A DNA stretch of 64,000 nt from an uncultured Desulfobacteraceae bacterium. Its GTDB lineage: Bacteria; Desulfobacterota; Desulfobacteria; Desulfobacterales; UBA5852. Of this stretch, positions 1 to 64,000 are shown one piece after another. The notes below the pieces were generated by a model. The model ran no database searches. It was not told where the DNA came from and saw only the letters and a list, made by a program, of their open reading frames with translations. The position numbers and the translations under genes were made by a program. Positions within the stretch are counted from its first letter, which is position 1; every line of letters begins with the position of its first letter. The stretch covers positions 186,001 to 250,000 of the forward strand of contig CAJXSL010000006.1 in NCBI GenBank assembly GCA_913060875.1, written 5' to 3'.

Positions 1-1278
1 GCCGTCGTTGATCTTGGCCAGGCTGTTGGCCGCGTCGTTTTGAAAATACCGTCGCGTAACCAGGGGGCCGCGGACGATAATTTCGCCAATGTCGCCATCC
101 TTCACCAGCAGCTCCTCCGACCAGGTTCGGATGGGCTCGTCGGATATGCGGATGATGCGGATATCGGTGTCGCCGATGGGGCGCCCGACGCACATGCCGT
201 AGCCCTTTTCGCTGAGCGTCCGCGTATCGTTCAGGATTTCATGGCTGCCCATGGAAACGATGGGAACGGCTTCCGTGGCGCCATAGGGCGTATGAATCTC
301 GCTGGCATCATCCAGCATGGCGGCGAACTGTTCCATATTGGCTGGTGCCACCGGGGCGCCGGCGGAAACCACCCGTCGCAGGGAGGGCAGGCGAACACGA
401 CGTTTCTGGCCGAAGGCACCGACCCGGTTGAGCAGTGCCGGCGAAGCGAACATGTTGGTGACACCGTGATTCAGGATGGGGGTGATGATGTTTTCCGGGT
501 TCACATGGGCCGGTTTGCGCGGATCCATATCCGGAATTACGGCGGTCATGCCCAGGGCCGGGTCGAAAAGGGCGAAGAGGGGGAAGGTCGGTAAATCGAT
601 TTCATCATCGGCAATCGTGAAATGCGACTGGATTTGTCGAATCTGGGCGTCGAAATTGCCATGGGTGTAGACCACGCCCTTGGCCGGTCCGGTGCTTCCG
701 GTGGTAAAGAGGATCGCGGCGGTTTCATCCCGGGTGGTGGCGGCCAATTCATATTCCTTCCAGGGACGAGTGTACAATTTGGCCAGGGAGGCGCCGCCCC
801 AGAAGAGTTTCGGGCCCACGGTGACCGGGATGAGCACCGAACGGAAGTAGCGGGGGAAAAATGCCCGCAGGATGTGGGCCAGGGGAATACCGATGAAAGC
901 CTCCGGGGCTGTGGACGCCAGACAGGCCAGCATACGGCGGATGCCCATGCCGGGATCCACCACGACGGGGACAGCGCCGCACTTGAACATGGCAAAGATC
1001 AGAACGAAAAATTCAATCCCGGGTTTGACCATGAGGACGGTTTTCGTGCCCTGCTGGATGCCGATGGAGCCCAGTCCGGCTGCAAGACAGTCGGATTCAC
1101 GATCGAGCTGTTCGAAGGTCAGGTGGGCATAGGTAACCCGGCCAAATCGATCCCGGCCGCTCGGGTTGACCACCGCCCGTTTATAGGGCATGCGCCGGGC
1201 CGTATCCCGGAGACGATAAGCGATGTTGACAACGGGTTTGCTGGTCGAGGCGTTTTTTGTTCCCATGGTGAAGTCCAC
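1..1278 (-). CDS. oleC: OleC, beta-lactone synthetase (AMP-dependent), 3' end outside window
   Basis: Member of the acyl-adenylate-forming superfamily. In the Ole pathway it uses ATP to close a 2-alkyl-3-hydroxyalkanoate into a beta-lactone. The translated frame is open from the left edge to its start (about 426 codons; OleC is usually near 550, so the C-terminal part is missing). Visible motifs are the adenylate P-loop FTTGSTGPAKG near residue 180 and TPYGATEAVP near residue 305. Start: GTG at 1278 has AGGAAG 5-6 bases upstream, overlapping the oleB stop; the in-frame ATG at 1266 is the alternative. It is the last visible gene of pfaC-oleA-oleB-oleC. A generic acyl-CoA ligase is possible on sequence alone, but the order oleA-oleB-oleC makes OleC the best call. 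OleD, the reductase, may lie beyond the left edge. Confidence 0.88.
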   Translation of the reverse strand, partial: MDFTMGTKNASTSKPVVNIAYRLRDTARRMPYKRAVVNPSGRDRFGRVTYAHLTFEQLDRESDCLAAGLGSIGIQQGTKTVLMVKPGIEFFVLIFAMFKCGAVPVVVDPGMGIRRMLACLASTAPEAFIGIPLAHILRAFFPRYFRSVLIPVTVGPKLFWGGASLAKLYTRPWKEYELAATTRDETAAILFTTGSTGPAKGVVYTHGNFDAQIRQIQSHFTIADDEIDLPTFPLFALFDPALGMTAVIPDMDPRKPAHVNPENIITPILNHGVTNMFASPALLNRVGAFGQKRRVRLPSLRRVVSAGAPVAPANMEQFAAMLDDASEIHTPYGATEAVPIVSMGSHEILNDTRTLSEKGYGMCVGRPIGDTDIRIIRISDEPIRTWSEELLVKDGDIGEIIVRGPLVTRRYFQNDAANSLAKINDG

Positions 1279-1287
1279 GTATTCTTC

Positions 1288-2214
1288 CTATCCGATGGGG
1301 TTGCGATGGAGAAAATCGCGAATCGTTCGGCTCACGGCGTCGGGTTCATCTTCCAGAAGGTAATGGCCGGCTTGTTCATAGAGATGGGCTTCCGCCTCGG
1401 GGAAGCGCCGCTGCCATTCCCTAAAATAATCGATGTCGAACACGAAGTCATGCCGGCCCCAGCAGATGAGCAGGGGAAGGTTGCGCAGACGATGCAGGTT
1501 GTCGTCCACGAACCGGACCAGATCGTAACTGGGATCTTTTTTTGAAAGCGGGATATCCTGAACGAATCGAAGGGTTGCCAGGCGGTTGCGAGGGCGGTTG
1601 TAAGGTGCTACCAGTGCCCGGCGGACATCGGATGTCAACCGGCGATGGGGACACATGACAAGGGCCGCCCGGGCAAAAAGGTTCAGCCCCAGAACCGCCG
1701 GCTCGGCAAACCGCCGAAAATTTCGTATTAGCCGCAACCGCAAGGGGATCGGTTTTCCGGCCGGTGGCAGAAATCCGCTGGTATTGGTCACGACGATGCG
1801 CCGGATGTTCGGCAGGTGCTGCAGAGCAAAGGCCAAACCGATCATTCCCCCCCAGTCGTGGACAATCAGTGTCAGGGGCGTGTCGGGCACCACCGTGGCC
1901 ACAAGATGTTCCAGGTCGGCTACGCGATCTTCCAGGCGGAAGCCATAGGCGTCCGCCCTGGGCTTGGACGACAGGCCGCAGCCGATATGGTCGGGCGCAA
2001 TAACCCGGTAGCGCGGTGCGAGATCGGTGATCAGACGGCGAAAATAAAAGGACCAGGTGGGGTTGCCGTGCACCAGGAGGACCGGATCCCCTTCGCCCTC
2101 GTCGATATAGTGGCAGCGGTGGCCATTGATGGGCAGGAAGTGCGACTGGAAGGGGTAGAGATGCCGGTAGGGAAATTTCATGGTCAGGTTTTTAGCGCGC
2201 TCCTTGATATCCAT
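1288..2214 (-). CDS. oleB: OleB, alpha/beta-hydrolase beta-lactone decarboxylase
   Basis: 308 aa, haloalkane-dehalogenase-like alpha/beta hydrolase. OleB proteins remove CO2 from the beta-lactone made by OleC, giving a cis-olefin. Motifs: HGNPTW (residues 49-54, oxyanion and halide-type site), nucleophile Asp120 in VHDWGG (an Asp rather than Ser, as in dehalogenases and OleB), and His284 in the C-terminal AGHYLLEDEP segment. The ATG directly abuts the oleA stop (TAA then ATG), so translation is probably coupled. By sequence alone it could be annotated as a haloalkane dehalogenase; the neighbours OleA and OleC decide for OleB. Confidence 0.88.
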   Translation of the reverse strand: MDIKERAKNLTMKFPYRHLYPFQSHFLPINGHRCHYIDEGEGDPVLLVHGNPTWSFYFRRLITDLAPRYRVIAPDHIGCGLSSKPRADAYGFRLEDRVADLEHLVATVVPDTPLTLIVHDWGGMIGLAFALQHLPNIRRIVVTNTSGFLPPAGKPIPLRLRLIRNFRRFAEPAVLGLNLFARAALVMCPHRRLTSDVRRALVAPYNRPRNRLATLRFVQDIPLSKKDPSYDLVRFVDDNLHRLRNLPLLICWGRHDFVFDIDYFREWQRRFPEAEAHLYEQAGHYLLEDEPDAVSRTIRDFLHRNPIG

Positions 2215-3255
2215 TTACCACTCGATGCCGAGCATCAAACAATTCAGGCCGCTGCCGATGCCGAGAAATCCGACATGGTCGTCCGGTGCCAGAAATCCCC
2301 GTTCGTCGGCAATCGCCGCGGTCACGATCAACGACACCGTGCCGATGTTGCCCAGGTAGCGAAACGTTGTAAAATCGCGGTCCGCCGGCATGCCGATGGC
2401 GTTGAGGATGGCCTGCTGATGGGACGACCCCACTTGATGGCAGATGATTTTATCGGGCAGGTCGCCGCTCCAGCCCATTTCCTGCTGAAAAGCCCGGAAG
2501 GTTTCCATCCCCAGTTGAACGCCGTTCTGCAGGACCCCCACGGAATCCGTGTTCATGACATGGGGTGCGCTGGCCGGGATACCCGTGTCCGGGCCCCAGG
2601 TACAGAGGCGGTGGTGGCGGACGGCGTTTTTCACCATGCCGCCCCGCAGGGGGTGGCCTTCATGGCCGAAGGAGCCGTCGGACAACACCACGGCCGCAGC
2701 ACCGGATCCGCCGGTCAGGGTTGCCACGCAATGTTTGAAAATGTCCATGTCCCGGGCCTGCAGCATACGGTCGATGGTGGCGTCCACGATCTGGCGGCAG
2801 GATTCACAGGCCACCACCAGTCCCGCCCGGATTTGGCCCAACTCGATGGCGTTGGCCACCTGGAACATACCGTTCAGGATACCGATGCAGGCATTGGAGA
2901 TGTCGAAGATCTGCGCCCTGGGGCCGACCCCCAGACCGTCGGCCACGGCACAGGCGGTGGCCGGTTCAAGATTCTCCCGGCAGACGGCGCCGTAGATCAG
3001 CATGCCGATTTGATCGGGGGGAATGCCGGCCCGATCGATGGCTTTCCGGCCGGCCCGGATGGCGCCCTCGGAAAGCCTGAAATCCGGATCCCAATAGCGG
3101 CTTTCTTCAATGCCGGTGAGCTGGGTCAGTTGCCCCGGTTTCAGGTGCAGCTGTTCATATAAGGGGGCCAGTCGGCTTTCCAGATCTTCGGCGGTCACCA
3201 CGTTGGGCGCCAGCTCGTAGCCGATGGATTCGATGATCACGTTGCGGTAACGCAT
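2215..3255 (-). CDS. oleA: OleA, thiolase-fold head-to-head acyl condensing enzyme
   Basis: 346 aa, thiolase superfamily (KAS III-like). OleA condenses two long-chain acyl thioesters by a non-decarboxylative Claisen reaction to a 2-alkyl-3-ketoacid. The catalytic residues are recognisable: Cys123 in FDISNACIG, His273 in HQVGSSH, Asn303 in GNIG, and Glu97 in the ENLEP segment, which matches the Glu that OleA presents across the dimer and that FabH lacks. The C-terminal GIGSGLNC motif is also OleA-like. It starts 6 bases after the pfaC stop, so it is translated from the same message. FabH-type 3-oxoacyl-ACP synthase III is the alternative, but the Glu97 context and the following oleB and oleC argue against it. 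Confidence 0.9.
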   Translation of the reverse strand: MRYRNVIIESIGYELAPNVVTAEDLESRLAPLYEQLHLKPGQLTQLTGIEESRYWDPDFRLSEGAIRAGRKAIDRAGIPPDQIGMLIYGAVCRENLEPATACAVADGLGVGPRAQIFDISNACIGILNGMFQVANAIELGQIRAGLVVACESCRQIVDATIDRMLQARDMDIFKHCVATLTGGSGAAAVVLSDGSFGHEGHPLRGGMVKNAVRHHRLCTWGPDTGIPASAPHVMNTDSVGVLQNGVQLGMETFRAFQQEMGWSGDLPDKIICHQVGSSHQQAILNAIGMPADRDFTTFRYLGNIGTVSLIVTAAIADERGFLAPDDHVGFLGIGSGLNCLMLGIEW

Positions 3256-3261
3256 GGCAGG

Positions 3262-6200
3262 TCAATCTTTCCAATTGTCATGGCGGTCCTGCGGCATCAT
3301 GCACAGGCCAAAATCTTGCATTTTATATATGTAAAGACCGTCGCATTTCAAGTAGCCATCCGCCTTGAGCATGGGGTAAGGATGATCGTGCCGTTCGGTC
3401 ACGACTGCTTCGACCTCCACGCGGTTGTTGGTCGGCAGAATTTGCCCCCGGTAGCGCCAGACATGGGATTCGGGAGCCAGAAGCGCCATCGCATGGGTTG
3501 AGACATGATCAGGCCAGAACGCACCGGCGGCATAGCGCAACAGCTGGACAAAGGATTCGATGCCGAGGGACCCAGGGCAGACGGGGTCCTGGTAAAAATG
3601 CGCCTTGAAAAACCATTCCTCCGGGTCGATCATTTTAACGCCGTTCACGTATCCCATGCCGTGGGGGCCGCCCTGCGGATCGAAGTGCTCAATTCGGTCG
3701 ATCATGCGCAGGGCCCGGGAGGGCATGACCATGGTGCTGGCAGGCAGGCTGCGGGAATCTTCGGGCGTCAGCGGCGTTGTGTCTTCGAAAATCGTTGCCG
3801 GGTCGGCGGCCGGATGGGACGGTTGTATATCCGTGTCCGGACGGTCGCTGTCCGGCAAACCGACCTGGTGGGCCAGCGCTTCCGGTGTAAAAAAACCGAA
3901 GGATGTCTGCCCTTCGTACCGGATGTGCCCGGCCTGGTGGACTTCGAAAGCGTAGTGTTCGATCAGCATATCGCCGGCGGCGCTGAATTGCAGCAGGCGG
4001 GCGCGGGTTTTTACCGGACCGGCATTGCTGCGCACATTGCCATGCAGGGTGGCCTCACCATCCAGGTTGCGAAAATGGAGATCTTTTTCGCTTTTGAGCG
4101 CCGAGCCCATATAAGCTGCCAGAAATCCACAGGCCTGAAGGGCGATTTCCATCAGAATGCAGATGGGCATGAACGGGGCGCCATTGCCGCGAAAATACCA
4201 TGCTTCCGGATGGAGATCACATTCGGTTTCCACCCACCCGTCGGGTTCCAGCTTCCAGGGCGGCGGTTCGATGGAAGTGACGCGATCGATAAAGGCATAG
4301 GGCGGTCTTGGCAGTCGGGCGATAAACCGGTCTTTATCGAAGGGGCGGTAGAGCGTACCGAAGGCTTTGGACGGCCGGCCGGTGGCAAATTCAAGTAATT
4401 TGTCCCGGGTGAAAGCAATTGTTTCGGAAGCGGACGAAGTTGTTTCACTGATGTGGCTTCGATCTTTGCGGCGCTGCTCTTTCCAGAAGGCTTCCAGGCC
4501 CGGGCGGTCCATTCCCGTCATTTTCATGGTCATGCCCCGAAACATGACAATGCGGTGGCCGTCGGCATACATGTGGGCATCGGCAAGGGCATAGGGCTCG
4601 GGTCCAAACCCGATTTCACAGATTTCAACTTCGTAGACCACTTTGGTCGTTTGGGCTGTGACCGGGCCACGGCACTTCAGGATCGCCTGTCGTCCGACCA
4701 CCGGTTCGAAAACCACCTCCGGTCGATCGCTGATCCAGCCTATACGCTGGAGATAAATTCTCAATGTGTGGGCGCAGCATTCATACATCAGCGTTCCCGG
4801 CATCACCATGTCATCGACGAAATGGCAGGTCAGGAACCAGTCGTCCGGATGGATGTCGGCTTCCGCCCGGATCATGCCGATGCCATACCGCCCGCCGGCG
4901 GGATCCAATGTCAGGACGCGATGGATCAGAGCCATACGGCCGCCGGGCAGGCGTTGGCCTTCCGGCAAGCGAAAGGCCGGAAAAGGAGCGCCGAAACAGG
5001 CCTCCAGATCACCCTGACGCAGGGCCGCCAACGCGGATGCATCGTAGGATGCCACCATCATGGGAACCGGAGGGCGCCAGTCGTCCGGGATGATGCCCGA
5101 CTGGGGTTTGATGTCGTCTCCGGTGAGAATGATGCCGCCTGAGTTGCGTACTTCATCCTCGGTAAAAAAACCGGCGCAGCCGTTGCGCATGGTAATCAGC
5201 GGCTGGCCGTCGATGGTACCGTCGAAGCGGAAGAAAAACATCCAGGTAGCACCCTGACGGATGAATTTTTCGATTTCGATTTCGTACCGAATGACATCGC
5301 CCGGGCGCGGCAGGCCGCGATGAAAAGTAACGGTGGCATCCAGCAGACGATAGGTGCGTTTACCTTTGACCTCCAGATCGATGCCGAGATAGGCGGAGAG
5401 GAAAAGATCGGCCTGGCCGGCTTCCACGGAGATGCAGACCGGCGCGCGGTCGCCGTCAAGATACCAGGCGCCCGGCTGAACGTCGTGTTCGGTGACCAGA
5501 CGACCGGGTCCCAGAACGCCTTTTTCGCCTTCAACACTCAGAATGCGATCCACCAGCATGAGGGGCTCATCAGGCAGGCGCACCCGGGCAGGATAGCGAT
5601 CCACCGCCGCAAATGCCGGTCCAAGCACCTTGGCCACCGACCCCACCGCGAACTCCATGCACATGTCGCGATCAAAGGCCACCGGTTGGGGCGCCGTGGG
5701 GCCAGCTTCCGGTATCGGGGCAACGGGTGACGGCGCTGCCAGCAGACCTTCCGTATGGGCCTGCTGAACGAGACGGGCCTGTAATTCCACCGATCGGGCA
5801 TATTGACGGCCAAGATCTTCCGACAAGGACAGAAACCGCTGGTGGGCATCGGTGGTGGCGGCCATGTTAGCGGTCAGATCGGTTAGCATGCCCCGGGTAT
5901 GCTCGGCAAACAGGGCTTGGGCGGAATTGGCGTCGGCAGGCATGTTTTCCCCTGTAGGGGTGTGTGCTTGGGCCACGATAGCGCTTTTTCCCGGACGGGT
6001 GGCAGGATGGCCATTTCCGTTCGGTTGCGGTGGCGTAAGGGCCATTCCGCCGCAATTGATGGCAACCGGATGCGCCTTACGCCGGGATGTCTCCTTTTTC
6101 TGCGTCATGGACGGCCGGTCATAGCGTGCGTTTTTCGGGGTTTCCTCAAGGACAACCGACAGCGCATGGCCTTCGTTGCTGATGGCATGCACGCATGCCC

Positions 6201-8925
6201 GGCGGGGTGTATCGACCCGACCGGCCGGCCAGGAAACCGGGTGGGGAGGAAGATGAAATTGATCGGGAACGCTGACTTGGTCCGGGGCCGTGCTGTAGCG
6301 AGGCAAAGATGGGATGGTCCGGCGGTGGAGGCAAAGGGCCGTTTTGACCAGACCGGCAAGACCTGCGGCAGCGCCGGTATGGCCCAGGCTGTCCTGGGCA
6401 CTGCCGATGGCCGGAGGAGCAGTCCGCTGTTCGAAAAGGGAAAGAAAGGTCTGGTATTCGGCCCGCTTATCGGTCGGATCATCGCTGCCACTGGTTTCCA
6501 GATAACCAATGCTCTCCGGCGGGAGGCCGGCATCCGTGAAGGCAGTGGTTAGCGCCCGCTTACAGACGGCTGTTCGGTGGTCTTTTTGGAAAGGCTTCCC
6601 CTGTCGGGCACTCCCAAATCCGCGAATTACGGCGTAGATCCGATCGTTGTCCCGGCGGGCATCGGCCAGGCGTTTGAGAATGACGGCAGCGCTGCCTTCC
6701 CCTGGCAGAGAACCGTCGAAGCGTCGATCCGGGGTGTGGGAGGCGGTGTCCCCGGCCAAGGCCTTCAAATGGTGGGTTTTGATCAATCGCCGCAGGTCAC
6801 CGGGAAGATCGATGGCCCCCACCAGCATCTGGTCGACTTCATGGCGGCGCAACATGCGGGCGGCGATGGAAAGGGCCTGCAAACCGGAAACCGCATCGGC
6901 AGACACGACGAAACTGGGGCCTCCGAAATGGAATTCCCGGGCGATGCGGCTGGCAATCAGGCTGCCCAGGGACCCCAGTGTGCGGGTGTGGGTCAGGGGA
7001 GGAGAGGCCATATCGGCCAGGGCGACAGCCCAGGCCGCGATCTGCTTTGGGGAGAGTCCCAAGGCGTAACGGGTATTCCACTCTTCGGCCACAAGGTGCG
7101 TATCCCAGCGGAGATGAAAATTGGTGTCCTCCAGATCGAACTCCATACCGATAACGCATCCCATGCGGGCGGGGTCCATTTCCGGATGTTGTCCGGCATC
7201 GGCTATGGCGCCCTGAGCCACTTTGAGCATCAGCAGGTGCTGGGGCAGGATATCGGGGATCTCCTTGGGCGGAATGCGGAAATCGGCCAGATCGATTTGG
7301 AATTCCTCCAGGAAGCCACCGACCGGCGGTTTCTCTCGCTGGAGACAGTGCTGCAAAATTTCGTCGCAGAGTTTCCAGCGATGGCGGGATGGCGGCCGGA
7401 AGGCGGGCTGTCCGCTGAAGGTGGTTTCCTCGAACGACGCCAGGTCTTGGGCCAGTCCAAAAATGGCCTCCATGCCGACCACGGCGACCGAATCGTCAAT
7501 GGGTTGGGCGGCTTCGGCAATGACCGCGGGCGCGGGCTGCGACGCGGTGGTGGACGCTTCGGGAGAAGGTCGCCATTCCTCCACCAGCACGTGGGCGTTG
7601 ATGCCGCCGAAACCAAAGGCGCTGACAGCGGCCCGGCGGGGGATATCGACCCCGCGTGACGGCCAGGGGGCTGAAGTGGTTTGGACATGAAACGGGCTTC
7701 CTGGCAACGGGCTGCCGGGAGCGGGCGCCTGATAGTTGAGAGACGGGGGCAGGGTTTGATGCTGGAGGCCCAGCAATACTTTGATGAGACCGGCCGCTCC
7801 GGCCGCCGTGAGCAGATGGCCGATCATGGACTTGACGGACCCGATGGCACATTGCCCCGGGTCCCAGCCGTCCGGCCCCCAGAGGTCCGTCAGGCTTTGG
7901 AGTTCGGTGGCATCGCCCACCGGGGTGGCGGCGCCATGGCATTCGATCAGATCGATATCTGTCGGCTGCCAGCCGGCGGTGGCGTAAGCTGCCCGCATGG
8001 CCCGCACCTGGCCTTCGGCATCCGGTGCCAGAAGATTGCCGCGCTGGTCGTTGGAAACACCTGTTGCGCGGATCAGCGCATAGATTCGGTCGCCATGCTC
8101 TAGAGCGTTTTCCAGGCGTTTCAGGACCACCACACCGCATCCTTCCCCCACCACGAGTCCGTCGGCCGACTTGTCGAAGGGGGCACACCTCCCGGAATGC
8201 GACAGGGCTTGGAGCTGCGTGAAACCGATCTGGGTGTAGAGCGTATCCGGGCGGGCCACCCCGCCAGCCAATACGGCATCCGTCTTTCCGGCCTGCAGAG
8301 CATCGCAGGCCAGCTTGACGGCAAAAAGGGATGAGGCGCAGGCGGCGTCCAGTGTAAGTGTGCTGCCACCGATACCGAGGGCAGCAGCCAGAAGCGAAGC
8401 CGGAAAAGAAGTGACACCGCTGGCCATGGCATCCTGAAACGAAAGTTTAACGGAATGACGGTAGGATGCCGCCGGGAATAGTTTTTTTTCGGCGGCCGGC
8501 CGGAGCACTTTCCGTGTCAGGCGCGAGGCTGATTCGGTTGGCAGGGCGATGGCGGCCAGGACCACATCCACTCGCTCCGGGTCAACCGGGGCGTATTGGC
8601 AATCGTGCCAGGCCGACCGACCGGCGGCCAGAACCAGATGATGCATGGGATCCAGCCCGGCCATGATTTCGGGTGGAAAGGGACCGTCTTCCGTATAGAA
8701 AGGAAGGTCATGGATAAGGCCGGCATTCAGGGAACGCGCTTTGTCCGGCTCGCCGGCCGCGGAATAGACCCGGTCGCGGGACACCGGCCAGCGTTCCGAC
8801 GGTATCGGCACGATGGCACTCCGGCCATGACGGATGTTTTGCCAGAATGTCGGGAGATCCGGCGCTCCGGGAAAGATGCCGCCGATGCCGACAATGGCGA
8901 TGGGGGTGTTTTGCTGGTGATCCAT
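3262..8925 (-). CDS. pfaC: PfaC-type PUFA synthase subunit (KS-CLF-tandem FabA-like dehydratases)
   Basis: 1887 aa from ATG at 8925 (the frame is open to 9006, but homology begins at MDHQQNTPIAIVG and AGGA precedes this ATG). Domains: ketosynthase, residues about 7-460, with Cys197 (DAACASS), His330 and His370; a second KS-like domain, about 490-930, in which the active-site Cys is replaced (SADAVSG), so a chain-length factor; a Pro/Ala-rich linker; then four hot-dog modules, about 1090-1885, that pair into two FabA-like dehydratases. Dehydratase histidines are in CHFVDDMVMPGTL and AHFYQDPVCPGSL. This is PfaC architecture. There is no C-terminal acyltransferase, unlike the myxobacterial Pfa3 type. 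The KS His motif reads HGAATPVGD rather than HGTGT. First gene of the pfaC-oleABC group. Confidence 0.92.
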   Translation of the reverse strand: MDHQQNTPIAIVGIGGIFPGAPDLPTFWQNIRHGRSAIVPIPSERWPVSRDRVYSAAGEPDKARSLNAGLIHDLPFYTEDGPFPPEIMAGLDPMHHLVLAAGRSAWHDCQYAPVDPERVDVVLAAIALPTESASRLTRKVLRPAAEKKLFPAASYRHSVKLSFQDAMASGVTSFPASLLAAALGIGGSTLTLDAACASSLFAVKLACDALQAGKTDAVLAGGVARPDTLYTQIGFTQLQALSHSGRCAPFDKSADGLVVGEGCGVVVLKRLENALEHGDRIYALIRATGVSNDQRGNLLAPDAEGQVRAMRAAYATAGWQPTDIDLIECHGAATPVGDATELQSLTDLWGPDGWDPGQCAIGSVKSMIGHLLTAAGAAGLIKVLLGLQHQTLPPSLNYQAPAPGSPLPGSPFHVQTTSAPWPSRGVDIPRRAAVSAFGFGGINAHVLVEEWRPSPEASTTASQPAPAVIAEAAQPIDDSVAVVGMEAIFGLAQDLASFEETTFSGQPAFRPPSRHRWKLCDEILQHCLQREKPPVGGFLEEFQIDLADFRIPPKEIPDILPQHLLMLKVAQGAIADAGQHPEMDPARMGCVIGMEFDLEDTNFHLRWDTHLVAEEWNTRYALGLSPKQIAAWAVALADMASPPLTHTRTLGSLGSLIASRIAREFHFGGPSFVVSADAVSGLQALSIAARMLRRHEVDQMLVGAIDLPGDLRRLIKTHHLKALAGDTASHTPDRRFDGSLPGEGSAAVILKRLADARRDNDRIYAVIRGFGSARQGKPFQKDHRTAVCKRALTTAFTDAGLPPESIGYLETSGSDDPTDKRAEYQTFLSLFEQRTAPPAIGSAQDSLGHTGAAAGLAGLVKTALCLHRRTIPSLPRYSTAPDQVSVPDQFHLPPHPVSWPAGRVDTPRRACVHAISNEGHALSVVLEETPKNARYDRPSMTQKKETSRRKAHPVAINCGGMALTPPQPNGNGHPATRPGKSAIVAQAHTPTGENMPADANSAQALFAEHTRGMLTDLTANMAATTDAHQRFLSLSEDLGRQYARSVELQARLVQQAHTEGLLAAPSPVAPIPEAGPTAPQPVAFDRDMCMEFAVGSVAKVLGPAFAAVDRYPARVRLPDEPLMLVDRILSVEGEKGVLGPGRLVTEHDVQPGAWYLDGDRAPVCISVEAGQADLFLSAYLGIDLEVKGKRTYRLLDATVTFHRGLPRPGDVIRYEIEIEKFIRQGATWMFFFRFDGTIDGQPLITMRNGCAGFFTEDEVRNSGGIILTGDDIKPQSGIIPDDWRPPVPMMVASYDASALAALRQGDLEACFGAPFPAFRLPEGQRLPGGRMALIHRVLTLDPAGGRYGIGMIRAEADIHPDDWFLTCHFVDDMVMPGTLMYECCAHTLRIYLQRIGWISDRPEVVFEPVVGRQAILKCRGPVTAQTTKVVYEVEICEIGFGPEPYALADAHMYADGHRIVMFRGMTMKMTGMDRPGLEAFWKEQRRKDRSHISETTSSASETIAFTRDKLLEFATGRPSKAFGTLYRPFDKDRFIARLPRPPYAFIDRVTSIEPPPWKLEPDGWVETECDLHPEAWYFRGNGAPFMPICILMEIALQACGFLAAYMGSALKSEKDLHFRNLDGEATLHGNVRSNAGPVKTRARLLQFSAAGDMLIEHYAFEVHQAGHIRYEGQTSFGFFTPEALAHQVGLPDSDRPDTDIQPSHPAADPATIFEDTTPLTPEDSRSLPASTMVMPSRALRMIDRIEHFDPQGGPHGMGYVNGVKMIDPEEWFFKAHFYQDPVCPGSLGIESFVQLLRYAAGAFWPDHVSTHAMALLAPESHVWRYRGQILPTNNRVEVEAVVTERHDHPYPMLKADGYLKCDGLYIYKMQDFGLCMMPQDRHDNWKD

Positions 8926-9065
8926 GATTCCTATGGCCGTTACGGATAGACCGGGCCGCAACAACCCGGCGAATCGCAAAAGAGGTTGAATCCGAAACAG
9001 GTACACTTACTATCTTTGACTTGGCAGTTCAATAGGGGAATGGGTGGCCCTGGTATTCCCGGGCG
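8926..9065. other. Intergenic gap upstream of pfaC
   Basis: 140 bases between the stop of the beta-propeller gene and the chosen pfaC start. The pfaC frame stays open to 9006 without similarity. I see no strong terminator or sigma-70 promoter, so pfaC could be read through from upstream or have its own promoter here. Confidence 0.3.
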
Positions 9066-10769
9066 TCAAGGGGAGAGCATTAGGTCGTGGATATCGAAAG
9101 CGGGGAAATTTTCCGGTCGGATATTGACAAATTCCGGCACCAGGCAGGCACGATTGGGAGAACTGAAGCGGGACAACAGCACCGGAACGGTTGAATTTCC
9201 CTGGGCATCGATGTGCGTTAAAAAGAGTTGAGTATAGGGCGTGTTGACCTTGGATGAAAACACAAGCCATTTGCTGTTTGGTGACCAGCTGTGCCAGGAG
9301 TTCATTATTGGCGTGTTGCAGGTCAGAACACGTGCTTTCCCGCCGGCCGCCGGGACGATGCAGAGCCGGCTGGAGGGTTGGATGGCCAGTCCGGTATCGC
9401 TCTGGGTGAAGACAATCCATTTGCCGTCGGGGGAATAGCGGGGAAAGTAATTGCTTTTGCCGTTGGCGCTTGCCCCTGCTAAAGGGACGGCATTTCCGCC
9501 TTGGCCGTTATTGAACGGCACCGTGTAGAGATCGTAGCGGATCTGGTATTGGCGGTTCAGATCCTCGATCCGGACATCCGGGGCAATGGTGAGATACCCC
9601 TTGTCCCCAATGACTTCGATCAACCGCGGGTCATGTTTTGCCCGGGCAAAAACGATGGTTCGGCCATCCGGATGCCATGCGGGACAAGTCTGCACATGAT
9701 CGGATAGATCGGCGCCGGGCAATGCAAAAAAACGGTTGTCTTTACGGCTGTAGCAGGCAATCACACCTTTGATGGGGAAGAAAAGCTGGGAATAGTCGAT
9801 ATCGGGAATCATTGTAAAGAAGGATGTTTCCCTCACAGTGCTCAACACGGTGTTTCTGTCGGGTGAGATTTGGGAGAACAGGCCCAAGTTTGCATTGTGT
9901 TCCGAACCTGGGAAATCGTTCCAGGTGATAAAATTTTCAGGCGAGATTTTTAAAGCATCGTCAAAATCTGTCAGGAGATAGGCACCTTTGTCTCCGTTGA
10001 TGTCCATATCCATGCCGAACAGCTTGGCGTCCGGAGAAAATCCATGGCAGTTTCCACAAACGGGAAGGTTTTCCATGACAACGGGGGGAGGGGCATAGGC
10101 GGCAATATCGCCGAGACGCCATTGGGACAATTCCGGATGCCGGGCGGCGTAGGCGAAGGGCAGGGGTATGTGCTGGAAAAACAAGGGGGCCGACACAGGA
10201 TCGGTCGAAACGCCTATGGAGACGAAGTTCCGGGAAACGATGTGGGGCGTTTTTCCCATGGACACACCGTAAACGGTGATGCGCGTCGGGTTTTCAATGG
10301 CTCTGGATTTGATTTTTTCCCAGGATTTTCGGTCGGGTGTCCAGGACATCTGGTCCGTCAGCATGCAGACCACGCCTTCATGAGTGGCAAAAGAAACACA
10401 GACCAGCCAAATTTGACCCCGGGTGTCTTCCCAGGTGATTTCGGGCGATGCCATGTCTTTGGGAAAGACAGCGCCGTGATAAGGGGTGAGAATGTCCAGT
10501 TCCGGCAAATGTTCCGCAGGTCCGGCTTCGTCCAGGAGGTTGTGGACGAGTTGGCCTGCCTCTTCCGGTTCGAGGGTCGGAAGGAGGCTTTCCCGGAATC
10601 GGTAGAGAGAGTCCGTCGTCTCGAGGTCGGTACTGTGGCCAAAGGTGCAGGCCAATACCATCATGACGGCCGTCAGGCACACCGACCAAATTATTCTGCT
10701 TGCCGCCAAGGCGAATTTGAGTTTTTTAGCGGCTAATCCGGTTACTGGAGGCGATGACTGGAGATGCAT
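9066..10769 (-). CDS. Exported PD40 beta-propeller protein with one CxxCH haem motif
   Basis: 567 aa. A hydrophobic segment near residues 22-42 (ending in a Cys) looks like a signal peptide or lipoprotein signal. A single CGNCH motif near residue 240 is a candidate c-type haem site. The C-terminal half has TolB/WD40-like (PD40) repeats with the typical cores HPDGRTIVFA, SPDGKWIVFT and SPNSKWLVFS. The role is unknown; PD40 propellers often bind proteins or glycans in the periplasm. Its start lies inside the end of the upstream lipoprotein gene (28-base overlap), so the two are probably co-translated. The haem assignment rests on the motif alone. Confidence 0.6.
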   Translation of the reverse strand: MHLQSSPPVTGLAAKKLKFALAASRIIWSVCLTAVMMVLACTFGHSTDLETTDSLYRFRESLLPTLEPEEAGQLVHNLLDEAGPAEHLPELDILTPYHGAVFPKDMASPEITWEDTRGQIWLVCVSFATHEGVVCMLTDQMSWTPDRKSWEKIKSRAIENPTRITVYGVSMGKTPHIVSRNFVSIGVSTDPVSAPLFFQHIPLPFAYAARHPELSQWRLGDIAAYAPPPVVMENLPVCGNCHGFSPDAKLFGMDMDINGDKGAYLLTDFDDALKISPENFITWNDFPGSEHNANLGLFSQISPDRNTVLSTVRETSFFTMIPDIDYSQLFFPIKGVIACYSRKDNRFFALPGADLSDHVQTCPAWHPDGRTIVFARAKHDPRLIEVIGDKGYLTIAPDVRIEDLNRQYQIRYDLYTVPFNNGQGGNAVPLAGASANGKSNYFPRYSPDGKWIVFTQSDTGLAIQPSSRLCIVPAAGGKARVLTCNTPIMNSWHSWSPNSKWLVFSSKVNTPYTQLFLTHIDAQGNSTVPVLLSRFSSPNRACLVPEFVNIRPENFPAFDIHDLMLSP

Positions 10770-11776
10770 CGTCTGGTCCGGCCGTCCTTGATAAAGGTGT
10801 TCAGATACAGGGCCCCTGTCGAAGCCTTGTCAATCGTAAACGTCTCCACTACCACAGGCCATTTTCCGGGGGCGGCATGCCATTGCTGCCCGGCCGTGCC
10901 GGATGATTTTTTTTGATAGCTGCCGATTCTCAGACAGATCGGTTTATGGGGATCGACCCGGTCGAAGAAATACACAAAGGCCACAAAACCAGTGCCTTCG
11001 GCGGCCAAACGGGCAAATGTTTTCGGGTCCACCGCATGTTGTTTGACCGTCTCAAGGCTTTCAAAGCCGTTGTAGAACTGGTCAGGGCTTTTGTCGACAA
11101 CGATTTTGGGCACCACGTAAGCCGCATGGCGGGGTGTTGACGGGTAGACGATTTCACTGGTGAGGCTGTGAACATCGATAACGGTTGATTCCCGGCCCAT
11201 GCATCCGGCCGTCTTAGGACCGAAAATACCGTCCGGTGTCAGGCTGCAATCTCTCTGGATCTCCTTTAGAAAGCCACTGAATGCGGCTTTTTCAATGGGA
11301 GACAATCGGTTCATGTTTCTTCGGTTGATATACGTTCCAATTTTTTGTGCAATGGCTGAAGCTTCTTCGGGATTAGGCGATCTGATCTGGTAGGCAATCC
11401 GGTCGTCCCTTAGGTCGATCCGGCCCATTCGGTCAGCGGCCTCCATCAGCATGCGTTGGCTGAAAACGCCCTCCGAGTCTATGTTCGCCTCCATAATGAC
11501 GATGTTTTGATCGATCCATTCATGGCTGTTGTCCCAATTTTCAATCTCGATGGACGAAGGCGTGGTGGTGATATAGGGGGAGACGGGGAGGGCTGCTTGT
11601 TTGGCCAATCGATCCAATTGGATGGCCAGCGATGATATCGGCGCAAGGTCCGATGCGTTCTGCGAGACGTAATCTTCGGGCGATGAAACGAACGAAATCG
11701 AAGGGCCATTTTTCACGCAGCCGGCGACCGTAATTATCATAAGGCAGAAACCCGCAATGATCAGATGTTTATTCAT
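10742..11776 (-). CDS. Predicted lipoprotein with a peptidoglycan-binding-like segment
   Basis: 344 aa from the ATG at 11776 (MNKHLII; preceded by AGGAGC), not the further upstream frame start. A lipobox ITVAGC lies near residue 20, so it is probably lipid-anchored. Residues around 170-195 (SLTPDGIFGPKTAGC) resemble the repeat core of PG_binding_1 domains. The rest matches no family I recognise. It overlaps the beta-propeller gene by 28 bases and follows the secreted protein gene at 11911, suggesting a three-gene exported-protein group. Confidence 0.55.
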   Translation of the reverse strand: MNKHLIIAGFCLMIITVAGCVKNGPSISFVSSPEDYVSQNASDLAPISSLAIQLDRLAKQAALPVSPYITTTPSSIEIENWDNSHEWIDQNIVIMEANIDSEGVFSQRMLMEAADRMGRIDLRDDRIAYQIRSPNPEEASAIAQKIGTYINRRNMNRLSPIEKAAFSGFLKEIQRDCSLTPDGIFGPKTAGCMGRESTVIDVHSLTSEIVYPSTPRHAAYVVPKIVVDKSPDQFYNGFESLETVKQHAVDPKTFARLAAEGTGFVAFVYFFDRVDPHKPICLRIGSYQKKSSGTAGQQWHAAPGKWPVVVETFTIDKASTGALYLNTFIKDGRTRRCISSHRLQ

Positions 11777-11910
11777 GAGGTGCTCCTTAGATAGTATCCA
11801 GATCAACGATAGATCGAATGTTAATGCGAATAAATATAAAAAGTGATGGGTTGACGACTATCGAACATACGATGATGCATGGATAGGGTTGTTGCTTTAT
11901 GACCGATTCT
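11777..11910. other. AT-rich intergenic region
   Basis: 134 bases, noticeably AT-rich, between two minus-strand genes. It probably holds the promoter of the lipoprotein gene, but no element is clear enough to name. Confidence 0.3.
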
Positions 11911-12588
11911 TCAATACCCAAAAAACTTTTTTAGCCCTTTGTTTATTTGATCGGAAACGATTTCAACATCCGACTTCCCTTGGTTCTCTTTTTTGTTTTT
12001 GATTCGATTCCATTTATTTTTTAACCCGGCGCTAATTGCCGCCGCTTCGATATCCGATGCCGATCCCCCATTTCGATGGGCTTTGGACACAGCATTAAAG
12101 ATGTTTATGAAATCGTTAGCCTTTTCGTTTTGCTTTTGGTTTCGTGCCTCCAAGGAGGATGATGACGAAGTCTTGGACGGTTTGGCTGGAGGATTCTTAA
12201 TTTGATTAAGTTTTTTAATGGCTTGGGGGGATAATTTGATGCCTACCCTTTGGGCCCATTCCAGTTGTTCCTTGACTTGTTGAGGGGTGTATTTTCCGCC
12301 ATCGAGACCTTGCAGCAACTCCGCTTCGGCATCTTCTACCGCCTTGTCCGGTTGGTAGGGGCCTTGCTGAATGTTTTCGGGACGGCCATCCCAGATGGAG
12401 GATCCCATGACATCGGCGCCATTGGGGTTGGGGGCCCAACTGACACCGCCACTGGCCTGGGGTTCCATCGATGCAAATGCGTCGGTACCCTCGCTCCCTC
12501 CACCCCCATAACCGACAACCGTCGACGGAACGCAGAAACAGACGAGCAGTAAACTGATAAACATAATTTGGGCGGTCGTTTTGGGCAT
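11911..12588 (-). CDS. Secreted protein of unknown function
   Basis: 225 aa. An N-terminal signal peptide (hydrophobic core ISLLLVCFCVPSTVVG) is followed by a Gly/Ser-rich low-complexity stretch, a central charged helical region, a Ser-rich linker and a Lys/Asn-rich C-terminus. AGGAGG lies just upstream of the ATG. Codon use is AT-richer than in the flanking genes, consistent with an accessory or recently acquired gene. I do not recognise a family. Confidence 0.5.
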   Translation of the reverse strand: MPKTTAQIMFISLLLVCFCVPSTVVGYGGGGSEGTDAFASMEPQASGGVSWAPNPNGADVMGSSIWDGRPENIQQGPYQPDKAVEDAEAELLQGLDGGKYTPQQVKEQLEWAQRVGIKLSPQAIKKLNQIKNPPAKPSKTSSSSSLEARNQKQNEKANDFINIFNAVSKAHRNGGSASDIEAAAISAGLKNKWNRIKNKKENQGKSDVEIVSDQINKGLKKFFGY

Positions 12589-12713
12589 GATGAACCTCCT
12601 CGTGGATTGGGGAAGCGGGCAGTGATGTTACGGCATATGTCTCATGAATGGCATCTTTTTATAAAACAAGTGTAGATGTCAACTGAAAATGCTCTGACCG
12701 GAAAGGTCGCAAA

Positions 12714-12767
12714 CCCCTGTTTAACGAAGCCAACCATGCTGCTTGTCGGGACTTTTAAAAACAGGGG
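12714..12767. repeat. Inverted repeat, 9-bp arms
   Basis: CCCCTGTTT at 12714-12722 is exactly complementary to AAACAGGGG at 12759-12767, with 36 bases between. It sits in AT-rich DNA upstream of the secreted-protein gene. It could be a structured leader or a relic of a small palindromic element. There is no T-run, so it is not a standard terminator. Confidence 0.45.
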
Positions 12768-12862
12768 CGCAATGCTTATTTGCTGAAATCTTGAGCAAAA
12801 TTGGAATTTTTTGTACGTCGGAAGTGAAATATCCGTCCTATTATATTCCCGAAAGGAATTGC

Positions 12863-12891
12863 TTGACAAGTCGACGCGGTTTCTTTATCTA
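12863..12891 (+). promoter_or_regulatory. Sigma-70-type promoter for the IscU-like gene
   Basis: TTGACA at 12863-12868 and TATCTA at 12886-12891 with a 17-base spacer. The -35 box is a perfect consensus. A start near 12898 would give a leader of about 130 bases before the ATG at 13028. Confidence 0.6.
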
Positions 12892-13027
12892 AAATTGTTT
12901 AAAATTCTAACGAATAGAACACTGTCACGCAGGGGCGATTTTAAGCGATACATACCCTGTGGACAGGTTCGGTGACCGAAGCGGTTGGAATTCAATCGTT
13001 GCGGTCTATTTTTTCTGTGGAGGGGTT

Positions 13028-13618
13028 ATGGGAAAAGAACAGGCAGGTCAGGTGCGGGACACCGCCGCCGTGCGTTCCATGCTGAGAGATGCCGGATATT
13101 CTGAAAAAGCGGTCAACTACTATTTGGAAACACCTCACCTGGGGATTATCGACAACCCGGACCAGGTTTCGGAAATGACGGGAACCTGTGGGGATACCAT
13201 CAAAGTCTATCTCAAGATAGAAAAGGATCGTATCCAGGACGTCAAATACCAGATCATGGGATGTCCGGGGTCCATCTCGGCTGCCATGGCGGCGGGTGAC
13301 CTCGTTCGGGATAAAACGGTTGACGACGCCCTGGCGCTGAATGACGGGGATGTCTTCAATTTCCTGGAAGAGATACCGGTAAAGAAACACCATTGCATCC
13401 AGTTGGCGGTCAAGGCGCTCTTGTCGGCGATCCAGACGTATCGCGATGGCAATGGCGGTGACAGTGTTGTGAAGGCGGGTATTCCCACCGGGCATGGACG
13501 CAACCGCACCGGTAAAGACGATCGCCTGGGCTGCTGTGGCGCCCCCAAAGGCGAGGGAGACTGTGAAACCGCCGGCACCTGCTGTGGTAAAACGATTTCC
13601 CTGGCCCCCAAGAACTGA
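13028..13618 (+). CDS. IscU/NifU-N-like Fe-S scaffold protein with Cys-rich tail
   Basis: 196 aa from ATG at 13028, preceded by GGAGGGG; the frame opens upstream at 12959 without similarity. The N-terminal about 130 residues match the IscU / NifU N-terminal fold, with the three scaffold cysteines in GTCGDTI, MGCPGS and HHCIQL. These normally bind a transient Fe-S cluster. The C-terminal tail is unusual: it has two CC pairs and a further Cys (LGCCGAP, GDCETAGTCCG), like a small metal-binding knot. No iscS, iscR or hscA is next to it, so it is a stand-alone scaffold-like protein, not part of a standard isc operon. Confidence 0.75.
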   Translation: MGKEQAGQVRDTAAVRSMLRDAGYSEKAVNYYLETPHLGIIDNPDQVSEMTGTCGDTIKVYLKIEKDRIQDVKYQIMGCPGSISAAMAAGDLVRDKTVDDALALNDGDVFNFLEEIPVKKHHCIQLAVKALLSAIQTYRDGNGGDSVVKAGIPTGHGRNRTGKDDRLGCCGAPKGEGDCETAGTCCGKTISLAPKN

Positions 13619-13906
13619 TGGCGCCCGGCAAAACGGATTGATTTTACGCTTGCAGGGGGAAGGGGTAAACCTTTCTCCATTGCATGGGAAGATGGAGGCC
13701 TGAGCATGCCCGCGTGATGCGGCATCCGGCCTCCATTTGTGTTTGCGGGCATAGATAAAGGCCACGTCAGGCCAGGTAAGGTGGCGGCCATGCCCTTGAA
13801 TGGCTGCATCCGGACACGGCCCAACAGGTAATGCTCTCCGTTAGGTATGTGGGGTGGCCAAGCAGGCCGACGTTGACCGTTGTCCGCTGATCAGGAGCAG
13901 GCTCAG

Positions 13907-14515
13907 ATGGATTACCGCGACGAACAACTTCAGAACCAGAGAATCATCCAGGCCTATCTGCATTCCCGAGGCGAAGCCGAGGTCGCTTCGATCCGGAATC
14001 TCTGCGATGATTATCTTAACTTCCGAGAAGATGTTGCCCGCTTTCAGGCCCGCTACCTGGCATCCTATTGCCATGCTGCATGCTTTCAGCAGCAGCGCAG
14101 TGACTGCTGCAATAAAGATGGCATTATCACGTTCTTCGCCGATCTCGTGGTCAATGCCGTTGTGAGTTCCCCCCGGGAAATGGATGCGATAATGGAATGC
14201 CTGCAGCATCCGCGGAATGATATGAAGTGCATTTATCTCGGAACCCAGGGCTGCCACTGGTGCATCAAACCGATTGTGTGCGAGATGTTCGTCTGTGAAA
14301 ACGCCAAACAGAATGCGTTTGGTGGGGGATCGGAAGCATCGGAAACATGGCGCGGATTGGAAAAGCGCGCGCTGTCTTTTCGCTGGCCGGATCGGGTGGT
14401 GTTGTTTGATGAAATTGAATCGCGGTTTTTGGCTGCGGGCGTGCGTTCTTCTTTAATGTATCTGCATAACAGCCCGGGATTAATTCGCATCAAGAAAAAA
14501 GCCGGGCTGCTTTAA
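13907..14515 (+). CDS. Cys-rich cytoplasmic protein of unknown function
   Basis: 202 aa. The ATG at 13907 is chosen over the upstream TTG because AGGAG sits 9-10 bases before it. No signal peptide. Cysteines cluster in two blocks: residues about 55-75 (SYCHAACF, DCCNKDG) and about 100-130 (MECLQH, MKCIYLGTQGCHWCIKPIVC, EMFVCEN), suggesting a zinc or Fe-S site. I cannot name the family. It ends convergently with the cold-shock gene and shares a hairpin with it. Confidence 0.6.
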   Translation: MDYRDEQLQNQRIIQAYLHSRGEAEVASIRNLCDDYLNFREDVARFQARYLASYCHAACFQQQRSDCCNKDGIITFFADLVVNAVVSSPREMDAIMECLQHPRNDMKCIYLGTQGCHWCIKPIVCEMFVCENAKQNAFGGGSEASETWRGLEKRALSFRWPDRVVLFDEIESRFLAAGVRSSLMYLHNSPGLIRIKKKAGLL

Positions 14516-14535
14516 CGCCTCGAAGGGTGGCGTTA
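14513..14535. terminator. Shared hairpin between convergent genes
   Basis: TAACGCC at 14513-14519 pairs with GGCGTTA at 14529-14535. The stem includes the stop codons of both convergent genes. There is no long T-run on either side, so terminator strength is uncertain. Confidence 0.45.
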
Positions 14536-14778
14536 GACCGAATCGAAAGCTTCTTCTTTGACTTCCGTTTCCGCCGCTCCAACTTTGACGACATTCTTGG
14601 CCGCGGGACCACGCTGACCACGTTCAATATCGAAGGTTACATGGTCCCCTTCCGCCAGTGTTTTAAATCCATCCATTTGAATCGCCGAGAAATGGACGAA
14701 GACATCGCCCTCTTCTTCCTGTTCGATAAATCCATAGCCTTTTTTGTCACTGAACCACTTCACAATACCATTTGGCAT
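14533..14778 (-). CDS. Cold-shock domain protein (CspA family)
   Basis: 81 aa from ATG at 14778 with GGGGAG 9 bases upstream. Single OB-fold RNA-binding domain with RNP1 KGYGFI and RNP2 DVFVHFS, and the typical opening [16 protein letters not shown]. The C-terminus has a short acidic extension (about 12 residues) beyond the core domain. It probably acts as a nucleic-acid chaperone. Confidence 0.95.
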
Positions 14779-14973
14779 GGTCAAAATCTCCCCGTGTAAA
14801 GCAGGTTGCGTCCGAAAGCGCTATGCAATTGCCCGCAGAGGCGATACGGATTCCTTTCGCAACCGGCCCGCAGCCAAAACCGGGATTTGGAGTATATTTT
14901 GTTAGACTGAAAAATACCCCAAAGTCAAGGGAAACCTATGGTGTGATAAATGCCTTGCCGGCTTGCCCGGGGA
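14779..14973. other. Gap between cold-shock gene and DUF3179 gene
   Basis: 195 bases. It holds the cold-shock 5' leader and the region downstream of the DUF3179 stop. I see no gene or strong hairpin. Confidence 0.3.
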
Positions 14974-15810
14974 TCAGGTTAGGTCCAAGCCATAGATTTC
15001 GCTTTGGGGAAAGGTGTAGGAAAATCCGTACCAACGGGTAAAGAGTTGCAGGGGGCGGGACTGGTCCGGGAAGCGGGCGTCGGGTATGCCATCCGTTGGG
15101 TTCAGGCGGATATGGACAGGTTGCCCCAGCCAATTGTCTTCAATGCCGAAACCGATGCGCGTTAACGGATAGAAGCGCTGGGCGTTGCCGCTGATGAGAC
15201 CTAAGCCCATTTGCATTTCATCCAGTCGGTTGTCCGGAGGCCCCATGGTTTTGCGAAAACCTGGTGGTATGATGGTGCGGGCAAAGGGCAGATTCAAGAA
15301 CCAGCTGATCAGGCGGGCGGACAGGCTCTGACGGGACAGCAGCAGCAAAAGGTCGGGCATGCCCTCCAGGGCATGGGCAACGGTGGTCAATTGGACATTC
15401 CATACCGGCATGCGGTGGCCTGACATGGGACCATGAACGCACGTGCCGGTAATATGATCCCAGTAAGAGCGGGTTTCATCATCGATCAGAAGGACCAGAC
15501 CGTTGTACAAACCGCCGGCACTGAAGTGGTGACAGCGCCCGTCGATGATGGGTGTCAGACCGACACCGCTGTTGCAGACCACTCAGAACGTTATCAGAAA
15601 CGGTTTCCCGGCCAATTCGCCCTGGGCGACATGGTGATAGGCCATTTGCCGTGCCAGCAGGGCGCGCTTTTCACCGGCCCGTTCGAAAATGATCAACTGC
15701 TCACTGGGGGCGAAATCCCTGCTGGCCAAAGCGTTCGGCTTTTCAAATACCTGGAATCGAGAGAAAAGGTCAGGCCCCTTGAGCATGGCGCGACGAACAT
15801 CAAACTCCAT
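14974..15810 (-). CDS. DUF3179 protein, probable selenoprotein (in-frame TGA read as Sec76)
   Basis: Two abutting open frames (15583-15810 and 14974-15582) are in the same phase and together form one DUF3179 protein of 278 aa. They are split only by a TGA at 15583-15585. The TGA falls at residue 76 in ITF-U-VVCNSG, where family members typically have Cys in a TxCxxCNS motif, so the product would carry a U-x-x-C redox motif. A hairpin 15 bases after the TGA has a GGTCT loop like a bacterial SECIS. Downstream similarity is intact (LYNGLVLLIDDETRSYWDHI, TG.CVHGPMSG). Start is ATG 15810 with AAGGA about 10 bases upstream; no other start exists before an upstream TGA. Alternative: a pseudogene with a Cys-to-stop mutation. 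Function of DUF3179 is unknown. Confidence 0.75.
15551..15567 (-). promoter_or_regulatory. SECIS-like hairpin after the in-frame TGA
   Basis: Read on the minus strand, GGTGTC-GGTCT-GACACC: a perfect 6-bp stem and a 5-base loop. It begins 15 bases after the TGA at 15583-15585, placing the loop about 21 bases downstream. Bacterial SelB binds a hairpin at this distance with G and U in the apical loop; the E. coli fdhF loop also has GGUCU. It lies inside the coding frame, as bacterial SECIS elements do. Confidence 0.65.
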
Positions 15811-15910
15811 CGGGTTGCGATCCTTCCAGGGCGTTGCACCCGGTATTCGTTCCGATTGAATACCGTCACAACCGGTCGCTTGGTCAGGTTGAAAGTGCCG
15901 GGCAAGATGA

Positions 15911-15939
15911 TTGCCTCACGGTAAATTGATGCTTATAAG
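15911..15939 (+). promoter_or_regulatory. Sigma-70-type promoter for pyk
   Basis: TTGCCT at 15911-15916 and TATAAG at 15934-15939 with a 17-base spacer. It lies about 100 bases before the pyruvate kinase start, in the divergent gap with the DUF3179 gene. Confidence 0.5.
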
Positions 15940-16035
15940 ATGGGCGTCAAAAGCTCAACAGCATTTCCGTGAAAGATAGGGATGACTTCCCGGACATTTG
16001 AATCCCCCGTATCGCAATTTTCGAAAGGAAAACCC

Positions 16036-17460
16036 ATGCCGCGCAAGACCAAGATCGTGGCCACCATCGGACCGGCATCCAACAACAGGAACATGCTTGA
16101 AAAACTGGTCGCCGCGGGGATGAACGTGGCACGCCTGAATTTTTCACACGGCAACTACGAAACACATGGCGACGTCATCCGGACGATTCGGTCCATCTCC
16201 AGGATGATGAACCGGCCTGTCGGCATCCTGCTCGATCTGCAGGGCCCCAAAATACGCGTGGGCAAACTGACCAACAACCAGCCGGTGAAGCTGAAACGCA
16301 ACAGCACTTTTTCGATTACGTCGCGTGCCCTTCCGGGAACCGCCGATATGGTTTCCACCACCTATCCGAATCTGGTCAAAGACGTCAAGAAAGATGACAC
16401 GATCCTTCTGGATGACGGTTTGATTCGGCTTCAGGTGATAGCCGCGCGCGGCGATACGGTGACATGCCGGGTGATAAGCGGAGGGCTCCTGAAAGAAAAC
16501 AAGGGTATCAACCTGCCGGGTGTGAAGGTGTCGGCGCCGTCGCTTACCGAAAAAGACAAGCGGGACGTTAATTTCGGTATCCAGAACGGGGTCGATTTCT
16601 TTGCCCTTTCATTTGTGCGAACGGCTGATGATTTGAAGCAGATCAAAGCCATCCAGAAAACCCAGGGCGCATCCATTCCGGTTATCGCCAAGATCGAAAA
16701 ACCGGAGGCCGTGGAAAACCTGGTTTCGATTCTGGGGGTGGCGGACGGCATCATGGTGGCACGGGGGGATCTCGGTGTTGAACTTCAACCCGAACAGGTG
16801 CCCACGATCCAAAAGCAGATCATTGACGCGGCCTTAAAGAAAAACAAGCCGGTCATCACGGCTACGCAAATGTTGGAAACCATGAGCGTCAATCCGATCC
16901 CCACACGGGCTGAGGCTTCGGATGTCGCCAATGCCCTGTTTGACGGCACGGATGCCGTCATGCTTTCTGGGGAGACCGCCTCCGGACGCTATCCGGTAAA
17001 GGCATTGCAGATGATGGCCAAAATTGCCGACCAGGCTGAAAGCTCGCCGTTTATGCGGTATAACCTTCAATTCGAAGCGGATGCTGCCGATCCTGTAACC
17101 CACGCGGTGGCACGGTCGGCTGTGAATATTCTGCATGAAACCAAGGCGCGATGCATCGTGGCATTCTCCGTTTCTGGAAAAACATCTAAACAGATTTCCA
17201 AACAGCGCCCCACCGCGCCGGTTTTTGCCTTCACATCGCGAAAAGAAATATTCAACCGGCTGGCTTTGTTGTGGGGGGTGACTCCCATGTACATCCCGAA
17301 TATCGATGGCGCCAAGCGTCTGATTCGAAGCAGCGAGAACCTCTTGCTGGAAAAGAAAAGGGTCAAAAAGGGGGATTTGATCGTTATCGTCATCGGTCGG
17401 GGACTCAAAGAGGGCTCCACCAACATGATCAAAATCCATCGGGTAGGGGTTGACGATTGA
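16036..17460 (+). CDS. pyk: Pyruvate kinase
   Basis: 474 aa. Converts phosphoenolpyruvate and ADP to pyruvate and ATP in the cytoplasm. ATG at 16036 is preceded by AAAGGA; the frame opens 18 codons earlier without similarity. Family landmarks: TKIVATIGPAS and RLNFSHG at the N-terminus, the active-site IAKIEKPEAVENL segment (catalytic Lys) and MVARGDLGVEL, then ATQMLETM. The C-terminal domain keeps the usual fold but ends at family-standard length with no extra PEP-utiliser domain. Confidence 0.97.
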   Translation: MPRKTKIVATIGPASNNRNMLEKLVAAGMNVARLNFSHGNYETHGDVIRTIRSISRMMNRPVGILLDLQGPKIRVGKLTNNQPVKLKRNSTFSITSRALPGTADMVSTTYPNLVKDVKKDDTILLDDGLIRLQVIAARGDTVTCRVISGGLLKENKGINLPGVKVSAPSLTEKDKRDVNFGIQNGVDFFALSFVRTADDLKQIKAIQKTQGASIPVIAKIEKPEAVENLVSILGVADGIMVARGDLGVELQPEQVPTIQKQIIDAALKKNKPVITATQMLETMSVNPIPTRAEASDVANALFDGTDAVMLSGETASGRYPVKALQMMAKIADQAESSPFMRYNLQFEADAADPVTHAVARSAVNILHETKARCIVAFSVSGKTSKQISKQRPTAPVFAFTSRKEIFNRLALLWGVTPMYIPNIDGAKRLIRSSENLLLEKKRVKKGDLIVIVIGRGLKEGSTNMIKIHRVGVDD

Positions 17461-17548
17461 CCGTGCGCCCACCATATATCTCTGCGAATAACTTTTGGTG
17501 AGCAAACGCAGCGGAAATCAGGCTGGAGAGAAAGGGCTCGTAGGCGCT

Positions 17549-19003
17549 CTACGGGCTGGCAGTAAGCTGACGCGGACGGACTTCGATGCGAACCCGAATA
17601 CTGTTTTTTTGGCCCGGAACCAGCCGCAGAGAGGCCGGCACCAGGGCTACGGCCGTTCGCAGTTCCCCGGATTGCTTTAAACCGTCCACCGGTACTTTGG
17701 CGGTATAGATTGTTTTCATTCCATTGAGCATCAGCTGACCACCGATCACCTCAACGGTAGCCGGTTCGAGTTGAACCGAATCCACCAAAATATCAGGCGG
17801 CAGGGTGCCGGCCCAGTCAACCTGGACCGGCAGTTTTTTTTGTCCCAGGGCATCCACCGTGATGTCAACGCTGGTGGGTTCCACTTTTTTCAGCATGGCG
17901 CCCGGGGGGAGGATGATATCGTCCTCCGTGATGGTCAGACTATTGCGGCCCGGGACGGCCTTGCTGAGGTCGAAGCGCACCTTTATCTGGTTGGGATCAA
18001 GCCGGCTTATGAGTTGCAGGGATCCACTCAACTGGATCCGAACCGAGGTACTGGACGTTTCGATAATTTCCAGGCGGGCATCCCGTTTGGTGTATTCGAT
18101 GGGCACTTCCACAGTGGTCAGGCTGCGCACGAACCCCAGCGAAAAACTGTACCAGACGCTGCTGACGACGACGATCGAGAGAAAAAAAGCGACGGCTGCT
18201 GCCATTCTGTCATTGGACTGCCGTTGGGATGCGCCAACGGCCATGCCCGTATGGCGGCGCAGACGGTGCTCCAGAGCGGTTGCATCTTTAACGTTTTCAA
18301 TGTGGCCCCCATGGGCGATGGCGACTTCCCCCCGCTCTTCGGAAACGATCAGCACCAGGGCATCCGAGCGTTCGGTCAAGCCGATGGCAGCGCGGTGGCG
18401 CGTGCCGAACTCCATGGGCAGATCGGAACGTTCCGTAAGGGGCAGGATCGCCGCCACCCGGTTGATCTGGTTGCCCTGGATCACGGCGGCACCGTCATGG
18501 ACGGGATTGTCCGGCCAGAAAATACTTTCGATCATTTCGCGGGATACCTGGCCATTCCAGGAGACACTGTTCTGGATGGCGGCATCCACGGATTGACGCC
18601 CCGGCAGAACGATGAGGGCGCCAATGCGCTTGCGGGCCAGGTGATAGACACTCCCGGCGATGATCTCCACTGGTGTGACAACCGGTTTGGTCGATACATG
18701 CCACAGGATATCTTTGATGCCCTTTGATTGGAACAGACTGCGAATTTCGTAGCGAAAGACGATCAGGACACCGATCGCCGTCAATGCCGCGATTCCCTGG
18801 AGGACCGTGTGGGTCAGGATCATGCTGGATACGGCCACAATTTGCTGGACAATCAGCAGAAGAAAAATAAAGACGACGATCAAAAAAAGACGGGTGCCAC
18901 GCAGGACGATATAAAGGCGGAAAAGAATATAGCTGTTGAGCAGAATATCCAGGATGTCCTGCCAGCGGATGATCGAAAGAAGTTTTTCCAGGAAGAGGGT
19001 CAT
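17549..19003 (-). CDS. Diadenylate cyclase CdaA fused to YbbR (CdaR-like) regulator
   Basis: 484 aa. Makes cyclic di-AMP from two ATP at the inner membrane. Residues 1-85 hold about three membrane helices. The DAC domain spans about 100-245 with DGA at 170-172 and RHR at 202-204, the catalytic signatures. A further membrane helix at about 268-285 leads into a C-terminal extracytoplasmic part (290-484) with at least two YbbR-like repeats. In Firmicutes CdaA (about 270 aa) and its YbbR regulator CdaR are separate adjacent genes; here they are one chain. The upstream DUF2914 gene ends 4 bases before this start, so they form an operon. Confidence 0.85.
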   Translation of the reverse strand: MTLFLEKLLSIIRWQDILDILLNSYILFRLYIVLRGTRLFLIVVFIFLLLIVQQIVAVSSMILTHTVLQGIAALTAIGVLIVFRYEIRSLFQSKGIKDILWHVSTKPVVTPVEIIAGSVYHLARKRIGALIVLPGRQSVDAAIQNSVSWNGQVSREMIESIFWPDNPVHDGAAVIQGNQINRVAAILPLTERSDLPMEFGTRHRAAIGLTERSDALVLIVSEERGEVAIAHGGHIENVKDATALEHRLRRHTGMAVGASQRQSNDRMAAAVAFFLSIVVVSSVWYSFSLGFVRSLTTVEVPIEYTKRDARLEIIETSSTSVRIQLSGSLQLISRLDPNQIKVRFDLSKAVPGRNSLTITEDDIILPPGAMLKKVEPTSVDITVDALGQKKLPVQVDWAGTLPPDILVDSVQLEPATVEVIGGQLMLNGMKTIYTAKVPVDGLKQSGELRTAVALVPASLRLVPGQKNSIRVRIEVRPRQLTASP

Positions 19004-19007
19004 CGCA

Positions 19008-19451
19008 TCAGTCCGTTATGCTGAAACGCAGAATACGGAGAAGGTTGCCATCGGCATCGCGAACTTCAACGCGCCAGGGCCCCTTGTCGGCTTCGCGGAG
19101 TTGGATGCTGCTGACCGAAGACCATCGCGGGGTTTTTAATACCAGTTTTTTGCGGAATACCAACCTGTCCCGCCGTATCCAGTCATGAAAGATGCTGGTG
19201 CGCTCCGGCACATGGTCGAAAGCGGTGAAACACATAATGCTGCCGACGTTGACCGAAAAAATAACGCTCGGATTGAGGGGCTTGAAAGCCTCTAACGTTT
19301 CGCAGATCACGGCTTCTGCTAGATGGAGTTGATCATTTGGAGGAGAGGCGGCCTTAAAAGCAGAAGGGGGGGTGTCCTCTTGCGCTGCCAGACCTGCGGG
19401 AAACAGCATCACCGCCAGGACCAATGTAATTATGAATCCTATTTTCGCCAT
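19008..19451 (-). CDS. Exported DUF2914 protein
   Basis: 147 aa. Signal peptide at residues 1-22 (hydrophobic core, cleavage after GLAA). The remainder matches the DUF2914 family: FSVNVGSIMCFTAF and a following HDWIRRD segment, ending in an immunoglobulin-like strand pattern (WRVEVRDADGNLL). Function is unknown. It sits directly upstream of the diadenylate cyclase fusion and downstream of pfaA. Confidence 0.7.
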   Translation of the reverse strand: MAKIGFIITLVLAVMLFPAGLAAQEDTPPSAFKAASPPNDQLHLAEAVICETLEAFKPLNPSVIFSVNVGSIMCFTAFDHVPERTSIFHDWIRRDRLVFRKKLVLKTPRWSSVSSIQLREADKGPWRVEVRDADGNLLRILRFSITD

Positions 19452-19570
19452 GGGTTATTCATGACCAGATTGCCGGAGATGTCAAGCCCCTTATCGGCAA
19501 GGGACGCGCCATGGCGTCATAAGTCTTTGAAAAACGTTGTTCGTCTTCCGTCGTTGCCGAAAGCCCTTCC

Positions 19571-22500
19571 TCATCGGCCGGATGCATAGCGTTCCGGCTT
19601 GAAGGCCTGAATCAAGCGGTCTTCCATTACGGCTTCATAGCCGGTAATTTGGGCCAACACGCTGCCGGTCTGATCGAGAAAGGTGACATCGCCCACAAAT
19701 TTGTGACGGGAAACGTCCTGTACCGACAAAACCGCCTGGATCGGATGGGAGGGGAACCGGCGGCAGTACTGCCGGTAGGATGCGCTGTAGCTGGGCAGGG
19801 ATACACAACCGGTTTCTTCGTAGCACCAGAGGCTGGCCATCTGAAACGCGCAATCCAGAACGAGGGGATCGGCGATCCAGTGATTACGGGGCGGTTTTTG
19901 AATCCAGACACTGGGGGCTGGAGCGGTATCCAAGTCGGCGAGCATGCCCTCGGGTGTGCAGGTTCGGATTTGGCGTATGCCCTGAAGGTTTTGGCCGTGA
20001 AAAAGGACGTCGGCATAAATCTGGGCAACATCACGACGGTAACCCGCATTGATCAAATTCGCCGGGATTTCAAAAGATGGCGGCGCTGGAAGGGTTTCCG
20101 CCAAAATGGCGGTCGATTTGGCATGGATCACTTCGGCACCATCCACCAGACCGTCGCGGAGCTCAAGCTTGACCGCAATGCCGTTGGGATGCGATGTGGC
20201 CGGAGCAGCCAGAACGCGAATCGGCCGCTGACGATTTTCCAGCACAATGCCCTTCAGCAGGCGCATATCATCAAAACCGGCCAGTTGCAGCCCGGGGTTG
20301 TTGTGCAAGGCGCCATGGCCAAACCACTCCGCCATCAAGGCAAACGGTACCACCGGCTTGGTGTCAAGACGATGATGGTCAAGAATCGGATAGCGCTCCA
20401 GTGACAATTCACTGAGGTATGCGGTGCTGAGACCTCGAACTGGCTTTTCGTCGGGAATTCCGGGAACGTCAGGGGCTGCGGATCGGACGGATACGGTGTC
20501 GGCACTGGACGGCAGTTCCGAACCAATGACAACCTCAACTGCCTCACGACTCCCGGCGGTCATTTCTTTCAAGAAGGCCGCGGCGCCCTGTTCAACCGGA
20601 ATCAGCGGGATCTTCTTGGCCTGGAAAGACTTCTTAAGGGACGCATCGACCATGCCGCCGTCCCAGGGGCCCCAGTTGATGGCACGCACGGTGCAATTCT
20701 TGCGCTGTGCGGCTTCAGCGACCGCGACCTTGTTGAGAACTTCATTGGCCACGGCATAGTCCACCTGTCCGATATTGCCGAAGCGCGCGGCGACGGATGA
20801 GAACAGGATGATATAGCGCAGAGGATCTTCGCGGGTCGCCGCCAGGAGATTCTCCAACCCTTGGACCTTGGTGTCGAAAACCTGTTGGAATTCCTCCGGC
20901 GTTTTATCGAGGATCCGTTTGTCGCGCAGAATGCCGGCGCCGTGCACCAATGCTTTAATTGGGCCGTGGACCAGGCGGACGTCGTTCAAAACGGCCCTGA
21001 CCTTGTCCGCATCGCGTACATCCAGCGAAAAATAGCGGGCTTCCGCACCCGTTGCTTTGATCCTGGCCAGGTTGGCGCTGATTTCACGATTGCTGTGGTA
21101 GCGGCGGTAGGCCTTCTCAACGGCCATCGGCGTTGGCGGAGCTGTGGCAAAATCGTTGGCAATGATGGCTTTTTTGATATCCGCTTCCGCCTCCAGACCC
21201 TGCAGCCATGATGGCTCATCAAAAGGCCTGGGCGATCGCCCCAGGAGCACCAGGTTCAGCGCCCGGTGGCGGGACAGTGTTTCTGCTGCGGCCGCGGTGA
21301 CCCCACGGGCACCGCCTGTAAGAACCACGACGTCACCATCTTCAAGCTCCAGGGGAGGATCGGTACGGTCGTCGATGGGAGCCGGATGCAAGGCCAGGGT
21401 AACGCGGCGGTCACGCTGCCATCCCACCTCAACAGGTGCGTGGGGGACGGGCTGCAGCAGTTCCGCGACGATTTGCCGGGCGATGGCGGGGTTGTCCTGC
21501 CAGCCAGCGTCAATATCCAGGGCGCGGCAGGTCACCTCGGGCCACTCAATAGCGGCTGTTTTCATCAGGCCGGCCAGACCCCCCGGGTAGGGGTGCCGTC
21601 CGTTCAATCCGTCGACACCAAAGGTGCCATCCATGCGGCTGATACTGGCCAGAATCGCGCCACCCTCATGAGCGCTCGCCTGGAGGGCGTTTCCCAGGTG
21701 GCGCGTTAATTCAAATGCGTCGGCAATATAATGTTTGAGGTGATCCTGAGCCGCATCGCCGGGGTATTCCGTATCACAGAGTAAAATGAGGCCGGCGGCA
21801 TCCGGTAAGGCGTCGCGATGCTTGAGAATGTCGATGGAAATCTGGACGGTATGCAAGCCTTTGGCCGCAAGTTGATCGGCAAGGGCGTGGGATAGGCCCG
21901 CCTTGTCCGTGGTGATAAAAATTTTGCGGCTTTGGGGAATGGCGAGGACGGGCGCGGACGCTCGCGGTGTCTCAACGGCCTTCAACTCCCGGCGCAGAAG
22001 ACTCGCTTCGGGGGCTGCGGTTTCCGATGGGGGTATGGCCTGAGTTTGGGGGGCAGCCTGCGGCTCCGCTTCAGAACCAACCGCGTCTGAAGTGGTGTTA
22101 CCCCCTGCCAGGATGGCGGCAATCTGGGAAAGGGTTTTGATACCGGCCATGTCATCGGGGGCAATGGCCGGCAACAGGGGAAGCCGATCCTCCATGGCGG
22201 ATAGGATTTCCACGCGCTTGATGGAATCGATCCCCAGGTCAGCCTCGATATCCATGTCGCCCGAGAGCATATCTTCCGGGTAGCCCGTCAGTTCGCTAAC
22301 CACCGTCAGTAAAGCCGCCTGAACCGTTTCCAGCGGATTGTCTCCGGATTCTGGTTGTGGAGAGGATTCGGATGGCGGTCCGTCGGGAGGGAGCGCGCGG
22401 CTCTCACTGCTGCCAAGCCGGGCGGCAATCTGGCCGAGGGTTTTCAGTTCCGCCATTTCATCGGGGGCGATGGCCGGGAAATCGGCCAGACGATCTTCGA

Positions 22501-25500
22501 GGGCCGACAGGATTTCGACGCGCTTGATGGAATCGATGCCGAGATCGCTTTCCACGTCCATATCGAGGTTGAGCATTTCAACGGGATAGCCGGTCAGTTC
22601 GCTGACCACATCAAGAAGCGATTTGACGACATCCGTATGTGATCCCGTCTTTTCAGACGGTTCGGGTGGACGCGTAACGTTTTTCGCAGCCATGCCGGCT
22701 TGAGCTGTCGGTGAGCCGGCCAGGTAAGCCGCAACTTGGCCAAGGGTCTGGAACTCAGCAATAATATCCGGTGTGATAGGGGGCAGCGCGTCCAGTTTTT
22801 CTTCAATTTGGGATAGAATTTCCACCCGTTTGATGGAGTCGATTCCAAGATCGGATTCGATGTGCATGTCCATACCGAGCATATCCGCGGGATAACCGGT
22901 CAATTCACTGACCACTTCCAGGAGGGTCTGGGAAACAGCGTCGGGGTCGGCATCCAAGACGGGCGCCATGGGGCGCTGGGGCGGGATGGATTCTACCTCA
23001 GTCGGGGAGGGCGGCTGGTGCGGCAACGCTTTGGAAGAAGCAATAGATTCCTCACGGTGTGGGGACGGGTGGGATACAGCGGCAGCATCCGGCATTTCCG
23101 GTGTTACGGCAGTGGCGGCCACGGCGGGCATTGTTGCCGGGCTTTCGGGCGGCAGGGCGAAGCTGCCGCTCAGCGCCGTTTCGGCAAACCGACGGGAACT
23201 TTCCATCATTTCCTGCAGGGTTCGGCCGGCCTGTTGCTGGGTATCAAGGAATTTCTGGTGCGCTTCAACGGTCTGGGCCTGCAGCGATTGCAGGGATTCC
23301 AAGCCCTGTTGAACCACTTTAAGGGCATGCAATACGGGATGATTTTGATCGCTCACGGAAGGACTCTCATATCGTTTAGGGCTGCCGGGGTTGGCAGCGG
23401 TTGGTTTTTCGGTCCGGTTGTCTTCCCCCGATGTTGCGGGCGCGGACGAAACCAGCGAGGTTTCAGGGCGGTCCGCAACTGCGGCCGGGGAATGGGAACG
23501 GGGGATGGTTCCCGCTGCCGTTGAAGGCTTTTCCCTGGTCAATCGGGACTTGGATTCCGGTTTGGGGGCACGGTAATTGGCACCGGCAATGGGAATTCGC
23601 ATTTTGAGTTTGGGGGGTGGGTCCTCCTGGGATTCCCATTCGTCCCAGTTGATGGGGCAGCCCAGGGCGGCCAGTTGGCTCAGCAGGCGGGCAAGATCGG
23701 CGATGGCGAATTTTTTCCCGTTGCTGGCGTCCATGGCCAAGGCATGAAATGAGCGTCCTTTGAGAATGGCCCGCACCAGACCGGTGAGGACGGTTTTGGG
23801 GCCGACTTCAATGAAAATGCGGCCGTCATGGTTGTACAGGGCTTCAATTTCGCCGACAAAATTGACCGGATTGCGCAGATGATTGCCCAGCAGGGTACGA
23901 ATGGCATCCACGTCCGTCGGGTAAGGCTCTCCGGTGGTATTGCTGTAGACCGGCGTCGTGCCGGGTTGAAACGCAATGGACTGCAGGGCTGCGGCAAACG
24001 GCTCACGCGCACTTTCCACCAGTCGGCTGTGAAAAGCGGCCGATACCGGCAGGCGTACGGTCCGATACTTATGCGCCTTGCAAACCGCTTCGGCACGCTC
24101 GATACCGGCTATGTCTCCTGAAAGGATGCCCTGGTTGGGGCTGTTGCGGTTGGCCAATACAACGTCGAGGTTTTCGGCTTCCAGAAGGCGATCCAGATCA
24201 TCCAGCGGTGCTTTGACCGCCAGCATGGCGCCGTTGGGTTCGTCCGGGCGTCCTCCGGCTTCGGCCATAAGCCGCCCCCGCAGGGTGGACAGCTGGTGGA
24301 GGGTCGCTTCATCGATCCAGCCCGCGCTGTAAAGTGCAGTCAGCTCGCCATAACTGTGACCGCAGGTGGCATCCGGTGCGAGACCGAAGCGTCTTAGGAT
24401 TTTTTCCATGGCGACGCTGACCCCACCGATGGCCGGCTGGGCAACCGCGGTGTGGCGCAGGGCTTCTTCAAGTTGTTGGGACTTCTTCGTTTCTGAAAAT
24501 CGGGGATAGATGAGGTCCGTGAGCGGCTGGCTGGCAGCACAGGCCTGGGCAGCCGATTCCAGCGTTTCCATCGCTTCCGGAAACCAGGTTACCAGGTCGC
24601 GCCCCATGTGCAGATATTGACTGCCCTGGCCGGGGAATATGAACGCCACACGGCCGGGCTGGGCACCACTGCCGAAAAAACTTGACGGTGTCTGCCAGGC
24701 GGTTTCATCGGGGTTGCTTTCGAGAGCCTGGGCCGTGGCCGCCAAAACGGAATCGGTGTCCCAAACCGGCCCCTGGTTATCTTCGGTGCGGGTGAAAACC
24801 ATCACCAGCCGGAAAGCGGCGGCGGCTCCAAATGACGATCGGCTTTGACGTGCCAGGTAGGGCAGTTCGTCCGGAGGGCATTCGGAAAGCGTGTGGCGCA
24901 TGCTCTGGAAGTCGGAAGCCAACGCTTCCCGGGTGTCTGCCGAGAGGGCAACGATTTCGATGGAGCCGTCCCAGGCAACATCAGCTCTTTGGTCGCCATA
25001 TTCTTCCAGCACCACGTGATAATTACTGCCCCCGAAGCCGAATGCGCTTACCCCGGCACGCCGGGGGGTGTTGTCCGAACGAAACCAGGGGCGTGCCTGG
25101 GGGTTGACATACAAAGGGCTTTTCCCAAGTTCGAGATCGGGATCGGGTTCGTCCGCCTTGAGGGTCGGCGGCAAAACCTTGTTCTTGAGGGCCAGCACGG
25201 TTTTGATCAGGCCGGCCGCACCGGCGGCCGCCTTGGTGTGGCCGATCATGGACTTGACCGAACCCAGGGCGCAGCGGCGTGGGGTATCGGCATCGCCGAA
25301 AAGTTGTTTCAGGGCCTGGATTTCAATTTTGTCACCCACCCGGGTGCCGGTGCCATGGGCTTCGAGGAGGCCGATGGTATCCGGCGTGATTGCGGCAGTG
25401 CTGTAGGCCCGGCGCAGGGCATTCAGCTGGCCTTCGGCCCGCGGCGCATAGATGCTCTGGGATCTGCCGTCACTGCTGGAGCCGATCCCTTTGAGAACCG

Positions 25501-26398
25501 CCAGAATGTTGTCGCCATCGGCTTCGGCATCGGCCAGGCGTTTCATGACCAGAATGCCGATACCCTCTCCCAGCACGGTACCGTCGGCTTGCGCTGAGAA
25601 GGGGCGTGCATCCCCGGTCGGTGAAAGGATGTGTGTGCGCGCAAAGCACATGTGCATAAAAATGTCGTTGAGCGTATCCACGCCGCCGGTGACCACCATG
25701 CGGGAGCGGCCGGTATACAACTCCATCAGGGCAAGGCTGACAGCGCTCATGGAACTGGCGCAGGCCGCGTCGACAGCACAGTTGGTGCCGCCAAGATCAA
25801 GCCGGTTGCATATACGACCCGCAACGACGTTCCCCAGAAGACCGGGAAAGGAATTTTCCTGCCAGCCCACGAATTCGCTGGACAATTGTGCCATGACGGC
25901 CTGTGTTTTCTCCGGTCCGACACCGCAAGCTTCAAGCGCCCGCTTCCATTTGGGCCAGCTCAGCCGCGTGCTTAGGGGGATAACCAGCTCCTGGGTCCCG
26001 GTGACACCCAGAATGACCGCTGTGCGGTCTCGGTCGAAATCCGCATCTTCGCCGTAACCGGCCTGGTCGAGCGCCGCTTTGGCGGCCAGCAGCGCAAGAA
26101 TTTGCGAACTGTCAGTGGCTTCCAGGTTCGACGGCGGGATGCCGAACATGGTGGGGTCGAAGGGAATCGGGGATAAAAAACCGCCGCGCCGGCAATACAC
26201 ATGGTCAGGTTTGCTGGTGTCTTCCGTGTAGTAATCTTCCGGTGACCAATGCGTGGGGGGGACGTCGGATATGGCATCCTTGCCATGGTACAACAAGTGC
26301 CAAAAGGATTTTAAACCCGAAGCGTGTGGGAAGAAACACCCTAAACTGATGATGGCGACAGGGGACGGTGAGACGATTTGCGTATCGTTGACATCCAT
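19571..26398 (-). CDS. pfaA: PfaA-type PUFA synthase subunit (KS-AT-ACP3-KR-DH)
   Basis: 2275 aa. Iterative synthase subunit that elongates chains held on its own carrier domains. Ketosynthase: residues about 13-470 with Cys213 (DAACASS), His348 (EAHGTGT) and His387 (IGHTKA). Acyltransferase: about 585-900 with Ser682 in GHSYGE and His790. Three tandem acyl carrier domains with the phosphopantetheine serine in LGIDSIKRVEIL at residues 1188, 1290 and 1392. Ketoreductase: Rossmann motif LTGGARGVTAA near 1695. C-terminal PKS-type dehydratase (about 2010-2265) with HRLDTKPVVP (Thr where the family motif has Gly) and the Asp of DCAFQ. AAGGA lies 7 bases before the ATG. Three carriers is few; many PUFA synthases have five or more. 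Confidence 0.93.
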   Translation of the reverse strand: MDVNDTQIVSPSPVAIISLGCFFPHASGLKSFWHLLYHGKDAISDVPPTHWSPEDYYTEDTSKPDHVYCRRGGFLSPIPFDPTMFGIPPSNLEATDSSQILALLAAKAALDQAGYGEDADFDRDRTAVILGVTGTQELVIPLSTRLSWPKWKRALEACGVGPEKTQAVMAQLSSEFVGWQENSFPGLLGNVVAGRICNRLDLGGTNCAVDAACASSMSAVSLALMELYTGRSRMVVTGGVDTLNDIFMHMCFARTHILSPTGDARPFSAQADGTVLGEGIGILVMKRLADAEADGDNILAVLKGIGSSSDGRSQSIYAPRAEGQLNALRRAYSTAAITPDTIGLLEAHGTGTRVGDKIEIQALKQLFGDADTPRRCALGSVKSMIGHTKAAAGAAGLIKTVLALKNKVLPPTLKADEPDPDLELGKSPLYVNPQARPWFRSDNTPRRAGVSAFGFGGSNYHVVLEEYGDQRADVAWDGSIEIVALSADTREALASDFQSMRHTLSECPPDELPYLARQSRSSFGAAAAFRLVMVFTRTEDNQGPVWDTDSVLAATAQALESNPDETAWQTPSSFFGSGAQPGRVAFIFPGQGSQYLHMGRDLVTWFPEAMETLESAAQACAASQPLTDLIYPRFSETKKSQQLEEALRHTAVAQPAIGGVSVAMEKILRRFGLAPDATCGHSYGELTALYSAGWIDEATLHQLSTLRGRLMAEAGGRPDEPNGAMLAVKAPLDDLDRLLEAENLDVVLANRNSPNQGILSGDIAGIERAEAVCKAHKYRTVRLPVSAAFHSRLVESAREPFAAALQSIAFQPGTTPVYSNTTGEPYPTDVDAIRTLLGNHLRNPVNFVGEIEALYNHDGRIFIEVGPKTVLTGLVRAILKGRSFHALAMDASNGKKFAIADLARLLSQLAALGCPINWDEWESQEDPPPKLKMRIPIAGANYRAPKPESKSRLTREKPSTAAGTIPRSHSPAAVADRPETSLVSSAPATSGEDNRTEKPTAANPGSPKRYESPSVSDQNHPVLHALKVVQQGLESLQSLQAQTVEAHQKFLDTQQQAGRTLQEMMESSRRFAETALSGSFALPPESPATMPAVAATAVTPEMPDAAAVSHPSPHREESIASSKALPHQPPSPTEVESIPPQRPMAPVLDADPDAVSQTLLEVVSELTGYPADMLGMDMHIESDLGIDSIKRVEILSQIEEKLDALPPITPDIIAEFQTLGQVAAYLAGSPTAQAGMAAKNVTRPPEPSEKTGSHTDVVKSLLDVVSELTGYPVEMLNLDMDVESDLGIDSIKRVEILSALEDRLADFPAIAPDEMAELKTLGQIAARLGSSESRALPPDGPPSESSPQPESGDNPLETVQAALLTVVSELTGYPEDMLSGDMDIEADLGIDSIKRVEILSAMEDRLPLLPAIAPDDMAGIKTLSQIAAILAGGNTTSDAVGSEAEPQAAPQTQAIPPSETAAPEASLLRRELKAVETPRASAPVLAIPQSRKIFITTDKAGLSHALADQLAAKGLHTVQISIDILKHRDALPDAAGLILLCDTEYPGDAAQDHLKHYIADAFELTRHLGNALQASAHEGGAILASISRMDGTFGVDGLNGRHPYPGGLAGLMKTAAIEWPEVTCRALDIDAGWQDNPAIARQIVAELLQPVPHAPVEVGWQRDRRVTLALHPAPIDDRTDPPLELEDGDVVVLTGGARGVTAAAAETLSRHRALNLVLLGRSPRPFDEPSWLQGLEAEADIKKAIIANDFATAPPTPMAVEKAYRRYHSNREISANLARIKATGAEARYFSLDVRDADKVRAVLNDVRLVHGPIKALVHGAGILRDKRILDKTPEEFQQVFDTKVQGLENLLAATREDPLRYIILFSSVAARFGNIGQVDYAVANEVLNKVAVAEAAQRKNCTVRAINWGPWDGGMVDASLKKSFQAKKIPLIPVEQGAAAFLKEMTAGSREAVEVVIGSELPSSADTVSVRSAAPDVPGIPDEKPVRGLSTAYLSELSLERYPILDHHRLDTKPVVPFALMAEWFGHGALHNNPGLQLAGFDDMRLLKGIVLENRQRPIRVLAAPATSHPNGIAVKLELRDGLVDGAEVIHAKSTAILAETLPAPPSFEIPANLINAGYRRDVAQIYADVLFHGQNLQGIRQIRTCTPEGMLADLDTAPAPSVWIQKPPRNHWIADPLVLDCAFQMASLWCYEETGCVSLPSYSASYRQYCRRFPSHPIQAVLSVQDVSRHKFVGDVTFLDQTGSVLAQITGYEAVMEDRLIQAFKPERYASGR

Positions 26399-26735
26399 TG
26401 ATTGATCCTTGGAAACCCGAATGGATGCTTCACCTTAATCACCACCGCAGTCGGGGGCAACTACTGCGTGGCCGCGTTGCGATTGGGCAGAGAACATAAG
26501 CTTTTCCATGGGGATACGACAAGCCGTGGCCCGGCTGTCAATAGCCGTTCGATGCATTCTCCGCATGGTTGCCCCCATCCCGCCAATATATGATCAAGAA
26601 ACCGATTCGGGTATGCGTTTCAATACGATTCCAATGATTGTAAAGGTAGACCTATAAAGCAAAAAGCAAAGGATTGCAAGTTATTTAGGGGTATGCTATA
26701 GTTGTGATATTGATTATACAACAGGGCAGGTTACG
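26399..26735. other. Divergent intergenic region, pfaA / MerR-like regulator
   Basis: 337 bases separating divergently transcribed genes. It holds a promoter for the regulator at 26674-26702 and an imperfect palindrome at 26702-26721. The pfaA promoter must also lie here, but I cannot pick a clear minus-strand pair. Confidence 0.45.
26674..26702 (+). promoter_or_regulatory. Promoter of the MerR-like regulator
   Basis: TTGCAA at 26674-26679 and TATAGT at 26697-26702, 17-base spacer. Immediately downstream, 26702-26721 reads TTGTGATATTGATTATACAA, whose ends form an imperfect palindrome (TTGT...ACAA) and could be an operator. Confidence 0.5.
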
Positions 26736-27299
26736 ATGCTTAAATTTTATCTCAACCGGGAGTTGTCGGAACGTTTGGGCATTCCCCTGAATCGCTGGAA
26801 ACGATGGTCGCGGGAATTTTTGCCCCCGGATCCCTTGGGAGGGCTCCAATCGGGCTATGCCCGGCAATACAGTATCCGGGATGCATTCCACGTCTATCTG
26901 GCGGGCTATCTCGTCTCGGCGACCGGCTTTTCAATACCCGAAGCCCGGCTGGTCCTGAATGACCTGAAAACCTGGCTCAAAAAGAATATTATCGACAATC
27001 ACGAGGCGGGGGATGAGCGATTTAGCGATAGGGTCAAAAACCCTTTCAACGTTGAGCTACAGATTATTCCCACCCGTTGCAATGCTCCGCCGTCCTTTTC
27101 CTATCGCATTCGATCCCTGATCGAATGCCGGTCTTTTGCAAGGGATGATCAAACTTTCTACCAGGAAACGTTTATGGAAGAGGTCATCAAACCGGGCGAA
27201 TCGGTGAATAACGGATGCTACCCGACATGCCCGCAAAAGGTGGATCTTTCAACACTCGTAAGCTGTTTTTTCAAGCAGTTGGAGAATAATAAGGGGTAG
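26736..27299 (+). CDS. MerR-like helix-turn-helix regulator next to pfaA
   Basis: 187 aa. The N-terminal about 75 residues look like a MerR-type winged helix: helix-turn-helix at NRELSERLGIPLNRWKRW, then a wing segment and YSIRDAFHVYLAGYL. The C-terminal part (about 90-187) has no family I recognise and includes two cysteines in CYPTCP. It is divergent from pfaA and convergent with pfaD, so it is a candidate controller of the lipid synthase. Similar small regulators sit beside some pfa loci (PfaR in marine gammaproteobacteria), but I see no close resemblance to that protein. Confidence 0.6.
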   Translation: MLKFYLNRELSERLGIPLNRWKRWSREFLPPDPLGGLQSGYARQYSIRDAFHVYLAGYLVSATGFSIPEARLVLNDLKTWLKKNIIDNHEAGDERFSDRVKNPFNVELQIIPTRCNAPPSFSYRIRSLIECRSFARDDQTFYQETFMEEVIKPGESVNNGCYPTCPQKVDLSTLVSCFFKQLENNKG

Positions 27300-27412
27300 C
27301 TCGGTGGCCGTTCAACTTAATTAGTTGTTCGACTAATAATACAACTCAAGCCTCTTTTTCATGCGCCTGGTCGAGGTCTCCTTTGGCGATGCGGGGGCCG
27401 GGCAACGGGGCG
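27300..27412. terminator. Gap between convergent regulator and pfaD, with small hairpin
   Basis: A hairpin ATTAGT-TGTTCG-ACTAAT lies near 27323-27340 in AT-rich DNA just after the regulator stop. It may end both converging transcripts, but it lacks a strong T-run. Confidence 0.35.
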
Positions 27413-29083
27413 CTATCCCTTATCGTCCGCCAGCATGGCCTCCAGCTTGGCCCGTGGTTGGGGTGCAAACTTATCCAACTCCGGTGGCAAAACAACCCCC
27501 TGGAATCGCAACCACTTGGAACGTATGGAAACCGCCGCGCCAACGAGGAGATTCAATGCCACGGTGACGCAATCGCGATTTTCAGGTTTCTCCAAAACCG
27601 AGCCGCGGGTCCATTGGTTAAACGCCCCGATGCCGGGCCCGCACCAAACCTGGTAATCCATCTGGCGGGAGGGGTCGCCGGCGTTCGCCCATTTTGACGA
27701 TTTGCCGAGGTAGGCCCGAAACACCAGGGCCAGTTTGTGATGGGGGTCTTGTTCCGCCCGTTCGATTTGGCGAGGATCGCGTTCCTCGAAGAACTGACGG
27801 GTTTGTAGCCACTCGGTTTCAAATGCACATTGAAAAAAATCTCGTTCCAGCGTCTGGCGGTCGGCGGCGGGAATCGCTTCCCAGGACGTATACTGGCGAT
27901 AATAATCGTAAAGTTTTTGGGCGCGTAGCGCAAACATGGTGCCCCGTTTCAGCACCTGCACCCGAACCCCCATTTCGAACATGTCGGCGGAAGGCGCCAT
28001 CGTGACATCGGCCTGTTGCGCTTCGGCCAGCATTTGGCGAACGCGATCGGAACTGCCGGACTCCCGGCAGGCCTGGTTGACGGTGCCCGTGAGGATGTAG
28101 GCCGCGCCCATGCCAAAAGCCGCGGCGGCGGCTTCGGGAGTGGCAATGCCGCCCCCCAGGCCGACCCCGATGGGTTCGTCATAGTGATGCGCGGCCATCA
28201 TTTCGTCGCGAAGATCCAGCATGATGGGCAGGAGGGTCAACGCCTGGCGGTTATCCGTATGGCCGCCGGAGTCCGCTTCGGCCGTGAGGTCGGAGGCCAT
28301 CGGAATGCGGCGTGCCAGCTGTGCCTCTTCCTCGCTGATGTCGCCCTGCGCCTGCAGGCGCATTAAAAGTTTCTCCGGCGGTGGTGAAAAGAATTGGCGG
28401 GCCACTTCAACCCGCGAAACCTTGGCGATGACGCGGTTGGGACAGACGATACGACCGTCCGCGTCCCGATGAATCCCGTTGATCCGGTACCGCACCAGGG
28501 GCAGGGTGAGTCGGAGATAAGCGGCGGCGCTGACGCATCGGATGCCGCGACGCAGATAGAGATCGACCACGGCGGCTTCGTGATCGGGTTCATGGGGGCT
28601 ATGGATCAGGTTGAACCCATAGGGGCGATCTCCAAGGGCGGATTGAATGCGATCGATGGCATGTTCGATGGCGTTCAGGCCCATGCCCGCCGCTCCGAAA
28701 AAGGCGATCATGCCGGCTTTGCCGGCGGCGGTGACCATTTCCACCGAGGTGATGCCATTGGCCATGGCACCCATAACATAGGCATAGCGCAGGCCGTAGC
28801 GTTCCCGAAACAGCCGGCTGCCCAGTTCCGCCGGCGGCAGGGGCGGCACATAGGCCTGCAGGGGGTAACTGCCCTGGGGCGGTTCGGTTGGGGATGCTCC
28901 CTGGAGAAGGGCCTGGCCGCTGTGGCTTACGGCGGTCCGGCCGTCTTTTGCAACGATAAAAAGCGCCTTTTGAATCTGCAGCAGGGCAGCCTCCAAGGCG
29001 TAGCGGTTTTCATCGGGCCCGCTTTCCCCCGGGGAAAGCCAGGAGCCGATGTTGGATGGAAAAGGATTTGTAGGCGACGACAT
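27413..29083 (-). CDS. pfaD: PfaD enoyl reductase of the PUFA synthase
   Basis: 556 aa, the usual size. FMN-dependent, 2-nitropropane-dioxygenase-like TIM barrel that reduces (and may isomerise) the double bond in the growing chain. Landmarks: MGAMANGITSVEMV, the flavin phosphate-binding loop GLGGGIATPEAAAAAFGMGA, ILTGTVNQA, and the PfaD-specific C-terminal extension with YQVWCGPGIGAFNQWTRGS. It has its own promoter (29130-29158) and RBS (AAAGGG), separate from pfaA. Confidence 0.93.
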   Translation of the reverse strand: MSSPTNPFPSNIGSWLSPGESGPDENRYALEAALLQIQKALFIVAKDGRTAVSHSGQALLQGASPTEPPQGSYPLQAYVPPLPPAELGSRLFRERYGLRYAYVMGAMANGITSVEMVTAAGKAGMIAFFGAAGMGLNAIEHAIDRIQSALGDRPYGFNLIHSPHEPDHEAAVVDLYLRRGIRCVSAAAYLRLTLPLVRYRINGIHRDADGRIVCPNRVIAKVSRVEVARQFFSPPPEKLLMRLQAQGDISEEEAQLARRIPMASDLTAEADSGGHTDNRQALTLLPIMLDLRDEMMAAHHYDEPIGVGLGGGIATPEAAAAAFGMGAAYILTGTVNQACRESGSSDRVRQMLAEAQQADVTMAPSADMFEMGVRVQVLKRGTMFALRAQKLYDYYRQYTSWEAIPAADRQTLERDFFQCAFETEWLQTRQFFEERDPRQIERAEQDPHHKLALVFRAYLGKSSKWANAGDPSRQMDYQVWCGPGIGAFNQWTRGSVLEKPENRDCVTVALNLLVGAAVSIRSKWLRFQGVVLPPELDKFAPQPRAKLEAMLADDKG

Positions 29084-29129
29084 AATATACCAACCCTTTC
29101 GGACAGGATGATGCGGTTAAAGTGGCGCT

Positions 29130-29158
29130 ATCTAATGGGAAACGATTGCCTGTGTCAA
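29130..29158 (-). promoter_or_regulatory. Sigma-70-type promoter for pfaD
   Basis: On the minus strand, TTGACA at 29158-29153, 17-base spacer, then TTAGAT at 29135-29130. The pfaD ATG is at 29083. It sits in the 117-base gap after xerD. Confidence 0.5.
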
Positions 29159-29200
29159 GGGACGACGTCCAGGGGGTGGGCTCGCGTTTTAGCGGAGACG

Positions 29201-30121
29201 TTATGCGCGTGGATGATAAAGGCGGTGAATCGTTTTCAATCTTTCAGCCGAGACATGGGTATAAATTTGGGTGGTCGCAATATCGGCATGGCCCAGCATG
29301 GTCTGGACCACCCGCAGGTCAGCACCACCTTCCAAGAGGTGGCTGGCAAACGAGTGGCGCAGTGTGTGCGGGCTGATCGGATGACGAATGCCGGCCCGGG
29401 AGGCGTATTTTTTTAAAAGTTTCCAGAACCCCTGACGGGACATGGGGCGCCCCTGCCGCGCCACGAACAAGAATTCGCTGGCGGCCTTTTTAAGGAGTAC
29501 TGGACGGGCTTTGCGGATGTAGTCGCCCACCACCCGCAGAGCGGTTTGCCCGATGGGGACGACGCGCTCCTTGCCTCCCTTGCCAACAACGCGGACAAAG
29601 CCGGCTTCCCGGTTCAGGTCCATTAATCGTAGGTGAATCAACTCGGAAACGCGCAGCCCGGCGGCATAAAGCAGCTCCAACATGGCGGCGTCCCGCAGCC
29701 CCAGTGGACGCGACTTGTCCGGTGCGGCCATAAGGGTCTGGATGTCGCCCAAAGAAAGGACGCCGGGCAGGTGGAGACCGGATTTCGGTAGCTCGATCAG
29801 GGCGGCCGGATCGTGGGGGATGCATTTTTCCTGGTGCAGGAAGCGAAAAAAGCCCCGCAGGGTTACGAGGTGGCGTGCCCGGGATTTGGGCGCAAGGCCC
29901 TGGTTGCGCAAATGAATCAGGTAGCCCAGGATCGCCGCGGCCCTGACCTCCCCCAGGGTATCGATGGATTGGGCGGAAAGATAATCCCGAAAATTTTGAA
30001 GATCACGACTGTAGGATTCAACCGTGTTGGCGGATAGACCCTTCTCCACCGTTATATAGACCAGGAAGCGGTCGAACAGGTGGTCCTGGTGGGAATCATC
30101 GCCTGTGTCCGTGTGAACCAT
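29201..30121 (-). CDS. XerC/XerD-type tyrosine recombinase
   Basis: 306 aa from ATG at 30121 (MVHTDTGDD); the frame extends 51 codons further upstream into the peptidase gene without similarity. Core-binding domain at residues about 12-100, catalytic domain about 115-300. Catalytic residues: Arg in AAGLRVSELIHL, the HTLRHSFASHLLEGG block (His-x-x-Arg), His in LGHADIATTQIYTHV and the Tyr of that block. Full length and context with a cytosolic peptidase suggest the housekeeping dimer-resolution enzyme XerD, not a phage integrase. Confidence 0.9.
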   Translation of the reverse strand: MVHTDTGDDSHQDHLFDRFLVYITVEKGLSANTVESYSRDLQNFRDYLSAQSIDTLGEVRAAAILGYLIHLRNQGLAPKSRARHLVTLRGFFRFLHQEKCIPHDPAALIELPKSGLHLPGVLSLGDIQTLMAAPDKSRPLGLRDAAMLELLYAAGLRVSELIHLRLMDLNREAGFVRVVGKGGKERVVPIGQTALRVVGDYIRKARPVLLKKAASEFLFVARQGRPMSRQGFWKLLKKYASRAGIRHPISPHTLRHSFASHLLEGGADLRVVQTMLGHADIATTQIYTHVSAERLKTIHRLYHPRA

Positions 30122-30171
30122 TCCGTTGCGCTTATCGAACTTTCTGCTATGACCACCCGTGGGGGGCCGCG

Positions 30172-31308
30172 TTATGAAGTTACCAGAGAATAAGCATCGA
30201 GATCGAGTGTATTGAGAACATCGGCGCCGTTTGCGGTGACCAGGACCTGGTTTTCGAGACGGATGCCGCCCCATTCCGGAAGATAAATACCGGGCTCCAC
30301 TGTGACGATCATGCCCGCTTCGAGAATATCATCGCTATGGGGGCTGAGACGGGGCGCTTCATGGATACACAGCCCGGTGCCGTGGCCCAGACTGTGGCCG
30401 AAATGATCGCCGAAGCCGGCCGCTTCTATAATTTTGCGGGCCACCGCATCCACGGTTTGCCCATGGGCTCCGGGTTTAATCGCTGCGATGGCCGCCGCCT
30501 GGGCCTGGCGTACGATGGCGTAGATTTTTTGAAACTGTTCGTCCGGCGGGCCAAAAACGACCGTGCGCGAAATATCGGAACAGTAGCCTGCGAAGCGGGC
30601 CCCCCAATCCAGCAGTATGGGTTCACCTGTTTTAAGCGGTTCGTTTCCCGGCACGGCATGGGGTTTGGCGCTATTGGCACCGGCCGCAACAATGATGGGG
30701 AAAGACGGCGCTTCGGCTCCGGCTGTAAGCATCAATTCTTCCAGTTTGCGGGCCACCTCGCTTTCCGTCATCCCCGGCTGCAGCCATGCCTGCAGATGTC
30801 GGAACGCGGTTTCGGCACATGCAACGGCCTGTCGGGTGATGGCGACTTCGGTGGGGTCTTTGGCCCTACGCATGAATTCAACCTGATTTTCGGTCGCCAC
30901 CAAACGGATCGGGAGCTGGTTTTCCGCCAGATGGTCGATTAAATCCTGATGCTGTTTGACGGTCAGACGGGTGCTTTCAAAACCGACCGAACGTGCATGC
31001 ACCTGTTCGAGAAGGCTGGGAAGGGCGTCAATCAGACCTTTACGGTAGCGTACGATTTTATATCCGGGAGCTTCCTGCCGGGCCTGGAGATCATAACGGG
31101 AATCCGTGGCCAGAAGGCAATGTTCGGCCGTGATGATAAGGGCACCGGCGGTTTCGTCGAATTGACCGTCATCGGCGGTATAGCCGCTGAGATAGCGGCG
31201 GTTGGCATCGATTAAAATAATAAAAGTGTCTAAACCGTTCCGGGCGAAGGTTTCGCGTAAACGGGCCACACGTGGGCTTGTCGGGATTTGGGGCGTATCG
31301 GATGTCAT
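30172..31308 (-). CDS. Xaa-Pro aminopeptidase (M24 family)
   Basis: 378 aa. Cytosolic metallopeptidase that removes N-terminal residues preceding proline. N-terminal creatinase-like domain (1-145), then the pita-bread catalytic domain. The five metal ligands are visible: Asp in LLDWGARF, Asp in YCSDISRTV, His in HSLGHGTGLCIHE, Glu in TVEPGIYLPEWGG and Glu in IRLENQVLV. It lies 50 bases upstream of xerD on the same strand. Confidence 0.92.
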   Translation of the reverse strand: MTSDTPQIPTSPRVARLRETFARNGLDTFIILIDANRRYLSGYTADDGQFDETAGALIITAEHCLLATDSRYDLQARQEAPGYKIVRYRKGLIDALPSLLEQVHARSVGFESTRLTVKQHQDLIDHLAENQLPIRLVATENQVEFMRRAKDPTEVAITRQAVACAETAFRHLQAWLQPGMTESEVARKLEELMLTAGAEAPSFPIIVAAGANSAKPHAVPGNEPLKTGEPILLDWGARFAGYCSDISRTVVFGPPDEQFQKIYAIVRQAQAAAIAAIKPGAHGQTVDAVARKIIEAAGFGDHFGHSLGHGTGLCIHEAPRLSPHSDDILEAGMIVTVEPGIYLPEWGGIRLENQVLVTANGADVLNTLDLDAYSLVTS

Positions 31309-31632
31309 AGGGGTCTATCTACAAGGAAACAGGAACGGAAATCAAGGGGGCATGCCCCTTTCGGCCCAGAGGGCGCACCGGGATGATGACGCGATGCCCA
31401 AGAAGCCAGACCGAAAGGTCTTGACAGCTCAGGGCTATTGGCAAATAACTTGATCGTTGCAGCATGGGGGCAATCCGTCCCCAGGCAGAATGCCTGCCGT
31501 TATCATTTTCCGACTTGGATTCTGCGTCTCTCCATTCCAGGAATTCGCTATCGGGCAAACGGTTTCCGTTTTATGCGCCGCGGTGTGGATTCCCAAAGCC
31601 AAAACGCTCCAGTGGGGCAGTAGCGTGATGAG
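31309..31632. other. 324-bp divergent intergenic region
   Basis: Between the divergent peptidase gene and the receiver/PEP-binding gene. It contains a short perfect hairpin AAGGGG-GCATG-CCCCTT at 31344-31360. Overlapping short frames on both strands lack coding character. Promoters for both genes are expected here, but I see none clearly. Confidence 0.4.
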
Positions 31633-34614
31633 GTGAACATCTTGACGGAGCCCATTGAACAACTAATCGAAGCCTACGAACGGAACGTAAATAATTATCA
31701 CCTGCTCATGTCGCGCCGGGTTAAGGATATTCTTCTGATTTCCAACCTTTATGATGCGTGTATCATCAACGAAGACTGTCGCTTGGCCGATCGTATCGTT
31801 CGGGAATACCGAGGGTTGAATCTCAGCCGTCCTCCCCGCGTAACATGGGCCGCTTCGGCCAGCGAAGCCCTGGATCTTTTGGATCAGAACGATTTTGATA
31901 TGGTCATTACCATGTACCGCCTGGCCCGCGAGGACGCGTTTAGCCTGGGGCGCAAGATCAAATCCCGTCAGCCCAATCTTCCGATTATCATGCTGACCCA
32001 TAATCCCGTGCCGCCATTGTACTGCGTACCGGAAATAGGCCGGATTCCGGGGGTCGATCACATTTTCAGCTGGTCCGGTGACGCCGATCTATCCATGTCG
32101 ATGATCAAATGTGTTGAAGATCTTCATAATGTTAAAATGGACACGGAACGGGCCGGCATCCGCGTGATTCTCCTGGCGGAGAGTTCCCAGGAGCAGCTTT
32201 CCGTCGTCTTGCCGATCCTCTATCGTGAAATCATGAGCCAGACGGAAGCCGCCCTGGAGGAAGGGCTGGATGAAGAAGACCGGCTGATTATTCGCCAAAC
32301 CCGCCCCAAGGTAATCATTGCCGACCATTACGAATCAGCGCAACAGCTCTACCACCAATACAGGCCCTACCTGATGGGCGTGATCGGATCCTCCCAACTG
32401 GGCCAGGAGTGCCATCCGGAGGCCCGGATGGGGCTAGATTTCCTCAAATCAGTGCGGGCGGACAATTCCGAATTACCGTTTCTGTTTTTTACGGAAAAGC
32501 CTTCTGAAGGCCGCGTCGCTGAAGATCTCAATGCCACGGCCGGCAATTCCCTCGACGCAACATTAAAAACAACACTGGTGGAATACGGTCGGAAGTTTTT
32601 CGGTTTTGGCGATTTTATATTTCAGGATGACGCGCAACGGGAAATCGGGCGTGTGCGCAACTTCAACCAGATGATACCGGTGCTCGAGCAAATGCCGGAC
32701 GATGTCCTCCTGAAAGTCGCTCAAACACCGGCGCTGCCGCGGTGGCTTTATGCCCGCGGTGAAATTGTTTTGGCCGATCATCTTCTTCAAAGGATTTCTG
32801 AAGGCAAGCTGGGTCAGCCCGAAGAAGTGCGCAACATGCTTACCGAGACGCTGAAGGTGCGCCAAATCACGCGCCAGAAGCGGATTGTTACCGATTTCGA
32901 CCCGACGGCGGGAGACGGCTTGTCGGGTTTCGTCAAAATCGGGCATGGTTCCCTGGGCGGCAAAGCACGGGGCCTGGTGTTTCTGGCCTCGCAAATCCAT
33001 TCGGAGGCGGACATCGTCAAACGATATCCCGGTGTCCGGATTTATGTGCCGGATACGCTGGTGATTACCACCGACATGTTTGAAGATTTTGTCGATACCA
33101 ACCAACTGGATGTTTCTTCCCGGACGACGATGTCGGACGAAGACATTGCGGCAAGATTTCTGGCCGGGAACTTGCCGGAGAAAATCCATGCTGCGCTCAA
33201 GGCGTTCATCACACCGACGGATTGTCCTCTGGCCGTAAGGTCGTCGAGTCTGCTGGAAGATTCCCAGTCTCGTCCCTATGCGGGGATCTACAAGACCTAT
33301 ATGCTGCCCAACAATCAAAAGGCGCCTGAAGAACGGCTGGATGCGCTGATCCAGGCCGTAAAACTCGTTATGGCGTCGACTTTTTTTGAAGAACCACGCG
33401 CGTTTGCCGCAAGGACGCTGCAAAAGCCGGATGAAGAGAAGATGGCCGTCATCATTCAGCGTCTTATCGGTCGGCAATATGACGACCTGTTCTTCCCGGC
33501 GATTTCAGGCGTTGCCCAATCCTACAACTACTATCCCATGGGACCGATGAAACCGGAAGACGGTATTGTCAATATCGCTGTCGGGTTAGGAAAATCCGTC
33601 GTCGATGGCGAACGTTCATTGCGCTTTTGTCCAAGATATCCCCAGCAGTTACCGCAATTTTCCATCATTGAAGATATCCTGGAAAACGCCCAGCGCGACT
33701 TTTACGGGCTGAAACTCGCTCATGACGGCGGGGGAGAAGACATCCCCATTGAATCGTATATGGAAAAGCGCGATGTCATGGATATTGACGATCCCGAATT
33801 GATGCGCCTTGTCGCCAGCACGTATATGCCGGAAGAGGGGCGCATCAAGGACACGGTCATGGCCGGCGGAAATCCTGTCGTCACCTTCGCCTCCGTGCTT
33901 AAGTACGGTGCGATTCCACTTCCGGAAATTCTTTCCGACATCATGGAACTCGGCCAGCAGGGCATGGACTGCGCCGTCGACGTGGAATTTTCCGTCAATC
34001 TGCCCCAGGGCGGTGGTGGCGCCGCTGAACTGGCGATTTTACAAATCCGCCCCATGGCTTCGCGTGGGGAACTGGCTTCGGTCAACCTGGATCCGGAGGA
34101 GACCAAACGCGCGTTTTGCTATTCGGAAAATGCTTTGGGCAATGGCATCAGCCGTGATTTGACCGATATCATCTATGTCAAACCGTCGGATTTCGACGCT
34201 TCCAAAACGGTCGAAATCGCTGGTGAAATCAGCCGGTTGAATGCCGAGCTCGCCAAAGAAAACCGCAAATACATTCTGATCGGGCCGGGACGCTGGGGGT
34301 CTGCTGATCATTGGCTGGGAATTCCCGTGCGCTGGGCGGATATTTCCGGAGCAGCCGTGATTGTCGAGACCACCCACGAATCGTTCAACGCCGATCCGTC
34401 CCAGGGATCCCATTTTTTTCATAATATGACCTCGCTGGGAATGAATTACCTCAATATCACCAGAGACACCCGGGATTTCATCGAGCCCAGTTGGTTCAAC
34501 TCCCGCCCGGTCATGCGCGTGACGCGCTACCTGTCCCACATTCGCTTGAATCGCCCTGTGGTTGTGAAAGTGGATGGCCGGCATTCAACCGGCATTATCC
34601 TCGATTCGCGCTAG
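31633..34614 (+). CDS. Receiver-like / PEP-pyruvate-binding domain protein
   Basis: 993 aa. N-terminal part has two response-regulator-like folds (about 30-155 with FDMVITMYRL; about 170-310 with PKVIIADHY), followed by a linker. Residues about 430-810 are the ATP-grasp-like nucleotide-binding domain of PEP synthase / pyruvate phosphate dikinase (LGGKARGLVFL, PLAVRSSSLLEDSQSRPYAGIYKTY, VNIAVGLGKSVVDGE, LAILQIRP). The swivelling phospho-His and PEP-binding barrel domains are absent, so it cannot be an ordinary PEP synthase; a regulatory or phosphotransfer role is likely. The GTG at 31633 is used; TTG at 31642 with GAGG upstream is an alternative. Confidence 0.75.
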   Translation: MNILTEPIEQLIEAYERNVNNYHLLMSRRVKDILLISNLYDACIINEDCRLADRIVREYRGLNLSRPPRVTWAASASEALDLLDQNDFDMVITMYRLAREDAFSLGRKIKSRQPNLPIIMLTHNPVPPLYCVPEIGRIPGVDHIFSWSGDADLSMSMIKCVEDLHNVKMDTERAGIRVILLAESSQEQLSVVLPILYREIMSQTEAALEEGLDEEDRLIIRQTRPKVIIADHYESAQQLYHQYRPYLMGVIGSSQLGQECHPEARMGLDFLKSVRADNSELPFLFFTEKPSEGRVAEDLNATAGNSLDATLKTTLVEYGRKFFGFGDFIFQDDAQREIGRVRNFNQMIPVLEQMPDDVLLKVAQTPALPRWLYARGEIVLADHLLQRISEGKLGQPEEVRNMLTETLKVRQITRQKRIVTDFDPTAGDGLSGFVKIGHGSLGGKARGLVFLASQIHSEADIVKRYPGVRIYVPDTLVITTDMFEDFVDTNQLDVSSRTTMSDEDIAARFLAGNLPEKIHAALKAFITPTDCPLAVRSSSLLEDSQSRPYAGIYKTYMLPNNQKAPEERLDALIQAVKLVMASTFFEEPRAFAARTLQKPDEEKMAVIIQRLIGRQYDDLFFPAISGVAQSYNYYPMGPMKPEDGIVNIAVGLGKSVVDGERSLRFCPRYPQQLPQFSIIEDILENAQRDFYGLKLAHDGGGEDIPIESYMEKRDVMDIDDPELMRLVASTYMPEEGRIKDTVMAGGNPVVTFASVLKYGAIPLPEILSDIMELGQQGMDCAVDVEFSVNLPQGGGGAAELAILQIRPMASRGELASVNLDPEETKRAFCYSENALGNGISRDLTDIIYVKPSDFDASKTVEIAGEISRLNAELAKENRKYILIGPGRWGSADHWLGIPVRWADISGAAVIVETTHESFNADPSQGSHFFHNMTSLGMNYLNITRDTRDFIEPSWFNSRPVMRVTRYLSHIRLNRPVVVKVDGRHSTGIILDSR

Positions 34615-34705
34615 AGGGGCCATCTGGTCGTTATGGCCGGCGGTTATTGGGGGGCGGGGATGGCAAAATCCGGCCCTATCGGATCGGACAGGGGGAGATC
34701 GCATC

Positions 34706-35911
34706 ATGATAACGCTTGACGATATACGGGCGGCGGCCGACCGCATTCAGAAGGACATTCTGGCCACCCCCCTGATATCCTCACCGGCCCTGAGCCGCAT
34801 GTTCGGCGCTGAAATCCATCTGAAAATGGAAAGTCTGCAGAAAACAGGATCTTTCAAAGCCCGCGGCGCCATGAATCTCATCAAGGCCTCTTGCGGCCGG
34901 ATTCCCAAAGGCGGTGTTGTCGCCGCCTCGGCGGGCAATCACGCCCAGGGGGTGGCTCTGGCCGCCCGTCAGGTTGGAATACCGGCTACGATCGTAATGC
35001 CCGTCGGCGCTTCCATATCAAAGCAGGAGGCTACCCGCAGCTATGGCGGAAAGGTTCTTCTGGAGGGACAAACCGTTTCCGAAAGCCTTGCCGTGGCAGA
35101 AAAATTGGCCCGGGACGGACGGACATTCATCCATCCGTTCGACGATCCGCTCATCATGGCGGGACAGGGTACCGTGGCACTTGAAATTGTCGAGGCGCTG
35201 CCGGATGTGGAGCGGGTCATTATTCCTGTCGGCGGCGGCGGCGTGATTGCCGGCATGGCGGTCGCCCTGCGGGCCCTGCGGCCAGGGGTCAAGATTACGG
35301 GGGTGCAGGCGGCGGTCTGTCCCTCCGCTGTGGTGGCGATCCAAAAAGGGGAAATAGTGGAAATCCAGGGCGCCACGTCCATCGCGGATGGCATTGCCGT
35401 GCGTAAAACGGGCGCCGCTCCGTTTGAGATCATCCGTGATCTGGTCGACAACGTCGTGACCGTCGAAGAAGAGCACATTGCCGCCGCCATTCTCCTTTTG
35501 ATGGAACGCAAGAAAATTGTCGCGGAGGGGGCCGGGGCCGTTGCCCTGGCCGCCCTCATGAGCCGGGCCGTGCCATTGCAGCCGGGCGAGAAAACCGTGT
35601 TGCTGATCAGCGGCGGCAACCTGGACAGCCCCTTGCTGGGGCGCATTATCCGCAAAGGATTAATCCAGAGCGGACGCATCTTAAGGGTGAACGTCATGCT
35701 GGCGGATGAACCCGGCGTTCTGGCCAGGTTGCTCAATTGCATCGCCGCGCGTCAGGCCAACGTTCTTCATATTCACCACAATCGGTCCCGACGGGATTTC
35801 CCGGTCAATATGACGGCGGTCGAACTGGAACTGGAAACCCGCGGGGAGTCGCATGTCGAAGAAATCGAGCGATCGTTGCGGGATGCGGGGTATACCCTGT
35901 CTGTCTGTTAG
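34706..35911 (+). CDS. ilvA: Threonine ammonia-lyase (catabolic/biosynthetic, ACT-domain form)
   Basis: 401 aa from ATG at 34706 with GGGGGAG upstream. PLP enzyme that deaminates threonine to 2-oxobutanoate, the first step to isoleucine. Lys of the KTGSFKARGAMN motif binds PLP; ASAGNHAQGVAL and the VGGGGVIAGMA phosphate loop are intact. A single C-terminal ACT domain (about 325-401, starting ILRVNVMLADEPGVLARLL) suggests allosteric control. Length matches the shorter, single-ACT type. Confidence 0.93.
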   Translation: MITLDDIRAAADRIQKDILATPLISSPALSRMFGAEIHLKMESLQKTGSFKARGAMNLIKASCGRIPKGGVVAASAGNHAQGVALAARQVGIPATIVMPVGASISKQEATRSYGGKVLLEGQTVSESLAVAEKLARDGRTFIHPFDDPLIMAGQGTVALEIVEALPDVERVIIPVGGGGVIAGMAVALRALRPGVKITGVQAAVCPSAVVAIQKGEIVEIQGATSIADGIAVRKTGAAPFEIIRDLVDNVVTVEEEHIAAAILLLMERKKIVAEGAGAVALAALMSRAVPLQPGEKTVLLISGGNLDSPLLGRIIRKGLIQSGRILRVNVMLADEPGVLARLLNCIAARQANVLHIHHNRSRRDFPVNMTAVELELETRGESHVEEIERSLRDAGYTLSVC

Positions 35912-35971
35912 CATGCGGTCGTCATTCACCGGCGATGGTATGGTCCGGCGCTTGTCCGGTGGGCGGCGTCA

Positions 35972-37204
35972 TCAAAGATTCCAGGCCAGGGAGAGCTGGT
36001 TTTTGTTAACCGCCAGATTCAGATCGTTGTGAACCAGTTCATGGGGTCGTTCTTCGAAAGGCAGGTAAACCAGCAGGGCCTTGCGGGGTTTAATCCCGAT
36101 GTGGGGCAGCCATTCGGCCACACGTTCCTTGGGTTTGATGAGACCGGCAACATTGACACGCAATGTTTCAATGGCTTCACTGACCGGCAGGTTGGCTGTC
36201 AGACAATGGTGGCGGGGGCCGCCCGGTTCAAGGTTTTTGGGAGGCTGGGCGGTGGTAAGGACATGCATCAGGCGCAGGAAGACCCGGGGGCGTACCTTGA
36301 AAGCCGGTGCCCAGAAGTGAAACGCGGTCGCTTCCCAATCCTTTTGGACCGCTTTGGGAAGGTTGGCCAGGCGCGCCAGATCCGCGTAGGAGTTCAGATC
36401 GACCCCGTTGACATCGGCCTTGATGCGCCAGAAGGGAAGATAGACCGGCTCCTGAAGTTGGGTGGGGGTATGCGCACACGGGACGGCTGAAAATCCATTC
36501 GGACCAGGTTGCCAGAGGGAATGACAGTGGGCGCAGTTCAAAACCTGGGCATCCCGGGAGCCCGTCAGATCCCAACCGCAGTTGGGACACATGGCGGGAA
36601 TAAATTGAAAACGCGCCGAAGGTGTTCCGCCGGGGAAATTTTCAGGGCGGAACGAATTGGTTCGCGTCGGCAGGGGCTTATTCAGGACCGCGTCCACCAG
36701 CCCCGGATTGGTGTAATAAGGGGCATAAATCAGGCTGATCGTTTCGCCGATGTGGGCCTGGTGGAGAAGGGGGGACGCCAAATCCCGGGTGAAGCGGCGG
36801 TTGAAAATCGTCATGACCGCTTTGAAGGAGGTTTGCGGGGCGATAAAGTACCCCTTGGTCTCAGGAGAAACGCATTCAAGGGTCAAGGCTTGGCTTCGCA
36901 ACCCTAAAGACACCGGGAAGCAAGTCGACGAACACGCCTGGTGACTGGTGTCAATGAACTTTTCGTGTGTGCGGTCCGCCAGGCAGGAAAACAGCATGCC
37001 TTTGAAGCGCCAATAGGGGAAATAGATCAGTTCCCGGTCGTCCGGTGTTTTGTGGGGCAGGTGATATTGGCTGAACCCCCGTGTCAGCAGATAGGATTTG
37101 ACACGGCAATACGCACAGGAAAACAGACGGTCGGATTCCAAGAGCGTTGCCGGTGCCCCGCATTGGGGGCACTGGTGCTGAATTTTCAGGTCAGAGTTTT
37201 TCAC
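35972..37204 (-). CDS. Zinc-ribbon protein paired with the SPFH gene
   Basis: 410 aa from GTG at 37204, which overlaps the end of the SPFH gene by 14 bases; translational coupling fits better than the long upstream frame starting at 37318. Two or more zinc ribbons: CPQCGAP...CAYCR near the N-terminus and CPNCGWDLTG...CAHCH in the middle. The rest has repeated IYFPYWRFKG / VYLPFWRIKA / LLVYLPFEE strands. The function is unknown. Neighbouring genes suggest a membrane-associated complex with the SPFH protein. Confidence 0.65.
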   Translation of the reverse strand: MKNSDLKIQHQCPQCGAPATLLESDRLFSCAYCRVKSYLLTRGFSQYHLPHKTPDDRELIYFPYWRFKGMLFSCLADRTHEKFIDTSHQACSSTCFPVSLGLRSQALTLECVSPETKGYFIAPQTSFKAVMTIFNRRFTRDLASPLLHQAHIGETISLIYAPYYTNPGLVDAVLNKPLPTRTNSFRPENFPGGTPSARFQFIPAMCPNCGWDLTGSRDAQVLNCAHCHSLWQPGPNGFSAVPCAHTPTQLQEPVYLPFWRIKADVNGVDLNSYADLARLANLPKAVQKDWEATAFHFWAPAFKVRPRVFLRLMHVLTTAQPPKNLEPGGPRHHCLTANLPVSEAIETLRVNVAGLIKPKERVAEWLPHIGIKPRKALLVYLPFEERPHELVHNDLNLAVNKNQLSLAWNL

Positions 37205-38330
37205 CGCACGCGTTGCAATAGACGGCGTCTGCCAAATTTTCATTACCACACTTGGAACAGAACCGGCTTTCGGGTTGTCGATCCACTTCCTGGCCACAGC
37301 GGGGGCAGAACTTGGCATTGGGGGTCAGGTTTTTTCCGCACGCCATGCATTGGCGAAAAACCAGTTGTTGATGTCCACAGTAAGGGCAAAACCGGGCGTT
37401 GGCCGGTATGGACTGATGGCATTCGGGACAATGCGCCTCGGGAGCAGGCTCCGAAGCCCGGGGGGGTGAATCCGGTGGCGTCAAATAACGGGACAGCATG
37501 GCCGGCATCATTAAACCTATCCCGGCTCCCATGCCGGCACCTGCCATATCACCGCCGCCCTCAGCGGCCTTTTCCATTGCCATGGCGGCTTTCATCTGCA
37601 TGAGTTTGTTCATGTCATCGATGGCGCCCATTCTGCTGCGTTCGTCAATGGCTTTCTGAACTTCGGGCGGTGGGGTGATGGCGTTGATGTAGAGATGCGT
37701 CAAGGCCAACCCGAAATGACTGAAATCCTGCTGCATTCGCTCCATGAGCTCCTCGGAGAGGGTGTCATAGCGGGATGGCAGCGAGAGCAGGGAGTCAAGG
37801 TGCTCCCCCATATGATCATTGAACCGGCTGATAATGACCTGGTTCAGATAATCCTCAATGGCCTCTGTGGTGTAGACCCCCTGGGTGCCCACGAGCCGGT
37901 TGATCATCAGGACCGGCTGAACGACGCGCAAATTGAATACGCCGAACGCCCGCAGGCGTATCAGGCCTAACTCGGCGTCCTTGAAGGCGACCGGATCACG
38001 GGTGCCCCATTTGAGGTTGGTAAACACCTTCATGTTGACGAAATAGACTTCCGCCCGCAAAGGGCTGGAAAGTCCCCAGGGCAGGCTGGCAATCTTGGTC
38101 AGGATGGGAATGTTGCCGGTTTTTAGGGTGTGTCGCCCGGGACCGAAGGCTTCCAGGGCTTTGCCTTTATAATAAAAGACGGCGGCCTGATTTTCGCGAA
38201 CGGTCAATTGGGCACCGTATTTGATTTCGCCGGAGCCCTGCTGTGGGAGGCGGTGCACAAGGTGCGTCCCGTCATCGTCGAACCACTCTAAATTTTCGAG
38301 AAACACAAGGTTCATGCGATTCATACTCAT
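37191..38330 (-). CDS. SPFH-domain protein with C-terminal zinc ribbons
   Basis: 379 aa from ATG at 38330, with GGAGG 7 bases upstream. Residues about 25-230 are an SPFH (band 7, stomatin-like) domain (RENQAAVFYYKGKALEAFGPGRHTL). An Ala/Gly/Met-rich stretch follows, then three or four zinc ribbons (CPECHQSI, CPYCGHQ, CMACGKNL, CPRCGQE, CSKCGNE, CNACGEKL). This arrangement is the virion-core-like YdjI type. It probably forms a membrane-bound scaffold. It is co-transcribed with the zinc-ribbon gene downstream. Confidence 0.8.
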   Translation of the reverse strand: MSMNRMNLVFLENLEWFDDDGTHLVHRLPQQGSGEIKYGAQLTVRENQAAVFYYKGKALEAFGPGRHTLKTGNIPILTKIASLPWGLSSPLRAEVYFVNMKVFTNLKWGTRDPVAFKDAELGLIRLRAFGVFNLRVVQPVLMINRLVGTQGVYTTEAIEDYLNQVIISRFNDHMGEHLDSLLSLPSRYDTLSEELMERMQQDFSHFGLALTHLYINAITPPPEVQKAIDERSRMGAIDDMNKLMQMKAAMAMEKAAEGGGDMAGAGMGAGIGLMMPAMLSRYLTPPDSPPRASEPAPEAHCPECHQSIPANARFCPYCGHQQLVFRQCMACGKNLTPNAKFCPRCGQEVDRQPESRFCSKCGNENLADAVYCNACGEKL

Positions 38331-38580
38331 AGGATATCCTCCTTTACCCGCAGGCATATCAACACGTCAACGTTCTGATGTCAATCATTGACATGGTGGC
38401 AAAGAACCAATGTCCTTCGGCGCAGGGGATTGAAAAGAAGGCCGCATAATCGGTTGCCTTTCGATTCCGGATTTGGTAATCCCCAGTTCTTCTTTGGGGC
38501 AGCCGTCCCCAATGGACGTTTCAGCCGCCTGACGATCATTGCGTAGCGCACGCACAGCATGCCAGGGAGAAATCAAAGCC

Positions 38581-38724
38581 ATGCAACGGTTGGCCCAACA
38601 AAGCCTTTTCTACGGACTCAAATTGCCTTTTATGCTGTTGTTGATCATGCTGGGTTTCATGATGGAAACCATCGTGGAACTGCCTTTCGCCATCATGGCC
38701 CATTTGGATGGCCGGCGCCGCTGA
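38581..38724 (+). CDS. Small predicted membrane protein
   Basis: 47 aa with one strongly hydrophobic helix (residues about 13-35, LPFMLLLIMLGFMMETIVEL), a basic C-terminus (GRRR) and GGGAGA about 10 bases before the ATG. It precedes the actin-like gene. A 47-codon frame could arise by chance; the membrane helix and RBS give modest support. Confidence 0.35.
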   Translation: MQRLAQQSLFYGLKLPFMLLLIMLGFMMETIVELPFAIMAHLDGRRR

Positions 38725-38819
38725 ACGTCGGATGAATGCCGGCCATCTTTGACTTAAGGCCTGTCCTTCGCTATAAACCATCCTGAGAAGCCTACCCCCC
38801 ACACCATCATGGAGGAGCC

Positions 38820-39872
38820 ATGCAGACCATAGGAATCGATGTCGGGTTCGGGTTCACGAAGGCCACCGACGGTAATGACACGGTTGTTTTTAAATCCATT
38901 TACGGCGAAGCCACGGAAATTCAATTCTGGGTCGATTTCCAGAATCGCAATCTTACCGAATACTTTCACGTGACCATGGATGGCAAATCCTATTTTGTGG
39001 GTGATCTGGCCGAGCAGCAGTCCGATGTCGTCAGTTTTACCCTTGATCAGGACCGTATGATTGCCGATTTTGTGCGCTTGTTTGCCTTGACCGTAGCGGG
39101 ACTTTTTTTAAAAAACGATCAAAGCAGCGAGACCCCGCTGAATGTGGTGTCCGGCCTTCCGGTGGGTTTTTATAAGCAATATCATGATCGTTTCCGAGAT
39201 GCCCTGAAAGGGCGGCACACCATCACCTATCACAGCCCTGACGGGAATCGCATGACGAAAAAATTTGTCATCGAGGGCGTCCAGATGCTTCCGCAACCCA
39301 TGGGCAGCGTTTTAAACCTGCTGATGAACGAAGCGGGGCAGATTACGGATACGGAGTTGGCCAAACAGAAAATCGGTGTGGTGGATATCGGATTCCGCAC
39401 GACGGACTACACGGTCATCGACCGACTGCGGTACGTTGAAAGAAGCAGCCGCACGATGGATTCCGGTATTTCACGGGCTTATGCCGTTATTGCCAACAAG
39501 CTGCGGGAGAACAGCGGTGTCAATGTAGAGCTTTACCGCCTGTTTGACGCCGTTCGCAAGGGTACCATCAAGATGCGTGGCCAGGGATTCAACTTCGCCA
39601 AAATCCGTGATCAGATTTACGCCCAACTGGCGACAACCATCGCAGGGGATATGGATCGGCTGTGGGCCAGCGACTGGGACATCGACACCATCGTATTGAC
39701 CGGCGGCGGCTGTCAGGATCTGGCCGCCCACCTGCAGCCCCTGATTACGGGCAATATCCGTACGGCCCCGAACAAGAATGATCCGCGCCTGTCCAATGTC
39801 GAAGGCTATCTCAAGTACGGCCGTTATGTGGCGGCACAGAAGGAGAGGGAACAAGAGGACAGCCCGTCATAA
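38820..39872 (+). CDS. ParM/StbA-like actin ATPase
   Basis: 350 aa, filament-forming actin-fold ATPase family. Phosphate 1 loop GIDVGFGFTKA at the N-terminus, phosphate 2 loop VVDIGFRTTDYTVI near residue 185, and adenosine loop VLTGGGCQDLA near 290. GGAGGA lies directly before the ATG. In plasmids such proteins segregate DNA with a ParR partner; no parR-like gene or iteron repeats are evident here, so a chromosomal or acquired role is open. It is next to two small membrane-protein frames. Confidence 0.85.
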   Translation: MQTIGIDVGFGFTKATDGNDTVVFKSIYGEATEIQFWVDFQNRNLTEYFHVTMDGKSYFVGDLAEQQSDVVSFTLDQDRMIADFVRLFALTVAGLFLKNDQSSETPLNVVSGLPVGFYKQYHDRFRDALKGRHTITYHSPDGNRMTKKFVIEGVQMLPQPMGSVLNLLMNEAGQITDTELAKQKIGVVDIGFRTTDYTVIDRLRYVERSSRTMDSGISRAYAVIANKLRENSGVNVELYRLFDAVRKGTIKMRGQGFNFAKIRDQIYAQLATTIAGDMDRLWASDWDIDTIVLTGGGCQDLAAHLQPLITGNIRTAPNKNDPRLSNVEGYLKYGRYVAAQKEREQEDSPS

Positions 39873-39873
39873 T

Positions 39874-40080
39874 TCAGTGTGTTTTAAAATACCATGCTGC
39901 CAGGGGGAGAAAAATTGCCGCCAGCATTACCAGAATTCCCGGCGGTGTAAGGTAGGCCGCAAACCAGGGCTTGCCGCGTCGGCGGGCGGATTGAAGCTCT
40001 TTCAGAAACCAGTTGCCCAGAAGGGCTGCGGCGGACAGGATGGCGATCACTTTGATGATCTGAGGGATAAAGCTCATCAT
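39874..40080 (-). CDS. Small two-helix membrane protein
   Basis: 68 aa with two predicted membrane helices (residues about 5-25 and 43-63) joined by a basic loop (ARRRGKPW). It ends 1 base beyond the convergent actin-like gene and is 12 bases downstream of the histidine kinase on the same strand. Clear helices and close packing support it; the function is unknown. Confidence 0.55.
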   Translation of the reverse strand: MMSFIPQIIKVIAILSAAALLGNWFLKELQSARRRGKPWFAAYLTPPGILVMLAAIFLPLAAWYFKTH

Positions 40081-40092
40081 GAATTTGGCCCT

Positions 40093-41772
40093 CTAATGGA
40101 CATCGCCATCGGTTTCGGGCGGTCTGGAAGCTTCCGGCTGAGTGGTTGGCGTTGCGCCCGGATGCTCATCAAGGACACGCCGAATGGATTCCGCCAGATC
40201 TTTGCGGGTCAGGGGCTTCATCAGGCAATCTTTGATGCCCAGGGACAGAAAGCTTTCGCGGGATACGATATCGCTGTAGCCGGTAAATAAAATCACGGGA
40301 ATATCCGGCCGGATGCGCATGGCTTCACGGGCCAGAACCTCGCCCGTCATATTCGGCATGGTCAAATCGCTGATAATGAGATCGAATTGATCCGGTGCCG
40401 CCTTGAAACGTTCAATGGCTTCGATACTGGAGGTGGTGGTTTCCACCCGATAGCCCAGCGTCGTCAGTATTTCCTGCCCGATTTCCACGAGGGCGGGTTC
40501 ATCGTCGATAAAAAGAATGCGTTCATGACCGGTAAAGGTGTCCGGCGCAATTGGACGTGCCCTTTCTTCCGAGGGCGTATCGGGGGATCTCTCCGGAAAT
40601 AATACGTGAAAGGTTGTCCCCTCGCCAATCTTGCTTTCCACTGAAATCGCGCCGCCATGGCTGCTTACGATGCCGTGCACGACCGCCAGGCCGAGGCCGG
40701 TACCTTCACCTTTTTCTTTCGAGGTAAAATAGGGATCGAAAATTCGATCGATGTATTCTTTGGGAATGCCGTGGCCGGTGTCGCTGATGAGCAGTTCGAT
40801 ATAGGATCCGGGCTTGATGCCGCCAAGCTGGGCGGCCTGAGCAGGATCAAGTTGATTGGTTATCAGACTGATTTCCAGTTTTCCTCCGGCCTCGCGCATG
40901 GCGTGGTGCGCATTGGTGCAAAGATTCATGATGACCTGATGGATCTGAATGGGGTCGGCCTCCACCACGGCATCGTTATTGAGGTTATTGCCGGAGATTT
41001 CGATAGTGGAGGGCAGGGAGGCACGAATAAGCTTGAGCACCTCTTTGACGATCAGGTTGATCTGGACCGCTTGCTTTTCCTGTTCGGTCTGGCGGCTGAA
41101 GGAGAGGATCTGGTTGATTAATCCCTTGGCCCGTTGACTGGCCGTTAAAATATTGTCCAGTGCTTCATTGGGGTTTTTGCCCTGGGATATCTGGAGACCG
41201 GCAATTTCCGTGTAGCCGAAAATGGATTGAAGGATATTGTTGAAGTCGTGCGCTATACCACCGGCCAATGTACCGATGGCTTCCATTTTTTGAGCCTGAC
41301 GGAGTTGGGAGCGTAATTTGGCTTTTTCTTTATCGGACTGAATTCTTTCGGTAATATCGCGGGCGATGGTCAGAACGGCAGGTTTGTTGTCGTACTCAAT
41401 CGCCCGGCAGCTTGTTTCAACGGGAATAATCTGACCATCCGAAGCGATCAGGGCGGTTTCAAAAATGATATGGCGCAGGCGACGCAACTCATCCATGCGT
41501 TCAGGCCAGAAGGGGGCATGCTCCGGAGAAATGATGTCCATGGTGGTCTTGTTGAGCAGTTCGTGGTGGTTGATGCGCAATTGCTCACAGGCCACGCGGT
41601 TGCCGTCAATGATCTGACCTTTGAAATCCATGACAAAGATGGCATCGCCGGCACTTTCAAACAACGTCTTGTAACGGTTGGTCGAGGCCATCAAGGCTTT
41701 GACCGTACAAACGTCAAAGGAGAGGCTTCGAAAATCAGCGTTATCGTCTTTGCCCGAACGGCTATTTTTCAT
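40093..41772 (-). CDS. Hybrid histidine kinase, PAS - HisKA - HATPase - receiver
   Basis: 559 aa. One PAS domain (residues about 30-150), then HisKA with phospho-acceptor His in GGIAHDFNNILQSIFGYTE, the HATPase (DTGHGIPKE, GEGTGLGLAVVHGI) and a C-terminal receiver (about 420-535) with phospho-acceptor Asp in LIISDLTMP and Lys in CLMKPL. No membrane segment is evident, so it is probably cytosolic. Its output partner is not adjacent. Confidence 0.9.
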   Translation of the reverse strand: MKNSRSGKDDNADFRSLSFDVCTVKALMASTNRYKTLFESAGDAIFVMDFKGQIIDGNRVACEQLRINHHELLNKTTMDIISPEHAPFWPERMDELRRLRHIIFETALIASDGQIIPVETSCRAIEYDNKPAVLTIARDITERIQSDKEKAKLRSQLRQAQKMEAIGTLAGGIAHDFNNILQSIFGYTEIAGLQISQGKNPNEALDNILTASQRAKGLINQILSFSRQTEQEKQAVQINLIVKEVLKLIRASLPSTIEISGNNLNNDAVVEADPIQIHQVIMNLCTNAHHAMREAGGKLEISLITNQLDPAQAAQLGGIKPGSYIELLISDTGHGIPKEYIDRIFDPYFTSKEKGEGTGLGLAVVHGIVSSHGGAISVESKIGEGTTFHVLFPERSPDTPSEERARPIAPDTFTGHERILFIDDEPALVEIGQEILTTLGYRVETTTSSIEAIERFKAAPDQFDLIISDLTMPNMTGEVLAREAMRIRPDIPVILFTGYSDIVSRESFLSLGIKDCLMKPLTRKDLAESIRRVLDEHPGATPTTQPEASRPPETDGDVH

Positions 41773-42226
41773 GATATCACCGCATCATCCTTTTGCAGGA
41801 CGGCAATTCGCTCCCATTGGTCGCATAAAAAAGGGAAAAACATTTATGTCTTAAGTATGTTAGCAGGTTGTTTGTCCCCTGTAAATATGGATTTCGCGTG
41901 TTTGGAGGGACGCACCAAAGTTTAATGAATTTAATTTGCCGCGGCAGGCCAACGGACCACTTCGGTTCAATGCCATTCGGATGCAACCGACAGGGGGTAA
42001 CGACGCATGGGAGGCCTTTGGTGGATCTGACGAAATGTGGTAATGGCGGCATGATGCCAAGGCATTTCAAAACCCGCCAACGTTTTCATAAATTGGCATT
42101 GCCTTTGACTTATCTCAATGAAACATGCTAAAAATTAAAGCTTGTTTGTTGCGGAGGATCACCAATTGCAAGGGGGATTCCGGTTTTCCTTGTGCAATGG
42201 GCCGTGGGCTATGTTCTGAAATAATG
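41773..42226. other. 454-bp region without a supported gene
   Basis: Upstream of the histidine kinase and downstream of the tRNA gene. Short frames on both strands (e.g. 41777-42070 minus) lack RBS and similarity. It probably holds the kinase promoter. Confidence 0.4.
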
Positions 42227-42257
42227 AAGGGAATCAACACCCGAGGATGATTCCCTT
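42227..42257 (-). terminator. Terminator of the tRNA-Arg gene
   Basis: AAGGGAATCA at 42227-42236 pairs with TGATTCCCTT at 42248-42257: a 10-bp stem and an 11-base loop. On the minus strand it is followed by CATTATTT and lies just after the tRNA 3' end. Confidence 0.6.
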
Positions 42258-42269
42258 TGGCCGTAAAGC

Positions 42270-42346
<77 letters not shown>

Positions 42347-42526
42347 ATAAAGTGCGTTCGGTCGTTAACATATGTTGCCGATGTTGTCCACCCCCATTGC
42401 TTGTTCCACAGAAAACCGGATAGGTGCTATGATGGGTGGTGGACGACGAAAGAGCGATTTTGGGAAAGCACGCAAAGCGCTTTACGCCAATGGCGGCATG
42501 CCCGCTAAAAATGACTATAGGGACTC

Positions 42527-43702
42527 ATGACAACAAAAAAGACAACCAAACCGAAAAAGACGGATACCAAAAGCGTGAAAAAGGCGGGCTCTTCGGTACG
42601 CAAAGGGAAAAAGACCGCGCCAAAGAAGGCGGCGACAGAAGGCCAAAAATCCGCACCGGCCGCTCGGGGGAAAAAAACAAGGGGGGCCAAGCCTTCGTCG
42701 AAAGCTGCGCCGGGCAAGGCTCAACCTACCCGCAAACCGACACGGAAACGCCCTAAAACGCTGGAACCGGAAGTGCTGGGGCCAACCTCCGAACCGAAAG
42801 GCAAAAAAAAGAAAACCGATACGCCGGACAAGGCACTGGTCAAATTTGATCCGCTCCAGCGCTACTTATCCGAAATCAGCATGTACAAGTTGTTGACGCG
42901 GGAGGAAGAGCGTGAACTCGGTGTTCGTGTTCGGGAGCACGGTGACAAAGACGCGGCCTATGCGCTGGTGACGTCCAACCTCAGACTGGTGGTCAAGATC
43001 GCCCTTGAATTCCAGCGCGTCTGGATGCAGAATTTGCTCGATCTTATCCAGGAAGGCAACATAGGACTCATGCAGGCCGTGCGAAAATTCGATCCCTATA
43101 AAAATGTCAAGTTTTCGTATTACGCCTCTTTCTGGATTAAAGCTTATATCCTAAAATTCATTATGGATAACTGGCGCCTCGTGAAAATCGGAACAACCCA
43201 GGGGCAGCGCAAACTGTTTTTTAAACTGAAGAAAGAAAAACAAAAACTGATTGAACAGGGATTCGATCCCAAACCAAAATTGCTTTCGGAGCGTTTGGGC
43301 GTTTCTGAAAGGGAAATCGTCGACATGGATCAGCGTCTGGACGGTTGGGATGTATCCCTGGATGCGCCCTTGAAGGACGATTCCGATACCGAACGCATTG
43401 AGTTTTTAAGTACCGAGGCGGTTTCCGCCGAAGAGCAGGTTGCGAAAAAAGAAATCGAGGTCCTGTTACACAATAAAATTGATGAATTCCGAAAAAACAT
43501 GACCGATCGGGAAAAAGAAATTTTTGATCTGCGGATTTTTTCCGATTCACCGGTAACGCTTCAGGAAATTGGCGACCGTTACGGTATCAGCAGAGAGCGC
43601 GTTCGACAGGTGGAAAAAAATATCATTAAAAAGATGAGAGAGTTTTTCAAACAGGAAATCCCTGATTTTTCAGCCTACACGGAAGGACAAAAAAGGGAAT
43701 AG
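42527..43702 (+). CDS. RpoH (sigma-32) family sigma factor with basic N-terminal extension
   Basis: 391 aa. Region 2 (LVTSNLRLVVKIALEFQR, DLIQEGNIGLMQAVRKFDPYKNVKFSYYASFWIKAYI), the RpoH-type segment GQRKLFFKLKKEK, and region 4 (VTLQEIGDRYGISRERVRQVEKNI). Most RpoH proteins are near 285-300 aa; this one has about 100 extra N-terminal residues rich in Lys, Thr, Pro and Ala, without a fold I recognise. ATG at 42527 follows AGGGA. The role is probably heat-shock or stress transcription. A different group-2/3 sigma factor is possible. Confidence 0.88.
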   Translation: MTTKKTTKPKKTDTKSVKKAGSSVRKGKKTAPKKAATEGQKSAPAARGKKTRGAKPSSKAAPGKAQPTRKPTRKRPKTLEPEVLGPTSEPKGKKKKTDTPDKALVKFDPLQRYLSEISMYKLLTREEERELGVRVREHGDKDAAYALVTSNLRLVVKIALEFQRVWMQNLLDLIQEGNIGLMQAVRKFDPYKNVKFSYYASFWIKAYILKFIMDNWRLVKIGTTQGQRKLFFKLKKEKQKLIEQGFDPKPKLLSERLGVSEREIVDMDQRLDGWDVSLDAPLKDDSDTERIEFLSTEAVSAEEQVAKKEIEVLLHNKIDEFRKNMTDREKEIFDLRIFSDSPVTLQEIGDRYGISRERVRQVEKNIIKKMREFFKQEIPDFSAYTEGQKRE

Positions 43703-44070
43703 GCATGCGGTGGGGGCACCGTGTGCATTCGCATGGAATCCCTAACAATCGAACCCGACGGGAAAGGCTGCCCGTCGTCACTGATTCTTCTATCGTTAGT
43801 GTTCGTCCAGAGATGGTAGATTTTGGTTTCGAGCAAGGTCTGAGCGATTTTTACCGCTACGCGGGATATTATCCCGCTAGACGGGACTTCCCGTCTGACC
43901 TATTCTCTGCGGTGGGTGGAAACCGCGGGAGTAGGGGACTATTGCGAGGATTTCAAAAGAGCGAAGACGCCGCTCGGGGCTAAAAGATGCCATTTATGGA
44001 TGGACACTAGTTACGATCGCCGCCATCCTCTGTTGATTCGAATCAACCGCACTGCCAGAAAGAAAAATAC
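43703..44070. other. 368-bp gap with three tandem hairpins
   Basis: Between the sigma factor and the TPR lipoprotein gene. Perfect hairpins: CGACGGG-AAAGGCTG-CCCGTCG near 43757-43778, GCGGGAT-ATT-ATCCCGC near 43861-43877, and AGACGGG-ACTT-CCCGTCT near 43879-43896. No known riboswitch or sRNA family is recognised. Could be a structured leader or small RNA. Confidence 0.35.
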
Positions 44071-45798
44071 ATGATTCATCATCGGTTTAAGTCTGCCTAT
44101 ATCGTTTTCACAGGGCTTTTGTTCGTCATGAGCGGCTGCATTTCCGGACCGCCGGTATCCCCTGAAACCCACCGGCAGGAACTGATAGCGGAACCCGCAC
44201 CGAACGCCTATTACTATTACACCGAAGCACAGATATTGAAAAATCGTGGTGACACGGAAGCGGCTCTGGATATGATGCGGCAAGCGATGGAAAGGGACCC
44301 CGAGACCCTCTATGTGCGAAGAGAACTCGCAACGTTGTACATCCAGAACAAGCAAGAAGCGCAGGCGCTGGAATTGTTGCAGGCAATTTTACAGGATGCC
44401 CCCGATGATATCGCATCGCTTTTGCTGACCGGACGCCTGTACCAGAGCCGCAAAGAGTTGGAAAAGGCCAAAACTACCTACGAGGCGGTTTTGAATCTGG
44501 ACCCCGGGAATAAAAATGTTTATCTGCTTTTGGGAAACCTCTACATGCAGGACGCCCAATGGGATGAAGCATTCCGCGTTTTCGAAAAAATGACCGCGAA
44601 CTTTCCCGACGCCTACTCAGGGTTTTTCTTTTTAGGAAAAATACATAAAGAACGCGGCGATATGAAACAGGCCGAGGAGGCCTTTCTGCAATCATTGTCG
44701 ATCGAACCAAAGCTGGAAGGGGCCCGGTTCGAACTGATCGACATTTATGCAAAGACGTCTGACAGTGCCGCCACCCGTCGAAAAGTGATCCGGCTTTATC
44801 AGGAAATTCTGGAGGAAGATCCCGGCAATGCCCGCGCCGACCTCGGTCTGGCATTATACTACCACCGGACGGGCAATGATTCGTTGGCGCGCCAAAGGCT
44901 TCAGCTGTTGGCTGATACCACCCCGGAAAATGACCTCGTGCGCTATGTGTTCCGGCTCTATCTTGAACCGGGGCACAACCGGGAGGCCGTTTTCCTGCTG
45001 AAGGAGATCCTGCGTGTCCGCGGTGACTTCGGCAGTCTCCACTATTTGCTGGGATTGGCCTATAATGAGCTTGAGGAGGAATCACTGGCCATCACGCATT
45101 TCAAGGCCGTACCGGCCGACTCCAAATTTTACCGGGATGCCGTGATTCAACAGGCCTTTCACTATAGTGAAAACGAGCAAATTGACGATGCGATCGCCTT
45201 GCTCAATGAGGCCCTGGATAACGATCCCGATTATCCGGATTACCTTATTTATCTCGCCTCCTTGTATGAAGAAAAAGAAGCTTTTGAGGAAGCGCTGGTT
45301 CATTTGAAACGGGCGACTGAAATTGCACCCGAAAATGAAAGAGCCTATTTTCGGCTGGGCGTCGTCTATGACAAAATGGACCGTAAGGAAGATTCCATTG
45401 CCGCGATGCAGCGGGTTATAGAGCTGAATCCCGATCATGCCAATGCATTGAATTATCTTGGATATACCTATGCGGATCTGGGTATCCATCTGACGGAAGC
45501 GGAAAACCTCATCCGGAGAGCGCTCGCCCTTAAACCGAACGATGGCTACATAACCGACAGCCTGGGCTGGGTCTATTACAAGCAGGAGCGGTACGAGGAA
45601 GCCTTGGCTTATCTGCTGAAAGCCGTTGAACTGGTGGCGGACGATCCGATCGTTCTCGAACATGTGGGTGATGCTTACCTGAAGTTGGATAACCCCGCCA
45701 AGGCGCTTGAATTCTACCGCCGGTCGCTGTCTGTCCGGGATAAGGACCGGGATGAAATTGTCGAAAAGATCGAAGCGCTCGAAAACCGGAATTTCTGA
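44071..45798 (+). CDS. TPR-repeat lipoprotein
   Basis: 575 aa. N-terminal signal with lipobox FVMSGC (Cys23 or so), then about 11-13 tetratricopeptide repeats across the chain (e.g. EEDPGNARADLGLALYYHR, NPDHANALNYLGYTYADLG). It probably scaffolds a complex in the envelope. The LolB-like gene follows by 9 bases, a pairing seen often in Deltaproteobacteria and suggesting joint work in lipoprotein or outer-membrane handling. Confidence 0.85.
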   Translation: MIHHRFKSAYIVFTGLLFVMSGCISGPPVSPETHRQELIAEPAPNAYYYYTEAQILKNRGDTEAALDMMRQAMERDPETLYVRRELATLYIQNKQEAQALELLQAILQDAPDDIASLLLTGRLYQSRKELEKAKTTYEAVLNLDPGNKNVYLLLGNLYMQDAQWDEAFRVFEKMTANFPDAYSGFFFLGKIHKERGDMKQAEEAFLQSLSIEPKLEGARFELIDIYAKTSDSAATRRKVIRLYQEILEEDPGNARADLGLALYYHRTGNDSLARQRLQLLADTTPENDLVRYVFRLYLEPGHNREAVFLLKEILRVRGDFGSLHYLLGLAYNELEEESLAITHFKAVPADSKFYRDAVIQQAFHYSENEQIDDAIALLNEALDNDPDYPDYLIYLASLYEEKEAFEEALVHLKRATEIAPENERAYFRLGVVYDKMDRKEDSIAAMQRVIELNPDHANALNYLGYTYADLGIHLTEAENLIRRALALKPNDGYITDSLGWVYYKQERYEEALAYLLKAVELVADDPIVLEHVGDAYLKLDNPAKALEFYRRSLSVRDKDRDEIVEKIEALENRNF

Positions 45799-45807
45799 CG
45801 AGAATCC

Positions 45808-46647
45808 ATGATGACAGCCTGTACAGGGGGTAAAGAGAACCAGCTGCCGGGCATGGCCTGCATCCGCCGCGTCATTGTCAATGGCTGTCTGTTCGTTGGC
45901 ATCGCCGTCCTGTTGAACGCATGTGCGGCCTGGCCCGGAAAACCGACGGTGATTCAATACGACAGCGATGCGACACGGGCGTTGATCAACCGACTGACCG
46001 CAATGAATTCAGGATTGAAAGCGATTTCCGGAAAGGGCCGGGTTGTCGTTTCCGAAAAAGGTGCCCAGCATGTTTACAACCGTACGGTATGGGTCGGCGC
46101 GGAGCCCGGCCGGCTGCGGTTTGCCTTTCGTTCTCCGGCCGGCATGCCGGTTTTCTCCATGAGTTGCGATGAACAGTGGGTAACGGCGCTGCAGCACGCG
46201 GATGGCAAGTACTACCGCCGCCATATCGGCGACAACAGTCTGTCAAGTTTTCTGCCGGTCGAGATTAATTGCCGCGACTTGTACGGCTTGCTGGTGGGAC
46301 GACTTCCCAGGGTAACCTACGACAAGGCCCGCACGGATGCCAGCGATAACCAAGCGGGCGATACCATTGCGATATTACTCCAAAGACAGTTTCGCGGTAC
46401 GGTGGGGCGCATCCGTGTATCCCGTGCCACAGGAGAACTGCGCACCGTCGAATTGATGGATATTCATGGCAATCGACGATATGCGGCCGAAGTGGACCAT
46501 ATGCAGACGGTCGGTGGCTACCGTCTTCCGGGCCATATCGCGTTGATCGGGCCGGACGGGAGCCTGGAGCTTGATGTCCAGGAGGTACGCCCCCGGGAAA
46601 ATACCAGTGCCGATTTGTTTCGCATTGAACCGCCCGTGTCGAATTGA
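45808..46647 (+). CDS. LolB/DUF4292-like lipoprotein
   Basis: 279 aa. The ORF opens with ATG at 45808 (a second ATG is at 45811); a lipobox LLNAC near residue 39 suggests a lipid anchor. The body is a beta-rich barrel pattern as in LolB-type proteins (LKAISGKGRVVVSEKG, RTVWVGAEPGRLRFAFRSPAG). Proposed role: outer-membrane lipoprotein insertion. DUF4292 is the other fit. Operon with the TPR lipoprotein. Confidence 0.65.
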   Translation: MMTACTGGKENQLPGMACIRRVIVNGCLFVGIAVLLNACAAWPGKPTVIQYDSDATRALINRLTAMNSGLKAISGKGRVVVSEKGAQHVYNRTVWVGAEPGRLRFAFRSPAGMPVFSMSCDEQWVTALQHADGKYYRRHIGDNSLSSFLPVEINCRDLYGLLVGRLPRVTYDKARTDASDNQAGDTIAILLQRQFRGTVGRIRVSRATGELRTVELMDIHGNRRYAAEVDHMQTVGGYRLPGHIALIGPDGSLELDVQEVRPRENTSADLFRIEPPVSN

Positions 46648-46874
46648 GGGCGGTGTGGCCTCGCGCCCGCCATGGTATGCGTGATGAGTGGCTCCGGTAG
46701 AATTGCCGCCAACAATGATGGTCGTTGCCGCCCCCTGGCCTGATACCCAGGCGCACCGCAACCTGCCAGCTGTTGTCATCATTTTCCGGACAGCGATGGG
46801 ATGGCCCGGAATTGACCATCGGAGGGGCTGTGGGTGTCGCCGTTAATCCCCGATACACCTCACGGGAATGCATC
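46648..46874. other. 227-bp gap before the ATP-grasp gene
   Basis: The downstream frame is open from 46725, but the 50 residues before the GTG at 46875 show no domain character. I see no RNA gene or clear promoter. Confidence 0.35.
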
Positions 46875-47651
46875 GTGACCCAAGTTATCGCTCTGGAGCA
46901 TCGTTTGCGGCATTGCCGTAATGTACGGACCCTGGGGGTCCGGTCCAATTTATGGGATTATGCCGCCGATGAGATCCAGGCCATACGGAAAGCCGCCAAG
47001 ATTTACTACCCGTCTGTTTTTTATGCCGACTTGTTGGATGCCATGGGAAAGGATCTTTTCCCAAGCTATCATACCTACAAGTGTGTTCAGGACAAGATCA
47101 AACAGACCGCGCTTTTCGACTTGTTGGAGATTCCACACCCCTTTACACGGGTCTTCTACGGTAAACGTCAGGCGGAGAAAATTTTACGGTCTTTTGCGTT
47201 TCCTTTTATTGCCAAAATCCCCCGTGGATCGGCACTGGGGCGGGGCGTGTTCCTCATTCACGATGAAGAGGCGCTTAGCGCTTATATGCATCAGTCCCCG
47301 GTGAGCTATATCCAGGAATATCTGGCCCTGGACCGGGATATCCGCGTCGTGGTGATCGGCGACCGGGTGGTTCACGCCTACTGGCGGCTGGCGGCCGAGG
47401 GGGAGCATCGCAGCAATGTCGCCCTGGGCGGGACCATTTCCCTTGAAAATGTACCGGAAGAGGCGCGGCAATTGGCCCTTTATACGGCGCGCGCCTGTGG
47501 CTGGAACGATGTGGGGATTGATATCTGCACGCATCAGGGGCGTTATCTGGTGCTTGAAGCCAACATGAAATATGGTAAAGAAGGTTTTCGCCGGGCCGGC
47601 ATCGATTATGTGAAACTGATGGAGGATCTTATCGAGGATGGCGCAATTTAA
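46875..47651 (+). CDS. RimK-like ATP-grasp ligase
   Basis: 258 aa from GTG at 46875; the longer frame from 46725 is not supported by domain content. ATP-grasp fold: PFIAKIPRGSALGRGVFLI, IQEYLALDRDIRVVVIGDRVVHAYWR, and the metal-binding end VGIDICTHQGRYLVLEANMKYGKEGF. Such enzymes form amide bonds to an acid (for example RimK adds Glu); the substrate is unknown here. It overlaps the dGTPase gene by 14 bases. Confidence 0.7.
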   Translation: MTQVIALEHRLRHCRNVRTLGVRSNLWDYAADEIQAIRKAAKIYYPSVFYADLLDAMGKDLFPSYHTYKCVQDKIKQTALFDLLEIPHPFTRVFYGKRQAEKILRSFAFPFIAKIPRGSALGRGVFLIHDEEALSAYMHQSPVSYIQEYLALDRDIRVVVIGDRVVHAYWRLAAEGEHRSNVALGGTISLENVPEEARQLALYTARACGWNDVGIDICTHQGRYLVLEANMKYGKEGFRRAGIDYVKLMEDLIEDGAI

Positions 47652-48804
47652 CACGAACACCCTTGATATGTTGCGGGGGGCTTTAGACGAACGCGAAGCA
47701 GCCTATCTGTCCCCTGTGGCAACCCTGAGCCATCGGGCCCAACGACGAAGACCGGAGCGCAATCCGGGGGGATATCGTCAGGAATTTTCGCTCGATGCGG
47801 ATCGTATTTTACATTCCCTGGCCTATACCCGCTATATCGATAAAACCCAGGTTTTTTATCTGATCAAAAACGACCACATCACCCATCGGGTGCTGCATGT
47901 CCAGCTGGTTTCCAAAATTGCGCGGACCATTGGCCGATTTCTGGGATTGAATGAAGATCTGATCGAGGCTATCGCGTTGGGGCATGACATCGGGCACACG
48001 CCCTTCGGTCATGACGGCGAGCAGTTTTTAAGCGCCTTGTGCGAAGCCAATGGCATCGGTGCCTTCCAGCACAATTTGCAAAGCGTCCAGTTTCTCGACC
48101 GCGTGGAACGCAAAGGGCGGGGATGGAACCTCTGTCTGCAGACCCTGGACGGTATTGTTTGCCATGATGGTGAGGTCCATAATCAGTTGCTGAAGGCGGA
48201 GTGGGACAAAACCTTCACAACGTTTGACCAGATGATGCGCGCCAAAAAAGAACAGCCGAAGTTGGCGTTGACACCCATGACCCTCGAAGGCTGCGTGGTG
48301 CGCATGGCGGATACGATCAGCTACATTGGACGGGATATCGAGGATGCCATTCGCCTGGGGGTGCTCAGACGCGATGAATTGCCGGCAAAGGTCGTCAAGG
48401 TACTGGGATACACCAACGGTACGATTGTATACAACCTGGTGACCGATATCATCGCCAACTCCTATCGCCAGCCGCATGTGGCCTTCAGTTCAGAGGTCTC
48501 CCTTGCTTTGAAAGCCCTCAAGGAATTCAATTTGAAACGGATCTATATGAATCCGATCATAAAAAAACATACGGATAAAATTAAAAGGTTATTCGAGCTA
48601 TTGTTCAACCGATACATGAACGATATCGAAAGGGGTCACGAAGACTCTGTCATTTTTCTAGGTTTTCTGAAAGACATGGACGACCAATATGTAAAAGAAC
48701 ACTCCCCGGCTGAAGTGGTTCGTGATTTTATTGCCGGTATGACCGATCAATATTTTCTGCAGCAATGTCCAGCGGAACTGAGGCCCCAGGTGGAAGTCCG
48801 ATAG
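47638..48804 (+). CDS. dGTPase-family HD-domain triphosphohydrolase
   Basis: 388 aa. Hydrolyses dNTPs to the nucleoside and triphosphate in the dGTPase family. N-terminal RRPERNPGGYRQEFSLDADRI segment and the metal-binding HD pair in IALGHDIGHTPFGHDGEQ, plus a downstream H...D pattern near CHDGEVHNQ. Overlap with the preceding ATP-grasp gene suggests a shared transcript. Confidence 0.9.
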   Translation: MAQFNTNTLDMLRGALDEREAAYLSPVATLSHRAQRRRPERNPGGYRQEFSLDADRILHSLAYTRYIDKTQVFYLIKNDHITHRVLHVQLVSKIARTIGRFLGLNEDLIEAIALGHDIGHTPFGHDGEQFLSALCEANGIGAFQHNLQSVQFLDRVERKGRGWNLCLQTLDGIVCHDGEVHNQLLKAEWDKTFTTFDQMMRAKKEQPKLALTPMTLEGCVVRMADTISYIGRDIEDAIRLGVLRRDELPAKVVKVLGYTNGTIVYNLVTDIIANSYRQPHVAFSSEVSLALKALKEFNLKRIYMNPIIKKHTDKIKRLFELLFNRYMNDIERGHEDSVIFLGFLKDMDDQYVKEHSPAEVVRDFIAGMTDQYFLQQCPAELRPQVEVR

Positions 48805-48898
48805 ACCCGGATGTCCAACGCCCCTTTGATTTTCAGAAACCGTCTCACGATCAAGATCGAGATACCTTTCTATCCTGTTAACGCGTTTGGAGAACAAG

Positions 48899-49663
48899 AT
48901 GCCCCCCCCGTCCCAAGGCCATATCGCTGAAGAGCGGACGTATCGACGCCTGGCCATGGTGGATCGTCTGACCTCTTTTCACGTATCGGCTCAGGAAACG
49001 GATCTCATGGTGATGGCCCAAAAAGACCTGCGGGATATCTGCCGTGAAGAAGTTCTGGTCCAAAGGGGGTATATCGAGCAATACATCAGGCGCTTTCCAG
49101 CGTTTCGCACAACCCTGGCCCCTTGGACGAATGCGGCCCCTGCGCCCGAAATCATTCACATGATGGCTGCGGCCGGGCGGGCTTGCGGTGTCGGACCCAT
49201 GGCCGCTGTTGCCGGGGCCATTGCGGAAACAGTCGGTCAGGCGTTGCGTTGCCATTCGCGGGAAGTGATCATTGAAAACGGCGGTGATGTCTTCCTGGTG
49301 TTGGACAGCGCGGTGACCATCGGGTTGTATGCCGGGCAGTCGCCTTTAAGTATGCGGATTGGCTTGCAATTGGATCCTGGTGGCAAACCATTGGCCGTGT
49401 GCACGTCATCCGGTACCGTGGGGCATTCAATCAGTCGCGGGAAGGCCGATGCGGTGTGCATTGTTGCCCGTCAGTGCGCCCTGGCCGACGCCGCGGCGAC
49501 AGCGGTCGCCAACCGTGTCGCATCCCGGGACGTCATACCGGAGGCCATCCGCTACGCCCGTTCGATTGACGGTGTCGAGGGGGTCGTGGCCATATGCGGC
49601 GATCATATGGGGTTGTGGGGAGATCTCCGTGTCGTTAAACTCAATGGTGCAAAAAAGGCTTGA
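48899..49663 (+). CDS. UPF0280 (ApbE-like) family protein
   Basis: 254 aa from ATG at 48899 with GGAG 6 bases upstream; TTG at 48887 would read through this RBS. Family landmarks: AAVAGAIAETVGQAL, VIIENGGDVFLVL, and CTSSGTVGHSISRGKADAVCIVA. These resemble ApbE flavin transferases, but the biochemical role is unproven. Confidence 0.8.
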   Translation: MPPPSQGHIAEERTYRRLAMVDRLTSFHVSAQETDLMVMAQKDLRDICREEVLVQRGYIEQYIRRFPAFRTTLAPWTNAAPAPEIIHMMAAAGRACGVGPMAAVAGAIAETVGQALRCHSREVIIENGGDVFLVLDSAVTIGLYAGQSPLSMRIGLQLDPGGKPLAVCTSSGTVGHSISRGKADAVCIVARQCALADAAATAVANRVASRDVIPEAIRYARSIDGVEGVVAICGDHMGLWGDLRVVKLNGAKKA

Positions 49664-49853
49664 ATTGTAAAGGCAAAAAGATTAGCTTACAGGCTTTAGA
49701 ATCATTGTGTTTGGGCGCTGTCGACACTTGATATTTAACCGGATCGTATATAGAGCCGGGAGACATTTTGCCGGTCCGGCCCCCAAGACATTGGCTCACC
49801 GGCGGACCGCCATGCAACTGTCAACCCACCCCTCATGATGGGAGATCAGCCTG
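49664..49853. other. 190-bp intergenic gap upstream of lapA-like gene
   Basis: No gene. It should hold the promoter for the lapA-mutS-amidase block; candidate boxes are not distinct. GGGAGA lies about 10 bases before the lapA-like ATG. Confidence 0.35.
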
Positions 49854-50246
49854 ATGAAAAAAGTTAAAATCGGCTTTTGGCTTCTTGTCTTAGCCTTCCT
49901 GCTGCTTTTTGGATATCAGAATAAAGCTTTTTTTTTGCAGAAGCACATCTTCGATCTGAACTTGTGGGTAAGCGCGCCTTATCAGACACCTGAAATCCAC
50001 AACGCCGTGCTGTTTGCGGTCTGTTTTTTGGCCGGTCTGGTGATTGCCTACCTTTCGGGCCTGTTGGAACGATTCAAATCGAATAAAACCATCAAACAGC
50101 TTACCAGCGCCATAAACGAACAGAAAACCCAGGCGGAACAGTTGCGGACCGAAATCGAGGCTTTGAAGAACGTTTCGGCTCCGGCGGTTTCGGCGGTCGA
50201 TGAAAGCCAGGGCGAAGAAACGGTCTCCACCAGCGCCGCCGGATAG
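49854..50246 (+). CDS. LapA-like (DUF1049) inner-membrane protein
   Basis: 130 aa. Two membrane helices (about residues 7-24 and 50-72), then a cytoplasmic coiled coil (about 80-110) and a Ser/Ala-rich tail. The family (LapA/YciS) works with TPR protein LapB in lipopolysaccharide regulation in enterobacteria; no lapB follows here, so the role is only inferred. Confidence 0.75.
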   Translation: MKKVKIGFWLLVLAFLLLFGYQNKAFFLQKHIFDLNLWVSAPYQTPEIHNAVLFAVCFLAGLVIAYLSGLLERFKSNKTIKQLTSAINEQKTQAEQLRTEIEALKNVSAPAVSAVDESQGEETVSTSAAG

Positions 50247-50347
50247 ACCTTGCCATGGGATCGATTCTGCTGCCATTGGATTTGTGAAACATGGCCCTGC
50301 AATAGCGACTATCACTCGCGCAATAGATGTATCCGAGTTTGTTCTGA

Positions 50348-52966
50348 ATGAGTTCTTCCAAATTGACCCCGATGATCAAGCAGTACCTGTCCATCAAGGA
50401 CGAATATCCTGACGCGCTTCTGCTTTATCGAATGGGGGATTTTTTCGAAATGTTTTTCGAGGACGCCGAAACGGCTTCCCGCGCCCTCGACATTACCCTT
50501 ACCTCCCGCAATAAAAACGACAACAAACCCATTCCCATGTGCGGGGTTCCCGTACGTGCCGTCCAGGGGTATATCGCCCGTCTGATCGAAAAAGGGTTCA
50601 AGGTGGCCCTGTGCGACCAGGTCGAAGACCCGGCCCAGGCCAAAGGTATCGTCAAGCGCGAGGTCGTGCGGGTATTGACGCCGGGCATGTTGCTCGAAAA
50701 CGAGTTGCTCGATCGTGCGAACCATAATTATATCCTGGCGATTTCCAGCCATGATCATAGGGTGGGATTGGCCTATCTGGATATTTCGACGGGCACGTTT
50801 CGTTTGACCGAGACCGGGGAGCGGCAGGGGGCGCTCGACGAAGCCTTGCGTGTGAGTCCCAGTGAGATTCTTCTGTCGGAATCCTTCCGGGCCGACGATG
50901 CCATGCAGGCGCTGATTCTACCCTTTGCCGACCGCGCCCTGACCGTTCTCGAAGACAAAGTCTTCTCCCTTTCCCGGGCCCGTGAGCAATTGACGGGCTT
51001 ATTCAAAACCATGTCCCTGGAAGGGTTCGGCTGTGCGGGGATGCCGGCCGGCATCCGAGCGGCCGGTGCTTTGGTCCATTATCTGCAAGAGACCCAAAAG
51101 CAGACGGTCGATCATTTCACCGGCATCGAAACCTATCACCTCGATGGCTACATGTGGGTGGATGACCGCTCCTGCCGCAACCTTGAGCTTGCCGTCAATC
51201 TCCAGAACGGAAGCGTTCAGGGGACGCTGATTCATATTCTTGACAAAACCTGCACCGCCATGGGGGGACGGCTGCTTCGGGAGTGGCTGCGCTATCCCCT
51301 GATGGATCGGGATAACATTGTCCGGCGGCACGATGCCGTTGGTGAAATGCTGGAACGCAATCGTCAGCGCCATGACATTCGTAGCCTTCTTGACCAGGTT
51401 CACGATTTGGAGCGCCTGGGGAGTAAAATATCCCTTGGACGCGCCAATGCCCGGGATCTGGTGGCCTTGAAACAATCTTTGCAGGCCCTGCCGTCGCTGT
51501 TCGGCTATTTTGCGAACCTGGAATCGCGCGCATTTCAGAGCGATTTAGAACTTGGACCGCTGGCAGAATTGGCGGCCCTGATCGAGATGGCCATTCGTGA
51601 GGACGCCCCGCCCGTGCTGAATGAAGGCGGGCTGATCAAAGCGGGATATCATGCGGAACTGGATGAGCTCGTCCAGATCAGCCGCGATGGCAAAGGCTAC
51701 CTGGTCCAGTTGGAATCCCGCGAACGGGAGGCCACCGGCATCAGTGTGCTCAAGGTCCGCTATAACAAAGTCTTCGGCTATTTTATTGAAGTTCCCAAAG
51801 CCCGCAGCACGGAAGTCCCCGGGCATTATGTGCGCAAACAGACCCTGGTCAATGCCGAACGCTACATCACCGACGAACTCAAGACCTTTGAAGGCAAGGT
51901 GCTCAATGCCGAAGAGCGACGCGCCAGCCTGGAATACGATCTCTTCAGCGCCGTGCGGGAAGAGGCGGCCCGTCACCACACCCTCGTGAAGCAAACCGCC
52001 ATGTTCCTGGGTGCGGTGGACTGCCTGCTGGGGCTGGCGGAGGTGGCCGAACACCGGCATTTGAAACGGCCGCACATCAATGCGGAGGGGGTCATTCATA
52101 TCGAAGATGGGCGCCATCCGGTGATCGAACAAATGCTCAGCGGTGAACGTTTCGTCCCCAACACCATCCACCTGGACATGACCGACGCGCAGGTGCTGAT
52201 CATCACCGGTCCCAACATGGCCGGCAAATCCACCGTGCTGCGTCAGGTGGCCCTGACGGTGCTTATGGCCCAGATGGGGTCTTTCGTGGCGGCCGAGAAG
52301 GCTTCCTTACCCATTGTGGACAAGATATTCACCCGGGTCGGGGCCCTGGACAACCTTTCCCAGGGCCAGAGCACCTTCATGGTTGAAATGCAGGAAACCG
52401 CCAACATTCTGCGCAATTCAACCCGGCACAGTCTGGTTATCCTGGACGAAATCGGGCGGGGGACGAGTACCTACGACGGCATGAGCATCGCCTGGGCTGT
52501 CGCCGAATTCCTGCACGATGTGGACGGCAAGGGGGTCAAAACCCTTTTTGCCACGCATTATCACGAATTGACGGATTTGTCCGACCAACGGCCACGGGTA
52601 AAAAATTACAATATCGCCGTCAAAGAGTGGAACGACGAAATTATTTTTCTGCGTAAATTGGTGGAAGGGGGGACCAACCGCAGTTATGGAATTCAGGTGG
52701 CGCGCCTGGCCGGAATCCCCGACGACGTCATCACGCGTTCCAAACAGATTCTGACGGCCATCGAAAAAGAAGGCCACGGCACCGGTCGACCGGCCGGCAC
52801 CGACCGTCGCCAAAAGGCATCCGGGCCGACCCAGCTTGATCTTTTCCATCGGCCGGATCAGGAGATTATCGAAAAGCTCCGCCATATTGATGTTTCACGG
52901 ACAACACCGATGGAAGCCTTGAACCTGCTCAGTGAATTACAGGACCGTGCAAGGTCGGATGTTTGA
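50348..52966 (+). CDS. mutS: DNA mismatch repair protein MutS
   Basis: 872 aa, standard MutS1 length. Mismatch-reading Phe-x-Glu is in GDFFEMFFEDAE. The ATPase has the Walker A GPNMAGKST, Walker B IGRGTSTYDG and the FATHYHELT His block. The C-terminal segment ends with LDLFHRPDQEIIEKL, a beta-clamp/MutS dimer-like tail. Recognises base mismatches and starts repair with MutL. Start ATG at 50348; the Shine-Dalgarno sequence is weak. Confidence 0.97.
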   Translation: MSSSKLTPMIKQYLSIKDEYPDALLLYRMGDFFEMFFEDAETASRALDITLTSRNKNDNKPIPMCGVPVRAVQGYIARLIEKGFKVALCDQVEDPAQAKGIVKREVVRVLTPGMLLENELLDRANHNYILAISSHDHRVGLAYLDISTGTFRLTETGERQGALDEALRVSPSEILLSESFRADDAMQALILPFADRALTVLEDKVFSLSRAREQLTGLFKTMSLEGFGCAGMPAGIRAAGALVHYLQETQKQTVDHFTGIETYHLDGYMWVDDRSCRNLELAVNLQNGSVQGTLIHILDKTCTAMGGRLLREWLRYPLMDRDNIVRRHDAVGEMLERNRQRHDIRSLLDQVHDLERLGSKISLGRANARDLVALKQSLQALPSLFGYFANLESRAFQSDLELGPLAELAALIEMAIREDAPPVLNEGGLIKAGYHAELDELVQISRDGKGYLVQLESREREATGISVLKVRYNKVFGYFIEVPKARSTEVPGHYVRKQTLVNAERYITDELKTFEGKVLNAEERRASLEYDLFSAVREEAARHHTLVKQTAMFLGAVDCLLGLAEVAEHRHLKRPHINAEGVIHIEDGRHPVIEQMLSGERFVPNTIHLDMTDAQVLIITGPNMAGKSTVLRQVALTVLMAQMGSFVAAEKASLPIVDKIFTRVGALDNLSQGQSTFMVEMQETANILRNSTRHSLVILDEIGRGTSTYDGMSIAWAVAEFLHDVDGKGVKTLFATHYHELTDLSDQRPRVKNYNIAVKEWNDEIIFLRKLVEGGTNRSYGIQVARLAGIPDDVITRSKQILTAIEKEGHGTGRPAGTDRRQKASGPTQLDLFHRPDQEIIEKLRHIDVSRTTPMEALNLLSELQDRARSDV

Positions 52967-54965
52967 CGCCATGGTGAATACCTGCCATAGACTGTGTTTA
53001 TTTCTCCTGATGGTCGTGATGATGGCGGTGGTTCCCGCCCCCGTGCAAGCGGACGCCGTGCGCGACCAGTATTTCAAGGCCGAGAATGCCCATAAAAAGC
53101 TCCTGGCATCTTCCCGCCAGCGCAAATACCGTCATCACTGGCTGCGTGTCATAAAGGAATTCCAGAAAGTCTATGACAAGGATCCGGATGGCGCCTGGGC
53201 GGCTGCCGGTCTCTACCGCACCGGCGCCACCTATATCGAACTGTTCCGGCGTTCCGGCCTTGGCGATGACCGTGATGCCGGGATCAAGCGGCTTCGGCAG
53301 GTCCAGAAGAAATTCCCCCGCAGCGCCTATCGGGCCAAGGCCGAAAAGCTGCTCAAAGATTTCCCGAATATCAAGATTCCCCCTGCGGCTTCCAAGTCAC
53401 CCCAGAAGAAACGCGCCGAGCGGTCCGCCCGGCAGCAGTTTGAAAATGCCGAGAAGTGCCAGGCACGCCTTATGAAAAATCCCCGCCGTACGAAACACCG
53501 GGACGTCTGGCTGACCTGCATCGATAAATACCAGTCCGCCTACCAAGCCGATCCCGAAGGTCCGACAGCGGCGGCCAGTTTGTATCAAATGGGGGCACTG
53601 TTTCAACAACTGGCCGGGTATTCGAAAAATCGGTCGGATCGCGAGGCCGGTGAAGATCATCTACGCAACCTCATCAACCGTTTTTCCGGCAGTTCCTATG
53701 CGACCAAGGCCAAAGCCCTTCTGGGGGAAAAGGATGTTGCCGCGGTTCCCCCACCCGCCAAGGCTGCTCAGGAAAACGCCCCTCCCGCCGACGGTCAGCC
53801 ATCATCGCTTTTTTCCGTATCCGGGCTAAGGTATTGGTCCAACCCCAATTATACGCGCGTGGTGGTGGATACCGGTGGCAAAACGCCTTATTTTCATCGT
53901 CTTCTCAAAAAAGATCCGGATTTGAAGAAACCCCAGCGCCTTTATGTCGATTTGAAAAATGCCCGCCTCGCCAAGGATTTTCCTAAAGTCATCCCCATCA
54001 ATGATGATCTTCTGATGGATGCCCGGGCCGGGCAGTATCAAAACGATACCGTGCGTGTCGTCGTGGATATCAAGTCGTTCAAAACCTATAAAATCTTTTC
54101 CCTGATGAATCCGTTTCGAATCGTGATCGATGTGTGGGGTAAAGAGGAGAAAAAGAAGGCGGTATCGGACAAGCAGGAAACGGCTGCGGTCAAGCTGCCC
54201 GCCGGAAAGATTCCGCCGGGGTCACTGGCGCGCTCGCTGGCGTTGGGGGTCAGCCGGATTGTCGTCGATGCCGGCCACGGCGGCAAGGATCCGGGGGCTA
54301 AAGGCTATTATCGGGCGGCCCGGGAAAAGGATATCACCCTCAGTATCGCCAAAAAACTCGCCAAAAAACTGGAAGCCAAAATCGGATGCGACGTCATTAT
54401 GACACGCCGGGGTGACAAATTCCTCACCCTGGAGGAACGCACGGCCCTGGCCAATACCAAAGAGGCCGATTTGTTTATCTCCATTCATGTCAATGCCCAT
54501 CGCAACAAGAATGCCTATGGCACCGAGACCTATTTTTTGAATTTGGCCACCGATGAGGAGGCCATTCGGGTGGCCGCCATGGAAAATGCCACATCCACCA
54601 AGAACATCAGTGATCTGCAGACGATCTTGATGGATTTGATGCAGAACGCCAAAATCAATGAATCGAGCCGCCTGGCCAGTTATGTCCAGACCAACATGGT
54701 CCAGAGCCTCAGAAAAAAATACAGCAAGGTACGGGACAAAGGCGTAAAACAGGCTCCATTCTACGTCCTGCTTGGCGCCCAGATGCCCGCCATTCTGGTG
54801 GAAACATCCTTTATCAGCAACCCCCGCGAATGCAAACGTCTGATGGATCCGACCTACCAGGACCGGCTCTGTGACGGCATCGTTCGCGGGGTTGAGAAAT
54901 ACATCAAGGCCACCAGCCCGACGGCATTCCAAAAGGCCTCTCAACTGCCGGCCCATAACGGTTGA
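52959..54965 (+). CDS. N-acetylmuramoyl-L-alanine amidase (AmiC type, with AMIN domain)
   Basis: 668 aa from ATG at 52959, which overlaps the mutS stop (ATGTTTGA). Signal peptide at residues about 1-30, TPR-like repeats in two copies (DPDGAWAAAGLYRTGATYIELF; DPEGPTAAASLYQMGALFQQL), an AMIN domain (about 290-400) that targets the septum, then Amidase_3 (RIVVDAGHGGKDPGA with zinc His, HVNAHRN, and Glu in ILVETSFISNP). It splits septal peptidoglycan in cell division. The double N-terminal repeat is larger than in E. coli AmiC (about 415 aa). Confidence 0.9.
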   Translation: MFDAMVNTCHRLCLFLLMVVMMAVVPAPVQADAVRDQYFKAENAHKKLLASSRQRKYRHHWLRVIKEFQKVYDKDPDGAWAAAGLYRTGATYIELFRRSGLGDDRDAGIKRLRQVQKKFPRSAYRAKAEKLLKDFPNIKIPPAASKSPQKKRAERSARQQFENAEKCQARLMKNPRRTKHRDVWLTCIDKYQSAYQADPEGPTAAASLYQMGALFQQLAGYSKNRSDREAGEDHLRNLINRFSGSSYATKAKALLGEKDVAAVPPPAKAAQENAPPADGQPSSLFSVSGLRYWSNPNYTRVVVDTGGKTPYFHRLLKKDPDLKKPQRLYVDLKNARLAKDFPKVIPINDDLLMDARAGQYQNDTVRVVVDIKSFKTYKIFSLMNPFRIVIDVWGKEEKKKAVSDKQETAAVKLPAGKIPPGSLARSLALGVSRIVVDAGHGGKDPGAKGYYRAAREKDITLSIAKKLAKKLEAKIGCDVIMTRRGDKFLTLEERTALANTKEADLFISIHVNAHRNKNAYGTETYFLNLATDEEAIRVAAMENATSTKNISDLQTILMDLMQNAKINESSRLASYVQTNMVQSLRKKYSKVRDKGVKQAPFYVLLGAQMPAILVETSFISNPRECKRLMDPTYQDRLCDGIVRGVEKYIKATSPTAFQKASQLPAHNG

Positions 54966-55109
54966 CGTGCTCCTGACAATGGCCGCGGACAGGGTCGCCT
55001 GTTGTGGCGTGAATCAACGGAACCCCCTGCTGTCGATCAGCGCCGGTTACAGCCGGCCGCAACAAGGCGGCTGTTCTGGCAAAGTGGAACGGAGCTTTTG
55101 AATACGGTA

Positions 55110-56837
55110 ATGTCCCCGGAAGATACCCGCCCGCCCTTACCGCCGCTTGTCGCCCTTTCCATCGGTGTTGTCGCCGTTTCAACGGGCGCTATTTTTGTGC
55201 GGCTGGCCGAAGCCCCGGCTTTGGTCACCGCCGCCTACCGGGTGGGCATTGCCAGTTTGGTTTTACTGCCCCTGGTCTGGTGTTACGCCCGTGAAGAATT
55301 GTTCACTTTAAAGGGCAAGGATGTCGGGTTGGCAGCCATCGCCGGTGGTTTTCTGGCCCTGCACTTTGCAACCTGGATTGCATCGCTGGACCATACCTCG
55401 GTGGCCAACAGCGTTATTCTGGTCAATACCAACCCGTTATGGGTTGGCCTGATGGCCCCCATGATGACCCGGGATCGGGTTGGTCGCGGCACCATCATCT
55501 GCATCCTGATCAGTGTCGCCGGCGCAATGATTATTGGTTGGGGCGATATCGCGACCGGCGGCAATGCGCTATGGGGGGACGCACTGGCGCTGATGGGAAG
55601 TATTTTTGCGGCGGTATACCTGCTGATGGGACGTAACCTGCGTTCACGGCTCAGTCTGGTGGTCTATATTTTCCTGTGCTACGGAAGTGCCGCCGTATTT
55701 CTTTGGGGGACAGTGGTGATCAGCGGGTTGCCGGTGAGCGGATTCAGTGGGACCACCTGGGGGGCGTTTGCCGGCATGGCCCTGTTTTCGCAACTGGTTG
55801 GGCATACCAGCTACAATTGGGCCCTGAAGTGGTTGAGCACCAGTACGGTGGCCGTTAGTCTGCTGGGGGAACCTATCGGTGCCAGCCTTATGGCGTTCTT
55901 TTTTTTCAATGAAGACTTGACCGCGCCGAAGTTTATCGGCGGTGGTTTAATTCTCATGGCGATTTACCTGGCCGCTCGACTCGAGGGCCGCTCGACTCGA
56001 GGGCCGCTCGACCTGAGACAACCTGACCAAATGGAGGCAAGGATGACGTACGAGAATATCAATTTCGAGATCGAGGATCGCATCGCAATCATTACGTTCA
56101 ACCGGCCGAAAGCCCTCAATGCGTTGAATCGCGCGCTGCTGGATGAATTCGCGGATGCCGTCGACCGGGTCGCAATGGATGAAACGGTGCGTGTCCTGGT
56201 GCTGACCGGAAGCGGGGACAAAGCCTTTGTGGCCGGCGCCGACATCACGGAAATCAATCAATTGGGCCCCTTGGGGGGCAAATATTTCGCCCGCCGTGGC
56301 CTGGAGGCCATCAATCGATTGCCCCAAATCCCGGTACCGGTGATCGCGGCCGTCAACGGGTATGCCCTGGGCGGCGGCACCGAGATGGCCCTGGCCTGCG
56401 ATTTCATCTATGCCGCCGAAAGCGCCACCTTCGGTCTGCCGGAGATCAACCTGGGGATTATCCCCGGCTTTGGTGGGACCCAACGGCTGTCCCGCCTCAT
56501 TGGTCCCAATATGGCCCGTGAAATGATCTATACCGGTAAAATGATCGATGCGGCGGAAGCATTTCGTCTGGGAATCGTCAATAAGGTATGTGCACCGGAT
56601 CAATTGATGACCGCTGCCTTGAAAACGGCCGCTGTCATGGCCACCAAGGGCCGAGTGGCCCTGCGTGCCGCCAAACAGGCCATTACCAACGGACTGAATG
56701 TCGACCTGACATCCGGTTTGGCTCTGGAAAACGATGCGTTTGCGCTCTGTCTGGCCAGTGCCGATGCCCGTGAAGGGACCAGTGCTTTCCTCGAAAAACG
56801 CAAGCCGGAATTCAAAGGGACGCTGGCGGACGATTAA
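55110..56837 (+). CDS. EamA-family transporter joined in frame to enoyl-CoA hydratase
   Basis: One open frame of 575 aa. Residues 1-295 are a drug/metabolite transporter of about ten membrane helices with two EamA repeats (GFLALHFATWIASLDHTSVANSVI; LVGHTSYNWALKWLSTSTVAVSLLGEPIGA). The rest is a crotonase. The fusion passes through a 16-bp tandem repeat at 55971-56012 in which each copy shifts the frame. With one copy fewer or two fewer the transporter would end at a TGA before the hydratase, so the join may be a recent expansion or an assembly error. I treat the hydratase as a separate gene with its own RBS (56043-56837). ATG 55110 is the most likely start. Confidence 0.6.
   Translation: MSPEDTRPPLPPLVALSIGVVAVSTGAIFVRLAEAPALVTAAYRVGIASLVLLPLVWCYAREELFTLKGKDVGLAAIAGGFLALHFATWIASLDHTSVANSVILVNTNPLWVGLMAPMMTRDRVGRGTIICILISVAGAMIIGWGDIATGGNALWGDALALMGSIFAAVYLLMGRNLRSRLSLVVYIFLCYGSAAVFLWGTVVISGLPVSGFSGTTWGAFAGMALFSQLVGHTSYNWALKWLSTSTVAVSLLGEPIGASLMAFFFFNEDLTAPKFIGGGLILMAIYLAARLEGRSTRGPLDLRQPDQMEARMTYENINFEIEDRIAIITFNRPKALNALNRALLDEFADAVDRVAMDETVRVLVLTGSGDKAFVAGADITEINQLGPLGGKYFARRGLEAINRLPQIPVPVIAAVNGYALGGGTEMALACDFIYAAESATFGLPEINLGIIPGFGGTQRLSRLIGPNMAREMIYTGKMIDAAEAFRLGIVNKVCAPDQLMTAALKTAAVMATKGRVALRAAKQAITNGLNVDLTSGLALENDAFALCLASADAREGTSAFLEKRKPEFKGTLADD
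55971..56012 (+). repeat. 16-bp tandem repeat at the transporter-hydratase junction
   Basis: Two full copies of GCCGCTCGACTCGAGG (55971-55986 and 55987-56002) and a partial third GCCGCTCGAC (56003-56012). Because 16 is not a multiple of three, copy number controls whether the transporter frame reaches the hydratase. Slippage or recombination could switch this. Confidence 0.9.
56043..56837 (+). CDS. Enoyl-CoA hydratase/isomerase (crotonase)
   Basis: 264 aa from ATG at 56043, with GGAGG 5 bases upstream; this internal signal supports independent translation. Crotonase fold: AFVAGADITEI (oxyanion hole), EMALACDFIYAAESATFGLPEINLGIIPGFGGTQRL (catalytic Glu pair region). Hydrates trans-2-enoyl-CoA in beta-oxidation or related pathways. 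Its frame is the same as the upstream transporter because of the repeat at 55971-56012. Confidence 0.88.
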   Translation: MTYENINFEIEDRIAIITFNRPKALNALNRALLDEFADAVDRVAMDETVRVLVLTGSGDKAFVAGADITEINQLGPLGGKYFARRGLEAINRLPQIPVPVIAAVNGYALGGGTEMALACDFIYAAESATFGLPEINLGIIPGFGGTQRLSRLIGPNMAREMIYTGKMIDAAEAFRLGIVNKVCAPDQLMTAALKTAAVMATKGRVALRAAKQAITNGLNVDLTSGLALENDAFALCLASADAREGTSAFLEKRKPEFKGTLADD

Positions 56838-57031
56838 CCGGCATGCGCGTGCCTGATTCGCAAACGTCCCCCCGGAAAGGCCTCGGGCCCGTCGAACCGC
56901 ATGGCCTGTTTAATCCCGTAAAGGCCTTTGCCGGAAAAGGCCTCCGGGGGAGGATATCGCTTTTCGCTTGACAGGACGGGTGTCATTCGTTATGCAATCA
57001 GGCACAAGATGATTTAGGAGAAAAACAAGCA
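56838..57031. other. Gap between hydratase and leader peptide, with promoter
   Basis: 194 bases. Contains an inverted repeat GGCCTTT-GCCGGA-AAAGGCC near 56927 and the leader promoter at 56968-56996. Confidence 0.4.
56968..56996 (+). promoter_or_regulatory. Sigma-70-type promoter of the paaK-liv operon leader
   Basis: TTGACA at 56968-56973 (exact consensus) and TATGCA at 56991-56996, spacer 17 bases. Transcription should begin near 57003, about 30 bases before the leader peptide ATG. Confidence 0.6.
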
Positions 57032-57118
57032 ATGCTTTTCGGTAATGTCTATTTTTATTTTTTCGGTTTTTTTGGGGGCTTTCTCTTTAGAAAGTCCACC
57101 CATGAGCCGTCAACGTAG
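57032..57118 (+). CDS. Phe/Tyr-rich leader peptide (candidate attenuator peptide)
   Basis: 28-codon frame starting ATG 57032 with AGGAG 11 bases upstream and stop TAG at 57116. Eight of residues 3-19 are Phe and two are Tyr (core YFYFFGFFGGFLF). Such codon runs are typical of leader peptides (PheL type) whose translation speed reads aminoacyl-tRNA supply. Two intrinsic terminators follow, then the aryl-CoA ligase operon. Short length means it could be coincidence, but promoter, RBS, aromatic bias and terminators all lie in the right order. Confidence 0.6.
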   Translation: MLFGNVYFYFFGFFGGFLFRKSTHEPST

Positions 57119-57141
57119 ATATACCGACCAACGCGATTGAC

Positions 57142-57183
57142 AAGACCATGGGGGGACGCAAGGGGTCAACCCATGGTCTTTTT
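57142..57183 (+). terminator. Intrinsic terminator 1 after the Phe/Tyr leader
   Basis: AAGACCATGGG at 57142-57152 pairs perfectly with CCCATGGTCTT at 57170-57180, followed by TTT. The loop is 17 bases and includes GTCAA, which is complementary to TTGAC at 57137-57141. GTCAA also occurs at 57109-57113, just before the leader stop. These short complements would permit rival foldings, as in an attenuator. Confidence 0.7.
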
Positions 57184-57190
57184 ATTATAG

Positions 57191-57223
57191 GCTGCGGGTT
57201 TGTCACCCGGCAGCTTTTTTTTT
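57191..57223 (+). terminator. Intrinsic terminator 2 ahead of paaK
   Basis: GCTGCGGGT (57191-57199) pairs with ACCC and GCAGC (57205-57214) with one bulged G, loop TTGTC, followed by nine T residues. Together with terminator 1 it lies between the leader peptide and the paaK start. Confidence 0.75.
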
Positions 57224-57302
57224 GGCCGTGCCTTGAAACAACGTTCCTCGCCAAACTCACTTTTCTTTTTGCCAGACCCGTTCGATAAGGAGGATGACGC
57301 GC

Positions 57303-58604
57303 ATGATCTACGACATCGAGTATGAAACCATGCCCCGGGAGGCTTTAGAAGCCATCCAGTTGCGCCGATTGAAGGCAACCATCGATCGCTGCTATGCCAG
57401 CGTGCCCTTCTATCGGAAAAAATTTGAAGCAGCCGGCATCACGCCCGGGGATATCCAGAGCTTGAAAGACCTGCAGCGGTTGCCCTTCACGACCAAACAG
57501 GATCTGCGGGACAACTATCCTTTTGGCATGTTTGCCGTGCCCATGGAAAACGTCGTCCGCATTCATGCGTCTTCCGGAACCACCGGTCAACCCACCGTTG
57601 TGGGATACACGGCACGGGATGTGGATACCTGGGCCGGGTTGATGGCCCGCTCCCTGATGGCCGGCGGCGCGTCCCGAGGAGATATCATCCACAATGCCTA
57701 CGGTTACGGACTGTTCACCGGGGGATTGGGGGCACACTACGGCGCTGAAAAACTGGGGGCCTCGGTCATTCCCGTCTCGGGGGGGAATACCAAACGCCAA
57801 GTGGTGATCATGCGGGATTTCGGTCCCACCATTCTTACCGCAACCCCGTCCTATGCCCTGCATCTCGCCGAAGTCGCCGAAGAGTTGGGCGTCTCTTTCC
57901 GGGACCTGAATTTTAAATACGGTATTTTCGGCGCGGAACCCTGGTCGGAAAAAATGCGTGGTGAGATCGAAGAGAAGTTGGGATTGGTGGCCGTCGATAT
58001 TTATGGTCTCAGTGAAGTCATCGGGCCTGGTGTGGCCATGGAATGCCATGAAGCCAAAAACGGGTTACACATTTTTGAAGACCACTTTATCCCGGAGATT
58101 ATCAATCCGGAAACCGGCGAAGTCCTGCCCTACGGGGAAATCGGAGAATTGGTGTTTACCTCCATCACCAAGGAGGCTTTCCCTGTTCTTCGCTACCGCA
58201 CCCGCGATATCACGTCCTTGAACCCGGAACCCTGTATTTGCGGCCGGACGGTGGTTCGCATGAACAAGGTGAGCGGTCGTTCCGACGACATGCTGATCAT
58301 CCGGGGTGTCAATGTCTTCCCCTCCCAGATCGAAAGCGTTTTGATGGAAATGCAGAACGTCGAACCCCATTATCAACTGGTGGTGGACAGGGAAGGGCAG
58401 TTGGACATCCTGACCGTCATGGTCGAAGTATCCGAAGCCATGTTTTCCGATGAGGTGAAGACGCTCCAGGGCATGGAGCGGGAAATTACCAAAAACATCA
58501 AGGAATACCTCGGTGTATCCGCCAAGGTTAAACTGGTGGAGCCGAAAGCGATCGCGCGCAGCCAGGGGAAAGCCGTGCGGGTTATCGACAATCGAAACAT
58601 TTAG
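57303..58604 (+). CDS. Phenylacetate-CoA ligase (PaaK family)
   Basis: 433 aa from ATG at 57303; AAGGAGG lies 9 bases upstream, so the ATG at 57294 is less likely. Converts an aryl acid such as phenylacetate with ATP and CoA to the CoA thioester. Adenylate motif [16 protein letters not shown], the [16 protein letters not shown] substrate loop, and the C-terminal [16 protein letters not shown] hinge. In sulfate reducers such ligases sit with aryl-pyruvate oxidation and amino-acid transport genes; here an ACT protein and Liv transporter follow. The exact acid is not certain. Confidence 0.93.
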
Positions 58605-58614
58605 GGAGGCAAGC

Positions 58615-59046
58615 ATGCGAGCAGAACAAATATCCGTCTTTCTCGAAAATAAAGCCGGTCGTTTGTGTGAAGTGACGGGCATTCTCGCTGAGGCACACGT
58701 CAATATCCGGGCCCTGGCATTGGCCGACACGTCGGATTTCGGCGTATTGCGGTTGATTGTGGATGACACCGATAAAGCCAAGGAAGCGCTGAAGAAGGCG
58801 GGCTTCACCGTGGGTAAAACCAATGTCCTGGCCGTGGAAGTTCCCGATCGTCCGGGAGGCCTTCATGAAATTCTCGATTTTCTCCAGTCTTCCCATATCA
58901 ATGTCGAATACATGTATGCCTTCGTGCAGCAGACGGGCAACAATGCCGTCATGATTTTCCGTTTCGACAATACAGATGAAGCCCTGAGGGTTATTCAGGA
59001 AAAAGGCTTGCGGGTCATCGACGGGAAAACCCTGTACGGTATGTAG
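58615..59046 (+). CDS. Tandem ACT-domain protein
   Basis: 143 aa from ATG at 58615 with GGGAGG upstream. Two ACT domains (about 1-65 and 68-140: EQISVFLENKAGRLCEVTG; LAVEVPDRPGGLHEILDFL). ACT domains bind amino acids and regulate metabolism. It lies 10 bases after paaK, a common pairing, and may report aromatic or branched-chain amino acid level to the ligase. Confidence 0.85.
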   Translation: MRAEQISVFLENKAGRLCEVTGILAEAHVNIRALALADTSDFGVLRLIVDDTDKAKEALKKAGFTVGKTNVLAVEVPDRPGGLHEILDFLQSSHINVEYMYAFVQQTGNNAVMIFRFDNTDEALRVIQEKGLRVIDGKTLYGM

Positions 59047-59170
59047 CCCGTCGTCGGGTGTGCCATTTGCCTGACCTTGATTTTTGGCCGGAAGAACCAG
59101 AGGAACCGAATGAAACCTTGAATCTCACCGGATCAACCGGTGGCAACCGACCATGATGAAGGAGGTCAAA

Positions 59171-60343
59171 ATGACGATCAAGCGACACGGACGCAAGATC
59201 GCCCTGTGGGCGGTGATGGTCCTGGCCATCACGGGGATGCTGCTGCCGGCATCTCTGTATGCCGCGCAAACCTACAAGATTGGCGCCATCCTGGCCGTCA
59301 CCGGACCGGCCTCGTTTCTGGGTGGCCCGGAAGCGCGCACGCTGGAAATGCTGGTGGATCAAACCAATGCCGCCGGTGGGATCAACGGCCAAAAAATCGA
59401 ACTGATTATCAAAGATTCCGGCGGCAATCCGGAGAAGGCGATTTCCTTTGCCAAGCAGCTCATCGAAGAAGAGAAGGTCCTCGCGGTCATCGGGCCATCC
59501 ACCTCCGGCGAGACCATGAAAATCAAAAAGATTTTCGAACAGGCCGGCACCACGCTGATTTCCTGCGCCGCGGCCGAGGTGATTGTCAACCCGGTGGCCC
59601 AATACGTTTTCAAGACTCCGCAAAAGGACTCCTTCGCCGCCCAAAAAATTTTCCAGACCATGAAGGCCATGGGCATTTCCAAGATCGCCGTGCTGGCCGG
59701 CAATACAGGCTTTGGCAAGGCCGGTAAGGCGCAGCTGTTGAAAATCGCGCCTGAGATGGGTATCGAAGTGGTCGCGACGGAAGTCTATGACAAACAATCC
59801 AAGGACCTGTCGGCCGTTGTGGCCAAAATCAAGGCCAACAAAGACGTCCAGGCCGTGGTCAACTGGTCCATCGTTCCGGCCCAGGCCATTGTGGCCAAGA
59901 ACATGCGCCAGGCCGGATGGGACGTGCCCCTGTTCCAGAGCCATGGATTCGGCAATATCAAGTATGTCGAGGCGGCCGGGGCGGCCGCTGAAGGCATAAT
60001 CTTCCCCTGCGGTCGATTGCTGGTGGCGGATCAGCTCCCGGATGGCCATCCCCAAAAGGCGTTGCTGGTGGATTACATCGCCGGCTACGAGAAAAAATAC
60101 CAGGAGACCGCATCCGCCTTCGGCGGGTACGCCTACGATGCCTTTATTATCCTTGAGGCCGCCATGGAAAAGGCGGGTATGGACCCGGCCAAGATTCGCG
60201 ACGAGATCGAGAAGATCCAAAATCTTCCCGGAACGTCCGGGGTTTTCAGTTTTTCGCCCCAGGACCACAATGGTCTCGATATCGACTCCTTTGAAATGAT
60301 AACCGTCAAGGACGGTAAGTTCGTTCCCTACAAGGGGATGTAG
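59171..60343 (+). CDS. LivK-like ABC transporter amino-acid-binding protein
   Basis: 390 aa from ATG at 59171, with GGAGG 5 bases upstream. Signal peptide (residues about 10-35, cleavage after YAA). Periplasmic binding fold type I: YKIGAILAVTGPASFLGGPEARTLEMLVDQTNAAGGINGQ is shared by branched-chain amino acid binders (cited only as a family pattern). Captures an amino acid for the downstream permease. Aromatic or branched-chain ligands are both plausible. Confidence 0.9.
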   Translation: MTIKRHGRKIALWAVMVLAITGMLLPASLYAAQTYKIGAILAVTGPASFLGGPEARTLEMLVDQTNAAGGINGQKIELIIKDSGGNPEKAISFAKQLIEEEKVLAVIGPSTSGETMKIKKIFEQAGTTLISCAAAEVIVNPVAQYVFKTPQKDSFAAQKIFQTMKAMGISKIAVLAGNTGFGKAGKAQLLKIAPEMGIEVVATEVYDKQSKDLSAVVAKIKANKDVQAVVNWSIVPAQAIVAKNMRQAGWDVPLFQSHGFGNIKYVEAAGAAAEGIIFPCGRLLVADQLPDGHPQKALLVDYIAGYEKKYQETASAFGGYAYDAFIILEAAMEKAGMDPAKIRDEIEKIQNLPGTSGVFSFSPQDHNGLDIDSFEMITVKDGKFVPYKGM

Positions 60344-60380
60344 ATAGACGGTTGACTTCTGTAGGGTCCCATGGGCCGCA

Positions 60381-60436
60381 GCCTGATGCCGGATATAAAG
60401 GGGCTGGTCGTTACCGGCCTCTTATCGGCATCAGGC
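60381..60436 (+). promoter_or_regulatory. Long stem-loop between livK and livH
   Basis: GCCTGATGCCG at 60381-60391 pairs exactly with CGGCATCAGGC at 60426-60436, and the inner sequence also pairs partly (ATAA with TTAT, GG with CC). The T-run after it is short (CTTT). Such hairpins after a binding-protein gene often protect its mRNA or reduce read-through, giving more binding protein than permease. Confidence 0.7.
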
Positions 60437-60480
60437 GGGGCTTTCAATTCAGGCATACCGGTTAATCTTCGGCGGATGCG

Positions 60481-61371
60481 ATGACAGCGGAACTCTTTGT
60501 CCAATATCTGTTTGCCGGCATTACCTATGGCGCGATCTATGCCATCGTGGCCATCGGCTTCAATATCATTTACAATGCCACCGGCATTATCAATTTCGCC
60601 CAGGGTGAATTTGTCATGCTGGGCGGAATGATCTCCATTACGCTGCTGCCCATAATGCCGCTATGGCTTGCCATCACAACGGCCGTGATGCTCACCATGG
60701 TGTTCGGCGCCTTGCTGGAGATCTGTTTTATCCGCTGGCTGGAGAATCCCAGCGTCTTGCGGATGATCATCATCACCATCGGCTTGTCCATCCTGACCCG
60801 CGAGGCCGCTTTGCATATCTGGGGAGAATCCATTCGCTCGCTACCGTATTTCATTGGCGACGAGGTGATGACGGTGGCCCTGTTCGGCGCGCGGATATCG
60901 CCCCAGGTTCTCTGGGTGATCGGTGCCTGCGGACTGATGGTCATCGGGCTGAATATTTTTTTCCAAACCACTTCGGTGGGAAGGGAAATGCGCGCCTGCG
61001 CCGCCAACCGCAGGGCGGCTCTGCTCTGCGGGATCAATACCCGCAACATGGTGACGCTTTCGTTTATGCTCAGTGCCGGCATCGGGGCGCTGGCCGGATG
61101 CGTCATGTCACCCATTACGTCCACTCAGTACGATATCGGCACGGGACTGGCGATCAAAGGGTTTACCGTCGCCATTCTGGGCGGGCTCGGCAATGCCATG
61201 GCCGCCGTGGGGGCGGGGCTTCTCCTCGGCATCCTCGAAGCATTTTCGGTTTCCGTCCTGCCGCTGGCCTTCAAGGATGCCATTGCCATTGCCATTTTGC
61301 TGTTGATCCTTTTCTTCAGGCCGCACGGCCTTTTCGGCTCCCGCACGGCCGCCGGGTTGAAGGAGTTCTGA
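60481..61371 (+). CDS. LivH-like branched-chain amino acid permease
   Basis: 296 aa, about eight to nine membrane helices. LivH/LivM family signature GFNIIYNATGIINFAQGEFVMLGG at the N-terminus and AACAANRRAALLCGIN with EAA-like loop in the middle. One half of the membrane channel of the transporter. It follows the livK hairpin and stops 2 bases before livM. Confidence 0.92.
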   Translation: MTAELFVQYLFAGITYGAIYAIVAIGFNIIYNATGIINFAQGEFVMLGGMISITLLPIMPLWLAITTAVMLTMVFGALLEICFIRWLENPSVLRMIIITIGLSILTREAALHIWGESIRSLPYFIGDEVMTVALFGARISPQVLWVIGACGLMVIGLNIFFQTTSVGREMRACAANRRAALLCGINTRNMVTLSFMLSAGIGALAGCVMSPITSTQYDIGTGLAIKGFTVAILGGLGNAMAAVGAGLLLGILEAFSVSVLPLAFKDAIAIAILLLILFFRPHGLFGSRTAAGLKEF

Positions 61372-61373
61372 CC

Positions 61374-62468
61374 ATGAAGAAGCTCTTTCCCCTGGCCGTG
61401 CTGGCGACCTTGATCATTGCCATTCAACTGATCACCGGATGGACCGACACCCGCTTTTACCTGACCCAGCTGACCATGTCGGCCTATTATGCCCTGCTGA
61501 TTATCGGCCTTTGTGTGGTGATGGGCTATGCCGGCCAGTTATCCCTTGGCCATGCCGGTTTTTTCGCCATCGGCGGGTACGTGTCGGCCGCCCTGACAAC
61601 CCGGAACCTTGAGGGGCTCAAGGACACGGTACTGATTCGATTATTTGACGGGTTGGGATTGCTCGTTGCGGGACAGGACATTTACGGCGATTCCCTGTTG
61701 GTGGTAACCCCATGGGCGGCCTGTCTGGCGGCGGTGTTGTGTGCCGGCGTCATTGCCTGGGTGCTCGGGATTCCGGTGCTGAAGCTCAAGGGGCACTACC
61801 TGGCCATGGCGACCCTGGGATTCGGGATTATCATCTATCGAATTGTGCTGGCCAGCGAGGTTTTCGGAGAGGCCGACGGCATTTCCGATGTCCCCTCATT
61901 TCCATTGCTGCCCGGGCTGTCGGTCAGCGGTGATTTCGGCGCCCGGGAGGAGAACTACTACATTGCCTGGGGATTGCTGATCATCGGTTTGGTTCTTCTG
62001 CGTAACCTGGTGGACAGTCGTGTCGGCCGGGCATTGCGCTCGATCCACGGCTCGGAAGAAGCCGCCGAAGCAACCGGAGTCGACACCGCCCGCTTCAAGC
62101 TGCAGGTCTTTGTGATTTCCGCCGTATACGCCGCCGTGGCCGGTGTCTTTCTGACCCACTACAACGGTGGTATCGGTCCCTCCGAAGCCGGTGTCATGAA
62201 ATCGGTGCGCTACGTGGCCATTGTTGCGGTGGGCGGCATGGCGCATCTCTGGGGCGCCATGGTGATGGGCATCGTGCTCAATTTTCTTTCCCTGCGCGGC
62301 GTGTTCGGCTCCTATGACGACGCCGTATTCGGATTCATATTGATTGCCATCATGTTGTTTGCACCGAACGGCATTTTGAGCTGGAACTGGCGGGGCTATG
62401 GCGCCATGCTGTTGCGGCGCGGCCGCCGGAGGGAGTCTTTGAGGGAGAAAACGGATGGCCTTGCTTGA
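61374..62468 (+). CDS. LivM-like branched-chain amino acid permease
   Basis: 364 aa from ATG at 61374, 2 bases after livH. A longer upstream frame is a shadow of livH. About ten helices; YALLIIGLCVVMGYAGQLSLGHAGFFAIGGYVSA at the N-terminus is typical LivM, and the EAA-like loop is near SIHGSEEAAEATGVD. It overlaps livG by 14 bases. Confidence 0.92.
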   Translation: MKKLFPLAVLATLIIAIQLITGWTDTRFYLTQLTMSAYYALLIIGLCVVMGYAGQLSLGHAGFFAIGGYVSAALTTRNLEGLKDTVLIRLFDGLGLLVAGQDIYGDSLLVVTPWAACLAAVLCAGVIAWVLGIPVLKLKGHYLAMATLGFGIIIYRIVLASEVFGEADGISDVPSFPLLPGLSVSGDFGAREENYYIAWGLLIIGLVLLRNLVDSRVGRALRSIHGSEEAAEATGVDTARFKLQVFVISAVYAAVAGVFLTHYNGGIGPSEAGVMKSVRYVAIVAVGGMAHLWGAMVMGIVLNFLSLRGVFGSYDDAVFGFILIAIMLFAPNGILSWNWRGYGAMLLRRGRRRESLREKTDGLA

Positions 62469-63210
62469 AATTTCCCGCCTGCACAAAAAATTCGGCGGTT
62501 TGCATGCCGTTAACGACGTTTCCTTCGGGGTCGCCCAAGGCAGCATCAAGGCGGTTATCGGGCCCAACGGGGCTGGAAAAACAACGCTTTTCAATCTGAT
62601 TGCGGGATCTCTGGCGGCAACATCCGGTCGGGTGCGCTTCAACGGGGAAGACATCCAGGGCCAGAAGCCCCACCAGATTGCCGCCTGCGGCATCGGCCGA
62701 ACATTCCAGAATATCAAGCTTTTCCACGATATGACCGCCCTGGAGAACGTCATGGTGGGCCGCCACCTGCGCAGCAGGGCCGGGTTTGTGGCCTCCATGC
62801 TGCACATGCCGTGGACCCTTAAAGAGGAAAAGCAGATCCGGGAAAAATCCCTGGAACTGCTGGAATTGCTCGAGATTGACGCCTATGCGGATGTGGAGGC
62901 CACCAGCCTGGCCTTCGGTCAACAGCGGGCCGTCGAGTTTGCCCGGGCCCTGGCGCTGGAGCCGACCCTTTTGCTGCTGGACGAACCGGCCGCCGGGCTG
63001 AATATGCAGGAAACAGCCGAAGTCAGCAAGCTGATTGCCCGGATTCGGGACTTGGGTATTACCGTCTTGCTTGTGGAGCACGACATGTCGTTGGTCATGG
63101 AAATTTCCGATGAAATCGTGGTTCTCAGCTTCGGCCAGAAACTCGCCGAGGACGTTCCGTCGGCCATTCAGAACAATACGGAAGTGATCAAGGTGTATCT
63201 AGGTGAGTGA
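62455..63210 (+). CDS. LivG-like ABC ATPase
   Basis: 251 aa. Walker A GPNGAGKTTLF, signature SLAFGQQRAVEFARAL (variant of LSYGQQR), Walker B LLLLDEPAAGLN, switch His in VEHDMSLVMEIS. Powers the LivHM channel. The start overlaps the livM end by 14 bases. Confidence 0.95.
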   Translation: MALLEISRLHKKFGGLHAVNDVSFGVAQGSIKAVIGPNGAGKTTLFNLIAGSLAATSGRVRFNGEDIQGQKPHQIAACGIGRTFQNIKLFHDMTALENVMVGRHLRSRAGFVASMLHMPWTLKEEKQIREKSLELLELLEIDAYADVEATSLAFGQQRAVEFARALALEPTLLLLDEPAAGLNMQETAEVSKLIARIRDLGITVLLVEHDMSLVMEISDEIVVLSFGQKLAEDVPSAIQNNTEVIKVYLGE

Positions 63211-63216
63211 GGCACG

Positions 63217-63957
63217 ATGCTGAAGATTCGAAATCTCCAGTCCGGCTATGGAAAGCTGAAAGTACTGAAAAATGTCTCCATGCACGTGGCCAAAGGGGAG
63301 ATCGTGACGATCATTGGGGCCAACGGTGCCGGCAAGACAACGCTGCTGTCCACCATATCCGGCTTGCTCCGGGCGACCGCGGGCGACATATTGTTTGAGG
63401 GACAAAATTTGTCTGCGCTGCCACCCCAGAAAATTCCCCCGCTCGGTTGCGTTCTGGTTCCGGAGGGGCGGCAGATTTTTGCCTCCCTGTCCGTAGAGGA
63501 AAATTTGATTCTGGGTGGACATCCCTTGAAAAAGACGGGTAAAAAGGAACTGCTCCGCCAGTTGGAGCGTCAGTACGCACTGTTTCCAATTTTAAAAGAG
63601 CGCCGTGACCAGTACGCCGGAACCCTTTCCGGTGGCGAGCAGCAGATGCTGGCCATGGGAAGAGCCCTGATGTCGAAACCCACCCTGATCATGATGGATG
63701 AACCGTCCACCGGGTTGGCGCCGCTGATCGTCCAGGATATATTCAAGGTTATTGTCAAGATGCGCGATGAGGGCAAAACCGTTTTACTGGTGGAGCAGAA
63801 CGCCCAGACTGCTCTTCAGGTGGCCGATCGGGGATATGTCTTGGAAACCGGAAAGGTGGTTCTTCAGGGCAAAGCCCATGAACTGCTAGAGGATGTAGAG
63901 GTCAAGCGCGCCTACCTCGGCAAGGATTATGGTGATTTTTATGACGGAAAATCCTGA
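63217..63957 (+). CDS. LivF-like ABC ATPase
   Basis: 246 aa. Walker A GANGAGKTTLL, signature LSGGEQQMLAMGRAL, Walker B LIMMDEPSTGLAP, switch region VEQNAQTAL. Second ATPase of the Liv transporter; 6 bases after livG. Confidence 0.95.
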   Translation: MLKIRNLQSGYGKLKVLKNVSMHVAKGEIVTIIGANGAGKTTLLSTISGLLRATAGDILFEGQNLSALPPQKIPPLGCVLVPEGRQIFASLSVEENLILGGHPLKKTGKKELLRQLERQYALFPILKERRDQYAGTLSGGEQQMLAMGRALMSKPTLIMMDEPSTGLAPLIVQDIFKVIVKMRDEGKTVLLVEQNAQTALQVADRGYVLETGKVVLQGKAHELLEDVEVKRAYLGKDYGDFYDGKS

Positions 63958-64000
63958 TGGCAACATTTGTATTCCCGAAGAACGCGGACAGCTGGTGCTG
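63941..64000 (+). CDS. Start of next gene, truncated by window edge
   Basis: ATG at 63941 overlaps the livF stop by 17 bases and is open to the window end (20 codons, MTENPDGNICIPEERG). Too short to identify; the overlap suggests it belongs to the same operon. Confidence 0.4.
   Translation, partial: MTENPDGNICIPEERGQLVL

Follow-up and report, generated by a model that had tools for sequence, protein, structure and literature searches.

The leader of the E. coli pheA operon, pheL (Phe_leader in Rfam), encodes a Phe-rich peptide, and its RNA combines 1:2, 2:3 and 3:4 pairing with a U-tailed terminator. The Salmonella his operon leader is organized into six segments, A to F. In Firmicutes, leader-peptide attenuators have been predicted on his operons and/or hisZYX transporters (PMC9413887, in the part of that paper available), which is a precedent for placing an uptake operon under such control. 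In Methanococcus maripaludis, aromatic amino acids are obtained from aryl acids via indolepyruvate oxidoreductase (Porat et al. 2004, as cited in the available part of PMC4162585). Here we describe a leader in a 64,000-nucleotide stretch of DNA, called the window, from a 5.9 Mb Desulfobacteraceae genome. We read it, with a probability of roughly 0.85, as a ribosome-mediated transcription attenuator that would sense charged Phe-tRNA, with some contribution of Tyr, and control the operon paaK-ACT-livKHMGF. This call is made because codon conservation, covariation and regulon content agree.

The features of the locus are collected in Table 1. A promoter, an RBS, a 28-codon Phe/Tyr peptide, two terminators and paaK-ACT-livKHMGF had all been named in a preliminary description of this DNA, and each was found where it had been placed or close by. 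The leader peptide has 8 Phe and 2 Tyr within residues 3-19, which are the putative control codons. The main antiterminator in the window pairs GTCCACCCATG (57094-57104) with CATGGGGGGAC (57147-57157) and has a single internal mismatch, A57098 facing G57153. The short complements GTCAA (57109), TTGAC (57137) and GTCAA (57165), to which the preliminary description had attributed the competing pairings, are real and form a minor inner part of this helix, the main arms of which it had not named. A plain consensus scan of 56401-57900 found no sigma-70 promoter, where shuffles gave an expectation of 1.1, and a single terminator-like site, that of terminator 2, against 2.1 expected; it missed terminator 1. 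Thus the window sequence alone cannot separate leader elements from chance, and the proof is comparative. At the sequence level, the locus has what is looked for in an amino-acid attenuator, namely an ORF with control codons, mutually exclusive helices that have one segment in common, a terminator with a U-tract and an upstream promoter.

Table 1. Leader elements and operon genes, in window coordinates.
Feature	Position	Strand	Basis or detail
Promoter -35 hexamer TTGACA	56968..56973	+	sequence; promoter conservation in homologous leaders
-10 element TATGCA, weak	56991-56996	+	17-nt spacer; only 3/6 consensus matches
RBS AGGAG of leader peptide	57016..57020	+	read from sequence
Leader peptide ORF MLFGNVYFYFFGFFGGFLFRKSTHEPST, 28 codons	57032..57118	+	frame-specific aromatic codons kept in relatives
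Region 1:2 hairpin GGGCTTTC/GAAAGTCC, putative pause/protector stem in ORF	57076..57097	+	pairing in 27 relatives
Region 2, antiterminator 5' arm	57094..57105	+	2:3 pairing and covariation; codes for conserved K-S-x-H peptide end
Region 3, common to antiterminator (2:3) and terminator 1 (3:4)	57146..57157	+	covariation of both helices
Terminator 1 with U-rich tail	57142..57185	+	11-bp stem AAGACCATGGG/CCCATGGTCTT at 57142-57152/57170-57180
Region 4, terminator 1 3' arm, complementary to region 5	57167..57178	+	4:5 pairing, folding
Terminator 2	57189..57223	+	region 5 57190-57199, region 6 57205-57216, nine T 57215-57223
paaK, phenylacetate-CoA-ligase-type, first gene after leader	57303..58604	+	PDB PaaK E 5.6e-158; TIGR02155 642.2 bits, narrowly below curated cut-off 646.3
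ACT-domain-pair protein	58615..59046	+	PF19571 ACT_8
livK-type solute-binding protein	59153..60343	+	nearest solved relatives include aromatic-acid receptors
livH-type permease	60481..61371	+	above cut-off for PF02653, below it for the NCBIfam matches
livM-type permease	61374..62468	+	matches to the UrtC and LivM models, each below cut-off
livG-type ATPase	62455..63210	+	best model LivG, under cut-off
livF-type ATPase	63217..63957	+	best model LivF, under cut-off

Judged by PaaK, the nearest named relatives of the genome are Desulfobacterales and 'Deltaproteobacteria' MAGs. Of 58 relative genomes searched for PaaK, 39 had a match at E <= 1e-150 and 30 of these matches were kept as loci, and a further 52 PaaK loci were taken from named genomes. 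After duplicates and three rows of other paaK paralogues were dropped, 75 distinct paaK upstream regions remained, five of which (L076, L078-L081) are distant, at 56-62% identity. Aromatic-rich short frames occur at the matching position in many relatives, for example MKIRFFYFCFFRFFSGFYFKKSTHGRAI and MRSRFFYFGFFSFLEGFFFRKSIHGLAR. A motif search requiring 9/12 complementarity in 2:3 picked 27 of the 75 regions for an alignment (A1), and the covariance model R1, built from these 27 paaK leaders, was run on the window and the 75 loci. Within its own genome the window leader was the sole R1 match (E = 1.8e-20).

Codon usage was counted in 56 distinct paaK/liv leaders, eight others having been dropped beforehand because their hairpins could not be placed by script; 46 of the 56 were set in register by the region-2 motif and the other 10 were left out. 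Within the 20 codons that precede region 2, aromatic codons made up 361 of 920 in frame (n=46); the two alternative frames gave 178 and 194, and base-shuffled leaders 162 +/- 10. Phe was encoded by TTT 223 times and by TTC 89 times in these 46 leaders, and since both codons are used, the conservation is not that of a plain T-tract. Codon -3 was Phe in all 46, and the conserved peptide end K/R-S-x-H-G, seen in many leaders, is what RNA region 2 encodes. A promoter scoring at least 9/12 was present upstream in 48 of the 56 homologous leaders, with 14.7 expected from shuffles.

Both helices that share region 3 show changes on both sides. The 2:3 consensus in A1 (n=27) is GTCTNCCCATGG with CCATGGGNAGAC, paired in 97.8% of cells, a percentage inflated by the selection of these leaders for complementarity, and 22 cells were changed on both sides; each value was matched in 0/500 shuffles. 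The double changes of 2:3 fall in 4 pairs (18/500 shuffles as high), and slid registers were 31-52% paired. In the same alignment 3:4 was paired in 94.3% of cells, with 15 cells changed on both sides (0/500 shuffles as high) that fall in 4 pairs (93/500 as high). Further standard pair types were no commoner than in shuffles for either helix (2:3, 137/500 as high; 3:4, 103/500). The 1:2 hairpin, paired in 69.4% of cells in the 27 relatives, is weaker than the other helices.

Folding of the region had been proposed in the preliminary description as a check on a pheL-like layout. Window RNA that stops short of region 4 adopts the 2:3 fold without help (-22.8 kcal/mol), and both terminators form when the RNA is free from 57130, as it would be with a ribosome at the stop codon masking region 2. 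The free RNA of 57086-57226 prefers the terminators, at -49.8 compared to -44.3 with 2:3 forced. Terminator 1 is thus thermodynamically favoured over 2:3, and control must be kinetic.

The mechanism that we infer, including translation, stalling and the direction of control, would run as follows. Transcription would start from the TTGACA promoter, and the leader peptide would then be translated. When Phe-tRNA is scarce, the ribosome would stall on the Phe/Tyr run and mask region 1, so that the 2:3 antiterminator would form, terminator 1 would be blocked and the operon would be transcribed. When Phe is abundant, a ribosome at the stop codon would cover region 2, 3:4 would form and transcription would end. 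Terminator 2 would act as a backup to terminator 1. The most speculative step is that 2:3 pairing would free region 4 to pair with region 5, by which terminator 2 would be disarmed too.

Terminator 2 is conserved in both classes of leader, paaK/liv and aro/trp, though it was not found in every row. Of 74 distinct leaders, 59 (45 paaK/liv and 14 aro/trp) could be anchored and were used to assess 4:5 pairing; the 15 others had unclear motifs and were dropped. In the 45 paaK/liv leaders 84.4% of cells were paired compared to 78.4% with permuted partners (0/2000), and at the four flanking positions beyond the terminator-1 stem core the values were 67.2% and 52.5% (0/2000). This signal persisted after thinning to 26 or 17 sequences, and slid registers gave 32-51% pairing over the whole helix and at most 60% at the flanking positions. 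The duplex energy in 39 paaK/liv leaders was -13.6 for native partners versus -11.9 +/- 0.3 for permuted ones. Double changes were about as many, or more, at slide +1 (28 vs 31 with 45 sequences; 15 vs 13 with 17), and since these counts do not depend on register, only the paired percentage of 4:5 is register-specific. The 14 aro/trp leaders gave no covariation signal for 4:5, and the duplex energy in 12 aro leaders gave none either (P 0.107).

With 2:3 forced in equilibrium folding, terminator 2 still formed in 35/42 paaK/liv and 10/14 aro/trp leaders (37/44 and 10/14 with an alternative region-2 finder), and 4:5 formed in 7/42 and 4/14. When the RNA ended before region 6, 4:5 formed in 41/42 paaK/liv and 14/14 aro/trp leaders. 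In the window, the relay was seen with 2:3 forced on 57086-57226 and not on the fragment used for the survey of relatives, and it is therefore not robust. A kinetic six-segment relay via 4:5, for which equilibrium folding was mostly unsupportive, is a tentative proposal that we lean slightly against. The competing explanation is that terminator 2 serves purely as a backup, with partial read-through by RNA polymerase. A further point against the relay is that the 4:5 complementarity may stem from a mere likeness of the two hairpins.

At E <= 1e-5, R1 matched upstream of paaK in 36 of the 75 distinct regions. The preliminary description had asked for conserved Phe-rich leaders ahead of paaK-liv in relatives and had taken their absence from relatives with this operon as evidence against its proposal. 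These 36 have the leader; the other 39 lack an upstream match at that threshold, ten of them with livK downstream, which speaks in part against the proposal. Among these ten, L049 has a weak match (E 0.057) and L064 has livK at a distance of 5.3 kb. Another weak match was found in L028 (E 0.34), and in L063 and L068 the match lies downstream of paaK. ECH, the enoyl-CoA hydratase gene that ends at 56837 upstream of the window leader, was found upstream in 31/39 leaderless versus 24/36 leader-bearing regions, and paaK started within 150 bp of it in 21/39 versus 0/36. livK was found downstream in 10/39 leaderless versus 28/36 leader-bearing regions, many of the loci being short. Separately, just upstream of paaK in Desulfocicer vacuolatum (L077) there are near-repeats of CTGCCCGTGGCAG-like motifs without a model match, perhaps a decayed or rearranged attenuator.

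In a quick tree of 91 PaaK rows (58 with leader and 33 without, the weak matches L028 and L049 being counted as without), the leader label needs 17 changes compared to a shuffled mean of 27. At least 5 changes are forced by well-supported branches, and the deep rows are mostly leader-bearing, with the bias that rows from model searches were found via their leaders. In our reading, the leader may be of old origin with scattered, repeated loss, since it also occurs well outside the order, and the tree count is no proof of this.

R1 matched 43 of 146 genomes of the order (E <= 0.01) and 60 of 395 sampled genomes of the phylum (E <= 0.001), two samples that share some genomes. From the listed matches, a subset of 82 (37 from the order set and 45 from the phylum set) was classed by as many as five genes immediately downstream. 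The leader preceded paaK in 27 cases, liv in 2, aromatic-amino-acid biosynthesis genes in 49 and trpE-trpG in 1, with none or unrelated genes in 3, so that 79/82 were relevant. Two of the 27 paaK matches, L141 and L145, duplicate model rows (L082 and L071), and L175 was classed as paaK despite an intervening unidentified frame. Relevant genes are absent downstream of L126 and L187, both judged false matches, and of L124, which lies at a contig end. The gene sets of the biosynthesis class are ADH synthase/DHQ synthase II/PheA/AroA or DAHP synthase/AroB/PheA, and leaders of the aro class, such as MRNFSGRYFYYFRYYFYNTGLPKVR, have many Tyr, Phe and Trp residues. A family search on five aro reference genes and the L063 fusion put DAHP synthase, ADH synthase, DHQ synthase II and prephenate dehydratase above their cut-offs and TrpE below its own (511.7 vs 517.7); AroA, AroE, AroB and TrpG were named by eye. 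A Trp-type leader ahead of trpE-trpG, MINIKIQNNWWWQIQIFGFANGTN in L127 (G134), was also picked up by the paaK leader model.

The window's own genome has further such leaders. Its aroF-pheA is preceded by a Phe leader, MRQHNNITGEFFGRFFFGFRSVHPAS, with two hairpins after it. A second DAHP synthase (L210) stands behind a Trp-type leader, MSVKNQIQFCWWWWQFKREGCACRN, after which come two terminator-like hairpins, so that the tandem layout is seen again in a Trp-type leader of this genome. ADH synthase was not found there; the leader-bearing aroF and pheA were. G017 has paaK-ACT on one contig and liv on another, each with its own Phe leader; the 7.6 kb downstream of paaK-ACT contain no liv, and the roughly 3.3 kb upstream of liv contain no paaK. 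G084 looks alike: its liv has a Phe leader, with no paaK over about 6 kb upstream of it, and a Phe leader also precedes paaK-ACT, on a contig that breaks off about 0.7 kb past ACT. The order in Desulfamplus L063 is ECH-paaK-ACT-Phe leader-aroF.pheA fusion. There, at 10237-12252, DAHP synthase and prephenate dehydratase are fused in one 671-aa frame behind the Phe leader. The frame-specific codons, the covariation of 2:3 and 3:4, the anatomy and these aro/pheA matches together uphold the proposal of a pheL-like amino-acid attenuator.

Relatives of LivK were taken by sequence and by fold, at 26-28% identity. The fold search used a structure predicted from 35 sequences (pLDDT 92); a single-sequence model (pLDDT 46.6) was discarded. 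The top structure was 7ylt (Z 45.6, title uninformative), and 3sg0, 4dqd (a 3-phenylpyruvic acid complex by title, Z 44.0) and 4f8j (p-coumarate, Z 43.2) were also near. Branched-chain receptors scored 40.5 (streptococcal LivJ, 4gnr, only about 3.5 Z below 4dqd) and 34.1 (2liv). The comparison suggests an aromatic ligand for LivK, the exact compound being left unnamed at 26-28% identity. The substrate of the Liv-type transporter is likely to be aromatic rather than Leu/Ile/Val, because the best solved relatives of LivK include aromatic-acid receptors and because two liv operons separate from paaK (L116 and L118) carry their own Phe leader. That the transporter carries Phe or Tyr, as first proposed, may be too narrow, since the cargo may include aromatic acids (arylacetate, arylpyruvate) besides Phe/Tyr.

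Two further frames flank these genes. After livF, from about 63944 to past 64000 (945-2213 in L033), there is a second PaaK-like gene, with a PF00501 match below cut-off and no C-terminal AMP-binding domain reported in the domain search. It may be a ligase that has diverged or lost its activity, and L060 has a similar gene next after livF. Upstream of the leader, a 611-aa frame (55002-56837) runs from an EamA-type transporter, named by eye, into ECH with no intervening stop, the ECH start ATG lying inside it at 56043, which may be a fusion or a chance absence of a stop.

The operon had been called uptake/catabolic and not biosynthetic. The uptake half, of aromatic compounds, is likely; 'catabolic' is doubtful, because the attenuator logic would switch the operon on under Phe-tRNA shortage, because the same model finds aro/pheA and because of the L063 arrangement. 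We think it probable, on balance, that the operon serves the acquisition or salvage of aromatic amino acids and not catabolism. Salvage could possibly proceed from arylacetate to arylacetyl-CoA, to arylpyruvate and to the amino acid via indolepyruvate:ferredoxin oxidoreductase, a route that we infer, as iorAB, of which iorA was sought as an operon neighbour, are absent from paaK-ACT-livKHMGF. The alpha subunit gene iorA (TIGR03336) had matches in 30/30 relatives, over cut-off in 27/30, and in the own genome it was over cut-off in two places, both on other contigs. In G008 and G013, a paaK paralogue of 54-55% identity lies 0.7-0.8 kb from iorA. Given the M. maripaludis precedent, as far as it is available through PMC4162585, together with iorA, a Phe-starvation switch on PaaK and on a probable aromatic importer would fit salvage or acquisition.

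An alternative that keeps the attenuator is that the operon is nevertheless catabolic and is kept silent outside starvation for some physiological reason of another kind. A phenylacetate-CoA ligase gene does lie next to an acyl-CoA gene, ECH, and the two lie close together in many leaderless genomes. However, induction by the absence of its own substrate would be useless to such an operon, paaK-ACT precedes leader-aroF.pheA in Desulfamplus L063, and ACT domains typify amino-acid-regulated biosynthetic enzymes, so we regard this alternative as improbable. It is quite improbable that the leader acts like tnaC, with an excess of Phe or aromatic acid acting through the nascent peptide to stall the ribosome and induce a catabolic operon. 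PaaK is classically a catabolic enzyme, LivK resembles aromatic-acid receptors and the Phe at codon -3 is invariant (46/46), but the many Phe/Tyr codons come in varying order, and besides codon -3 the most constant part of the peptide, K-S-x-H, is an RNA pairing arm. Moreover, identical architecture stands ahead of biosynthetic aro/pheA operons, and stalling early in the ORF would yield antitermination, which is starvation logic. That the hairpins are constitutive terminators of ECH, with a T-rich spacer reading as Phe by chance and the operon promoter further downstream, would agree with ECH ending upstream at 56837, with Phe arising from a T-rich tract by composition and with the plain scan finding no sigma-70 match, but is most improbable in view of a frame-specific aromatic enrichment beyond base composition with TTC/TAC in use, antiterminator covariation, a TTGACA promoter conserved upstream of the leader, and leaders of the same family ahead of aro operons.

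Under the attenuator reading, an operon otherwise read as catabolic with a branched-chain transporter becomes a probable member of a Phe-starvation regulon that recurs in the phylum. Where a pathway can run either way, the sequence offers few clues to its direction, and regulatory logic is one of them; from a Phe-tRNA switch, acquisition or synthesis rather than breakdown is predicted. In its widest form, the reading would be that many Desulfobacterota make or scavenge Phe from aryl acids with an aromatic-acid ABC importer, PaaK and indolepyruvate:ferredoxin-oxidoreductase, under a new double-terminator Phe-tRNA attenuator with a 2:3 to 4:5 relay. We consider it unlikely that all of this holds jointly; if it did, the operon would be misannotated throughout the lineage, both as 'phenylacetate catabolism' and as 'branched-chain transporter'. 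Two ideas are made testable, that sulfate reducers take Phe from phenylacetate and that one anti-termination decision disarms two serial terminators.

Rfam covariance models at default and relaxed thresholds returned no attenuator family, Phe_leader included, the best being suhB at 13.8 against a 41-bit cut-off. No paper on this leader element was found among open-access papers, most subscription papers being outside that scope, and the available part of the main text of PMC2965389 does not mention Desulf- or phenylalanine. Judged by these models and by the R1 matches, the leader family matches no Rfam family and recurs across the phylum, and the kind of attenuator itself is already known. Like E. 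coli pheL, the leader combines a Phe-rich peptide with 1:2/2:3/3:4 pairing and a U-tailed terminator; unlike pheL, it has paaK-ACT-liv as its target, two tandem terminator hairpins and another sequence and lineage. With the Salmonella his leader it shares a possible chain of 1:2, 3:4 and 5:6 versus 2:3 and 4:5, but here 3:4 and 5:6 are both intrinsic-terminator-like and 4:5 is only suggested. The Firmicutes his/hisZYX attenuators likewise cover amino-acid uptake genes, whereas theirs concern histidine and, in the available part of PMC9413887, come without an acyl-CoA ligase. The aryl-acid route of M. maripaludis (PMC4162585, available part) would account for an arylacetate-CoA ligase being switched on when Phe runs short, although that system is archaeal and here iorAB lie outside the operon.
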